DNA of 64,000 bases from the NCBI GenBank assembly GCA_963920765.1, contig OY987245.1, positions 15,640,727 through 15,704,726 on the forward strand. The letters run 5' to 3'. Every line of letters starts with the position of its first letter. The stretch's first letter is position 1. A program made the translations under genes and the position numbers. This DNA is from Ulota crispa (lineage: Eukaryota > Streptophyta > Bryopsida > Orthotrichales > Orthotrichaceae). Below are positions 1 to 64,000 of this stretch, in pieces. The notes beneath the pieces are model-generated. The model saw nothing but the letters and a program-made list of their open reading frames with translations. It was not told where the DNA came from and ran no database searches.

Positions 1-1012
1 CTCATTTTTAAAATTATTTTTAAATTGCCAAAAAATGAAAGCTTGGTTATAGTTTGTCTATACTAAAAATTGGATACAGTTGTCATTCAAATGCAATCTT
101 GATAAATATTTGAAATGAAAATTCAGTCATTTTAGTGCAATTTTCAATTGCACGTTTGGATATCTTGTTTAATTTATTTAAATCCAAAAAAATTTCACAT
201 AAAAGATGTAATGATTTTGTGAGACCACCCAAAATTTTGGAGCTAAATCAAATTTTATTAAAAAATAAATAAGGGGTGGAATTTTTATTTGATCGCACGT
301 GACCTCCAAAGGATACATTGAGTGACCTCTCTGTGCCTACAATGCAAAGAGGTTCAATGAATTGGCACTACACTAGTCATTTTTCATGATTTCTTTGTGC
401 AATGAAGAAGTTTTCTATTTGAAATCCAAATGGTTAAAAGTTAGAAGCAAACATTTGAAAGAAGTGAGATAATTTTCAAGAACTTGAATTTATGGAATGC
501 AAGATAATAGGACTTGAAGTTAGAAGAAATCAATTTTTCTTGAAACCACTTGGACATAGTTAACAAAGTTTAACTGCTCTTAGATTAGGATTTGCGAGCT
601 CAATTTTTTTTTCATTTGAAAATTGTATACCATGTTTTATTAGTTACATACATGCCAAGTTTCAGAGGTTGATGAGCGTTTTAGCATAAGATTCTCCAAA
701 GATGCCCAAACTATCCAAGGTGCCCAAATTCTTTTGGGCAATAGAAATTTTTACTCCAACATCTTATTGAAGTTTTTTTTTCACACAAAGGAATTCATTG
801 TGTGCACCTTGTCTCCAAATTTCAGAGACATTTGCCAAAATTTGACTTAATAGGAACCTAGGTACCAAACTTTCAATTGACTATTGAACAAACAATTGTC
901 CTTTAGGAGTTAACAAATTTGTAGGTGCAGGAGCCAAGACGGCAATACCATGTTTGAACACAACTAATCAAGTAGGCTACAACTTGCAATTAATCCCTAA
1001 AAGACCAACTAT
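1..1012. other. AT-rich intergenic DNA, no gene seen
   Basis: There is no open frame of note on either strand. The stretch is AT-rich and repeat-like: a TCCTTTAGGAGTTAAC segment near 895-915 resembles the termini of the element at 3896-5137, so this is probably the outer part of an old inverted-repeat element whose left end lies outside the window. Confidence 0.5.
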
Positions 1013-1695
1013 CCCCTCAAAGGACAATTGGGATATTGGGCATGTACTTACAACTAAACTACTTTGTGTGATTTTCTATAACTTTTATGAAAGATAGGAA
1101 ATTCAAAGATCTATGTGAGCATCTAGTTTTTTCTTCATTTCAACATTGAAGAAGTTGTGCATTAATTTCTTGAAAAATGGGGGAGGGTGGGCAACCTAAA
1201 AACTTCTTTAATTTTCTTTTTCCAAAATAAAAATATGAATTTGGTTTTTTAGATTCACATATATGTGGGAAGCTTTAAATCATTCAATTTCAATTAATGA
1301 GATTAAAGTTATGAGAAGTTTTAGTTTGCAAATAGGTATGACTTTGAGAAACTCCCATACGCAAACTAAAACTTCTCATAACTTTCATCTCATCTATCAA
1401 AGTTGAATGATTCAAAGCCCTCCACATACATATAATGATATAAGTCTAAAGAACCAGTCTCATTTATTTATATCAACAAAATAAAAATTAAAAAATAAGA
1501 AAAAAGGACTGCCCAAGTGCCCGCCCTCCCCCACTTTTCCAAAAATTCATGCATAACTTCTTCAATAAATGTTGGAATGAAAAAAAAAATTCTATACCCA
1601 TGTAGATGTTTGAGTTCCCCATCTTCCATAAGAATCTCAGAAAATCATACAATGTAGTTTAAGTGTAAGTACATGTCCAAAATCCCAATTGTCCT
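1013..1695. repeat. Large palindromic element, arms about 330 bp
   Basis: The two halves are inverted copies meeting near position 1355. CAATTGGGATATTGGGCATG near 1024 pairs with the complement of the segment at 1665-1690, and GCAAACTAAAACTTCTCATA near 1362 mirrors the segment near 1310-1335. One arm of the same family recurs at 63725-64000. It has no coding capacity and is a foldback or hairpin type non-autonomous element. Confidence 0.8.
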
Positions 1696-2097
1696 AAGGT
1701 ATTAGGCTCATATTCCGTGAAGTCATTTTGAACCACCCATGTAGACTCCATCAAAATGAAAATGAGGTGGTTCTAAAATCACCCACTTAGAGTCATTGAA
1801 TACATGGGAAAAAAGTTGTAAGATCCACTCATCCTCCTTGATTTCTCAAATCTCTTCACAACTTGCAAGTGAACGGTTTTTGAAAGGTCTAGGTTCATAA
1901 ATAGAGACCTATGACACATGCCCTTTGAAAATTCATAAGTAACTCAAAAATGCTTCAAAAATTATGAATCAACTTGTGTTACATTTCAAATCTCTTTCTC
2001 TTTGTTTGAAAAATGATATAAAAATCCTCCCATCCACGGAAGACCCTAAAAAGGGGGATGAGCCCTTAGATGGTCGGTTTACAGCCCTCCTACCTTA
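1693..2097. mobile_element. MITE family B, copy 1
   Basis: The terminal inverted repeats begin CTAAGGTATTAGGCTC and end GCCCTCCTACCTTAC. The interior (CTCTTCACAACTTGCAAGTG, CCATCCACGGAAGACC) is shared with the copy at 5382-5796. It abuts the right arm of the 1013-1695 palindrome, so it appears to have inserted at that end. Short frames inside it are not genes. Confidence 0.75.
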
Positions 2098-3088
2098 CAA
2101 GGAACAATTGGTCAATGAGGGAGGTAAGCTATTTTGTGAGCGTAGAATGGTGAGCCTATGAGCGGTGAGCCAAGATTTCGTGAGTGGGAATCAATTTTGA
2201 GCTTAAAATTAATAGAAAACCTTTAAAAACAACAATTTTTCAAGAGATGAATGTTTATAATGTGCAATTATAAGGTCCTATGTACACATTTGTAGGTGAA
2301 ATTTAATATTTTGACAAATAAATTACGCTCACAACTCACAACTCATGAATCCTTGCTCACAATTTAGCATTCCCCGTCATTGAGGGGGTTGAAACGTAAA
2401 CCATCAACATGCAATAAACATAACATTGTTAGCCTTCACTAGGGGTCCCCTTTTGCTCCCACAATAAAAGGATCTCCCCATCTAATGCCATTAAATAGTT
2501 GTAAACCTCACCAATGAGCTTTGAGAATTTATAATTAAACTCTCCCCAGATATCTAAGGAGGAATATCCCTCCACAACTGGGAGGAGGAATATAACCCGG
2601 TGAACAATGTTATGGTGAGACCGTGAGAGATTTACAATTACCCATGTTTGTTTGTCGAAAGGCGGAACTGTTTCACCCTGGCCCCTACACACTAGCCGTC
2701 ACTGCAATCATGGCTACGACCAGCATGAGAGATAGTGTTCCCTGTATCGGCGGCACCGGCGCAAATATCTGCACTTGGGAACCGGGAAACAGGAGAGATA
2801 TTGAGCCAGCATGCAGACCCGCGCCATTCGCATCACCGTCGAGGTGCCACGTGGCCAAGCGTGGGGAACGAGGAGCTTTAATCTCGGAGGAGGTCCCACT
2901 AAGTTCCCATTCGACGGTCTACACTCTAGTGACTCTACAACATATTGGATGGCCTACGTTGGAAGTGGGCTTCATCTGACGGCGCTAAAGGGACTGACTG
3001 CAGTATCGACGAGCGCGGCACTCGTTGTTTAGAACGGCTGCTTTTCGGGGCTTGGTGTAGTAATGATCCTTCGTAGTTGTGGACCTGG
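2098..3088. other. Unannotated stretch with a GC-richer island
   Basis: The part at 2640-3060 is clearly richer in GC than the surroundings and holds overlapping short frames on both strands (118, 73 and 61 codons). None shows a recognisable domain, and no convincing splice structure could be assigned. It may be a degraded exon, a promoter, or a gene fragment carried by an element. Confidence 0.4.
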
Positions 3089-3377
3089 CATAACATTCAG
3101 TAGCCTGAAGAGAGGCTGCCTTTCCCTCTCTTTAGGTATCGTGCACGAACTTCATCCTGACAAAAAAAAAAAGTTTTTTTTTTTTTTTTTTAAATTTAAA
3201 TTTTTTTTGTCATGATTGGCCCCCACATCGACGTATGTGCACTAAATTGAACTTCTCTTCCATAAACTCTCTGACAAATTCAACCAAGTGTCCCCATAGC
3301 TAAAGATGTGTGTGGAATATTCCACACCATTTCATCTGGACGGAGGGCAACGCTACCAAGCGCTACTGAATGTTATG
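3089..3377. mobile_element. MITE family G, copy 1
   Basis: Its ends are CATAACATTCAGTAGC and the complement GCTACTGAATGTTATG. The interior has an A/T homopolymer tract, then CCCCACATCGACGTATGTGC and GTGTGGAATATTCCACAC. Two more copies lie at 11533-11859 and 53098-53357 (inverted). It has no coding capacity. Confidence 0.85.
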
Positions 3378-3569
3378 GGGTAAAAAAGAAAGTTCAAAAT
3401 CTTCATGAGGTACACTAAATATTGCGTTTAGGTTGCCCACACTAAATTCTCGACATCTTACTCTATATAAATATTTTATGCTGCTGCTGCAATGGTTCTC
3501 ATCAGTATTTATTGCAGTAAACCATTTTAAAGGCCTTGGCAACTACAAGTTTTAGAGAAACAAACTAAG

Positions 3570-3901
3570 ATAAGGTAGTGTGCTCATAAACCGTCCATCT
3601 AAGGGTTGAAACTGATTTTTGGGGAAGTGAAACTTCTTGAACTATTTTTCAGTAAATTTTTCTTTAAAGACAAGAAGAATTGTCATCTAACCCAAGTTCT
3701 TTCATATTTTTTGGAGATTTGTGGAATTAGTTATGAAATTATGAAGTGGAAAGGCCATAGGTCTCTAAAATTGCACACCCCTCAAGTATACATCACATGT
3801 ACATTGTTGGAAGGATATGAAAAATAACATGTTCCAAAAGAGTACATTTGGTGAGGTGAGCAGTTTTAGAGACTGCGTGGTTTATGAGTAGACTACCTTA
3901 G
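3570..3901. mobile_element. MITE family A, copy 1
   Basis: A roughly 330-bp element with terminal repeats TAAGGTAGTGTGCTCATAAA and its complement ending ACTACCTTA. The interior motif CTAACCCAAGTTCTTTCATA is shared with copies at 12137, 30030 and 44671. It lies inside the split family C element. The 73-codon frame inside it is also seen in other copies and is not a gene. Confidence 0.85.
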
Positions 3902-5137
3902 TGTGCTCTAATAAGGCGTGGTGTTTTGATTTGGTGCACTTCTAGGAACAACTGACATGTTTCTTCAAATATCTATTATTGTTGATGAGTTAGGTGGGCT
4001 TATCCCCTAAAGGACTAGACCCCCTTTTTTAGCAACATAGCGATTTTGGGCAGGTACATGTGATTGGAGCTTTTCATATTTTAGGCTAAAATTTTAATCA
4101 AATGTGGGAACGAGGTTTATTTTTCATATGCACAAAATTTCATGACATTTGGAATTATGAGTAAAAAGTTATGGCCTAATATCTTGATTTTTTCATTTGG
4201 CGAGCAACTTGGACAAATTTTTAAAAATCACATTTTTCAAAAACAAATTTTTAAAACTGATTTAGGAGATTTATGTGAATGTAGGAAGCTTTGAATCATT
4301 TTGTTTTGATCAGCAAGATGAAGGTTATGAGGATTTTTAGTTTGCGGGCAATTATGGATTCTTCACTCTAAAATAAACTTTGAAGCCCTTTATTTTACTC
4401 AATTTTATTTTTTTTGGAAAAAATTGAAACAAAAGGATGTAGATTGTTTATTGCAACATTACAATCATTGGGATTGGCATTTTTCATTTCCATAATTAAA
4501 TTCTCAATAGTTCTGTGTTTTAAATCATTCTCTACTTCTTTTTACTTACTAATATTTTTCCATATGTTAAATAATTCCAAATGATTTGAAACTTTTTTGA
4601 CATGTACCCTACTCTGGTGGGATAAGGAATCTAAAGAAGCACCATCCACATGGACTATTTTCCTTAGGAATTTCACCTTTTGAAGGGTAGTTGCCCAATT
4701 TTTCACAAGACGTTTTTGAATATTCAAATCATTCTAACTTCCAATCCACGAGATGGTAAACTCTAATTTTTTTTCCACATCTTCTAAAACTATTCTTCTA
4801 CAAGACCCTACAGTCACATATGCATAAAAATGTTTTTAACGTGTTTTTCATTAAATTAGGAAAAAGTGATATTTTGGGACTTTTGGATTTTATGTTTTCT
4901 AAAGAGTGTTCATTGAACACTCTTTAGAAAATATAAAATCCAAAAGTCCCAAAATGTCACTTTTTCCCAATTTAATGAATAATGCGTTTTTTGTTTTCAA
5001 ATTTGGTTGATACTCTGAAAATGACAGTTTTGGAGAGTTTTTGGTGATAACTTTGCTTGGTCCTTTAGGGGTTAACCCACCTAGTAATAGATTTTTGAAG
5101 GAACATGTTAGTTGTTCCTAATTTGAGCACACTACCT
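3896..5137. mobile_element. Element L, about 1.2 kb, with internal hairpin
   Basis: The subterminal inverted repeats match: TAGGAACAACTGACATG near 3950 against the complement of CATGTTAGTTGTTCCTAA near 5081, and GGTGGGCTTATCCCCTAAAG near 3990 against CTTTAGGGGTTAACCCACC near 5065. The right terminus is GAGCACACTACCTTA; the left terminus abuts element A. The interior is AT-rich, contains a near-perfect hairpin (4849-4977) and has no transposase-like frame. Confidence 0.75.
4849..4977. repeat. Near-perfect 129-bp hairpin
   Basis: Two 64-base arms separated by a single base are complementary except for three positions. The tip reads GTGTTCATTGAACAC near 4908-4924. The high arm identity within an old, nested element suggests recent formation or gene conversion. 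Confidence 0.85.
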
Positions 5138-5381
5138 TAATGGCTTTCAAGTTGGAAAATATGTGTAATCCTAGTATCTAAAAAATTGCATGTGCCTCCT
5201 AGTAGCCACACCATGATTCATGAGGTAACTTCCCAAGGTAAGGCATTCTGACTGTCAAGGCAACCTAATCTAATTGCATTGTTCAGTGTAAAGAACATTA
5301 TGTTCTTGTGAGTTATCACCAATTTCAATTCATATTTGAATTAGAATCCCTGGTTATGTTTGGAATCCATGCATGAAGGAG

Positions 5382-5796
5382 ATAAGGTAGTACGCTTGAA
5401 AACCATTTGCTCATTTCAAACCATCCAGTAGCTTGTTGTGAAATGGTGCATGGTGGTTCTTACATTAGCCTCTTACAACTCATTGAATGCATGGAAGAAA
5501 ATTTGTTTTTAATTGCAAGAGCCAATCATTCTCCTTGCTTCCTCAAATCTCTTCACAACTTGCAAGTGAACGGTTCTTGGAAGATCTAAGGTTAATAATA
5601 GGAACCTATGACACATGCACTTTAAGAATTCATAAATAACTCAAAAATGCTTCAAAAAATATGAAACAACTTGTGTTGCATTCAACATCTATTTCTCTTT
5701 GTTTGAAAAATGAACTAAAAATCCTTCCATCCACAGAAGACCATGAAAAAGAGGGATGAGCCCTTAGATGGGCGGTTTTTGAGCGTACTGCCTTAG
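5382..5796. mobile_element. MITE family B, copy 2
   Basis: The ends are ATAAGGTAGTACGCTTG and the imperfect complement GAGCGTACTGCCTTAG. The interior is closely similar to 1693-2097 (CTTGCAAGTGAACGGTT, then ATCCTTCCATCCACAGAAG). Together with 1693-2097 it defines a family of about 410 bp. Confidence 0.8.
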
Positions 5797-6377
5797 AACT
5801 GACCGACTCCATACCGGGCCAGATTTTTACTTTTATGCTTGCATGTAAATGGAAGAAAATCTTAACTTTTTTTCTTTCCGGATCTAAATTGACGTTTGAG
5901 CAGTACTGCAGTACAGTACTGTATACCAAAGCTTTGTAGGAGGCAAGTCTACGTTGGCAAGTAAACCGGATGCTCATCACTGTGGTGAAGCTTCGGTAAG
6001 TTCACTGCTTTTGTTCGGGCGCTGCCACCTCCGGTTATTAGGGGTATAACTTATGTGGCATGTGCACTCCCTACATCAACGTGACAACGTTCTCCACAGT
6101 CCACACCTTCATTCGCTGCACCCTCAGCGGTCACGTTATACCAGGCAAATGTAACATGTTTTTCACGGGTCGAGTGACACGTATCCTCAAATGCATGCAA
6201 ATAATTAAGTACCTAATGTTTCTTGAAGAGGGATTGGCTGATTCCATCCACTTCCACGCCAGATTTTTTAGTGCAGTGGCTACCAGTGGCAGACTGAAGA
6301 AAAATTCTGGCTAAAATTGGCCCAAAAAACTTCGGGCTATACTATACAGTATACCCCTCATTTGCTGCCACTTCTCG
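5797..6377. other. Unique sequence without an assignable gene
   Basis: Short frames of 84 and 116 codons occur on opposite strands but show no known domain and no splice signals that extend them. A small palindrome, CAGTACTGCAGTACAGTACTG, lies near 5900. Confidence 0.4.
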
Positions 6378-6621
6378 TTAACCCCTGAAGGGCCCTTGGG
6401 CTTTGGAGCTACAATATCAAATACGGTTGCAACCAATATTCAGAAGTTTGAATCAGTTGAAAATTAAGTGTTACGACCATACATATTGAAAGATTGTATG
6501 ATGGTGGATGCATAATAAAATTTGAAAAACCCTCAAAGTAGCTCAAATATATTTGTCGAGACATTTGTACATACGGTCATACATATGACCGCAAAGGGCG
6601 TTTGAGATGTTCAGGGGTTAA
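6378..6621. mobile_element. MITE family H, copy 1
   Basis: The element starts TTAACCCCTGAAGGGCCCTT and ends GATGTTCAGGGGTTAA. The interior ATATTCAGAAGTTTGAATCA is shared with the copy at 20893-21122. It is about 245 bp long and non-coding. The TTAACCCCTGA terminus is also used by the larger family P. Confidence 0.85.
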
Positions 6622-7265
6622 TACCACCTAGCGTTTAAATTTCTGGCAAGTTTTGGCCAAAATCTTATCTCTATTTTTGACTAGCTACCATAACATAACA
6701 TAACATGAGGAAAATCGGGCGGAAAATGGATGAATCACCAAATCCCTCCCCGAGCAAAAACCAAGTTTGTCATAATTTGAATGTACGCTACTAATGTTAG
6801 TAGATTTTATGCATGAACATGCAGACATTATTGATTCTATCCATTTCTATTCAACTTTTCCTTACTTGCTTGCATTGGGCCCGAATGAACTGACCCATCA
6901 TTGATCTTTGCTTGAATGAATGGATGAATGGGGCCAAGAGGCTCTGTCTATTGCTCATCCATGATTTTGGGCTAGGGTCAAAAAGTTCTGGTTTTCTACA
7001 AACAAGGGGTAAAAATATTAACTTAACCCCTATTTTTGGAGTTGTTTAGTTGTACTCTCTTGTATGATTTTAGACTAAATCAATGTTTTTGAATTCAAAA
7101 TGTGAATTCAAAATTCTCAAATTCAATCTCCTCATGGTAAACTTAGAAACACTTAGGATTTGTGAAATGTGAAAAAGCAGAACGTTTTCACCTTAGTGGT
7201 TTAGTACAACTCACATCAATCAAGTTATTATTCTTATTTTTGAATGATGAGTTCTTTTGTGGTAC
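6622..7265. other. AT-rich intergenic DNA
   Basis: No gene is seen. There is a short direct repeat of ATAACATAACATAACATGA near 6690 and simple AT-rich sequence. Confidence 0.4.
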
Positions 7266-8122
7266 ACTAAGGACACCTTTCCATACGAGGGGGGAGGGGG
7301 GAGTGGCATGTGAAGGCAAATATAGCACCATTAGAAAAAATATGAGCCCTCCATAAGGCCCTTAGAACCCCTTTCAACTGGTCTCCTTAATTGTTTTAAT
7401 TTGTACTTTGGGATAACAAAAATTTCTTACACCCTACTATGCCTTTGACTACAATCATGGCTCACATTGGCATGTCCAATTTTTATTGGGTGTTTCAATT
7501 ACATGTACATGTTACCATGGTCCTTTTTCTCTATATTAAAGTCTTCAACCTAGTACTTGTGAGGGTAACATTTAGTTGTGGTTGTGTAGAATAGTAGGAG
7601 AATAATTAAGAAATTTCACTAGAAAAAAAACATGCCATAAACAATTGCCACAAATTGCCACGACTAGGTCACAATAATCGCCTTACAACTACACAACAAC
7701 TGTACGACTAGATTGTAGTTGTGCAAATGTTGTGTAGTTGTTTGTGCAGTTGTAAGGTAGTTATTGTGACCTAGTCGTGGCAATTTGTGACAGTTGTTTA
7801 TGACATGTTTTTCTTCTAGTGTTGTGACATAGTCCTAGATTGTCATTTTCTAATCACAGTTTTTGTGATGTACAATAGAAAAGTCATACGAGATAGAGAC
7901 ACTTCACACATGCTTTTAGTGTACCTAGTCTAGGCCCAATAAATGTTAAGAATATCAAATCTTAAGGGCCTTGTGGAATGTGGAGGGTTCAAAATTTTTC
8001 TAATGCAATGATTATAGGTTGGATTGGGTTTTGATTTTTTTGGAACTCAATCCAACCAATTATCAATTGGCTATATTTGCCTTCACCAGCCACTCCCTCG
8101 CATGGGAGGATGCCCTAAGAGC
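7266..8122. mobile_element. Inverted-repeat element with a nested smaller MITE
   Basis: The outer arms match in inverted orientation: 7280-7330 (around GAGTGGCATGTGAAGGCAAA) against the complement of 8065-8110 (TTTGCCTTCACCAGCCACTC). A second shared block is GAGCCCTCCATAAGGCCCTT near 7343 against the complement near 7970. The centre is occupied by the element at 7617-7821. Confidence 0.7.
7617..7821. mobile_element. Palindromic MITE with CACTAG termini
   Basis: It begins TCACTAGAAAAAAAACATG and ends CATGTTTTTCTTCTAGTG. Almost the whole roughly 200 bp folds back on itself (CACGACTAGGTCACAATAAT against the complement at 7757-7782). CACTA-like ends suggest the CMC superfamily, but target duplications are too short to be sure. 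Confidence 0.75.
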
Positions 8123-8809
8123 CTATTGATTAACTGGAAGTTATAACAATGTGCTACAAGCCTATAAGAGTGGGGTAAACAAACTTAAGAAAGTCTTAAC
8201 CTTAAATGCCCCAGCAACAAGATCATGTTGTTGGGGCCCACAACTTTATCTCATTTTTTCTCTTGATTTGTACGGTGAAAACAATCGTGGCTAGTCTCCA
8301 TCAGCAGAGAAGATAGTTCTTTTTCAAATCCTACGGTCACTTTTTTTGGATGTGATTTTCCAAGCTATGGTGGCCATTAAACCCCTATTAAACCCCCATT
8401 TTCTCCTAAATCTTAAAATAACTCTGGTCGCTCAGGGGTTAGGAATTTAAAACCAGCACCAAAGGTGACGTTTCTGGTATGGATGAGATCTTCTTGCACT
8501 GATGGAGATGCAATAAAACTTCATACATAATTACCGAGCACACTGTACGGCTAGCTTGTTTCTGCAGGAACAGGGGAGTTGATGTAGCCAGAATGTAGAG
8601 AGAAGGTAAAAGGTCACCAGCTCAAGGCTGTAAAATATCTGGAGGACTTCGCTTGAAAGCATAGTTACCACACATTTCATGTGTAACTCTGTAAGACTGC
8701 CACCGCTTACATACAAGGCTGAGGCTCACAAATCGCCCTCACTGACAGTAGTGTAGTTACCTTCCGTTCTCTTGTACAAAGTCAAGGTTGCAAGCGTTGA
8801 CATGAATCC
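8123..8809. other. Upstream intergenic region
   Basis: No gene is seen. A GCTCAGGGGTTAGG segment near 8430 resembles the termini of families H and P. The sequence becomes less AT-rich towards the promoter-like site at 8810. Confidence 0.4.
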
Positions 8810-8930
8810 TATATAACTCGACAGCACAAGGAAAGGTCCTCGCAACACAACTGCAAGTTCCATCTCTCGAAGTCTCTCTCTCGCTCCTCTTCAACTCCTC
8901 CTCTGCTTGGACCAATTATATCGTCTCGCA
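8810..8930 (+). promoter_or_regulatory. Putative promoter: TATA box and CT-rich leader
   Basis: TATATAA at 8810-8816 is followed after about 45 bases by a pyrimidine-rich run (TCTCTCGAAGTCTCTCTCTC and CTCCTCTTCAACTCCTCC), the arrangement typical of plant core promoters and 5' leaders. It would drive transcription to the right, towards the small spliced gene at 9557. Inference from motifs only. Confidence 0.4.
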
Positions 8931-9045
8931 ATGCCTCTGTTCTGGAGTACTGATGCTGCTTACTGAATCTATCCCTTGGTTGCCACAGCTTGGCACGGAA
9001 CTCTTGCGGTGAATCATACTATCAAGCGCATCTGCTAACTTGATT

Positions 9046-9378
9046 AAGCGCCATACTAAGTCTAGTTATTTGACTGATTCTTTGAATTGCATGATTCCCA
9101 TGTAATCAGTTAGTTACAGTTATTAACCTCTTTACAATCAACGCCTTATGTTTCAAGTATCCAAAAGTTATACGATGTCGTCGTGCTAAGGTTTGTGCGG
9201 GGGTTTGAGCGTAAGCGCCATACTTAGTCTTCTAGTTATTTGTCTCCGGATAGAGTGGTCTTTGAATTGCATTATTCCCATTTAACCAGTGAGTTGCAGT
9301 TATTAATCTCCTTACAGTCAACGCCGTATAATTCTAGTATCCAACATTTTAACGATGTCGTCGTGCTAAGATTTGTGG
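9046..9378 (+). repeat. Diverged tandem duplication, unit about 170 bp
   Basis: Two successive copies start AAGCGCCATACTAAG (9046) and AAGCGCCATACTTAG (9212) and both end in CGATGTCGTCGTGCTAAG. Shared internal words include TTTGAATTGCAT and CAACGCC. The duplication lies in the leader or first-intron region of the putative gene below. Confidence 0.75.
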
Positions 9379-9556
9379 CTGGTATTGTGAATCTAGAGTC
9401 TAGAGCGTCTAGTTTCGCTGGTTCTAGACATGTGAGCGATTTTTGCACTGTTAGAGATTCGTGCCAAGCTGTGTGCAACGAAGGGATAAGTTTCCAATAT
9501 TTTCGCCAACACATTTCAGCTGGAATCGGCGATTGTGTGAGATAGCAAGTCTCAAC

Positions 9557-10252
9557 ATGTACAGTGCATCACTGTGGACCAAGCGTTTCTGCATATTTGG
9601 GATTTCGAAACGCCAGGGTACCTGGCAATGGGAGAATTACAGGTGCATTCTTGCTTCAGTATCTAGTAAGTTGCAGTTTTGCACGTCAATGCCGTAATAT
9701 TGGCTATATTCCATTACTAATTGCTCGGTTGGGGTTTCACTGCCTAAACCAAAAATATATACCGATCCTAGTTTAGTTCGTTGACTGAAATTGGACCTTT
9801 TGTGAAGATAAATGTCGCAACTTTTGGCACAAAATTTGGGAATGTGACAATTACTGAACTTTTGCCATTGCAGTGCTTGTGATCATAGTGTGGGTGTTTC
9901 TCATGATCAAAAGGCTCCATTTGTGGGGAGGCTGGTTCAACAGGCAGATGAAGTTAGAGAGGGTTCAACCGTCAATAACATTTCATCGTTTTGCATGGTG
10001 CATAATCCCACCCTTGAGGTAGGTTTGCTATGATTCAATTCAGTTAAGAATACATGGTTCTACATCGAAAATTTACCGACAGTTGCAAAATGGCCCTCGG
10101 AGCTAAGTACAACGAACATGTACATGAGTTTGAGCTATTTCCATTCTGCCGCAGGAGTAGGTCCTCTGCATTCTGCAATTGTTAATAGTTTTCATTTGAC
10201 GTCTTACTGTTTGATTCTGCAGTCAAAACCGATATTTTTGTATAGTTCATGA
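9557..10252 (+). CDS. Putative small spliced gene, product unknown
   Basis: I propose exons 9557-9642, 9874-10018 and 10223-10252, giving about 86 residues. Exon 1 starts at an ATG, ends at TACAG|GTGCAT in phase 2, and joins the acceptor CATTGCAG at 9873 in the same phase, keeping the frame open across the junction (WQWENYS/ACDHSVGVS). Exon 2 ends CTTGAG|GTAGGT. The third exon is the least certain: an alternative acceptor at 10154 would give a stop after one codon. I do not recognise the product; the middle part (VGRLVQQADEVREG) could be helical. The TATA-like site at 8810 lies upstream. It may equally be a spliced non-coding RNA or a gene remnant. Confidence 0.35.
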
Positions 10253-11532
10253 TGAATACTAGGAACCTTTGAGCAACCGGCTTGGGTTAGCATTCTTTAT
10301 ACTAAAAGAGAGAGCCAAGAATGACACTTGTATAATAACACCATTCATTCTGACTTCTGAGGCGTCAACGTGGTTCACATAGTGTTGTTGAAATGAAAAC
10401 AATACTCTATGTGGCATCAACCTCAGTCCTAGCTTATAGAACTCTGTACACTTGTATAACACTACAGCACAGTTATGGCGCCCTAAAACATATTATTCTA
10501 ACAAATCAGATAATGAACAGGATGATATTTCTTTGTATCGTGCTTTCCAGCCTCATAATCTGTCTGCAGTTTGAGTCGCGAGCGCTCTAGCAATCTGCCT
10601 AACCGCATATTTAATAACGACGTGTCGTCTTTTGATTTGTCTTGACACTCTTGTGTATGCTGTTGCTCCTTGCCTAGTGCCTCCCTGTCTCTCGTAGAGA
10701 GCCTGAAGGGTTCTGATCTCAAAATATGAGGTGGGCAAAAATAGCTAAAATTGCCAGATAAAAACCCCTTCTTCAGGCTCCAGTCCTGACTCAAAAATTT
10801 ACACTTCTCTGTTCTCGACCGTTCTTTGGCATTTGAACATCATAAATTGGGCGCTACAGTTTAACTAAAATGACCATCCAACTAGATAGTTTAGACTCAC
10901 AAATCGTTATGTTACTGATTTGGTAATGAGTAATGACGATACCCTGGCATGATTCATTACACTACACATGTGAATCATGTGATTACATGAATGAATGTAT
11001 GATACACTCATACACCTGTGATTACTTCAATTTACGACCAAGATTTACGGATGCCGTGTATTTCGTCAGCTTTCTAAATAGAAACTTATCATTCTGCAGT
11101 AAGAGCAACTCCAACGACAATGTCTTACAAATTGCTGTGCATGTTACACCACACATGATGTTTCCCATTAGATAGGAACAGCTACCTACTGAAGCCTATC
11201 ATAAGCAGTGATCCCAAATATGATTTTCACTTTTAGTACAAGTGGCTAAAAACACTGCTAAAAAGCTAAATTTTTTGAATTTAACACTGAAAAGCTTACA
11301 TTTTTTAAGCTACGAGAAAAATTTGTTAGGAATCCTGTTAAATTTAGCCAGTTTAGAGAACGCTGATCATAAATGCTGATCGAGCAAGTAAGTCTTGAAA
11401 GTCGCAGAGTTGCTTTCGACGTTGCTGCAGTGTGTGGTAATATGTCAACCACGATGAGCACAATGACATTTTAGAACCGATAGGTGAACAGTCAAAATAG
11501 ATTATGAATGTATTGTAATTGTAAAATGGATA
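10253..11532. other. Intergenic, no supported gene
   Basis: Several frames of 60-98 codons overlap on both strands without recognisable domains. The composition is mixed, and no terminal inverted repeats were identified. Confidence 0.4.
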
Positions 11533-11859
11533 CATAACATTCAGTAGCCTGAAGAGAGGCTGCCTTTCCCTCTCTTCAGGTATCATTCACAAACTTCATC
11601 ATGACATGACACGAGAAGAAGACAAAATAAAAAACTAAAAAAATAAAAAAAATAAAAAAAAAGTTTTTTTTAAATTTTAAATTTCTTTTAAAATTTTCTA
11701 ACATGGCTGGCCTCCACATCGACGTATGTGCACTAAACTGAGTCTCTCTTTCATAAACTCTCTAACAAATTCAATCATGTGTCCTCTTAGCTACCGATGG
11801 GTGTGAAATATTCCGCACGCTTCTTTGGGCAGGCATAATGAGCGCTACTGAATGTTATG
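11533..11859. mobile_element. MITE family G, copy 2
   Basis: The ends CATAACATTCAGTAGCCTGA and CGCTACTGAATGTTATG flank an interior nearly the same as the copy at 3089, including the central A/T-rich run (here AAATAAAAAAAATAAAAAAA-like) and CACATCGACGTATGTGCAC. It is flanked by TA on both sides. Confidence 0.9.
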
Positions 11860-12136
11860 TACATACTTGTGAATAACCACTTCCAAAACATTCTTTGGAT
11901 AACCAAAGAAATGTCGTTTGATATTCTTGCCAATGAATATGGACCGGTTTACATCGAAGTATTGCAGAGTACCCTCAACTTCTCCTAAATGTCCTCTAGT
12001 ACTGAAAGCCGCTGAAAAAGGTGAACACTTAGTTGATCCATCGAGGGGAGAATAGCGAGCAGTCAAACATTATCTTCAGAACAGCATTATCAGTCAGTTA
12101 CGATCTACTGAGTACTGAATCATTGAAATTTGTTGT

Positions 12137-12469
12137 TTAAGGTAGAAGGCTCGAAAACCGACCATCTAAGGGCTGAAACTGAATTTTGGAGAGGTATAAC
12201 TTCTTGAAATATTTTTCAGTAAAATTTCCTTGAAAGACAAGAAGAATTGACATCTAACTCAAGTTGTTTCATATTTTTTGGAGTTTTGTAGAATTAGTTA
12301 TGAAATTTTGAAGTGGAAAGGTCATAGGGCTCTAAAATGGTGCACCTCCTCAAATGTACACATTTTGTACATTTTGGAAATCTATGAACAAATACATATA
12401 CAGAAAAAAGAACATTTTGAAGGGTGAGCGATTTTAGAGCCTGGACGGTTTTCGAGCCTTCTACCTTAT
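12137..12469. mobile_element. MITE family A, copy 2
   Basis: The cleanest copy of the family: TAAGGTAGAAGGCTCGAAAA at the left, and CGAGCCTTCTACCTTA at the right as its complement. The interior has TTCTTGAAATATTTTTCAGT. It is intact and not interrupted. Confidence 0.9.
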
Positions 12470-13249
12470 AGCTAACGAGTAAGTTTTAATTCCCAAGTAG
12501 CGTCATTCATTGTGATGGTTTCTGGCATCTCTTACCAAGGATCGACTTAATTACTGCAGTCAAATCGAATACGATTCAATCGGAAGCATTTGAAAAAGAG
12601 ACATGAATGGGGACCAAGGATATACTGGCACGAGCTTTCGCATTCAACCATTGCCGCTTTCATTTAAAAGCGCATGACAATGCAATAATGTCTGTATAGG
12701 GTCCAGATTGTATACTATCAACTGCAGGGTTTTAAAGGACGAGCACAATCTTCAAATCTTAGGGGGGCTTCAAGTAAACAGGAAGAGATTTTTCTCCAGA
12801 ATGAAAATTCAGAAAACTAGTATCTGTAGGATCTCACAAATCGGTGCCAGTTAGCAACGTCCTTGGATTAAGACCTCTTCCTTGCTAGTTAAACCACACT
12901 AAGATTTAACACACGTCAAGTCGTCAACGCTGTTAACGATCGGACAGGTGGCAGAAAACCTGAGATCTACCATACGATCTTCAAGGCAAAATGGCCGGAG
13001 TGGCGGAGTGCTAAGCTTAGAAGTGAAGAAACTCTGGAACCCGAAACTCCAGAACCCTGCAATCCTGCATTCTGTCCCTGCAATCACATTGGAGGATTAG
13101 GTCTGTTCATCCATTGAAGCGGGCACTGTTCGCACAGTCTTTATGGACGGGAAGGAGGATTTCCAGGGAACAAGATGTACTGTCACTACCGCAATCATAT
13201 CTGATTGTATTCTGCATAGTATACCTACCGGATACTGTACGGGAAGAAC
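12470..13249. other. Intergenic, no supported gene
   Basis: The stretch 12900-13240 is less AT-rich and holds a 62-codon frame on the minus strand with no recognisable domain. No repeat family was identified. Confidence 0.4.
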
Positions 13250-13311
13250 TGCACTAAATATTGCATTTAGGTTGCCTTACCAAGTTACAGTAGAAAATTA
13301 TCTCATGGCTC

Positions 13312-13733
13312 ATTAGGGGTAGTCACAGTTGGTCTGAGATTGTGATTTCCGTGAAGATTGAGAAATGGTTGAGTGAATGTAGGAGCCAATGGAAGCATTT
13401 CTTCATGGAAGGAGGTGTGACACCTTTTTTGTGGGTGATGGAGAATGAAGATTGAAGAATGGAGAATGTTTACTTAGAGGAAGGCAACACGGCCACTGAT
13501 TGAAGGAGCAAAAACAGCAAGGGTGAAAAGCAACTCATGAGCAAGTAAATAGTGGACCATGGTAAGAATTCTCTTGCAAATAATCTTCTCAAGCCATTTT
13601 CTCCACACTTGGAGCAGGAGAATTTTTTTCTCCATTTTCACGGAAATGGCCTTGCGCCATTTGCGGATAGCGTGGCATGTCAAATTTCCGTGAAGATTGA
13701 GAAGGGCAAAATGAACTATGACTACCCCTATTG
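13312..13733. mobile_element. MITE family D, copy 1
   Basis: The terminal repeats are TTAGGGGTAGTCACAG and the complement TATGACTACCCCTATT. The interior carries GAAGATTGAGAAATGGTTGA near 13354 and, inverted, CCGTGAAGATTGAGAAG near the right end. Frames of 64-94 codons inside it occur in repeat sequence and are not genes. The same family is split by mitochondrial DNA at 30355-34196. Confidence 0.8.
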
Positions 13734-13776
13734 TTTGACCACGTAGAAGTACATGCAACTCTCTTAATTCTAGCAG

Positions 13777-14555
13777 CTAAGGTAGGAGGCTCTAAAATTG
13801 TTTGGAACACCATATTAGGCAAATTGGAAAAAACAGAGGGACCATTTTATACTCCACTTTAATCTTACATACAATAAATGTAGGCATAGCTATAGCTCAA
13901 AGTTGTAATTTTTTGAAATTCTTGGAGGCATTGAGACTTCACTATTGTACAAGAAAGTGCATGCATATTTTTTTGTAATATGCTAAATTGCACATAATGA
14001 TAGAAATAGTGAAAGTCCTAGAATGTACTATTTTTCCCAATTTACCTAATATGGTGTTTTGGGTTCTAAAAGCGTTCACAATCTAGGAACAACTAACATG
14101 TTCCATCAAAAATCTATTATAGTCATTGATGAGTTAGGTAGGCTTAGCAAGTTACCTAAATAACTAACTTGCTAAGAACGCCATATTTGTTAATTTGGGA
14201 ACTATGTTCAAATTTGGGACTTCTGAAGGTTTAAGGTGAATTGGTGATCACCTTAAACCTAACTTTAGGTTTAAGCAAAGTTTTTTTGGTACACTTGCCC
14301 TCACCTGAAAGGAGGAATTTGAAAGGAGGAATTTGAGAGGGAAAAAATTTTAGTGGCTCAAATTGAATCTGATACCTTCAAATATGATTTAAGGTAACTT
14401 TTTGGGTTTAAAGTGAAGTTCAATTTGGGAATAGCATTTTCCCAATTTAACAAATATGGCGTTTAAGCCTACCTAACTCATCAATGACTAATAGACTTTT
14501 GATGGAACTTGTCAATTATTCCTAGACTGTGAATGCTTTTAGAGCCTCTTACCTT
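13777..14555. mobile_element. MITE family E, copy 1
   Basis: The ends are CTAAGGTAGGAGGCTCTAAA and the complement AGAGCCTCTTACCTTA, with subterminal palindromic words (AACACCATATTAGGCAAATT). The AAGGTAG...GCTC terminus is like those of families A, B and N, but the interior is different. A related interior recurs at 19862-20230. Confidence 0.8.
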
Positions 14556-14704
14556 AATTCGTTTTTCCATACCATCATTGTTGTTGACAGGCCCTTACAG
14601 AAAAAAATTATTGCAATAATTACTGTAGCAGCAAATATTTACATATTGTAACATGTCAAAGAATTAGTGTGGGGCAACCTAAACGCAATACAATATTCAG
14701 TGTA

Positions 14705-17700
14705 GCCCACGCCCAGCTAGTTCAGTATATGTACTACTATTCCGAAGGTGATATACGTATCAAATGCAGTTGGGGATAGTAGAACTTGTTGGCAGAGGAA
14801 GATGAATTTAGCAAAGTATCTCAAAACTTTACACTGAGTCACTTCTTTCAGCAAAAACCATCGTATATTCGTGTCAATTGGCATGTTTGATTGAAATGGC
14901 AAAACCTCAAAGATTGAAGCTTCACACTTTTCTTCATTCTAGTCTTGAACTTGAGATCTATCATCTATGTTATTTTTACACTCTCTCTAATGTCACAACT
15001 TGTGCTTGGAAAGATAGCCGTTTCAATAAACATTTCCGTGTTGTGACCAGTATGATAATAAACTTGAAGATTTGCAGAGCAGGAATTGTGTGGTCTAGTA
15101 AGCCCTTGTGTAAATTCTATATGCTCTGGGATGCCACGAGGACAGAAGGAAATCTTTACTTCCTAGAAGGCATCGAGTACATGGTTATTCACATTCCACA
15201 GTACACAAATCGAAACCACAATATTGAAATGTATACTTATCCACGACAAAAATAAAATTGCAATGTACACCATACAACTACCTGAATAAGGTTTTCCCTA
15301 CGATTCGTACAGATGTCCTCTACCACAGGTTCATGATCCATCTTCCATGTGTACATTTCAGGGCACAAGCTCTCAGGACTCAAAAGCTATTGAAATGCTA
15401 AGCCCCTTCCATTTCAGTCATAAAATTTAATTCTTAAGTGGTACATATTCTATCATGAACAATATATTGCGTTACTTTCTATATAAAAATTTATGCATAG
15501 TAGCTTACTCAAGCATATCACCTTAAACAATGTGTGTCTTAATAATCTCAATATGGGAATAATTCTACGTTGGCTATCAAGAAAAATCCCATATCGATGC
15601 TCACGTTGAAATCTGAAAGGGAGGTTTTAACGATTCATTTCAAACCGACAGACCTCACTGATTCAGTGATTGTGTCTATTTTGGAAGTCCTTTCAAAGTT
15701 CGTTTCCAATACTGAAACGATTGTCAATTTCAAATTTTTTGACAGGTACTGATTTCATAATTTGCTCCAACTGCTGTAACAAACTTTGCTATTGCATTTT
15801 CCAAAACGTTGCTTTATCCCTCCTCCCAATCTAGTAGTATGTAAGGATGTCGAATAGTCTAACTTGTCATGAGGTGCAAAAGAATTCCCTAAAGGTTGAG
15901 AGTTTTGACATGTATGTGCCATAGAACGGCTTTGCTTGACTTGAATATCATTAATTCAACTTCTTGGGCTTGATTTTTTAATGAAAAAATCCATGTGCTG
16001 CACAAACATGTTCAATGGCAAAGAACCATTCTCACTACAGCACGTTCAAGCTTAAGTCACCAGATGCACCGAACTAAACAAGTTGATTCGTCACGAATTG
16101 TCTTCGGAGCTATGGATCGGTAGGACGTACAACTGAGCAGTATCTTGCGCACTACAATCAGTACAATGTATTTGCCAAACACATTGAAGTTTCCTGCAGC
16201 TAGAGATCTGGTTCTTGTATGACAGAAGCATCAAAATATATCAAAATACTTAACAATATTCTGTACTCGGTACATTGTACAATCATCAACATCTAAAGAC
16301 ATAAAGTTCAAATTAATCTATGTACAATTGTACATTGGCACTAGCTAAAAATGAGATGCGCAAGCGTATCTCCTTTCATAAAAAAAGACAGGTAATCTCT
16401 AAATACTGGAATCGTAAAAAAAATTGGCAATTGAACTGGAAATCGCCAATGTAGTGAAAATTCCGTTCGAGAAGACCACCATTCATGAAACAATGTTAAC
16501 GCTCCGCAGCCCGAGATTCCGCGAACAGGGTCTGAACAGCATAATGTTGTCAATGTCATAAACGTGATTAGCCGGGTGATTAGTATGTAAGACTTAGATA
16601 AAAGGAAAACGACCTAGTAAGATTTTAAGTGTGCCCACTTACCCTGGAAACCCTGAGTGCCCCCATAAACAAGCAATGTACAAATACCAATGCACAAAAT
16701 AACACCTCACAGCTGGTTGTGATCCTGAAACCTCAAATTTGTTAAACTAAGGCAGTCCCAGTAAACTTGGCGCATGATGGAATCATCAGCCGTCCCCATT
16801 TCAAGAGCTCGGGGCATTTGCATGTCACAACTTTGGCGCTCTAGGACACGCCATATAAAAAATGAGACTATTCCTGCAGAATCCTACCTCTGAGAAAGCA
16901 CTGCAGGCATTGCAATAGAAACGGACAAAACCAAAAATACTGAACAAAATTGAAGTAAGAAGGTGGAATGAGAATCAGCTTAGCCTGACTAGTGGATTCA
17001 AAATGAGGTATAAACAAGCCTGTACTCGTCCGGAATACGCTCATCTTCACATACAACTTAGATAACCTCCTTCATTTAGCTTACAGCAAAGTCTCCTCGG
17101 TTGCACACAGTTTGGCACGAAACTCTCAAAGTCCACCTAGCCTCTCGCCTTGGCAGCATTATAATTAGTTATAAGCTCGACGAGTAGTGGCGCAGGTAAT
17201 CAAGAGGAAGAGAGTCTCGTACCAAGCTATGGCTACCAAGGAATCACACTTGCTTCCCAAAAGCAGCTGCAGGATCAAAGAGAGACAGTTGCGTAGCTAG
17301 AATGATGTGGAGATAACTAACTGGTTTAAGCGCAAGAGGTTTTATGCTGCCGACACACGCAATCACCTGAACCAGCACCAAACAGGGTTAAGTTAGAACA
17401 TGAAGCAACTGGTTCTGAGAGACGTTGTTTGATCTGTTATCCTTCCTCTTTATATACACATAATTGATTGCTCTACCCGCCCTGCCCCGACCTCTAGGAC
17501 TCCAGCCACTTGCTGGGCAGGCCACTTGGGGAGTGAGTGACGCGGTCCCGGTCACACTTCCAGGAATTTCTTGCACGGGCGTAAGCAACGTATGTGGCTA
17601 GATTCGATCCCCTGCTAGGCCGCTTATGCACCGGATAATATTATTCCCGTAAATCCTCGAGTATCTTCGAACATTCGTTCACTCGCCTTTTATCTTCATC

Positions 17701-17793
17701 ACGTGAGGCCGGATGCCGCGCTAGCTCCGGCCTCAAGCGGTTGAGCTTGGACATATTATTGCTAACGGAATCGTCGTTCTCCCTTCCGATAGC
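14705..17793. other. Three kilobases without a supported gene
   Basis: The longest frame is 125 codons at 14878-15255 (plus); it has no recognisable domain and no coding-like bias that I can see. A short frame with a plant-like start context (AGCTATGGCTACCAAGG, 17229) closes after 23 codons. The part at 17450-17600 is relatively GC-rich. No terminal inverted repeats were identified, so this may be old single-copy DNA or genes I cannot assemble. Confidence 0.35.
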
Positions 17794-18101
17794 TACACTA
17801 AATAGTGCTTTTAGGTTGCCCCATACTAATTTCTCGACATTCCCCACTATTTAAATACTTATTGTTGTGCTACAGTAACTTTCAGCAATAATAATTATTG
17901 TAGTAAATCATTTTTAAAAGACTTGAGTACCACTAAGCTGTAGAAAGACAACCTAGCAATATTCAAATTGCAAATCAAGTGAAATTTAAATATGTAAAGA
18001 GCTGCATGCATTTCCAAGTGGGCAAGTGGTGGGTCACGAGGTAACTTTCCAAGATAAGGCAACCTAATTGTTGAGGCAACCTAAATGCACTATTTGGTGT
18101 A
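17794..18101. mobile_element. MITE family C, copy 3 (intact)
   Basis: A complete copy of about 308 bp: TACACTAAATAGTGCTTTTA at the left, and AACCTAAATGCACTATTTGG ending GTGTA at the right. Its right terminal bases are shared with the left terminus of the next copy, so the two are fused end to end. Confidence 0.9.
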
Positions 18102-18735
18102 CACTAAATAGTGCATTTAGGTTGCCCCACATTAATTTCTCGACATTCTACACGTTATTTTTATCAAAAATTTACACTTGCAATAAAACAAATTCAAGGG
18201 TTATGGCAACAACAATAAAATTGCGGAAAAATTAAGTAGCAATAGAGGTAGTCACGGTTGTTCTAAGATTGAGATTCCTGTGAAGATTGAGAAATGGTTG
18301 AGTGAATCGAAAGTAGGAGCCAATGGGAGTACTTAGATTCCATGGAAGGAGATCTGACACCCTTTTGGGTGATGGAGAATGGAGATTGAAGAATGGAGAA
18401 TGTTTTATTTAGAGAAAGGGTTAACGTCAGAAAATACATGCAAAAGCGAAGTGACCTGGGGTTAAAGTTCTCATGCAAAAATCTAAAGCACACCTATTTC
18501 TTCACGCTTGGGCACCAAGAATTTATTTTCTCAATCTTCAAAAAATTGTGCTTGTGCGGCTGTGCCAATTGCGGATTGAGAGTCACCTCAGTTTTCCACT
18601 ACTCCTAATCATGTGAAATCCTAACATTTAGAGGGTAGTATGCGCCTCCAAGTGGACAAGCAATGAATCGTGAGGTAACTTTTCATGATAAGGCAACCTA
18701 ATTGTTGAGGCAACCTAAATGCAATATTTAGTGTA
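18100..18735. mobile_element. MITE family C, copy 4, carrying a nested family D
   Basis: The left end ACACTAAATAGTGCATTTAG follows directly on copy 3, and the right end is CCTAAATGCAATATTTAGTG. The sequence at 18241-18609 belongs to family D (GAGGTAGTCACGGTTG, GTGAAGATTGAGAAATGG) and interrupts it. The 71-76 codon frames inside are repeat-borne. Confidence 0.8.
18241..18609. mobile_element. MITE family D, copy 2
   Basis: The left end AATAGAGGTAGTCACGGTTG matches family D well. The interior GGAGATTGAAGAATGGAG is shared with 13430-13470 and 30478-30500. The right end (CACTACTCCTAAT) is degenerate. Confidence 0.65.
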
Positions 18736-20892
18736 GGCACTCTAGGAGAGAGTTCCTTGAGAAGGTTTCAAAAGGGCATGTAGCACTTCTCATCCAATTA
18801 TGGCAAGTGTCAGACTCTAGGAAGGCACTAGTGGAGATGCTCTAATCAACTGCAATAGAGGTAGCCATTGAGATTCAAAACTAGCAATCAAAACATAGCT
18901 ACTTCTTCAAGTTCCCTATGTAAAGGTTTCCTTCCATGTAAGGGGATGAGGGTGAAGCTCACCAATAATTAATTAAATAAGATTTCAGAAAAACTAGAAT
19001 TCCCATTTCACCAATTATTGATGAGATATAGTGAGGTTCACCAGCCAACCCCTCACATGAACAGAGACCATAATTCTCCTCCTCTCGCACAGGAATGCAC
19101 CGGTTTCTCCTCCTCAATGCTCGTCGGTGTCATCCACTGAACCCCAAAATCTCCGTCCATTTTCATAAAATATCATCTTTGCACACGTGAATCACCTCAT
19201 AATTAACTTTCTCACAAAGATTCTTGTAGTGCCATATAATTCGCAATCTGGTAGCTTCTAAAGATCTTCAACTAATCAAAATTCTATCTTATAGAAATTT
19301 GGCCACCTAAAATTTGTCCTCATTGAATATTAAGATTTGTGAGGGTAAAATATCTGCTATTTCTTTTTATCACTACACCAAAAACACCATATCTTGTGGA
19401 TTACAACATTCTGAACAGGTATTATAAATTCTTAACTTTTGCAATTTATTTGAATTGAAGATTACTTCAAAATAACACCAATCTTAAGTAGTTCAGAAGC
19501 ATAGGTATTCAAACTTTTGAGCACCGCAAGCTGTAGGATTCTTGCTTTTGCTTGTCATGGAGATTTGTAACACTGACAAAATCTATGTGAGTCTCAATAA
19601 TTTGTGTATCCATAACAATTCTTCATCTAACTTACAAAATATCAGTATCTGATGACTTTTTCTGTTGTTAGTCTCTTTGATTCAATTAAAAATTCTGCAA
19701 TTTTAGATCCTTTGCTTTCAAAATCCAACTAATTTCTGTGTTGGGGATTTCCACCAGCTTTCTCCAAACATATATAGGTCTAAAATTTGGGAGAACACTA
19801 AATCTTACGCTTGACCTAATAGCACTAATGGCATGTTTGAGGGATCAAAGTTAAAAAGCTAAACTTTTTTAAAAACAAGGAATGCCATATTTTTTAATTT
19901 GGGATGAATTGCCCATTTTGGGAATAAACTAGATTTAAGGTGATCACCTTAAACTAAGCTCTAGGTTTTAACAATGTTTTTTTTTGTACACGTGCCCTCA
20001 CCTAAGAGGAGGAATTTGTGAGGGGCAAAATCTCAATGGCTCATACTGAATCTGATACCTTCAAATTTGGCGTTTAAACGGTTTATGGGAAAACGCTAGG
20101 ATTAAGGTGAAGTACAACTTGGGAATTCGGTTTTTGTCAATTTAATGAATATAATACGATATTCATTAATTTGGGAAATGGCAATTCCCAATTTGAATGT
20201 TTCCTTAATCTAAAACTCTCATCTTAATCTTGTTTGGCACACTTGTGAGAAAACAAATGATACTTTACAGATACTGTATAGATGACAAATGTCTAGATCT
20301 GAATTAGTCATGAAGAAGTGGAAATAAAATGAGCGTGGCATGAAATGAAAATGTGGCCAGAAGTCCCAAAATGTGCTGGAATTCCCAAATTAATGAATAT
20401 CGTGTTACATGATGTTAAGGGTAAAAATGAGAATCTATCTCTATTTGAGAATTGGTTAACTTTGTCCTCTTCTAAGGTTCTTAGACGAAGCCAAGGTTTT
20501 CAAATTCAAATACAAATTCAAAACTTCCAAATTCAATTTCTTGATGCTAAATTTCTAAAGCCTTGCATTCACCGTGGCCCCACACATACTGTTAGACCAA
20601 TTAAGTTTATGGTGAGATTTAGTGTTCTCTTGAATTTGCCCACGAAGGCTCGTTGGCACAATGTAATATGGCTCTAAAGGCCAACATCCATGGGCAATTG
20701 GAATCATAAAAGCCAAGAAGCAACAAACAAATTACAAAACCTAGCATGGAAGTATGTTGGAAAGCACTAAAATTGGAAATGCGTTCTAGCAAGTTTCTAG
20801 CAAGAAGCACAAAAAATTTGGAGGTCTTAATTTTGCAAAATTGGAAAATGCCAATCATTGTGATTAACTTTTAGTGCTCATAGAAGTTGGTT
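18736..20892. other. Repeat-rich intergenic DNA
   Basis: No gene is seen. At 19862-20230 the sequence resembles the interior of family E (GGTGATCACCTTAAAC, CACGTGCCCTCACCTAAG, TCTGATACCTTCAAAT) but without clear termini, so it looks like an old relic. A 110-codon frame at 20345 starts beside it and contains short CAAATTCAAAT-type repeats; I do not consider it a gene. Confidence 0.45.
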
Positions 20893-21122
20893 CTAACCTC
20901 TGAAGGGCCCTTGGGTTCTGGAGCTACGGTACCAAATACGGTCAACCAATATTCAGAAGTTTGAATCAGTTGGGAATTAAGTGTTACAACCATACATATT
21001 GAAGGGTTGTATGATGGTGGGTGCATAAAAAATTTTGGGAAGCCCTCAGAGCAGCTAAAGTACATTTGTACATATGGCCATACATACAGCTCCAAAGGGC
21101 TTTTGTGACGTTCAGGGGTTAA
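20893..21122. mobile_element. MITE family H, copy 2
   Basis: TAACCTCTGAAGGGCCCTTG at the left and GACGTTCAGGGGTTAAG at the right; the interior ATATTCAGAAGTTTGAATCA is as in 6378-6621. About 230 bp. Confidence 0.85.
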
Positions 21123-21252
21123 GCCTCTCAAATGCAAATTACAACTTGCCACAATGACAAAACTTGGCTGCAGGTGAGAGGAGGGAACTTACGCATGTGG
21201 AGCGGCGTCACTTCAAGTTGACAAATTCATTGAGCTTGGAACGTCACTTTTA

Positions 21253-22012
21253 TTAATCCCTAAGCCCCCAGGCCATTTTCACCAAAATCAGTGTTTTGGG
21301 ATACCTACAACTTTGATGCATTGCATCTTTGTTAATCAAATGATCCATAAAATATGACCATTGAAAATAGTGGAACATCTACTTAGAAAATGGCTAGCAA
21401 ATTTTGGGAACAATTGATCATGGGAGATGGGAGATTATAACATTTGATCAAACAACATGTGATGAAAAAACCTCATTTGGTAGGCAATTGCTATTTGATG
21501 ATTTTTACAAAATTCTATAAGCCCTTGATTCATCTTAAAATTTGTGAGCAACAATATTAGATGTGAATGCACACACTTGTAAATTATTAAAAATTGCACT
21601 TCTTTTTGTGTTAAGTTTTAGGGCTTCAAAAGGCTATTGCATGGAAAACAATGACCGGTACAATTGGTGACGGTTGCCATAATAAGGGTTTAGAACATGC
21701 TTGAACCCTTGCCAAAAAAATTCTTGTTACCACAAAGCACACCTAAGGAAGCTTGCAAGGGATATTGACCAGTTGAAGCATGTAAAACGCTCCTTGCCAC
21801 CATGCCCCGTATGGTGTTTCACCCAATCAAATCTCTTGCAGCACTTGTACAACATTTGGCTTCCCTTGCCATTACTCCTTTGGCATGGACAACTTGAATG
21901 CCTTCATGATTGTAGTTTATAACAAGATCAAAAAAGTAGATCCAAAGTGCCTCAAACAAGCCTTTGAAATCATGAGCAACAGGATCTTGTTGATGGAGCG
22001 TTCAAGGGTTAA
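21253..22012. mobile_element. Element family P, copy 1
   Basis: An element of about 760 bp with ends TTAATCCCTAAGCCCCCAGG and GAGCGTTCAAGGGTTAAG. An inverted, closely related copy lies at 37623-38374 (shared words CCTTGCCATTACTCC, GACAACTTGAATGCCTTC, both complemented there). It has no transposase-like frame. Confidence 0.8.
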
Positions 22013-22152
22013 GTTTATGATATTCATGCACAAATGAATATAGTAGTGGTATATGTTGCTCAAGGGTTCTAATTTCAGTTCATAATCTATAGTATAGATT
22101 TTGGATTTATGGGTTTTGGTAGGGTTCTTTTTGACAAATTTTTACCTAAATC

Positions 22153-22588
22153 TTGGAGAAATTACAAATAGGGGCATGAAAACGTAAAATATTACAGACA
22201 AGGGCACAATTTCAAAATAATTACAAATAGGGGCACAAGTTTCAAAAAAAATTGAAATTTTTGTAAAAATGTTTTGGTTTGGACATTGGTTGATTTAGAT
22301 ACATCACATTAAATGTTAGTTAAGTTCCAAAAATTCAAAAGTTTCCAAAAATCTTCATCCCCTTTACTAAAATTTCTTTTTTAGGCTTGATTTGGAAAGA
22401 CTTTTACATTTTTTGGAAATTAGCAAACATTTAATGAGATGTGTCTAAATCAACCAATGTTCAAACCAAAAGAAAATTATAAAAATGTATAATTTTTTTG
22501 AATTGTGCCCCTATTTGTAATTGTTTTGAAACTGAGCCCCTATTTGTAATATTTTACATTTTCATGCCCCTATTTGTAACTTCCCCCT
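22153..22588. mobile_element. Long-TIR MITE family I, copy 1
   Basis: The arms of about 130 bp are inverted copies: GAAATTACAAATAGGGGCAT at the left against GCCCCTATTTGTAACTTCC at the right. The block ACAAATAGGGGCA repeats two to three times in each arm. The partner copy is at 51061-51490. Confidence 0.9.
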
Positions 22589-23094
22589 AAATCTTACTTC
22601 AAGCCAACATTGGCTACCATTACAGTTTGAAAATTGGGTGAAAATTTGAGAATTTGTCAAATTCTTCCCTAGCAAACACCAGTTTGCCAAAGTCTAGATG
22701 AATATAATTAATAGTAGTAAATTTTTGGTGGATTAACATGCACACATTGTTTGTTTTACCTACTTTTATCCAAATTTTCCTTACATGTTTTGTATTCTTA
22801 GGTGTAGATCGATTTGCCTTTACTACATTGCATGACACTTATAACCAACAACTCCTAATTCAAGTGGTTAACCTAAGGTTTTGTCAAAAAAGTTATCAAA
22901 AATTTGAGTCCACCAAGATGAAGCTTAAGGTTTGTCCCGCTCGATGGTGGAATTACTTTTGAGCTAATGAGTATAATTATGTATTGTGCTATAGTATTTC
23001 TTGTTTGGCCAATAGTTGTTGATTATAAGTGTCATGCACTATAATACAAAAAATGAAAAGAAACCATGGACTTAGGTAATGACAATTGTCATTC
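22589..23094. other. AT-rich intergenic DNA
   Basis: No gene is seen. Two overlapping 72-74 codon frames on opposite strands have no recognisable domain. The words CAACAACTCCTAATTCAAG near 22847 and CAATAGTTGTTGATTATAAG near 23010 suggest a weak inverted repeat. Confidence 0.4.
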
Positions 23095-23337
23095 TACATT
23101 AAATAGTGCATTTAAGTTACTTTGGCAATTAGGTTGCCTCACTTTGGAAAGTTACCTTGTGATTCATCTTGACCACATGGAGGCGCATGCAACTCTCTTG
23201 ATATTACAAAAGTTATTGTAAAATGTGTAACACCTAATTTTGTCCAAAGTTCCAAATTCTCTTGCCCTACCCTCCTCCCTGGCTTTGGCATTTGTTGATG
23301 AAAATTATTGTAGAATTAGTAAGTGTATGTATATTGT

Positions 23338-23753
23338 AAAGGAAATTGATACATGTACCATCCCTTCTTGACTATTCTACCACACCCTACTATATATAGT
23401 AAATATTTACAATATTAAAAAAGATGTGGACCATGAGAAAAACATTGCTAATTTGAAATTACAACTTGACATAGAAGATGCACTTATTAAATTTTTCAGC
23501 TCTTAATTCCGCTCATAGTATCAATTTAAAAAAATCTAAATTGAATTAAACTTGATTTATATTTTTTAATTGATACTATGAGCATGTCTAAAGCTAAAAA
23601 ATAACATTAAAGTTAAAAATTATTTCTCAAGTTGTATCTTTGAATTAGTGATGTTTTTCAAGTGGTCCACATCTATTTTGATATTGTAAACATTGACCTT
23701 TTATAATAGGGTGTGGTAGAATAGTCAAGGAGTGGTACATGTATCAATTCCCT
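23338..23753. mobile_element. MITE family F, copy 1
   Basis: The ends are GAAATTGATACATGTACCAT and the complement GTGGTACATGTATCAATTCC, followed inwards by TGACTATTCTACCACACCCT and its complement. The interior folds back too (CTTAATTCCGCTCATAGTAT against the complement near 23570). The partner copy is at 52531-52937. Confidence 0.85.
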
Positions 23754-23786
23754 ATTGTAAAATGTAGAGCAATTTGTGTGGGGTAA

Positions 23787-24138
23787 GAGCATGTCTTGTA
23801 GCACTAGAAGGGAAGCACCTACAAAATAGGCTTACAGGAGCTATTTTAGGAAGTAGTGGAGTAGTGAGGAAAATTTCCTTGCAGCCTTGCAGCAAGCTTG
23901 ACCTGCAACCCTGTGGGGACTTTGAGGCAGTATGATTGGCTTAGAGTTCTGTCATGGGCAGGGGCCATAACTAAACCCGAAAGAATGCTAAAATTTGACG
24001 GGAATTTGGGCTTGGCCTACAGGCCTTGCACCTTCATGGGGACTAGTGCTGTAGTGCAGTGCTGTTGGAGAATATCACCGAGACGGCCGTTACGGGTTTG
24101 AGCTCTGGGGCTTGTTTCTAGTGCTGTAGGAGATGCTC
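23787..24138. mobile_element. PIF/Harbinger-like MITE, family O
   Basis: The termini GAGCATGTCTTGTAGCACTA and TAGTGCTGTAGGAGATGCTC are inverted repeats flanked on both sides by TAA. A 3-bp TAA/TTA duplication is characteristic of PIF/Harbinger elements. It sits within the right terminal repeat of family C copy 5, so it is a later insertion. The interior 67-codon frame is not recognised. Confidence 0.75.
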
Positions 24139-24161
24139 TAACCTAAACGCAATGTTCTGTG

Positions 24162-24394
24162 TACACTGAATATTGCGTTTAGATTGCCCCACACTAATTC
24201 TCATATCTTACACTTCTATAGTTGTAAAATTGATTTTTATCACTAATTAATACATAAAAACCAATTCTAAAGGGTCTTGCAACCACTATAAAGCTGCTGC
24301 ACAATTTTTTAGCAAGGTTCAAGTTGTAAACCATGTGAAATTCAAGCATGGTTAACCATTAGTGTGGGGCAACCTAAATGCAATATTCAGTATA
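24162..24394. mobile_element. MITE family C, copy 6 (short)
   Basis: TACACTGAATATTGCGTTTA at the left and CCTAAATGCAATATTCAGTA at the right; about 233 bp, so internally shorter than the usual 300 bp. Both ends are shared base for base with adjoining family C copies. Confidence 0.85.
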
Positions 24395-24698
24395 CACCAA
24401 ATAGTGCATTTAGGTTGCCTTAACAATTAGGTTGCCTTATCTTGGAAAGTTACCAAAAGGCCCACCACTTACCTACTTGGAAGTGGATACAACTCTTTAC
24501 ATATTTAGATTTCACTTGATTTACAACTTGAATATTGCTAATTTGTCTTTCTATAGTTTTGTAATACTTGTCAAGTTTTTAAAAAATGATCTATTACAAT
24601 AATTATTGCTGAAAATTACTGTTACAACAATAAGTATTTAAATAATGTGGAATGTCGAGAAATTAGTGTGGGGCAACTTAAATGCACTATTTGGTATA
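24393..24698. mobile_element. MITE family C, copy 7 (opposite orientation)
   Basis: TACACCAAATAGTGCATTTA at the left, and AGTGTGGGGCAACTTAAATG then TTTGGTATA at the right. The internal order is reversed relative to copy 3 (GTTACC...CACCACTT comes first). Confidence 0.85.
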
Positions 24699-24699
24699 A

Positions 24700-25453
24700 T
24701 GAAATCGGCATTTTGGGCTTTGGAATTGTCATCACGTACGACAAGCGCGCACTTTCATCCGACGAGGATAGGAGTGTCAGTGCCTGGGAAGTGCGTGCAT
24801 CCAGCAGCCAAGTGGATGTCACACCTTCATCCTCGCCCCACTTGTGTGCTGGAAATAGTGCGTCCCACTCAAAAGCTCCACAAGGCGGGATGCATCGATG
24901 TTGTCAACGCTGCACTGCATGTTGATTGTTGGCAAGAGAATCACATGCAAAACATCATTCCTCGTCGCTGACTGTTTACGGGATAAAATTCTTCCTTGGA
25001 TTCGGATCCGATTCAGACAAACCCTGCTAGACAAGTGCACCCCATTGATTCCATTCTACAAACTTCCTGGTCCTCCAAATTCACTACTGTAGGGCGTTCG
25101 ATTTGAAAATTTGGAAAAAAACACCAATTTTGAGACTTTTAAAATTCTCACTTTTTAAAGTTTTTTTTGAGTGATTTAGTGAAATTTATGATGATTTCTT
25201 CAAAACTTACACAAGTGATATTACATAAGTGATAGTAATACCTTGAAGGAGTTATCAAAAAATTCACTTTAAATCACCAAAAACATGCTCACAAATGCAA
25301 AATTGAGTATCCAAGAATCCATTTTGGGAAAGGTTTTTTCCCAAACTAACAAATATCATGTTGTAGGCTTGCATCGGTTACTCACTCTGATGGTTGCTGG
25401 TTGGCGCGCATTGCCTTGGAAGGATGGAGCCTTTGGCCCGTCATATTCTTCAG
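24700..25453. other. GC-richer island with short frames
   Basis: At 24715-25040 the composition is clearly richer in GC, and overlapping frames (92 and 108 codons plus, 66 and 73 minus) occur, none recognised. It is bounded by family C elements at 24698 and 25454. It could be an exon remnant or a gene fragment between MITEs. Confidence 0.35.
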
Positions 25454-25754
25454 TACAGTGAATATTGCATTTAGGTTGCCTTTACAATTAGGCTGCCTTA
25501 CCCCAAATACCTCATGCCCCATCACTTGGGCACTTGCAAGTGCATGCAATTTTCTAAAAATTTGGATTTCACATGGTTTACAGCTTAGAAGCTGCTAGTT
25601 TGTTGTTGTGGAGCTTTGTTATTGTTACTAGACATTTTAAAAATTGATTATTGTAGTAATTATTGATGAAGTTTTTATAACAGTTGGTAATATTTAAATA
25701 GTGGAGAATGTCAAGAAATTAGTGTGGGGCAACCTAAATGCAATATTTAGTGTA
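25454..25754. mobile_element. MITE family C, copy 8
   Basis: TACAGTGAATATTGCATTTA at the left, and AGTGTGGGGCAACCTAAATG with ATATTTAGTGTA at the right; about 301 bp, intact. Confidence 0.9.
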
Positions 25755-25797
25755 GTTCAAGGCTGGGCCACATAGGCCAAAACCAGCGTTTCAAAAC

Positions 25798-26092
25798 TAC
25801 ACTAAATATTGCGTTTAGGTTGCTCCACACTAACTTCTTAACATTCCACACTATATAAATATTTACTGTTGCTACAGTAATATTCAGGACAAATTATTGC
25901 AACAAATAATTTTTTAAAGGGCATGCCACCAACAATGAAGCTTCAAAAAAACAAACGAGTGGCTCATAAATCATAAATCATGTGAAAATTAATCTAAGTA
26001 TTTAGATAGTTGCATGCTCCTTTGAGTGGTCAAGTGATGAGTCATGAGGTAATGTACTAGGGTAAGGCAACCTAAATGCAATATTCAATGTA
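25798..26092. mobile_element. MITE family C, copy 9
   Basis: TACACTAAATATTGCGTTTA at the left and GGCAACCTAAATGCAATATT ending CAATGTA at the right; about 295 bp, in the orientation of copy 3. Confidence 0.9.
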
Positions 26093-26373
26093 CGTTTTGT
26101 GAAAAACAAGTGGCAGTGTAGTAACACTTTCTGTTAAAGAAAATTCTTTGGCTTTTTAGAGCCCACTTTCTTGGCCTATTCAAAACTGCCAATTTTGAGA
26201 ATTCACAAATTGCATCTCAAACCTCTTGCCCTAGAATGGTGGAGAGGTTATCTTTAGGTGAACAATAGATGAAACTTTGAAAAAGTGATTGTCTCCCAAT
26301 TTTCTAAAAATACAAGTTACTTTTTTATCTCTTTCAAACTGCCCGTTTTGGGCCTATATGACCCCAACATTAG

Positions 26374-27620
26374 TATGGCTCAGTTTACACTATAGTCGGG
26401 TCCATTAATCTTATGAAGTGCCTATATGAGGCATTTGGTTCTTTTGATGAAACATGAATTATAATTGGTGTATTCTTTTCAGAAAATTTACCATTGCATC
26501 CTTACGCAATCCCAATCAAGCTCAGCAAATATCAATTTCAAAAAAGAAAAATTTCATTTGTGGTGAAATTTTCAAGTGAAATTTCATAGTTTTACAAGGT
26601 ATTAAATTAATAATAATTGGTGAAGAATTTTTTAAATTTGATTAAGGAGATATGTAGAGAACATCCATACATGCATCTTCTCTTTAACAAGCATATCCAA
26701 AAAAAGTTTCACAATTCTTTCTATAGAGATTTTGATGCCGGAGGGACAATGCCCAAGTTTTGTAAAAATTGATATTTCTTTGTTATAATTAAATTTTCTA
26801 TTTTCACCTCACATGGTATCTAATTTTGTACATTTGAGCATGATGGTACAATTACTTTGCCAAAATCTAATTAACTCATATAAGAAAATTTATTGTACAA
26901 AGTTTAGCATTGTCCTTTTGACATTGAAATCCTTGTAGGAAGAATTGTGAAACTTTTTGGATATGCTTGTTAAAGAGAAGATGCATGTAGTGTGGATGTT
27001 CTCTACATATTTCCTTAATCAAATTTAAAAAATTCTTCACCAATTATTATTAATTGAATACCATGTAAAACTATGAAATTTCACTTGAAAAATTCACCAC
27101 AAATGAAAGTTTTCTTTTTTGAAATTGACAGCTGGTGAGCTTGATTGGGATTGCGTAAGGATGCAATGATAATTTTTCTGAAAAGAATACACCAATTATA
27201 ATCCACAAGTCCTCCTTCCCGTTGTACCAACGGACCTCCACACAAATTGTCCTTCTTTCCCTACCTTGGTCTCTCCTTTTTTTGTTTTTGAATTTCAAAA
27301 TTTGAGAAACATAGAGACACCCAATACTATAGAAAACCTCAAATTCATAATGCACCGGCCATGCCCGTGCCCTTAATGTCCATGCCCCCTATCTCCATGC
27401 CTCTCATCCCCATAATTTGGTTACAAAACCCCATGCACTCACATTCCCATAATTTGGTTATGGATTTATTATCCTTAGTTACAAAGTTGTCAAGGACTAC
27501 CACCAGGGACACTTTTGTGGTGTATTCTATTATTTATATAGATGTTTCATCAAAAGAACCGGATGCCTCAAATAGGCAAGTTGTAAGATTAATGGACCTG
27601 ACTATACAATTGTAGCCAAG
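26374..27620. mobile_element. Large foldback element J, about 1.25 kb
   Basis: The inner arms of about 330 bp (26456-26790 and 26880-27201) are inverted copies; for example TTGTGAAACTTTTTGGATAT near 26944 is the complement of the segment near 26695. The outer arms match too: CTATAGTCGGGTCCATTAAT near 26391 against the complement of TTAATGGACCTGACTATA near 27590. About 340 bp of extra sequence sits between the inner and outer right arms, probably an insertion. Confidence 0.8.
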
Positions 27621-27867
27621 GTGACTAGTCCAATCATTGCCCTCCACCTTGATGAATGGGTCTCGGGACTATCCATTGCACATCCATGTTTTTGGGATGA
27701 GGTGGAAAAGGTCCGCAATTTCACAGATAAAGGTAAAAGTGATAATTTGTTGGAGTTGTTCAGTTACATCCTCCTCACTAATTGGAACCTTGAAATCTAA
27801 ATGTGAAGACAGATTCTCCAAATTCAATCTCTTGCTGACAAATATCTAAACTCTTACGTGTTCTAGC

Positions 27868-28095
27868 TACACCAAATAGTGCATTTAGGTTGCCCCAGAC
27901 TATATGTTGATCATGCTTGGATTTCACATAGTATACAACATGAACGTTGTTAATTTATTTTTTGGTAGCTTTGTAGTCATTGCATGGCCCTTTAAAAAAA
28001 ATTGCAGTAATTAGTGATGGAAACCATTTTTATAGGAGTAGAAGAGTAAGACATGAGAATTAGTGTGGGGCAACCTAAATGCACTATTTGGTGTA
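27868..28095. mobile_element. MITE family C, copy 10 (short)
   Basis: TACACCAAATAGTGCATTTA at the left, and AGTGTGGGGCAACCTAAATG with TTTGGTGTA at the right; about 228 bp, internally deleted. Confidence 0.85.
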
Positions 28096-30029
28096 GAGAA
28101 AAAGTTGATATTGAGGTTGAGATTTGTTGAGATTCTCCTCCCTTGCCTTGCAAAACGGCATGCCATCTAACCTTGTCCGGTGACTGGACAAGTGTGAAGC
28201 ACACAAAAACTTTTGGACAGAAATTTGCCTAGACAATTTCCTTCAACTTTTCCTTACATGCTTGTATGATATGCGTGTTGCTCCAAAGTAACCGCACCCA
28301 TACCTGAGTGTTTAAGGGCGTTTAAGGGTTTAGGGTACTTCAGAGTCTTGGAAAATTCATGAATTTTTTTGTAGGGTTAGCCTTTCAACAAGCTATCATG
28401 GAACGTAATTTTTGTGGAAATAAGTAATGTGGATTATTTTATATTAAAGGGCTAAGTTGCAGTTCATAGGTCCCTATTAGTAGCTCTAGACTACCCTTGA
28501 AGCTGCTTTGATGTGTTCCTATACATGTGCTTGATGGTCCCAATCCCAATCATCTCACAGCAACTTAGCAATTGACATGTGGCAATATTTTCTTGTGCAA
28601 GGGACATTCATTGCTCCACTTTAGATTCACGATAGGGGGCTTCAAACTTAAACTTTTTCAAGTGACTCACGTTGCGATTCACCTCTGTGAATTCACTAGT
28701 GAATTGTGACGTGACTCACCTATGGACTTCACTCCTAATGTGATTCACGTGAGGAGTGAACTTCAAAAACTCACTTTTGTGGCTTTGCGGGGCTCATTCA
28801 CCTGCTTCCTCAAACCCCAAAACTTCTTTTGCAGAAATTTCTGCAAACTCACGTGTGTCTCAGACTTTGTGCGTGCGAGGGAGCGAATACAACTCACTAG
28901 TGAACGGAGATCTTGTGAGGTGAGAAGTTTGAAGGCCAGATTTTATGTTTGAAGCCCTCTAATGAGTGGTGAACACCTCAAAAGTAGGGCTCCACTTTAG
29001 GGACTGCTCATGTATGGGTGCTGTTACCTTTACCAGCGAAAACACACAAATAAACCCTGGTGTTGAAGACTTGAAGGGCCGGAGGTCGATCCTATCGATG
29101 TTCGCCGTTCGAGGCATGCCGCTTTACGGCGAGCGATATGGTATTCTGATCGAATGAGAAATGGACTCATGGCCAACTGGCCACTTCCTCCTTATCAAGA
29201 TGGGATTGGATTGGGAAACCATAATTATACTTCTTGTCGAGAAGCTGTTGTCCTGGTTCCAGGGCTGTGATAGGTCGAAACTCCAAGGCCCGTCCAAGCT
29301 TCGATTGGATTGTCTCCCACTTGGACTTCCTTTTTCAACGGTAAGCTCACAAATTCTTTTCACACCTGTTTGGGGAATTCAATTCAGGTGAGTATATGGC
29401 GCTGTTCACACTGCTATCCTGTAAGATTTTGTAAAACCCCTCATTTCATACCTTCAACAGTTTGACCGCAACTTGTTTTCATTTGTCCAAATGCTAAGAC
29501 CATCTCCACCGCACCCGCTAGCCTGCGTCCGGAGCTCCGGTCAAGTGGGGCGTGGGAGACACTCCCACTTGGTGACAGCAACTCCAAGCCAACGGCGAGT
29601 TGATGGCCAAGGCACTACAGCCTGAGCATTTTCCTTTTCTATGGCAAGGCATGAGGGAAAATGTTGGGGTTGCAGTGCCAATAAGAAGGTGCCACATATT
29701 ACAATACTTTTGATGGACTATTATCAAGTGCGCTTTTGCCAAGTGTCAAGTTCCCATTTGCAAGAGTAGTGCTGCTACAAAAATGAGAATTGAGTTTTGA
29801 TTTTGAAAAGGGCAACGATGTCGGGGGTCTGGCCAGGGTGGGCTATGAGAGCTCCCTCGCTACCCCAATGTGCCCTCCCACCCCATTGTCTACCGGGTTG
29901 CAGAGCCCGGCCTAGTGGCTGGGGTGGATATGCTCCAAGTAGCACTTGGACGGGATCATTGCAGGCATGTCTTTTGTTAAGGTGTGAGATTATGAGATGC
30001 ATGAGTTTCTTAACCTTAAACATTAGGGG
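28096..30029. other. Intergenic DNA with GC-richer segments
   Basis: The sequence at 28700-29400 and 29500-29960 is richer in GC than the background. Overlapping frames of 60-83 codons occur on both strands (for example 29161-29391 plus), and there is a donor-like AACG|GTAAGC near 29340, but no domain is recognised. These could be gene fragments or an unrecognised gene. Confidence 0.35.
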
Positions 30030-30359
30030 TAAGGTAAAAGGCTCATAAACCAACCATGTAAGGGCTGAAATTGAATTTTGGGGAGGTGATTCTTCTTGAA
30101 ATATTTTTCCATAAAATTTCCATGGAAGACAAGAGGGGTTGGCATCTAACCCAAGTTGTTTCATATTTTTTGGAGCTTTATGGAATTAGTTATGAAAATT
30201 TGAAATTGAAGTGGCATAGGGCTCTAAAACCGCCCACCTCCTTAAATGTACACTACTTGTACATTGTTGAAGTCTATGAAACATAACATGTACAATTGGA
30301 ATAGATTTGAGTAGGTGGGCGGTTTTTGAGCCTAGATAGTTTATGAGCCTCCTACATTA
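30030..30359. mobile_element. MITE family A, copy 3
   Basis: TAAGGTAAAAGGCTCATAAA at the left and TATGAGCCTCCTACATTAG at the right. The interior CTAACCCAAGTTGTTTCATA is as in the other copies. It directly abuts the family D element that carries the mitochondrial insertion. Confidence 0.85.
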
Positions 30360-30759
30360 GTCACACATTTTCTAAAATTCAAACTTTTGCAAAGATTGAG
30401 AATTAGTTGAGTGAAAATAGGAGCCAGGGGGAGCACTTTTCCATGAAGAAGATGTGACACCCACAATGGGTGGTGAAGAATGGAGAAATGGAGAATGGTG
30501 AAAGTAGGAAGAGCAGTTGCTATCCCATTTGTCAAATAATAATATCAAAGCCCCAAAGAAAAGAAGAGCACCCCAGAAAACTACGAGCAAAAAAAATATA
30601 TAGATTTTGTTGCGCCTTTTCTGCACTAGGCGCAACAAAACGTAGAGTCAATCAGGTATGCTTTGCGCCTGGAAAATGGAAAGTAAAAAACAATCTATAT
30701 TTTTGTTTTCAAACTAAACTTTGCGTCTTTTCATCTTCTTGGCCTATTTGTGTTATTGA

Positions 30760-31306
30760 AGACAGAGCAAAGCAAGCTTTAATCAAAATGGCCTTAGAAA
30801 CTGAATGGGAAGCCCGCTTCAAACCCAATTCTTATGGATTCAGACCCGGACGAAGCTGCCAAAATGCCATCAAAGCCATATTCAACGCTATTCAAGCCAA
30901 GCCCAAGTATGTTTTGAACGCGGACATTTCCAAATGTTTCGATCGCATCGACCACCAAGCCCTATTGGACAAACTGAAAACTTTGCCTAATTTAGCCAAA
31001 CAGGTCAAAGCCTGGCTTAAAGTCAACCTCATGACCGGATTAAGAAATAATGCTCAGTACATGGAAAAGGGCACCTATTGCGTGATGTTCCCACTGCTAG
31101 TCAACATTGCTCTCCATGGGATGGAGACAGCTTTAACAGAGTGGTCACTGAGAGCATATCCCAAAGAACCAACTTTGATACTGATTAGATATGCCAACGA
31201 CTTCATTGTACTTCACCAATCCAAAGAGATCATAGAACAGGCTCAGGTCTTCCTAAGGGAATGGTTAAAGTGCATGGGACTAGAATTGCACTCAGAGAAA
31301 ATCTAG
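30760..31306 (+). pseudogene. Decayed group II intron reverse transcriptase/maturase
   Basis: The frame continues in from MITE-derived sequence, but the reverse transcriptase similarity starts near EDRAKQALIKMALETEWEA and continues through NSYGFRPGRSCQNAI and LNADISKCFDRIDH, the hallmark blocks of organellar group II intron-encoded proteins. Two defects are visible. The conserved GTPQGG...SPLL block is collapsed to GTYCVMFPLL, and the catalytic YADD is YAND (RYANDFIVLH). The frame stops after MGLELHSEKI, before the maturase (X) and endonuclease domains. It is therefore a non-functional fragment. Whether it decayed in the mitochondrion or after transfer cannot be told. Confidence 0.85.
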
Positions 31307-31314
31307 GTAGTCAA

Positions 31315-31398
31315 CACTGGATCCGGGATTCGAACCCTCGGTATTCTCAATACTTCGGTTTTCAAGACCGATTCTTTCAACCGCTCAGACATCCATCC
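31315..31398 (-). tRNA. trnS: Mitochondrial-type tRNA-Ser(UGA) in the NUMT
   Basis: On the minus strand the sequence begins GGATGGATGTCTGAGCGGTT, has an anticodon loop CTTGAAA (anticodon TGA), a long variable arm as in serine tRNAs, and a T arm GGGTTCGAATCCC. The 3' half of the acceptor stem (TCCAGTG) pairs poorly with GGATGGA, so the 3' end is altered and the copy is probably not functional in the nucleus. Confidence 0.85.
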
Positions 31399-31510
31399 TT
31401 ATCTTAATAAGATCATCGGCTCAAAAGAACCAATAATCAACCTAATATTAATTTGCTATGTAAATGGAGATTGAAAAAAAAAAGCGAGAAGAAATAAATA
31501 AAAAATTTAG

Positions 31511-31580
31511 GCGGATATAGATTAAAGGTAAATTATCTGCCTTCCAAGCAAGAGATATGGGTTTGATTCTTGTTATCCGC
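31511..31580 (+). tRNA. trnG: Mitochondrial-type tRNA-Gly(UCC) in the NUMT
   Basis: 70 bases with a perfect 7-bp acceptor stem (GCGGATA / TATCCGC), an anticodon loop CTTCCAA giving TCC, and a T loop TTTGATT. The T stem is AT/GT-rich, as in many organelle tRNAs. It ends 29 bases before the rps4 start. Confidence 0.8.
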
Positions 31581-31609
31581 AATGGCTAAAAAAACAAATG
31601 AAACTTCAT

Positions 31610-32197
31610 ATGCCTGCATCAAGATTTAAAACTTGTCGTCAAATTTCGGAAAATGTTTGGCCGACCAAAAAACTTACTCAAAAACAAAAAGCCATTATTT
31701 TGAAGCTTCAAAAAAAAACAAATAAAAAACAATCTGACTTTTCCAAAGAATTACAAACTATACAAAAGTTGTCCCTTTTTTATGGAAAATTACCCACTAA
31801 AAAGATGCGAAGGTCTAAAACGCAGACTTATCTAGATAAAAAAAACAGTTTGTTATTTGATATAGAATGAAGATTAGATGTTATTCTGGTTCGTCTTAAT
31901 TTCTATTTAACCATTTGTCAAGCAAGGCAGCTAATAAGTCATAAAAAAATTTGTGTCAATTATAAAATGGTCAATATTCCTGGTTTTCAATTATCCAAGG
32001 GTGATCTTATATCTATCCAAGATAATTTTCTATATTTCATTAGATAAAAAATAAGACAAAATTTTCAGAGTAATCGAATATGGAGAATAAAACCTACTCA
32101 TTTGGAGGTTAATTATAAAACATTAAAAGCCGTGGTATTATATGAACCTCAACAAATACAATTCCCTTATAGCATAGATCTAGACCTTCTTGATTAA
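31610..32197 (+). pseudogene. rps4: Mitochondrial ribosomal protein S4, two in-frame stops
   Basis: 196 codons in one unbroken reading register. It begins MPASRFKTCRQISENVW and ends YSIDLDLLD, strongly like bryophyte-type mitochondrial rps4 (recognised from memory). The S4 RNA-binding domain lies in the second half (RLDVILVRLNFYLTICQARQ). TGA at 31868-31870 stands where the family has Arg before LDVILVRL, and TAA at 32045-32047 follows YFIR. There are no frameshifts. Both stops could be read as CGA and CAA if the donor mitochondrion uses U-to-C RNA editing; otherwise they are decay after transfer. In the nucleus it should be inactive. Confidence 0.85.
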
Positions 32198-32930
32198 AGC
32201 AGGAATGTATGTAAATTATTTATTGGCAGAGCGATAACAGAGTTAATCTCTCGTAGATGGTGAAAATATTCCGAGAATCTTTTGATTTTTTTGAACCATT
32301 TTTGGCTCTTTGCTATAGACATAAAGACAATACTACAATTGCGCAAAAAAAGAAAGTAAAGCTCGTATGCCCGGGCAGACGGAGCATTTGTTTTATGCTC
32401 TATGAGCTTTTTTCTTGGCCTCGTATTATCTTTCTGTGTCTTCGAGGCTAAAGACGGAAAAATAAGCGGGGAATTAAGTCCGCTTTGTAGTGAGGAGTGA
32501 AAAATACTTTTTTTTGCTGCGCCCTGGCTAGTTTTGTAACAGTTATAAGCGAGCTTAGTCTCATATCATATCGAATTGGCGAAGACTATGGCATAGTGGG
32601 CGTCGCAGCTCCATTTCGGCGAAGCGCTTATTTGTTGCTCGATGGCGTCGTCACGGTTGCTTTGCTCTGCTTGGCCGGATCCAAATCGACCATAAAGCAT
32701 CTAGGGTGGGGTGGGGGAGGGCAGCGCGAACAAAAGCTATTGGGCTTCTGCGCGTCCTCTTCCCGCATCGGCAAGGAAAAAAGAAAGGTAGCCAAGACGG
32801 AATGAATAAATGGTTAAAGCTTCATGCATAGCAGCAGGCAAAATTAGGCCAAAGATCAAAAAAAATCTATCTAGATTTTTGTTTTTTGTTGCGCTCCGCG
32901 GCCTGGCCCCTGGCCATGGCCCAATTTTGG
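32198..32930. other. Mitochondrial spacer within the NUMT
   Basis: Non-coding mitochondrial-type sequence between rps4 and tatC. A 102-codon frame at 32497-32805 is spacer-like, with GC-rich stretches (GGGTGGGGTGGGGGAGGGCA) unlike the nuclear background. No tRNA or known protein was recognised in it. Confidence 0.5.
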
Positions 32931-33662
32931 TTAAAGGACTCGTTGCTTCTTATAAACTTGTATAATCAATGCGTAAAAAATGGTCAACTCTATTATACAA
33001 TAAATAAGTAAACAAGCGACAATTTGACACCAGATATCTGGAGGTGTTAAAAAAGCTGCTGTAAAAATTGAAAGAACCATAAAAAAACGACGATTTTTAC
33101 AGCAGCTTTTCACAAAAATTCCTTTTGATTCTAGCAAAAAAATCACAAGTACCTGTACTTGAGAGCATATTGATGAAATAAACAAAATACGAACAGTTAA
33201 TAAAATATAGTCAAAAATCTTAGGTTGTAACTTTATTATAAGCAAATTAGTTGATGTTTTATTTAATTCATATAAAAAGTGCCAAACACTGGGAACTATT
33301 CCAACAAAAGTGGCAAAAAAAAACAAGAAGAAGTAAAAACCACTTAAGTAAAAGAATTTGTTGTATTTTTTTCTTTGTTCTTTATAACAACTAGGAATCA
33401 AAAAACACCAGATTTGATAACTTAGAAAAGAAAAGAAAAAATAAAAGCATGATATTAAAGAAATAGTAACATACGTGCTTAAGGCCTCCGTTAATTGTGT
33501 ACAAATAAAACCCGAATAGGAGAGAAGGAAGGATTTCGCTGACAAAAAAAACAAATCTTCTGAAAACCAATAACACGTAAACCATGTTAAACTGAAGCAA
33601 ATAAATATCCAAAAAAAACGAATTCTAGCTTCTTTCAGAATAGTTTTAAATAAAAAATTCGT
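32931..33662 (-). pseudogene. tatC: Mitochondrial TatC/MttB-like translocase, frame intact, ACG start
   Basis: A twin-arginine translocase subunit (also called mttB/orfX in plant mitochondria), an inner-membrane protein with several hydrophobic helices. The frame is open for 243 codons to a stop at 32931-32933. The N-terminus [20 protein letters not shown] starts at ACG (33660-33662), not ATG; upstream in frame there is a TGA and no ATG. Conserved features include [20 protein letters not shown], the helix around [14 protein letters not shown], and ITTPPD-like [15 protein letters not shown] near the C-terminus. The length matches bryophyte-type tatC (from memory). An ACG start is typical of organelle genes that are C-to-U edited to AUG. 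As a nuclear insert it is unlikely to be expressed. Confidence 0.85.
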
Positions 33663-34196
33663 GATATTTCATTGTGTGTTAAACCTAATAAGGGCGAAAA
33701 AAACGTTGGGTTGGCTTTTACTGCGCCCGGCAAAGTGCGCAATCAATCGTAAGGCCCTACCAAGATTTTATTTTCATCTCATTAGTAGTTAAGGGTTCGC
33801 CTCTAGAATTTTACTACATTTAAGGGTACTCATTCATCATAATGCAATTACTATGTACTAAAGCCGTATTACAGCTGAGCACTTTTTTTCTATTTCATTA
33901 AGTAAAAGGCATGGCATAGAGCGCATATAGCCACGGGAATCTATGGCGAAATCATACAGAAAAGCAAAGAATTATAAACAAAGAAGCAACAATAAATCAG
34001 AACTAGTGAGGTGAAAAAAAGACGACATGCAATAAAAAATTTGCACCCTAAACTTCTCCAGTCCATCTCTACCCGCATATAAGAAAAAAACTTCTCCAAA
34101 GATGGAAAACGGAGCTTTGTCAAATTTTGTTGGCATGCCATGACAACATTCTACAAAGATTGGGAATGAGTTCAAGAAGGTGTGACTACCCCTATT

Positions 34197-35850
34197 GTTG
34201 AGGTCATTTTGTGGCTTTTGGATAACTGAACATTGTTTTTCATTTGAGATTTTGTAGTTTTGTTAGAAATATTTCAAATGTCTCATTTTTATATTAGGTT
34301 GAATCCAAATCTAACTTTAAACTCTTACTAATAGTAAAACTATGTTTATGAAGTTTGGCATCTCATAGGCTTTTAGCCAAAAATTCATGTTTTTTTGTAG
34401 CCTTTTGAAGCAAATTCATATCTTTCTCAAGTTTTTGTAATTAATAAAAATACCAATTATTTTATTTTTCTTTCTATTGAATCTTTTTTAAATTAAAATT
34501 TTCTTTTTACTTCTTCAATTGTAGTTCAAGCACCTCAAACTTTTGATCCATCTTTTGTTTCATTGATTGCAATTTTTGGAGCTAATTTAGAATTTGATTT
34601 ATCAATTCAAATTTTGTCAAAGCAATTTTTCATAGTTATGCACAAATTATGCAATACTATGCATGTAGATAGAAGATCAAAAACCATTTGTAACATAACA
34701 TTTGCCCATTTCATCATGGTTTTTGATCTTCCTTTTGATATGCCAAATGCTCTTTTAACATACATTTTTCTAGTACAATAAATGAAATTCTAATTACGAC
34801 AATATTCAAACAATTCATCTTTTTGCTCTTTATATAGACTATACATCTATGACCTTACTAGATAAGTTGCATCACCTATTGATTTACAAGGCATAAGTTT
34901 TCCCCCTATAATGGCCTTGCTTACCTTTTGTAGCTTGAAAAACAAACCTAATTGTAAAACCTACCAGCTCACCCAAACTCAAAATCCCAAAATTTGTAAC
35001 TTACACAAAACTTACATTGATAATTCCTTGTAAAATTGTTGAATGAAATGATTTATAATAATAAAAATTCTCTCTTCTAATTATAGGAGTTAAAAAAAGG
35101 ATATGGGATCTATTAATTGCTCCTAAAAATATAAGGAATTTCATGCAAAGCTTAAAATTTAGTGGTTATAACCCTAAATTGTGATTTACTAAGAAATTGT
35201 ACTATAGTATAATTGTTTGTAAATTTTTTCTAACCACCTTACAAAATTCCCTTACAATACTTGAATTTGCACACTTAGCAATTCCAAATTCTTATTCCTA
35301 AAAATAACAATCCCTTCAAATATCCAATCTACATTCTACACAAAGAGACAATTAACCCTCATACTAGTATCATTTTTTTCAAGAAAAGACTCAATTTTCC
35401 ATAAATAGATCTAAATGTAACAAACTTATTCTAAGTTCTTTGCTTGAACATCTTTTTTGTAAATGAACCCAACAAAAGACAATCCATAAATCCAACCATA
35501 CGTACATGGCTCCAAATGTGGGGATGCCCTTGTCTCAAGCTTTCACACCAAATGCTAAAAAGAGTAAGTTTCTCCCACTCTTCTTGCAAGATCAAGGATC
35601 ATATATTCACAATGAGTTGTACTATGAAATACAACCTCATATACGGCCATTATGCCACTACAAGCAAACGCTTTCAATTTGTTCAGTTTTTGTAGATTCG
35701 GACATGTTAGTTTAGACGTTTTTTTTTTTTTAATCAATTTTGACATTTTTTTGTCACAGGTCTAGTCAGTTCAAATGTGTCAATTTGGACACTATTTTCT
35801 TGTAATATGCCAATACAAGATTCTTCCTTCTTTCTTCCATTGCAACCCTA
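34197..35850. other. AT-rich intergenic DNA
   Basis: No gene is seen. The stretch 35690-35815 (CAATTTGGACAC, TTTTTGTCAC) resembles sequence inside family N at 44150-44290, so an old relative of that element is likely. Frames of 60-83 codons lack recognisable domains. Confidence 0.4.
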
Positions 35851-35854
35851 GCAA

Positions 35855-36190
35855 CTAAAATATAAAAAGAAAATAGAAAATAAAATAAAAGGAAGGAAGA
35901 CAAAAGTATAGAAGTGAAGAAAAAAGAAGTGAAGAGAGGAGAAGGGGAGAGAGAAGAGAAGAAAAGAATATGAAGAAGAAAATAAGAGGAGAGAACAAAA
36001 GAAGAGGAAGAGATATAAAGAAAATAGTGAGAGGTGAGAACAAAAGAAGAGGAGAAGGGGAGAGAGAAGAGAAGAAAAGAATATGAAGAAGAAAATAAGA
36101 GGAGAGAACAAAAGAAGAAGAAGAGATATAAAGAAAATAGTGAGAGGTGAGAACAAAAGAAGAGAAGAGAAGAGAGGAAAGGAGAGGAGA
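35855..36190. repeat. GA-rich tandem repeat, unit about 113 bp
   Basis: A purine-rich tract on the plus strand. A unit starting GAGGAGAAGGGGAGAGAGAA occurs at about 35936 and again at 36049, with a third partial copy after 36140. The 102-codon Phe/Leu/Ser-rich minus-strand frame is a by-product of the CT-rich complement. Confidence 0.9.
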
Positions 36191-37622
36191 AGGTAGGTTA
36201 AAATAAATTGACCAAATCTACCTTTTTAAACTAAATAATATTAAAATCAGCCTTCTACCTAAATGGTCTAAGTTCACTTTACACTATTGGAGGTGACTAA
36301 TGAATGAAACAATCAGCTCTTGGTCAGTAGTCGTGACCAAGAGCCACAACCAAGATCAAAACATGGATTGGCTCTTGGTCATTAGTGTAAATAGGCCCTC
36401 AGTGTACATGCAAAGGAACCTTAGTGCCAAAACCATCCCCAACTCAACTTGCTTTTCATAGCTAGAGGAATGTACACTCCCAAAAACTAGATTGGCAATC
36501 CTAGGAAAACTCTGCAATTTGATTACAAAAGTTTGCAGCATCAAAAATCCAACACACACTAGTTTAGTGTAGATGGGACTCTAGTAGACAAGGAAGATAA
36601 AAAATGTTGTGCTTTCACATCCTTTTAAGATTTTGTACCAAGGGAGGTGGAGTATATAACTATACACCACTTTCTATTTTCACAAATTTCTGTTACTAAA
36701 CTGCCACTGACAAATCTAGGGACGTAACCCCTTCATGCCTACTTAGGCCTTCACCCCATCTTTCTACAAGAGGCTATCCACAAGGAACACTTGTACACCT
36801 GAAACAAAAAAAAAAGTGAGACAAGAGGTCTTGCAGAAAGTCTAGAAAATTGTAACAAAAGCATACAAACACAGGCTTACAAGTAGGTTACAACCTTAAC
36901 TCTGAATTTCACAAACTCAAGTTTGACCAATAATAGAAAATTTGAACTTACATATATTTGATAACTTGTTACTTGTACATAAAATTCTAGTATCTAAGCA
37001 AGTCATCTTGGTTATGTGTTGGTACTTTACGCCTTGTTGTTGTCTGTATAAAAAAAATTGTGGTTTTATATGAAATTTAGTATGGAATTATATATGGCCC
37101 AAGAGTCATATATCTAAAGCTTAAAAACTAAAAGATAAAAAATGTGAGTTTTTTAATATATTTTACTATAGAATCTAACATTTAATATGAAATTGATTTT
37201 AGAGAAAACACTTGAGTAGATAGTAGCAAAGGAAAATTAAATGCATTTGGACACACCTTTAGACTACAATTATATTGCTAATACCCCTCCTAACACCAAG
37301 TGTGAACATACCCTAAGTCCTTTTCATGGATCTCACATGTTCCTTCACTACTTGATGACAATGTACCTTCTCCAATTTTCCATACTTGTTGAATTATCAA
37401 CCCTTGACAAGTCAAAATTATTCTACTTCTTCTTTTTATAAAGGAATAGGAAACAAATTGCAAAATCCACTAGTCAAGACTTTGTTTTTAGAACTTGTAG
37501 TTATGCTCACAAGAAAAGTTCTACACAAATGCTCAAGTTCTATAACTTTGCTCATAGAAGAGCTGGGCTCACAAAAGAGAAGGGCAAGTCATGAAAAGAC
37601 CCTATTTTTAGAATGTAGCACC
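36191..37622. other. Intergenic DNA with a small palindrome
   Basis: No gene is seen. GCTCTTGGTCAGTAGTCG followed by TGACCAAGAGC at 36316-36344 is a short perfect-stem palindrome, with a third copy of GGCTCTTGGTCA near 36369. The rest is AT-rich with frames below 100 codons. Confidence 0.45.
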
Positions 37623-38374
37623 TTAACCCCTGAGCGCCCGAGCACCCCATATATTGCCTCCTACTATTCCCTGTTTTGAGGAACTAGATTTAACTTTTTG
37701 GTCTTACTTTACACTACAATTATGAAGGCATTCAAGTTGTCCATGCCAATGGAGTAATGGCAAGGAAAGCCAAATGTTGTACAAGTGCTACAAGAGATTT
37801 GATTGGGTGAAAACATCATATGAGGAGTGGTGGCACCGTATGAGGCGTGCTGGCAAGCAGCCTTTTACATGCTACAACCAATCAATATCCCTTGCAAGCT
37901 TCCTTGTGTAAGCTTTGTGGTAGTGGAGAAGTTGTCGGCAAGGGTTCAAGCATGTTCTAGACCCTTATTATGGCAATTGTCACCACACCGTCACCAATTG
38001 TGCCAAGTCTAAAACTTGACATAAAAGGAAATGCAATCTTCAATAATTTACAAGTGTGTGCGTTCACATCTAATCTTGCTACTCACAAAATTTGAGATGA
38101 ATCCGGGGCTAATAGAATTTTGTAAAAATCATCAAATAGCAACTACCTACCATAAAATGAGATTTTGTCACCACATTTGATCAAATGTTATAATCTCCCA
38201 TCTCCCGCAGTAAATTGATCCCAAAATTTGCAAGACTTCTCGTAAGTAGATGTTCCACTACTTTCAATGATCACTTTTTGTGGATCATTCGATTGACCGA
38301 GATACAATGCATAAAAGTGGTTGGTCTCCAAAAACCCTGATTTTCGTGAAAACGGCCTGGGCGCTCAGGGGTTA
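37623..38374. mobile_element. Element family P, copy 2 (inverted)
   Basis: TTAACCCCTGAGCGCCCGAG at the left and GGGCGCTCAGGGGTTAA at the right. The interior is the reverse complement of 21253-22012. The termini are better preserved than in copy 1. Non-coding. Confidence 0.85.
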
Positions 38375-38901
38375 ATAATGGTAGGTACTTTCTATTGTAT
38401 GTTAATTTGATTCATCCGCTCTTCTATGAAATGGCTTTTCAATACACGTGCTACAAAACAAGCTATAATTGCCATGATTCTACATGACTGACGCTGTAAA
38501 CGATAATTAAACCCTATATTTTTGGGTCACAATAGAACGCACAATACACAAATAGAAGTATGCCACTCATAGTTTGAAGTTTACATAAATCACTCAGAAC
38601 ATGTCACCCATAGAGATAGATACTCTGAGTTTCAAATTTTTAACGCTGATACTAATATTTACAAGAACCTGCTACAACCGAATACAATGGTAATGAATCA
38701 CCCTTTCAGTGTGATACAAGTTGGTAAAAAAACGTCCAAAAATGATTATAAAAATCAAACAGGGTTTGTACTGGTCCTAATGTACAGGTAGATCAACTCA
38801 AGTAACAACCCCTGCACTACGCTATTAACAATAACCACGTGCTCCAGTAAATTGAAAGTCATGTATGTATGCAGGAGCAAGAGAAAAAACAAAAAATCGA
38901 A
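38375..38901. other. 3' flank of the UBX gene
   Basis: Non-coding; presumably contains the 3' untranslated region and polyadenylation region of the minus-strand gene ending at 38902. No clear signal was identified. Confidence 0.4.
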
Positions 38902-41900
38902 CTAAGAATCTTGCATTTGTATAATAAGACTGGTGCGGGAGTGAAGCCCTGCATCTTTCAAAGTCAAACCCAACTTCTCAGGACCATACTCCACACGAGG
39001 AAAATTTGAAACGAGAAGGAAACTATCGGATCCCACACCGTCTAACGATCTTACATAATCATACACTCCCTGCACCAGAGTTGTATTATGGAACCTCCGT
39101 TCTCTACGTTCTCCTGATGGCATTCGTACCGCCACCTGCAAAAAATCAGTCACATTCATTCAATGCGTCGTTAGTGATACCAAAAAAATGCATAGACAAG
39201 AAAAAATGAGGTCATGAACTTCAGCACACTATAATGAAAATCTTCCTATGGTCACAATGATTATATGGAGGCCTTCCCTATGTATCATGAAAGGGACCTC
39301 AATATGATCATTGTGACGTAACGCTAAGTCTGGTGTTAAAGGGAACTATGCCATTGTCTCTTTGGCTAGCCAAAAAGGATCATATGTCACAATCCTTATT
39401 CTCATTCTAAACCCTTTGGATAACCAGAAGGTATAGATCTAAACGCTCTCTATGACGTAGGAAGACTTGGCAACATGTCTAAGGTAGGAGCACCCAATAC
39501 CAACCGTGTACGTAATAGCGTCACTCTCTACACAAGGTGGTCACTTAAGAACTTAGATCTAGGTAAGTCATAGACAGCTTATTGTTGTTGACCAAAATCA
39601 TAAGCTATCTATGACTTATAAACACCTTGTGTAGAGAGTGACGCTATTAGGTACACTGTTGGTATTGGGTGCTCCTACCTTAATACTAGCTCTAAGCATT
39701 CTCTAGTCCATAGGAAGACATGTTCATGACGTATTATCTACGATTTTGTCTAAACGTTCCTGAAACATTCTAATTTTACCAAAGCTTTTGTTAAAAGAAT
39801 GCAAAAATAGAATCATTCGTCTTGGACAGTGCCACGAACGGCAAACAAATGCAGTGACCTATGCATCAAACTGCTCATCATGCTGCATGCTGGATAGTTG
39901 CAAAGCTGTGAAATATGAAGGTAGAAACATACATGAGTGACATCTGGTCCTTTCTCTGGCTCAGGACCAAGACTCAAAGCTTTGTCATGTCGAAGTCGCA
40001 CTAAGTTGGCATGTTTCTGTGCTGAGATTTGAGCGGCTTGAGCAGCTTCTTCCTCGTCTTGCATTTTCTTCTGATCGGCATCGAGTCTCTCCCTCGTAGC
40101 TTGGTCCGCCAAGGCTTGTTCTCTTCGGTCTCTCTCCTGGTCAGCCAAAAGTGCGACTCTGTACGCCTCGTCTTGCTCTTCACGCAAGCGGCAGTTCAAA
40201 TCCCGTGCTTCTTGCTCCCGTCGTCCGGCAATCAATGAGGCACTCTGGTCTTCAATGACGTTCTGCAATATTGCCAATAACTCTCCCGCCGTCTTGTATT
40301 CTTCAACCTGTTGCCCCACATAAATCAAAGAGGTTAAAAGGCTGTCCAGATCAACGCGAAAAAACGCGAGTGTCTCCACCCCCAGTACAAACACAAAATC
40401 TGTCCACACAATCTTCAGTATGTAAAATCACCATTCATCAAGAATAAAACACTCAAATCAACAACCGCAGAAAGCCATTGTTCCAGAAACCGCATGACAT
40501 ATCCAATTAAACATAACAAAATTCATTCTTTCAAATGATGGGCCCTAGCATGCTACTCAAGTTGAGTTCATGCACAATGCACAAATTGTTTTGTACTTCA
40601 TTTTTTTATATTAATATTTTATTTTATTTTAAGACTAGTAGTAAAGGAAAGAAGCATCTTTTTTACCATCAAGTTGTTGAGATTTTAAATAACATAATAT
40701 TTCTAGGAACAAAATGCATATAAAATGATCAGTATGTCCAGCATAGTAGTGTGTCTAGGACTAATTGTTTTGGGTCGTAGCCTTCAACGTGTCTCATTTC
40801 ATTGAGCATTCGAACTTTCATTGTAGTCAAACCATTGCTTTAGGGGGTAGAGATTATAAAAGTACGATACAGTGTTATACAATCACTAAATTGGACCTAA
40901 TAGCCGCCAACCATGAACACTCTCACAGCTTAGTAATTATTAACTCTGACGGGCCCAATGGTCAAAAGCGACCGCTACAATATGCATAGGAGTTGAAATG
41001 AATCAATTAGCGGCTTCAAAGACGTAACGAAACACACGAAAAGAATGAAGAGATCATAATACACATAATACACATTTCTTTCTTTTAATATACCAAACAA
41101 TAGCAACAAATCACTGGAAAAATTCACCATTCTTCTGAAAGTTCCCAAATGGAATTTCTGTTTTTAAATTAGGCACTTAGTCAGAGGTAGAGTAATAAAT
41201 TTAGAAATGAAATACTTCAGCCGTGATGCAGAACCCAATCATACCTGGTGAACAACGGCAATGCGCTGGCTGGAAGAGCCGGCAATGATGGCACAGAACG
41301 GGAACGTGGAAGCGTTCAGGCTGTTACTCATTTGATAACCCTCCGACTTGTGAACGTCGGCACCCCATGCAACGAAATTCTCATTGATGAAGTCCACCAC
41401 CACGTCATTGCGCAGGGTGGTCTCACAAAACGCTGACGTGTTCACATGCTGGGCAGCGTGTAAGTACACAAACAGGAACTTGAACTCCTCACCAGCTTTG
41501 CGCAAAGCCTCCATGAAGCTCACCGGTTGAAACTCCGGATGGTACTCCCCATAGCGCCTCTCATACGTCCTAAGAAAATTGGATGCCTCCGACGCTCCTG
41601 ATGGCATCAACCCATGCGGAGAGGCGTTCGGCTGAGTGCCACCAGCTTCCACAGCCAAGCCTGGATTGGGAGCCCCAGTCAACCGCAAAGCACCTGATCA
41701 CAACAAAACATCATAAACCCCTCAGTACCAAAAGTTTCAAGGTTGAGGCTTGCATTTTTGTACCCTGAGCATGGCTCGGTGCATCAAAACAAAAGCAAAT
41801 GCACCAAGGGGAATAGAGACAGAGTATCTTTAGAAATAAGGGAGAATTTCATCGATACCCTGAAGTTTGCAATATTTTCATATATATCCCTGCTTTAATA

Positions 41901-43130
41901 TCACAAATACCCTTGGACCAAAAAATTTAGGCGTTTGTTTTGTTATGCATGCCACTTTCTTCTCCCTTTGTGCGCACACTACTTCTTTCTTGTTATGCAT
42001 GCGCACAAAGGAAGAAGGGAAGTGGCATGCAAAACAAAACAAACGCCTAGAAATTATGGTCCAAGGGTATTTGTGATATTTCTGAAAAAGCATGGGTATG
42101 TATGAAAATATTGCAGACTTCAGGGGTATCCATGAAATTTTCCCTAAAAATAATAGGAACCACTATTCGATCAGACTTGCATTTAAGTGGATTTACATTA
42201 AATGTGTAAGGATTGTTTACTAGTTATCTCTTCTCGTTGCTCTTGTTCTTATTTGCTTTTGCAGTGGCACTCTTCTTTTACATGTCTGTGGTTTCGTTTA
42301 CTTGTTGCAAGTCCTCAAGATGCTAACTAATACGAATAAGACTGAATACGAATCTTGTTCACACATGACTCGAAAGATATAGAACCACTCATCACATTAA
42401 CATTAGTATCCTACGAGCTTATATTTTATCAAAATCAACATGTTTCTTGTATTTTTGATCAAGTAGAAGCTTCTGTAATTTTTACTACAAAGCAGGAAAA
42501 CCAACATCGAAAAATCAGGAAAAGAAAGAAGAGGAAAAAAGTTATGAATACATTACCTAAACCTGCGCTCAAAACACCTCCGGCAATCCAAAAACCTAAT
42601 CCCATAGCACCATAAAGAAGGTTATAGCTCCCCCATAAGATAAGAACTGGAAGCGTCACGACGCGCCAAGCAAACGTTGTCCCGTCAGAGCCACCACCGT
42701 CCACCACTGCAGCAGCAGCAACAGAAGAAGAAGACGAAGAAGCAGAAGAAGAAGAAGAAGGAGCCGGGCCATCGCTGATACGCTCAAACAACGATCTGTC
42801 ATCAACAACGTTCGCCTCAGCAACAGGAGTGGCGATCCGAGCCACAGGAGCTGCCAATGAAGAATCACTGCCGGCCTCCCGCAAATCCGCAGCATCAGTT
42901 ACTTGCACAACACCATCTGGTTGTTGCGCCATTGCACTCCCACCACGCACGCTCTCCTCGTACTCCGGAATGGCGTTCGTGTTCGTGTCCACCATGGCTT
43001 GGATTGCGGAGTCCAGGTCCCAGTCATACGCATCCAAAATCTGGTGCGAGAGCGACGCGTCTTGCACTCCCGTGATTTCTTGAAAATAGGCTAACTTCTG
43101 ACGGTCCATGTCGTTGTTGTTGTCCGCCAT
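38902..43130 (-). CDS. UBA-UAS-UBX protein, FAF2/UBXD8 (PUX10-like)
   Basis: Four exons on the minus strand: 42557-43130, 41245-41693, 39933-40307, 38902-39135; all junctions are GT-AG and in phase, giving 543 residues. Domain order: UBA-type helix bundle at about 10-48 (LAYFQEITGVQDASLSHQIL), a Ser/Ala-rich linker, a hydrophobic hairpin at 156-192 (VVTLPVLILWG, GLGFWIAGGVL), a thioredoxin-like UAS domain at about 231-341 (FLRTYERRYG, FLFVYLHAAQHVNT), a charged coiled coil at 342-466 and a C-terminal UBX domain at 467-543 with the FPR loop (511-513). Family members insert the hairpin into ER or lipid-droplet membranes and recruit p97/CDC48 through UBX, for ER-associated degradation and lipid-droplet turnover. 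The start is the only ATG before the UBA domain. Introns 1 and 3 each contain a palindromic MITE. A diverged, truncated paralogue lies head-to-head at 45360-48431. Confidence 0.92.
39482..39683. mobile_element. Palindromic MITE family N, copy 1, in UBX intron 3
   Basis: TAAGGTAGGAGCACCCAATA at the left and TATTGGGTGCTCCTACCTTA at the right; nearly the whole 200 bp folds back (GTCACTCTCTACACAAGGTG against the complement near 39625). The ends share the AAGGTAG motif with families A, B and E. Confidence 0.9.
41841..42144. mobile_element. Palindromic MITE family M, in UBX intron 1
   Basis: GGAGAATTTCATCGATACCC at the left pairs with GGGTATCCATGAAATTTTCC at the right; the arms continue through AAACAAACGCCTAGAAATTA near 42035 to the centre near 41990. 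It makes up about a third of the 863-bp intron and does not touch the splice sites. Confidence 0.9.
42706..42765. repeat. Trinucleotide repeat coding for a Ser/Ala run
   Basis: On the plus strand an imperfect GCA/GAA repeat (AGCAGCAGCAACAGAAGAAG) lies within exon 1 of the minus-strand UBX gene and encodes the Ser- and Ala-rich linker before the membrane hairpin. Length variation here would keep the frame. Confidence 0.85.
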
Positions 43131-43818
43131 CAGAAAACACCTCTTCCTTACACCTCTAACATATCCGATCGATTAGACACACAAAAAGACACGATTCGAA
43201 AGTTAGGGCAGCGGGATTGGAATCGATTGAGTTCATGGAACCCTGAACCCTAATTAATGGTCACGGATTCATCTCTCAACAGGCGATCAAAATTCAATGG
43301 CGATTCCAAAAGGATATTCCTAGGTTTAGGGTTTGAGCTCCGAATACTACTCCGAGTGACCATAACAACATGGATGCATCACAGAATCACAAAATCGCAG
43401 GATCAAAAAATCGCAGAATCGCAGAATCATGAAATTTTTGTCGGAAAAGGGAGATTGAAAAATTGCAAAAGAGGATAGTGCTTTACCAGCTTTTATATGT
43501 GAGTGTTTTAGCTGCGAGAGCACAGGAGGAGTGGAAGAGGCATGGACGTGACGGAGCAATCTGCGAGAAGGATCGGAGGCGTGATGGAGGGAGAATCTTG
43601 GGAAGGACGAGGAACTGAAGAGCGCCAGTGCCAAATGGCTTGTGTCTGTAATGAAATCACTGGAAAAAGTATAACAGCTACTTTATCGAGAGCCTCCTCG
43701 GATACTTTTCTTGCGCGTTTCCTTTTTCAATGGCTTGATTTGGCCTTTTTTTTAGGTGTTAACCTACGGCAGGGATGCCCTGGATGCACGTCTCTTGCTC
43801 CAGAAGAAAGGACATGAG
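43131..43818. promoter_or_regulatory. 5' flank of the UBX gene
   Basis: This region must hold the promoter and 5' leader of the minus-strand UBX gene. It contains a short imperfect repeat at about 43371-43436 (ATCGCAGAATC and AATCACAAAATCGC words). A 91-codon plus-strand frame at 43542 has no recognisable domain. No TATA box was identified with confidence. Confidence 0.4.
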
Positions 43819-44361
43819 TAAGGTAGAAGCACCCAAATGTGACACTTACCTCAGATGTGGTAATCTACAGGGTCTTTTGAGAATGTAATGGCACGTGCTT
43901 GTTAGGAAATGGGTACAGATTCAAGTAAAATTATTTTTGGAATTTTTTTGAGATCATATGGATAAATTATGAATTGTTGAAGGTAACTCCCTAGATTAAC
44001 CTATTGTAGATATTAGACCACTTAAAAAGCGACAACAAAAAAACCATGTCACACCCAATCATAAACCGCCACCTATACAATTTATGTTCCTTTATGTCAA
44101 CTTGCATGTCTAATTTGGGTGCATGAGTGTCTTCTTTGGGTGCAGGAATCATTACAAGAAATTGTGTCCTAATTGACATGTCTGAATTGACTAAATGTGT
44201 CCAATATGACAAAAAGACTGTCAAATTGGACAATTTCTGTAGATTTAGCCATGTTGATTTGGACATATTTTTGTCGTTTTGGACACTTGTGCTTACTTTG
44301 AGGTTTAATTTTAAATGTTGCTAAACAACTAGAGTCGCATTTGGGTGCTTCTACCTTAACG
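43819..44361. mobile_element. MITE family N-like element, copy 2
   Basis: TAAGGTAGAAGCACCCAAAT at the left and ATTTGGGTGCTTCTACCTTA at the right; about 543 bp with a different interior from 39482-39683. Internal words AATTGGACAATTTCTG and TTTTTGTCGTTTTGGACAC resemble 35690-35815. Non-coding. Confidence 0.8.
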
Positions 44362-44670
44362 CTCACTACCTTGAACTAAGAGCATCATCAATCTAGCATT
44401 GGGAACAACCCAACAAATATACTACTAAGCTTATTTTTTGATTGGCATGTAATTAGAAAGTGTAATTACTATCATTGGAAGCATATACAAAAACTCATGA
44501 AGTACATAAAATAATATATAAAATTGAGAATTGGACAATAAAAATAAAACCCATTGAAAAAATGCTAAAGGTCAAACAACATGGCAAACCATGCCTAATA
44601 AAGAAAATCTAAGGTAATGGCACATCAAATTCATTGTCGGGTTGTTCCTAGTGCTGGATTGCTGATGCCC

Positions 44671-45001
44671 AAAGGTAGGAGGTTCTAAAACATGCAGGCT
44701 CTACAATGGTGCACCTCCTCAAATGTACTCTATTTATACATGTTGTTTTTCATAACCCTTCAACAATGTATAGGATATGTACATTTGAGGAGGTGCACCA
44801 TTTTAGAGCCCTATGGCATTTCCTATTCAAAATTTCATAACTAATTCCACAAAGCTCCAAAAAATATGAAATAACTTGGGTTAGATGCCAATTCTTCTTG
44901 CCTTTCAAGGAAAATTTACTGAAAAATATTTCAAAGAAGCTTCACCTCCCCAAAATTCAGTTTCAGCCCTTAGATGCTCGATTCATGAGCCTCTTACCTC
45001 A
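44671..45001. mobile_element. MITE family A, copy 4 (inverted)
   Basis: AAAGGTAGGAGGTTCTAAAA at the left and TTCATGAGCCTCTTACCTCA at the right; the interior is the reverse complement of the other family A copies (TATGAAATAACTTGGGTTAG). It ends about 360 bases before the first surviving exon of the truncated UBX copy. Confidence 0.85.
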
Positions 45002-45850
45002 GTTTACGTAAAGAGGTACACTTACAACTTAACACATCTTTTCATTAAAACCAATGGTGGTATTGTCTCTTCGTCCCAATGCAACCTCTTCAAGGCTACC
45101 ATGGTTCTTGGTGTTTACGTCTTTCTTTCCTTGGATGGATGCAAGCGAAATTGACGAACACATGTAATGCTTCTTGCTTGTGAACTATAATCATGTTTCA
45201 AGCTTGAGTTTAGGGTTTATTTGGCAAACGTAGTTACATTTACATGAAGTAACGTACTGTACAACAAAAATGATGTTACGGCTTGCTTTTGCAGAGTAAG
45301 AAAATCCAGTAATGTTTGTTGGAAAACCCTCTCTTACCACAAATAATATTGTAGAATAAAGAGGAGAAGGTGGAGTGGCTTTTGAAGAAGCTGAGGAGGA
45401 GCGGGCCCGTGCTCGGCGTCGACTACGAGCAGAGCAAGATGCCGAGTTCCAAGCTGCCCTCCTTCACGACCAGGCACGCTAAACAATTGTTTAGCAAGCT
45501 CAGACTCTTTTAGTTTTGCATAAACGCTAATTCCTGCATTCAAAGATTTGAACTTTGGCTTGCTTATTGTTGTTTTGGCGAATGTTTTGGCGAATTTTTT
45601 GAGCTTCTTGTTGTGGTTCTTGATTGTCTTTTGCCACAATAAGAGAGTGTGTTGTGATGCTTTAAATTAAATGCAGGAGAGAGAGAATCGGAGAAGGCAA
45701 AAGGCTCTACGAGCAGCACAAAAGAAGAAGGAAGAGGAAGAAGGAGCTGCAGAAGCGACCAGAAAGAAAGCTGCGCTTGGTGATCGGCGTCGTGAAAAGG
45801 CTGCCCTTCTAGAAAAGGAGCCTGAGCTCGGCCCTGATGTCACTAAGGTA

Positions 45851-46247
45851 CTCCCTCTGTCCCTCTAAAAACTTCCAAAAAGCTTCCTTCCTTGCAAAGG
45901 ATTATCTGTGTTTTTAGTCTTTTTGGTAGTGACATGTGCATTCTAGAATCAATATACCATCTACCAAATGTATGCAAAATCTCCAGTTTTCTTGGGCACC
46001 CAAATTCCATGCAGAAAGTATCATATTTGTGCATGCTGCCAGCTCCTCATTATTGATGATTTAAAGATCAGGAGCAACAATGGTACCTCATATGGGCAAG
46101 GCCAAGCTTGTTAGGAGAGGAATGCTCTCTAATTGCTTAACTTGCCCCCATGAGATCATTAAACATTTAGCGTTTGAAATTAGCAAAAGGGAACTTTTTA
46201 GTGATCCAAGAAATGTGTCTTGGAGCTTTTTAGAGGGACAGAGGGAG
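45851..46247. mobile_element. Stowaway-like MITE at a splice donor
   Basis: CTCCCTCTGTCCCTCTAAAA at the left and its complement TTTTAGAGGGACAGAGGGAG at the right, flanked on both sides by TA: the signature of Stowaway (Tc1/mariner-type) MITEs. The left TA forms part of the intron donor AAG|GTA of the truncated UBX gene, so the element begins four bases into the intron. Confidence 0.9.
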
Positions 46248-48200
46248 TACCATTCATTGTGGTCACTCTCTTGAAGCCTTGATAAATCTTCAGCATTTTA
46301 CTTTGAAAATTCGTTTGAAGACTGTGCACCTTTCTTAAACGCATAGGTTTGCTTCCATAGAACTTCCACCTTTATTCGCTCTTCATTTTCCTTACCGCTG
46401 TTGAGACAATTGTGAGAATTCTTAAAACGTTTAATAGAATCAGAAATTTTCTCACTTATGCACGAGTTTACCTATGATGGATTTTGATTTTCAAGTGTAC
46501 GTCTTAGGAAGTTATGCTTGAGATTTCATAATCCTCATTGGTTTTTTTTTCCGTTTAGATTCAAAAGTCAGTTGTGAGCTAGCCATTGGAGAGCAAAGTC
46601 TTGTCGGTTGTGACAGATATCCACTTCTATATTTAGTCTTAGAAGTTTATGAAGTTTAGTTTAGTTGTTGATTCATTTGCAATGCGAAGGGTGCACTTCG
46701 GAAGTGTTTTACATAACAATATTCAAGAGTGGAGCATGTTGGCAATATGAGTGGTTGTCAAGTAAGAATAATTTATGCATTTATTATTGACCACATTTTT
46801 TTTTGTATGAGAGCATGGTTCAAAAATCGTTCTCTAATTGATTGTCAATTTAGTTTTTTATTCATCTTAGTTTTGTATTCACTCACAATTACCATTTTTT
46901 TCCTTTTGGACTTGGGTTGAGTTTTTAGGTTCTAAGAACAACATGACAAAATTTAGCCTATTGTGTAAGGAATTTCTTACCTTGTTGATTAATGTTATGT
47001 GTCGTAGGTAATCATGTTTGTGAAGTGTCGTGATTATTGAGTGCCCATGCCCATGTTGATGGCTTCTTACCTTTGAAATTCTACTCTGATTAAATGAATT
47101 CAAAGTAGATTGTTAGTCCTTTTTAGATACGAAGTTACAGGCTAATCTAAAATCATTCTAGAAATCAATCACTTCAATTAAAATTTCAAATGTTAGCTAA
47201 CCTATTTCTAGATATTCTTGCCTTCGTGACTTTATTTTGTTGTGGAGTTTTAAGTAGAGTTGAAATTGTATGAAGTTTATTAAAATACCCTAATAAATTA
47301 ACCACAATAAACTTCAAAATCTAACTAAATGCAACAACACTCCTTTTTTATCAAAAATTTTGTTTTTCATTTATCTATATAACTTTGAATCTTAATAACT
47401 ATTGAAGATGCTTTCCAAATAGAACATTCCTTGGTCGGTTGGAATGTGCGTTTGCTTGAGTTTCAAAATCTAACCATTCTAATGATACAAACAAAGCTTA
47501 TGCTATGTCCAAGGAAGCTTTGAGCTTCATTGGCAAAAATCCGGCATTTCTCATTTTCAAGCGTGCATGCTCCAAATATTGCTTGTATTTTCAATTATAA
47601 TTAGGTGGTGCTCAGGGTCCAGGAAATATTTGAGATTTTTGGTAAATTTCCTTCAATTCTTGTATTGAACCGGTTTACCAAGGAGCTCTTTTGGTTATTT
47701 TCTCTATTTCATATTATAAGTCATTTTTTAAAGATTTTTGACCGGTTTTTAGCCAAAGTTTGTAAATTGCTAACAGTTTTTTCTCATTTCAATCAGCTAG
47801 CATTGAACTAGCGGTCAATTCTTCCCGGATCTTGATGGTGCTTACTATGCTACACATTCACCATTAAAATTTTATTAGGATTTTCATATGTTAAATAGAA
47901 TGCAAAGTAGAAATTGCAGTAAGTCTTGAAGATGTGATATTACAGAGGTCAAGATGTGATACTACAAAGAACCTTGTAATTTTAGTAGCATGATTATATA
48001 TTTTTTTTGAAAACCTGGCCAATTTTTATTCGGTTGATTCAACCTTCTAAGACCAGTTTTTTTGGTTGCCATTTCATTTGGCTGACTCTCTAAGTTATTG
48101 GTTTTCTGATCTCCAGCTCATTGCAGCCAGAAATGTTGCTGCTGCTATTATTATTGTGTGAGGTTTCCTTCATTGCGTTCTGTTGATGGCTTGCTTGCAG
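46248..48200. other. Remainder of the long UBX-copy intron
   Basis: AT-rich intron sequence between the Stowaway element and the UBX exon acceptor (GCTTGCTTGCAG at 48189-48200). No other exon is recognised; short frames of 60-74 codons lack domains. Confidence 0.5.
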
Positions 48201-48678
48201 GTACGTGTCCGCCTGCCGAATGGAGAACAGAGGGAGCGTATGTTCCCGAACACGTCCACAGTGCAGGTGGTATATGACTACGTCGACACATTGATGTGCT
48301 TCGACGTGCTCTCTTACAGCCTTCTCTCCACTTTCCCACGTGTTGTGTATGGGCCAGGAAGCCGAGCCATGACCTTGAAAGCTGCTGGATTCCACCCTCG
48401 TGTCAGTCTCTTTGTTCAGGTCGATGATTGACAAGCACTATCATGGCACCAAGAACTGGCATTCAGTGTATTGCCAGCCGGTCCAAATTGCAAAAAACAA
48501 CCTGTTGAATTTGAAATTACCGGCTAAAAATAAGTCAAATTTTACCAAAGAATTTAAATGTAGTATTTCATAATATTAATAATACAGAAAATAACCAATG
48601 CAATCCAATGAAAAGCAAGTTGAAATTGGAAAATGTGAGATTTTAGAGAGTGATCCAAAATTTATCTCCAATATTTGA

Positions 48679-48991
48679 CTACATTAAATAGTGCATTTAG
48701 GTTGCCTTAACAATTAGATTGCCTTACTCTAGAAAGTTATCTCATGACTCATTGCTTGGCCACTTGGCGCATGCGACTTTTTAGATACTGGGATTTCACA
48801 TGATATATGGCTTAAACAATGCTAGTTTATTTTTCAACAACTTTGTTGTTATTGTCAAGTCCTTATTGTTTTTGAAGATTTTTTATTGCAATGATTATTG
48901 ATGAAAATTATTGCGATATTAACAAGTACTTGTATAGTGTAAAATATCAAAAAATTAGTATGGGGCAACCTAAATGCACTATTTAATTTTA
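48679..48991. mobile_element. MITE family C, copy 11
   Basis: TACATTAAATAGTGCATTTA at the left, and AGTATGGGGCAACCTAAATG then CACTATTTAATTTTA at the right; about 310 bp with a degenerate right terminus. Confidence 0.85.
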
Positions 48992-51060
48992 GTTGCAAAC
49001 TGTTTGTGTAATTGTGATTTTTTTGTGTTTTGATCTTGAACATTGAAGATATCCAATTATTTTGCATATATTTTTTTCAAATTTTGGTGTTGTTAAATAT
49101 ACGTGCCTGTCTCTTAATGTTTTGTAAGTATCTCTCAATGTTTTACAAGTGCTTCTTGATGTTTTGCAAATCAAAATATTTTTTTGATTATTACTTAATA
49201 TGGATTTTGAATAGTCCGTGTTCATTTGAATGTGACGTTGTCTCTTCATTGAACGTTAGATGAGTTAGGGAGAGGCATCCAAAACCAACAATATCTTCTT
49301 CTTTTATAATCTTAACTATTCAACTCACATGCTGTCCTAGACATATGCTACTCTCACATGACACTAAGGTAGAATAACCTAAAAGTGAGCATGCATTAAA
49401 AAGTACACACTAATGAATTCAAGTGAAAATTATACTTTCATTGAAAAATGTTCGAAACTCATTGGAGGATATTTGCTTTTAGAACATAGATATCAAAGTA
49501 CAAATTTAGAAAATTGAGGGATTGACTTTGATATGTACTCACATCTTTGTGTAATGTTCAAATGTCATTTTTGGACTTCCCTTGATTTTATAACGAATGA
49601 GTCTTGTGTAATGCTATAAAAAAATAGTTCAACAATGACACATTCTGGTTGTTTAGGAAATGTGCTTAGTTTCTGATCAACTTAGTGCAAGGTAGAAAAT
49701 AGACCATTTTCATAATTTTGGTCATTGCTTATTGTTGGGTTCATTTATACAAATAAAAAATCTCAAGTGGTAGTGAAGTCAAGAATTGAAGAATGTTTCA
49801 ATTTCTTCCAAATTGGCACAATCTCAAAAACAAACATTTGTTACAAATGGTTAAAGCAAAAAAGTGTGGTTACTATTATGAACAATAGGAGAATTATTTT
49901 GGCTGTTTTCTCTATTTTGATTTACCAAGTCCTTGATAAGTAAAAATTTCACTCCAAGATGCGAAACAATAATTGGTACCTTGAGCAATGAATATATAAT
50001 GTTGTATTCCATTGGAAGGGTCAATACTTCCCTGCTAAATTATCAAAATTTCTCATAAAATGCAAATTTACAATTGAAATACTTCTTTGAATATTCACAT
50101 GTAGTCGTTGTGAGAAGATATTTCTCTCTAGAGAAAATATTTTCCCTGAAATTTTGGTTACTACACTTATAATGAATTTTTAAGCTAGTCTTGCCTTTAA
50201 GATATGGTATTTCAAAATTGTTGCTTTCTACTTCGATATAGAAAGTTTCACTTACATGCCAAGGTGTTGTATGCAATTGCATCACTTTACACATATGACT
50301 TCATTTCTAAGATGCAAAAGTGTTACCAATATTATAACTTCAAATAGGCTTAGCCATTGGAAGGATTATGATAATGGATACTTTGAATGTGCACTCTTAA
50401 GTTTTAAACTAATAATTAGGCTACAAAGCCTTTTTTGAGTAATTTTTTTTGAATAAAAGATTACTCAACTTTCTATACATATAAATTTTCCCCTTTTAAA
50501 AGCTTCTTTATCTTCTTTGGTCTAATGACAATAATCTTGATATTTGAGATAATATTTAAAGTACAACCTTCTTCATCTGTATTTTGATATTGTACACATT
50601 ATTTGAGTTTTCTTTGGATCGCATTGATTATAGTACTCAAAAACATGATTTATTTGAAGTACTTATGCATCACATTAGGAGAAATTTAAGCCCTCTAGAG
50701 GGGTCTTTATGATTCCGTGCCCAATGTGCATATAGAGAAATTTTCAGAGGTCAGATCTAACCTCTGTCACGCAGCCAGATTAGATGACACAATGTACGAA
50801 CCATGTACAAACCAATGAAAAAAAATAAAAAAAATAAAAAAAATTACTGTTTTTATTTCACCTTCGTTATGTAGCGGGCACGCATTCATAGGGGCCTTCT
50901 GGAGGGCTCAGAATTTTGCTAATGTGTATTGTTGTGATACATTGAATCAAGTATATATGTATATGTGAACACAATTCTTGATTTAATGTGTATAATTTTG
51001 AGCTATACAATCGTTATCAATGTTCAAACAATCTTGAAAATATATAAAATAATTGAATTT
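48992..51060. other. AT-rich intergenic DNA
   Basis: No gene is seen. Frames of 60-86 codons are scattered on both strands without domains. At 49085-49165 there is a degenerate tandem repeat around TTTTGTAAGTATCTCTCAATG. Near 50700-50905 words such as GCCCTCTAGAGGGGTC and GGGGCCTTCTGGAGGGCTC suggest a small element of about 200 bp. Confidence 0.4.
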
Positions 51061-51490
51061 AGGGGAAATTACAAATAGGAGCATGAAAACCTAAAATATT
51101 ACAAATAGGGGCGTAGTTTCAACATAATTGCAAATATGGGCACAATTTTTTTTATTCAAATGTTTGTAATTTTTTTTTAAGTTGGACATTGGTTGAATTA
51201 TACACATCACACTAGATGTTACCTAACTTTCAAAAAATTAAAATTTTCCAAAGATTGCCATCCTCTTTACTAAAATTTCTTTATTTAGGCTTGATTTGGA
51301 GAGACCTTTGAGTTTTATAGAAATTAACTAACATCTAATGTGAAGTGTCTATATCAACCAATGTCCAAACTAAAAAAAATTACAAAAATCACAGTTTTTT
51401 AAAAATTGTGCCCCTATTTATAATTATTTTGAAACTGCACCCCTATTTGTAATATTTTATGTTTTCATGCCCCTATTTGTAATTTCCCCT
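51061..51490. mobile_element. Long-TIR MITE family I, copy 2
   Basis: AGGGGAAATTACAAATAGGA at the left and CCCCTATTTGTAATTTCCCC at the right; the interior ACATTGGTTGAATTATACAC and TTTAGGCTTGATTTGGAGAG closely match the copy at 22153-22588. Confidence 0.9.
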
Positions 51491-52530
51491 TAAATTGCCA
51501 AAGTATAGTAAAATCATGTTAGTACAACATCTATTGCCTTTGTGATTTAATGAGTGTGCATTAGTTATTTTCCAAAAGGCCTCAGGTGTGCAAAATCTAT
51601 CAAATTTACAAACCAACTATTTGGAGAGTGATTATAATTCATGAAAATCGACTTGGTTTTTGATATTGTCCTATTCAAAATATAAGTACAAAAACATCTC
51701 CTTGATTTATAGTTTTTATGGCCACTTCAAATTAGAATGTAACAAATTTTAAATAGCAAAAAAACACACTCATAGGCTTCAAACCATATTAAAAATCAAT
51801 TTTCTTCACTTTGGTACTTTTGATGTGCTTTTGAATGCTTTATTTGCTGAGTAGTTGAAGCTCATGTCTTCTTAAATTTCCTTAAGCCTCATACATTTGT
51901 TGTCACTTTTAGGTGCCCGTAAAGTAGTTTTTTGTACCAAAAGTTGATTCAAATGGCTACCTACATTGTGCAAAGTTAAAGTTAAGATTTAATTTGGTGC
52001 ATGTTGTTTTAGCAAAAAAGGTGTACTTTGTTAGAAATACTGAAAATATGTTTATAATTTTTTTTTTGAACAAGCCTCCTTTTTGGATAGAATATTTGTG
52101 AACATCAGGAATGAAAGTCTTGCTCAAAGACAGAATGATGTATTTGTCACATTTAGAAAGAAAACTAAGATGCCCCTATTATAACTACATGCAAATTTTT
52201 TCTTTTTAATGACAATGATAGGCTTGAAAAAAGATTTCAAAAACCAAAAAGATTCTCAAAATCCAACCCTTCCTCCAAAATTTTCAATATAACTAAAAAG
52301 AAGAAATCTTTAATATTGGTTATCCTAAATTTCAGACGTAAGGTAGCAACACCTATAACAATCACTATACCCATAACCATCACCTCTAAAATCTTGGAAA
52401 ATTTGTGGAAGCTAATAGATGTAATTACAAAGATGTACAACATGTGAACATGAAACCTTATTGTTGGTATCAGGTGCAGTTACAAACGGCTCTTTAAAAA
52501 ATTCACAACTTATTCTCACAATATCCAAAT
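51491..52530. other. AT-rich intergenic DNA
   Basis: No gene and no recognised repeat family; one 68-codon minus-strand frame without a domain. Confidence 0.4.
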
Positions 52531-52937
52531 GGGAATTGATATGCGTACCACACCTTCTTGACTATCCCACCACACCCTGGGGTAAATTTTAGATTTCTAC
52601 CATCAAAAAGTTGAATTTGAGAATTTGGAATTCATATTTGGACTCAGACTGTGATTTTGTCTAGAATCACAAAAAAGTTCTAATTGAACAACATCCAATG
52701 AAAAAGCTTAGCTCGGGGGAAAAATATAACTTTTACTTTTGTTTATAAAAAAGATAAGCTTTTTTATTGGATGTTGTTCAATTAAAACTTTTTTGTGAAT
52801 CTAGATAAAAACACGGTCTTTGAGTCCAAATTTGAATTCCAAATTCTCAAATTCAGCTTTTTGATGGTAGAAATCTAAAATTTACCCTAGGATGTGGTGG
52901 GACAGTCAAGAAGGTGTGGTAAGCATATCAATTCCCT
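52531..52937. mobile_element. MITE family F, copy 2
   Basis: GGGAATTGATATGCGTACCA at the left and GGTAAGCATATCAATTCCC at the right, followed inwards by TTGACTATCCCACCACACCC and its complement. The arms extend almost to the centre (GAACAACATCCAATGAAAAA against TTGGATGTTGTTCAATT), so this copy is a near-complete hairpin. Confidence 0.9.
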
Positions 52938-53097
52938 ATCCAAATAATACATTCAAAAGTGTAGACTCATCATTTTTCTCTTGCTAATAGGATCCTAGAA
53001 TTTACCAGATGTTAATTAATAATCATCATGTTCAAAACCCTCAGGTTGACGGTTATGGGTACTGCTACTTTACAACCCTGCGGAAGGTTTCCACCCC

Positions 53098-53357
53098 CAT
53101 AACATTCAGTAGCACTCAGCAGGCCTGCCCTCCCTCCAACTAAAGAGTGTGGAATATTCCACACTCATTAGTAGCTAAGAGGACACTTGGTTGAATTTGT
53201 CAGAGAGTTTATGAAAGAGAGGCTCAATTTAGTGCACATACGTCGATGTGGGGTCAGCCATGTCAGGGAAAAAAAAAAAATTGTGTCAGGATAAAGTTCG
53301 TGGATGATATTTGAAGAGAGGAAAAGGTAGCCTCTCTTCATGCTACATAATATTGTT
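53098..53357. mobile_element. MITE family G, copy 3 (inverted)
   Basis: CATAACATTCAGTAGCACTC at the left; the right end is degenerate (CATGCTACATAATATTGTT). The interior GTGCACATACGTCGATGTGG and GTGTGGAATATTCCACAC are as in copies 1 and 2 but reverse-complemented. It lies about 500 bp upstream of the coatomer zeta start. Confidence 0.85.
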
Positions 53358-53858
53358 CACCAGGGTTGAATGCTCCCCAGCCGCAGAGGAATATCCTTCC
53401 CCTAATACTTAAGGAGTGGCTTAAATTATGGATTCTCAATGCTCATTAATCCACAGTTTAAATCTGATTAGATCTGATGCATGGCATTCAGTAAGAGATC
53501 CTCATATTTGGGGAGCAAGAGGGGCCCCCAGTGAAAGTTAACAATGTTATGTACTCAATGTTACGCCTTATTGAAACCGAACTTCCGGACTACCCGTTCG
53601 TCAACTCTGCAAGCTATCGTCCACTGTCGTTTATTCCTCGTCAACTGTCGTTCATTCCTCATCGACTGTCGTTCGTTCTCCGTCCACTTCTCGCCGTCTC
53701 TCTCCCATCAAGCTTGAGGTCATCGGGAGACTTGATTGCAGAGCTGTCTGCGACGTGATCGCCTCTTGGACAAAGTTGCGGCAGATCTGGTGCATTCTTT
53801 GTTGTTCTTCGTCGGTGGCAAACTCTCCGGCCTCACCCGTGTCGATCGATCCTGCAAC
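53358..53858 (+). promoter_or_regulatory. 5' flank and leader of the coatomer zeta gene
   Basis: The sequence becomes pyrimidine- and GC-richer from about 53560, with an imperfect tandem repeat of GTCGTTCATTCCTC-like words (53620-53680), consistent with a 5' leader. No clear TATA box is seen. The 75-codon frame here is not a separate gene. Confidence 0.45.
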
Positions 53859-56445
53859 ATGGATGTAAGCATTTTGGTGCATTTATGCTGGTTTCTGTTT
53901 TCCGGCGCTTCCTTACCTCAATTCTAGGTTATTTTTTTTCCAGAAACAGAAGGCATTCAAATAGCTTAGGATTTGTTTCTAATCGTTCACATTTCGAGTT
54001 CTGTTTCAAGTCTTTTCAGTGAACTTGTACGAAGCTTTCTCGAGGAGGTTTGGTCAAGATCATATCGTGCTCAGACCTAGGCGATCGTGTTTGTCCTGAA
54101 GAAAGTCCTTCCTCTTTCATGTCCCGGTCATTGCGTTTTCTATTTGCTGGAAGGTCACAGTTTAAAGTTGCGGAAGATTTTTAAGAAATGAAAGCTTTTC
54201 AATTACATTAAGGCTTAATTTTGCTTGTTCACACTTGAAGCCTCTGTTCTTTTCTTATTACTTTTTCTCCATTAGGTTTGGTCAATATATTTTTAGAAGA
54301 TCTTATCTTGCTCAGACCTGGACGATCGTATTGCATGACGTCCTGGATTTGGTTGCTTGCCAGAAGCGACCAAAGTAAGTTATTCCTGTTTCATGTCACA
54401 GGCATTACGTCTTGTAATCGCGCAACGGTCACATTTCAATGAAGCGGAGGATGTCTAAGTACATTAGTTGCTTTTGATTGTTCAAATGAGTAGTTGCGTG
54501 TTGTTCACTTATTTCTATAGTTAATTTTTTTCAAAGTGTGTTTAGAGAATTTGTGCGAAGTGCTCGATTAGATTTGGTCAAAAGGTTTTTAGAAGATCGT
54601 GTCGAGCTCAGACCTAGACGATCGTATGTGACGTCTTGGTTGTGGTTGCTCGCTTAGCGGAACCGAAACTACGTCATTCCTTTTTCATATCACGGGCGTT
54701 GCTGCGTCTTGTAAATCCCGCGAAGGTCACATTTTATGATTTGGTTATTTGTTTTGTGCGAAGCTGCCTTTTTGAAATTGATTAATGTGTGTGGTTAGAG
54801 GCACGTACAAAATTGTGCTTGCACTTGATAATGAGTGGTGAGATGTACTGCTAACGTTTGTATGCTCTGTAGGCCTCTACTCCGTTGGTGAAGAACGTCA
54901 TTCTTCTAGATGCCGAGGGGAAGCGTGTGGCTGTCAAATACTTTTCAGACGACTGGCCAAGCCTTTCGGCTAAACTAGCCTTCGAGAAGTCTATTTTCAC
55001 TAAAACGCAGCGAACAAGTGCTCGAACAGAAGGTATTTACTGACGGAACATGCCTCACATAACCCTATGCAACTTGAGCATTATATCATATCAGGAGCCT
55101 AGCGTTTCAATTTCCTGCGTAATCCTCTAAAACGAGACTTACTAAAGTTATGTTCTCTTCACTATAATCTGTTTATCTCTAGTATTGCACCTGGAAGATG
55201 AGCTGCAACTGATACTTTGATACTTTCAATTGCAGCTGAGATTGGACTTTTTGATGGTTATATTGTCGTGTACAAATTCATCTCTGATCTCCATTTCTAC
55301 GTAACTGGAGGTGAAGATGAAAATGAGCTTATTCTTGCAACAGTTTTGCAAGGATTTTTCGATGCAGTGTCACTGCTTCTCAGGTTACACCGCCTTTCAG
55401 CGCAACATTCATTTTTCCTTTTTGTGTTTTGTGTCATTACTTGCGCTTTGGAAGAGAATTTCTGGATTTTTCTTGGTGAAAGCATTATTTGGGAAGCTTT
55501 TGTACTGATTTTCAATGTGAAGGTTATTGGTCAGGGCTTTAGTGTTGGTTTTGATGTCTTGATAATTGTGTCTACCCACTGTTGTCACGGCACTCGGCTA
55601 TATGCAAAGTACCTAATTTTGTTGTGAATGTCATGTTGCAGGAACAACGTCGAGAAGAAAAGTATCCTGGAAAACTTGGACCTTGTACTTCTTTGCCTCG
55701 ATGAGATTGTGGATGGCGGGTAAACCAACTATTTTCGCACCTTTATTCAAACAATTTATTCTGATAATATATTCTAGGACTGAAGTATTGCTCGACATTT
55801 CGTTTGAGAATAATGCCGCTAGATGAACATTATTTGTGAGCACCTTTGTTTATATTCTGGGCTTATTTTGGTGGAATTCGATGATCATTTAACTACAATG
55901 CTTTTGTGAATTGCAAGTTTCTAGCCCTGCTGGCTTTTGAAGGTAGTTGACAGTACTTCTGTAATTCTCTTTTGCCGCACAGAATCATATTGGAGACAGA
56001 TGCCGACGTTATTGCTGGCAGAGTAGCAATGCGAGGCGCTGATGCCGATGTACCCCTTTCTGAGCAGGTACTCTTCTGCTAGTGCTCTTTTTCCACTTAT
56101 TATTATTTGCAGGAAGTCACGTTGTTGCTGGACGTTCGAGATGTGCGCTAACGATGAGAGTCAGTTGTGGTTCTGTCCGGCAACACTCATTTGGCGCTTT
56201 CTTTTCTGAGACCATACTCAAAACGTCCTGAATCGACCTGCAAAAATGAGAGTAGCATCTTGATCTTCTTGCAAATCTGTATATTAGTTTATTAGGTTTA
56301 TTTCGTTCTATTAGATTTGCAGTTTCCTCTGTTTCAAGTGATCCTAAATCTTCATTGTGTGTCATATCTACTTCGTTTTGTGCAGACAATTTCTCAGGCA
56401 CTTGCAACGGCCAGGGAGCATTTGGCAAGGTCGCTGCTCAAGTAG
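53859..56445 (+). CDS. Coatomer subunit zeta (COPI coat)
   Basis: Six exons: 53859-53864, 54873-55032, 55236-55383, 55642-55719, 55983-56067, 56386-56445; all junctions GT-AG and in phase, giving 178 residues, the usual length for zeta-COP. The first exon is only ATG GAT, joined to [20 protein letters not shown]. Hallmarks: [80 protein letters not shown] and the C-terminal [20 protein letters not shown]. It is a longin-fold small subunit that pairs with gamma-COP in the COPI coat, acting in Golgi-to-ER and intra-Golgi transport. No stop or frameshift is present, so the gene looks functional. The 6-bp coding first exon followed by a 1-kb intron is easily missed by gene finders. Confidence 0.96.
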
Positions 56446-58645
56446 AGCATTCGATATCATGGTGAGACTAAAGGGGATTAGCGTCTATAAAGTTTTTGAT
56501 TCACCCGGAAGAAGAGTATGCAAATTATGTTTCATTTGATGCATGAACTTCGAGTATCGTTTTCAAGGAATCTGATTGTAGGAGTGAAGATTACATGCTG
56601 TTAATGATTTATGCGATTACTAAATATGTCTAGCACTTACTAACGGTTTTTATTAACTATTAGTGACTTCGACGGTGGCAGGCTGTTGGCTGCCTGCTGA
56701 AGGACGACTTCGTCAGTTAAGCAGTAACCGCCAACACCGCGAAGCCGCCTCATCTTTTTGTCAATTCTTTCCATGATCATTTCAATCAATTAAATTATTT
56801 CTTTGATTGATTTTGATTTTGAGTTTAGGGGCATTCGAATCTTTGGAAATAGTGCTCGCATAAGCACATGTTCCGCTGTTTTAGTTTCGTCACGGACTTT
56901 ATACATATTTTGAAGCTTCTATTTTCCATCGAATGTCCAGAGTCCGACTCATTCAACCCCGAGATTCCCATTTATTCACATTGGAAGCAACTGCAGATAC
57001 CATCTGTTTTAAAATTTCTTGTTATTCAGGCCTTCGTCCGCCTCAATAGGTATTTGTTTGTCCTTCGAGCAAAACTGTCGCTCCTTTGACAGCATCATAT
57101 GCCTTTCTACTAATTTTCTTGCTACTGTTTTCCGAAACATTCCGGTTTGGAATCTGAAGCGAGTTCTTTTGTCGTTCTTTTCCTTAGAGCATACCGCGAT
57201 CTTCATACTGCCAGGAGTTTTTACCAGGAAACTTTTTCTTCTCATTGAAGTCTCCGAAAGAGTTCAGCGCTACTACTGTTTACTTGGTTGTGACTACAGG
57301 CTTACCCTAATTTTTTCTTATGGTTAGTGCAGTCCTTGGGATTCTCAATTGAATTCAGGTCCATGAACGATCGTCTACTTGTTGACATGGGGCTGACAAA
57401 ACCAACATGGGGCTGACAAAACCGTCTCGCATCAATTTTTGTTCTTTCTCCCAGATTGATCTTGGTTTATTTATTCTCTGCGAAGTTCGACTCGTTTTTT
57501 TCGCGAGTGTCCTCAAATTTGCCTTCTGTTGCCTAGAGTCTACCCAATTTCTTGACATTTTTCCCTCTGTGACCATTAGCAGATGAGTTGCTCTCTTTAG
57601 GAGCGCAAATATTTATGCTCTTTGGATTTGCTTCTTTCCATTTCCACTTCTGAGCTGAGATGCTTATCTATTATGTTGTCTGCCTGTATTTGCTCCTTAT
57701 ATGACGACCTGGTTGTGTTGAAGCCATGAAGAGCAGGCCTTAATATTTTTCAATTGGCAGGGGCTTGGGCTCAAGCCTTGTATACTGTTCTTTTCACGAT
57801 GGTACAAGTTGCTAATGTCTGAAGGCTGTAAAGACTGTATGTTGTACCTTGATCTTGGTGGCCCTCTTCTTTCAGTATCCCTTTGCAGGACGAATTCGGA
57901 GTGAAATCCTCACTCGAGATTCTTTCAGCCAAAAGTGTGTTCGAATTGGACCACATGACGGCTTCAGACTGGGATTGCTCCACCCTGCACGATACAAGCT
58001 GGCTTTGTAAAGAGCCAAGATCTGAGCGGTGGAAGCATCACCAACTACTGAAATCTCAACGAAAAATCACTCTGTAAATCTCTTTATTGCCATTGGATTA
58101 CAAGATATGTGCCTATCTGTTTTCTTGGCATAGAGGGCCTTTTTTGAAATCCCAGAATCATATAAGTCCATTTCAGCCCAAGTTAGTGCCATCCAGTTCG
58201 TCAATCATCATTGGCTCCTTCATTCAGTTTATTGAGACCTATTGCATTGCTGGCAAATAGATTGCCCTGAAGTTGTGCCTCAGATTACAAGGTCAAGTTT
58301 GTTTCTTCAGTTCATCTGAGCTTGTATGCCATCCTCTGAAACTGGCGTAAGAACATGTATTTAAACCCTAAGTGTGTAAATGGGTAAAGGTAGCTGTTTC
58401 AATATTTGTGGGAGTTGAAACAAATTGCTAAGGAAGCTTGAAAGAAAGGTTACAATTAACTACATATTGAAAGAAGAAATTGTGTCCACCACTTTTAAAC
58501 GAGGCGTGTTTTAAATTTTACTGCAATGTGGCGGTACTTTCCAAAGCACACTTCCTACTTCTATCAATTTCATGATTATGAATGTTTTTCTTTGAGAATT
58601 GTAGTGCATTTGATGTGCTTCTTCAATTGATTGTGATTGTCAAGG
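56446..58645. other. Intergenic, possibly transcribed, no gene assigned
   Basis: The stretch is less AT-rich than the TE-dominated parts. It includes a 20-bp tandem duplication at 57385-57423 (ACATGGGGCTGACAAAACC twice) and an imperfect palindrome near 56680-56750. A frame at 57883-58077 follows an acceptor-like CCCTTTGCAG, but I recognise no domain and cannot link it to other exons. Confidence 0.4.
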
Positions 58646-61600
58646 ATGAGTCAACATTGGCCCATGAAGTTATTTGAGCGCGGAATCACCCGCTTGATAA
58701 TACTAGGATTGTTCCTCAATGTTCTACATGGCGTTTTGTGTGGAGGTAAATTTCAATCTTGCTTACATAACAATCCTTTCTCTAGTCTCTTGTTTTAGTT
58801 TAGGTTTTATTGTGTTAGGTTGTGATGTTGATTTGTTGTTTAAAAGTTTGTGTAGTGTTTCCATGCTTGGAAAAACCAATTGCAATTACACATTGACATA
58901 ATTTGAATCTCAGGTTCTTTGCCCAATGTGATCAGCACAAAACTTGGCACAAACAAAGGAGGTACTAAACTTAGAGTTCACATAATTGGTGACGGACTTT
59001 TTGATGTAAAACCACATTATTTGAGGGTCAATGATTGGCATCTATTAAAGGCAACCAACCAAAGTGTTGTCCACAATGGTACAATTGAAGATGAGTTTGT
59101 TATGCCTCCTTTTCCATCTGCTAACAAAGGTGTTGTTCAACTATTGTACTCTTTGGATGGTGTTCTATATACCAAAGTTGGTGAATTTATTTACTATGGT
59201 AAGCTCTTGATCAAATAGTTTTGTGTTCATAAGTGTTTGGTGATTTATGTATTTGAAAACGTTGAATATCATAAAATAGAGCTTTAATGTTCTAAGTGTT
59301 TCTAGATGCTTATACTAGCACCATTGTCATATTATATTCAGAGCATCACACCAAAATGAATTAATTTTTGATCAACATAGGGTAGAAAGACAACCAATAT
59401 AAGTGGCAAGTCCATATTGTGTATTTGGTTTTGACTCTTGAAAATTCACAGATGAAGAAGAATTGTCAACCACTGCGCTGCATCCAGCTGATATTGAAGG
59501 TGTTTGGAACCTTAAAAATTCAATATTTCCTTGTTCAAACACATATGATATGTTGTCCATGTCTTTCATACCAACTTGTCAAGATGAAGACGGTGTTGTC
59601 ACAGAGGCACAATATCCAATTGCATACAAGTATGCTTTGCAATCTAATGTCACATTGAGCATTCATTGTCCCATTGAGTCTCAAAGACGTATTTCACATA
59701 TCTCTCTTAATGGCCAAGATTATGTAACTGTGGAAGGTATTGTATCTTCTTACCTCAACAAAATTTCATGCTTAAAAACTAATCAAATTTTCATTTTTTG
59801 TATTGTGGATTTTGTGTAAAGTCAAAAGTTTGCAAATAATGTGATTTACTGAGTCATATATTATGTGCAGATCCATATGTGGAGCATCAACGTTTAGTAG
59901 ATTATTTGCCTTTAAACAAGATGAAAAATCCATCTTCTCAAAAATCAGCAACCAATCTGCCTCTACCAAGTTCAACAATATATTCACCTCCATTGCCAGC
60001 AAGCCCGGTAACACCTTGAATCATGAACACTATTATAAAATCAATAAGGTAATATCTATGTTGATTGATCTCCTTTAATTGTTCTTTTGCTTTTAGTTTT
60101 AAACACAAAAAACTCTTGCAAATGTCAATTTACGTAGTTGAAAAGAATAACATGATATTATTCATTCTACAATTTAATTATAGCATTGCAATACTTTTTA
60201 ACATGCATCAATTTGAAAACCGATTCATTTTTTTCTTATTGTTTCTAAATCTCAAAAACTTACAAGACTTTATGTATTTATCAGTTACTAGAAGTTGGCC
60301 GTCAATTGAGTTCAAACATGCCAATTTGCACTAGTACAGATACTAGAATGGGATTGTCCATATTAATAATGTTTTCCACACCTACAATTATGGGCCCTAT
60401 CAATGTAACAACAGATGTTGTTGGATCCTTTATTGGAGTTGGAGGACCAATGACATATGTAGTCAATGTTCTTGTTGGCTCTCCAAGATCATACAAGCTC
60501 ATATCTATTGTTCCAGCTTGTATTGGTAATAAATGTTGGTGTTTTCAATAGAATTTTCAAGTGTTTTTTCTTACTTGATTTCTTGCATCAACCTTTATTC
60601 TTTGAAGTTGATTTTGAAATCAATTGCTATTGTTTCTTTTGTTGTAGGTATTACGCTTCCACTATCATTCAATGTTGCGGGGCCCCCTTCTCCTCAATTT
60701 AGCTATGTGAGCTCCACATTTGCTACAAGTGGGTACATACCAGGCACATCAATAAGTTTTAATATTACAGTTGTGGATGGGCAAGGCATTGTTCCCACTG
60801 GCTTTTTTGGTGGTGGAGGGGGCCCCTTTCCATTCAAAGTTACTTTGTTGCAGTCAACTTTTATTGGAGGAAACAATGCAACATTTTTTATTCCTTTTTC
60901 AACCACGCAGCTAGGTAATGGAGTTTGGCAAGTGACTTGTTTGCCTACAAGGTTTCTTCCAATTACAGGTATCTTTTAGCTTTAATATGATATAATTCAT
61001 TCCATCTCTATTTTCATTCTTCTATTTCCTTGCTTTTAATGCAAGTCAACCTTTATTATGACTAAGCAACAAATGATTTTGACTAGTTCTATTTCATGGT
61101 AACAGGGTCTGTAACACTTAATGGATTACCCATTGTTAATAGCCAATTCAACTTCTCGCTGCAAACTCTAAGTGCTAGTGATGCAGCAACGAGGTTCAAT
61201 GTGTTTCCCAATAGCTGTGTGCCTACTGGCCAACAATCTTTGATCATTAATAGTGCTGGTACTCCAAAGTATGGCCTCATTCATCAAATTGCAGCACAGG
61301 TGAATGCTACACTTGAGTATGCCCAATTTCCTTTTTTAACAAAAAAATCATCTTGACTTAAATAGTATATTTGTCTAACGTAGGTTATCGATCCATCAGG
61401 CGCCAACATTGTCACTGGTACATGTGACATGAGCCGAACAACTGCTAGTTGTTTGTTTCCAATGTTACTTCAAAAAACGGGCATATACAAATTGAACGTA
61501 ACAATTGACTCAGGCACTTCTATTAGTCAAGTTTCACAAATTAATGTAATGCCAAGCATGGCTCTTGGTAGCATGTCATCTTTGAGGTTGGACGGTATTG

Positions 61601-62610
61601 TATCAAATAATACTCAAAAAACAGCAGGTGATACTATTTTGGCACTTTTAAATCTCCTTGATGCTTATGGAAATGCAGCTGCTACAACATACAATTTTGA
61701 TGGATGGAATGAAACTGTACAAGTGGTGCTCACATGTGGAGAAGGATTATCAGTTACTATGGCATTGATTCCAGGCTTGGGCTCAATTAATGGAAGTGCA
61801 AAAGTTACAAAGTCTGGGTATTATGTTGCTTCTGCATACATTGGGTCCACAGGGAATTCGTTGCAAGGATCTGGAGTTTATGGATTCTATGTAAATCCCA
61901 ATATGGGAAATGCCTCATGTATGGTTCCTATGATCTCTTTAGATAGGTATACCTACATTGTAATTTGATATTTTTCAACTTTATTTTAGCACAATTTCGT
62001 TGCTAACACAATAATAGAAACCATTTATATTTTAGCTGTTGAATTCATTTGTTTTTGTGAAATGGAGAACTATTTTTATCAATGACAATTTTGACCAATG
62101 ACGTTCCATTTGTTTTTCTTGGATTATTTTATTCCTCAATTGATTAGAATGAGCTGCAATTTTACAAATGACTAGTTTTAGCCAAAGTACGTAGTGGATT
62201 CCTTAATAAAAACATCATCTATCAATAATTTCATTAATTTTAGAACTAGCACTACTTTAGGTTGAATAACATTGCTTGAACAAGATATTTAATGATTTTG
62301 TGATATTGCTCCATCTTTCATACAGGTTGGAAAGCTAACATTATGGTTGGAGAAATGATTGCTGGAGTTAGTACACCAGTGGTGCTTGCCATCATAGATT
62401 GTTATGGAAATGTCATTGACGGTTCAAGTTTGAGGCCTACTTCTCCTTTAACAATTAACATGGAAAACTTTAATTACTCGGTTCAATCTGTAGGTCAAAT
62501 CTTCCAACTTATGCCAGGTCTTAATCAAACAGTTGCACAATCAAGGATTATTATTTCAGCTAACTATGGCTCTATTAAATTGGCCTCATACAATGCCACT
62601 TGTTTACCTG
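58646..62610 (+). CDS. Secreted Ig-like (TIG/filamin-like) multi-module protein, 5' part
   Basis: Nine exons join in phase: 58646-58745, 58914-59198, 59452-59736, 59871-60007, 60285-60525, 60648-60968, 61106-61299, 61384-61918, 62326-62610, encoding at least 794 residues; the end was not found and probably lies beyond 64000. Residues 1-33 look like a signal peptide (basic start, then LIILGLFLNVLHGVLC). Exon 2 resembles a TIG/IPT fold (PNVISTKLGTNKGGTKLRVH ... GEFIYYD). Exon 4 is a Pro/Ser linker. Later parts resemble filamin-type repeats (TAGDTILALLNLLDAYGN; GVSTPVVLAIIDCYGN). Many N-glycosylation sequons (NVT, NGT, NAT, NGS) support an extracellular location. The junction 61918/62326 uses the donor TCAT|GTATGG because the nearer GATAG|GTATAC would bring in a stop. 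Function unknown; gamete-surface GEX2-type proteins also carry filamin repeats, but that link is speculative. Confidence 0.7.
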
Positions 62611-64000
62611 GTAATGATTTCATAAGTAGTAATATGTATTCTTAACAAAATGATCAATGATTTTTTGAAATCCCTATTACCAAATTCATGCTAAAGATTG
62701 TATTTGAAGTTAATTAATTATTTCATAAGAAGGAATGTACTATTATGTCTTCTTTTTACCTCATTTTAAGCCTACATAATTGATGGGTATGAAGTCATCT
62801 TCTATACCTCAAGAGAAGTTTAAAAACAAGTATATGGAAATTAAAAGTTTTTAGAAATTTTTATTTTAAATTATTTTATTTCTGCATTATTTTCAATGTC
62901 AATTCTTAGTCAACATTGCATGTTGATTATTGTTCAATTTTATATATGTTGAGAACAACATTTCATAATTGATTGAAATTGCATACCATTAAATTGGATT
63001 TTTTTTCTAAACTAAAGATTTGGTTCTACCATTACAACAATGACTTAAAAGCCATCTAAATTTTAGTTAAACAAGTTTGTCTTTGATTATTAAACTACAA
63101 GTGCCATTGAGAATATTTTATAGAATTTAGAGTGATTTTCTTAACCCCTAAGAGATTGAGCCCTTTTTTTTACAAAAGTCACTAAAACTTGTCACTTCTA
63201 GGGAAATGAATAGAAAGGTAGAAAAATCTTATTTTTGAAAATTCAATTGTAGAATTGTGCCATACACTATGGGAGGTACTTGTGGGAAAGAAATTAGCTC
63301 ATTTTAGATGTAGAGGAGTGAGATATTGACATTTGAAGTAAAAAAAAGGTTTTTTTCCTTGTAGCCCCAAAATTTCAGAAGTGTTTGACCTTTCGTATAT
63401 CAAAAAATTTGCTCTATGCAAAGTTGAGGTTTTTTTCCCAAGTAAAAAACCAAGTTAGGTATGTGCGGGAGATTTTTCAAATGAATTGGAGGTATGAATC
63501 ATACTTTGTAAAATCTTGCAGTGCCACAAGGACATAAAATTTGCATATACATTAAGCAAAATTGGAGGATTTATGTAAAATTTAGAAATCTAAATTACTT
63601 TTATCCAAATGGTAAAAAGCAAGGATTCTTAGTCTATTACAACTTGGAAAAAAAAAAGTAAAAAAAAAAAACACAAAAAGCTCAAAAAAGCAAAGCACCA
63701 AATTTACAAGAGGCAAAAGAAATGGAGGTTTGGGAGTCCCATACCTACCCGCAAACTAAAACTTTTCATAACTTTCATCTCATCAATCAAAATTGAATGA
63801 TTCAAAGCTTCCCACATATACATATAAATCTAAAGAACTAATTTCAAAATTTTTATTTAAAAATTAAGCAATTTTTAAAGAAATTTTTGGGCTAGCTGTC
63901 CTCCTCCATTTTTCAAAAATTCATGCATAATTTCTTTAATAAATGTTGGAATGAAGAAATAATTAGATGCTCACGTAAATATTTGAATTTTCCACCTTCA
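62611..64000. other. Probable intron with a partial inverted-repeat element
   Basis: No further exon was recognised. From about 63144 (TTAACCCCTAAGAGATTGAG) the sequence resembles element L and the palindrome at 1013-1695. The final 63725-64000 is one arm of that palindrome family (GCAAACTAAAACTTTTCATA, ATTCATGCATAATTTCTTTA) and runs off the window. If the gene upstream continues, this element sits in its intron. Confidence 0.55.

Follow-up and report, generated by a model that had tools for sequence, protein, structure and literature searches.

We report a real, cleanly resolved NUMT inside a MITE. The MITE belongs to a family here called D. Very probably, a double-strand break in this old, probably immobile element was repaired by end joining, and a complex NUMT was taken up as filler. 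The process is of a known type, since organelle DNA as break-repair filler is already well described, and the biology is ordinary. The analysed window is a stretch of 64,000 nucleotides, C4:15640727-15704726, from an assembly of 274.8 Mb in 157 contigs. C4 is a contig of 25.7 Mb. The whole nested unit spans positions 30024-34194 of the window. It consists of a family-D MITE with two inserts, a second MITE and a stretch of mitochondrial DNA (mtDNA). Local alignment of window positions 30000-34300 with the mitochondrial contig, C156, placed the mtDNA at 30524-33956 (3,433 bp). Its structure, its junctions, its origin from two fragments and its nuclear-type decay are observed directly. The locus is a clean three-layer case: the host MITE carries both a second MITE and a NUMT of two pieces. 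The features, all given for the forward strand, are as follows.

30024-30031, + strand: first bases of the D copy, TA and the GGGGTA of the left terminal repeat, severed by the second MITE
30032-30357, + strand: second MITE, 326 bp, with inverted ends, at a TA of D's left terminal repeat
30360-30523, + strand: left half of D, ending GTTGCTAT and stopping where 25 relatives run on
30524-31327, + strand: mtDNA segment 1, corresponding to C156:89196-89999; 788 of 804 positions identical (98.0%)
31325-31327, + strand: GGG common to both mtDNA segments, a joint with 3 bp of microhomology
31325-33956, + strand: mtDNA segment 2, corresponding to C156:65325-67959; 2604 of 2635 alignment columns identical (98.8%), with one 3-bp deletion
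31601-32197, + strand: rps4 pseudogene with two internal stops in its translation; the mitochondrial ORF counterpart is open
33957-34194, + strand: right half of D, from CAGAAAAGC to CCCCTA; 77% identical over 244 bp to locus L037

Family D has the shortness, copy number and terminal inverted repeats of a MITE. Briefly, its members are about 0.42 kb long and carry the inverted repeats GGGGTAGTCA...TGACTACCCC. A query with the window copy at 13312-13733 returned 1,127 first-look candidates, and 40 of these were scored. Among 20 listed copies, both ends were located in 17, and 11 of the 17 are flanked by TA at both ends (counted by eye); this TA could belong to the repeat. The left piece of the insert-bearing copy (query 30355-30520) is 76-86% identical to 40 other scored matches of 497 first-look candidates, with E reaching 4e-36. 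The original prediction began the D copy at 30355. This position is the right end of the second MITE, and the first bases of D are those at 30024-30031. When these are joined to position 30360 onward the result is CATTAGGGGTAGTCACAC, the D terminus. Two further D copies in the window, at 13312-13733 and 18241-18609, had been put forward as comparators. They are 87% and 84% identical to copy L027, compared with 76% and 75% to the insert-bearing copy. By this measure they resemble another version of D, and the useful comparators lie elsewhere in the genome.

D copies from elsewhere in the genome were used to define the break point. We joined the flanks of the mitochondrial block and searched the genome, which gave 794 candidates; 40 were scored and 30 loci were fetched. 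Of the 28 fetched D loci outside the window, 25 align across the join. The other three (L056, L057 and L060) match the left half only and were dropped. Across the join, the joined flanks align with D copies of full length. D sequence does flank a mitochondrial block of about 3.4 kb on each side, as originally predicted. Three bases occupy the position of the insert in all 25 aligned relatives (AAA in 14, AGA in seven, others in four). The sequence GCTAT stands immediately left of the break in 16 of them. In the window copy, D continues straight at CAGAAAAGC after the insert. The two D pieces thus abut at one point of D, again as predicted, with 3 bp missing; this figure is drawn from the 25 relatives that align across the break and from one MAFFT alignment. 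The left half, predicted to end near 30515, ends at 30523. The right half was expected to resume near 34090 and in fact begins at 33957, so the prediction had counted about 130 bp of D as mitochondrial. Because versions of D differ in the middle, nine scored D loci, including the fetched L056, L057 and L060, lose their match to the window copy after query base 193-197, at 9-13 bp to the left of the break. The break therefore falls near the stretch where D versions diverge; a fragile middle is one idea, and the proximity is possibly a coincidence. A break at the tip of a fold-back, as in a hairpin, was also considered. Compared with shuffled sequences, the empty D copy has only a modest folding advantage (z -1.99; four of 100 shuffles equally good).

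The junctions have the features of end joining. Compared with the 25 aligned relatives, there is no target-site duplication at the mtDNA insert and no filler other than mtDNA. At the left joint mtDNA and D have no base in common; at the right joint they could share one (A) at most. The inner joint has 3 bp. In three junction-spanning searches the joined sequence was found at this locus only (8 of 8, 40 of 40 and 9 of 9 candidates scored). The last of these figures is for the joint between the two mtDNA segments, which is private to the locus.

The source of the insert is C156, a contig of 104,638 bp. In the stretches examined it carries rps4, tatC, several tRNA genes and a group II intron maturase ORF. 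Hence, we took it as the mtDNA of the organism. Mapped to this contig of the same genome, the block proved mitochondrial as expected, with junctions fixed at 30524 and 33956. A single block had been predicted. Instead, there are two pieces whose sources are non-adjacent and lie about 21 kb apart on the mitochondrial contig. Past the GGG, the mitochondrial sequence of either segment departs from the other. The nuclear contig thus holds a homologue of the organism's own mtDNA, which makes the insert a NUMT. It is a complex NUMT, being built of two organelle fragments that are not neighbours in the mtDNA and that meet over GGG in an NHEJ-type joint. Segment 1 is an internal part of a mitochondrial ORF of 533 aa, a group II intron reverse transcriptase/maturase with domains RVT_N, RVT_1 and GIIM. 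Segment 2 contains trnS, clipped at its 3' end, trnG, rps4 and tatC (minus strand). ARAGORN still predicts a trnS at segment 2, with the final bases supplied by segment 1. S4 and TatC domains were found in the mitochondrial ORFs that match the rps4 and tatC of segment 2. The tatC stretch of the insert has lost one codon and its reading frame is still open.

The insert has diverged from the mitochondrial contig in a characteristic way. Substitutions occur at 44 of 3,433 sites, over both segments, together with one deletion. In the direction from mtDNA to window, 34 of the 44 are C>T or G>A (20 and 14, respectively) and the reverse transitions number two. Counted on both strands, these changes affect 22 of 236 cytosines in CG context, 10 of 181 in CHG and two of 848 in CHH. 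The difference between CG and non-CG sites is significant (Fisher p=2.5e-9). Such decay, distinct from the mtDNA and of the methylation type, again marks the insert as a NUMT. Judged by its sequence, the insert appears to have aged in methylated nuclear DNA. Consistent with this, passages of PMC7037861 report decay of methylated cytosines in plant NUMTs. The bias towards CG and CHG would be a mutation-based record of the methylation contexts acting on the locus. To polarise the differences we used one other NUMT per segment: L011 for segment 2, and L017 for 675 of the 804 bp of segment 1. Two of the 44 differences fall outside this comparison. The remaining 42 comprise 28 that are private to the insert, 13 that are common to the other NUMT and one that is mixed. 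The 13 shared differences may have arisen by decay in parallel or through change of the mtDNA itself. Because they are shared with another NUMT, the divergence of 1.3% is not wholly decay at this locus.

The second MITE bears on the order of events. TA is duplicated around it, at 30030-30031 and 30358-30359. The D terminus is split accordingly, with GGGGTA up to 30031 and TAGTCA from 30358, which is a TA target-site duplication. The element is high-copy (4,154 first-look candidates, 40 scored), and the nearest scored copy is 88% identical. Short, abundant, with inverted ends and a TA duplication, it is like TA-target MITEs, and we take it to be of this type, with Stowaway/Tc1-mariner-like as a candidate family name. 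D hosts both inserts and therefore came first. The D copy differs from the majority of its 25 relatives at 63 of 413 positions, and the second MITE from the majority of 11 relatives at 30 of 326. Set beside these values, the 44 substitutions in the mtDNA suggest that it was most likely the latest arrival. We infer from divergence that the second MITE preceded the mtDNA; MITE divergence includes subfamily history, which weakens the dating. If this order is right, the left terminal repeat had been split before the mtDNA came, and the D copy would no longer have been normally excisable at that time.

The most probable account of these data is repair of a break. A double-strand break would have arisen inside an old family-D MITE on C4 that was probably no longer mobile. 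Two mtDNA fragments would have been linked over GGG before or during the repair. End joining would then have taken up the nuclear-located mtDNA as filler and ligated it with loss of 3 bp of the MITE. After insertion, the mtDNA would have decayed, for the most part through C-to-T substitutions in CG and CHG contexts. For a historical event such as this, we infer both the break as cause and the end-joining pathway. Of the two routes in the original prediction, the landing of a NUMT in a transposon through double-strand-break repair is the one that the evidence favours: the abutment is precise, the loss is small, the joints are blunt or of short microhomology and the insert looks younger than its host.

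The other route invoked the transposon itself. Foreign DNA can fill the breaks that excision leaves, so the break could have been the excision scar of the D MITE, with mtDNA captured during its repair. This is very unlikely. The copy retains both its ends, at 30024-30031 and at the terminus of 34194, and the mtDNA sits within it, about 170 bp in from the left end of D, with 3 bp of D lost. Furthermore, a MITE that appears to be older splits the left terminal repeat, so that the copy was probably immobile. Excision of a third, now absent, TA-targeting element at the TATA in the middle of D is a little less improbable, but we still regard it as unlikely. Most often the break-point sequence reads GCTAT and then AAA or AGA, and so includes TA; a high-copy MITE family that duplicates TA has inserted elsewhere in the same D copy. 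However, TA is frequent in AT-rich sequence and none of the 25 aligned D copies has an element at the break point. Were it true, capture of mtDNA would be a readable record of breaks made by transposase, and further events of this kind would be expected on the MITE-rich chromosomes of the genome.

Two further explanations were considered. An assembly chimera of nuclear and mitochondrial reads, the possibility named in the original prediction as its refuter, might be suspected from the 98-99% identity between insert and mitochondrial contig. The C>T spectrum, biased to CG and CHG, argues for nuclear ageing and against a chimera. So do the spread of the substitutions and the deletion across both segments, the two stops in rps4, the fit of the two MITE halves with a gap of 3 bp and the private joint between the mtDNA segments. 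We therefore consider a chimera highly improbable. Finally, since a D half ending in an inverted repeat lies on each side of the mtDNA, the MITE might have taken mtDNA as cargo and moved with it as a transposing composite element. One terminal repeat is split, and this explanation is the least probable of all. Composite transposition was rejected, as a second copy of any junction was not found in the three junction-spanning searches. We conclude that end-joining repair of a break, with mtDNA as filler, is the best explanation of the locus.

End-joining repair with mtDNA as filler also agrees with published organelle insertions. The NHEJ signatures set out in parts of PMC7037861 and PMC6215612 match the features seen here. 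Typical insertions, as those parts describe them, have 1-7 bp of microhomology or blunt joints, and their fragments are linked before or during insertion. Complex NUMTs in the same passages likewise consist of mtDNA fragments end-joined at one nuclear site; the two fragments here, with their 3-bp microhomology, differ in nothing essential. In our case the terminal junctions are resolved too, because the target is a repeat copy. According to a section of PMC6215612, a study of mosaic organelle insertions omitted terminal junctions for want of plant genomes that were similar enough. With a repeat copy as target, the empty site can be represented by paralogues from the same genome and, hence, the terminal junctions can be read from a single assembly. 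Primate double-strand-break repair filled by NUMTs (PMC2567098) shares the mtDNA filler; the target loss here, 3 bp, is small. In contrast to the primate work, ours concerns a plant-type genome and draws on repeat paralogues, not on outgroup species. The maize 9L NUMT (PMC4632043, in the portion that treats it) also has mtDNA and transposons nested in one place. However, there retrotransposons lie inside a NUMT, whereas here a NUMT lies inside a transposon. At the level of titles and abstract openings, we found no description of mtDNA inside a MITE in the literature, and we do not claim that the phenomenon is unpublished.

There was no sign that D MITEs attract mtDNA. Sequence of D or of the second MITE was present in none of nine other NUMT loci (L011-L014 and L016-L020; the match plus 1.5 kb per side) at E<=1e-4. 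This is a weak test, as the mtDNA in at least L011, L012 and L016 reaches the end of the compared mitochondrial sequence and the true edges may lie beyond. The genome contains many other NUMTs and, among the matches listed, several are composite by adjacent coordinates.

An open frame of 278 aa crosses the left joint between the family-D MITE copy and its mitochondrial insert (30470-31306). It begins within the left half of D, continues without interruption into the mitochondrial reverse transcriptase fragment, and gives an RVT_1 match. This frame probably arose by chance. Further into the insert, the tatC stretch (32934-33656) retains an open frame of 241 codons, with one codon lost, whereas the rps4 copy is not open. 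The open tatC stretch probably reflects youth, not function.

Mitochondrial DNA has recently been transferred in this genome, as shown by another NUMT locus, L016 (C1:40863455-40867258), whose 2,401 compared bp are 99.9% identical to the mitochondrial contig. Among the matches listed, a 9-kb NUMT at C5:25317038-25326195 has three mitochondrial blocks in order and lacks two intervening stretches. Also among those listed, eight short matches with scattered mitochondrial positions fall within ~25 kb at C6:16525614-16550965. This cluster looks like a large rearranged NUMT.

The TA-duplicating MITE that splits the left terminal repeat of D has further copies or fragments in the window:

1902-2097, copy or fragment
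3571-3888, copy or fragment
5605-5795, copy or fragment
12138-12464, copy or fragment
44675-44999, copy or fragment

Inside the splitting element, at 30220-30332, are inverted arms of 45 nt, 82% complementary and beginning GGCTCTAAAACCGCCC; these constitute a predicted internal fold-back.

Elsewhere in the window lies an ORF with a Pfam match:

42459-43130, minus strand, ORF with UBA-like domain (UBA_4)

This ORF probably belongs to an ordinary nuclear gene. Pfam gave no match for the ORF at 39813-40409, also on the minus strand, which may be another exon.
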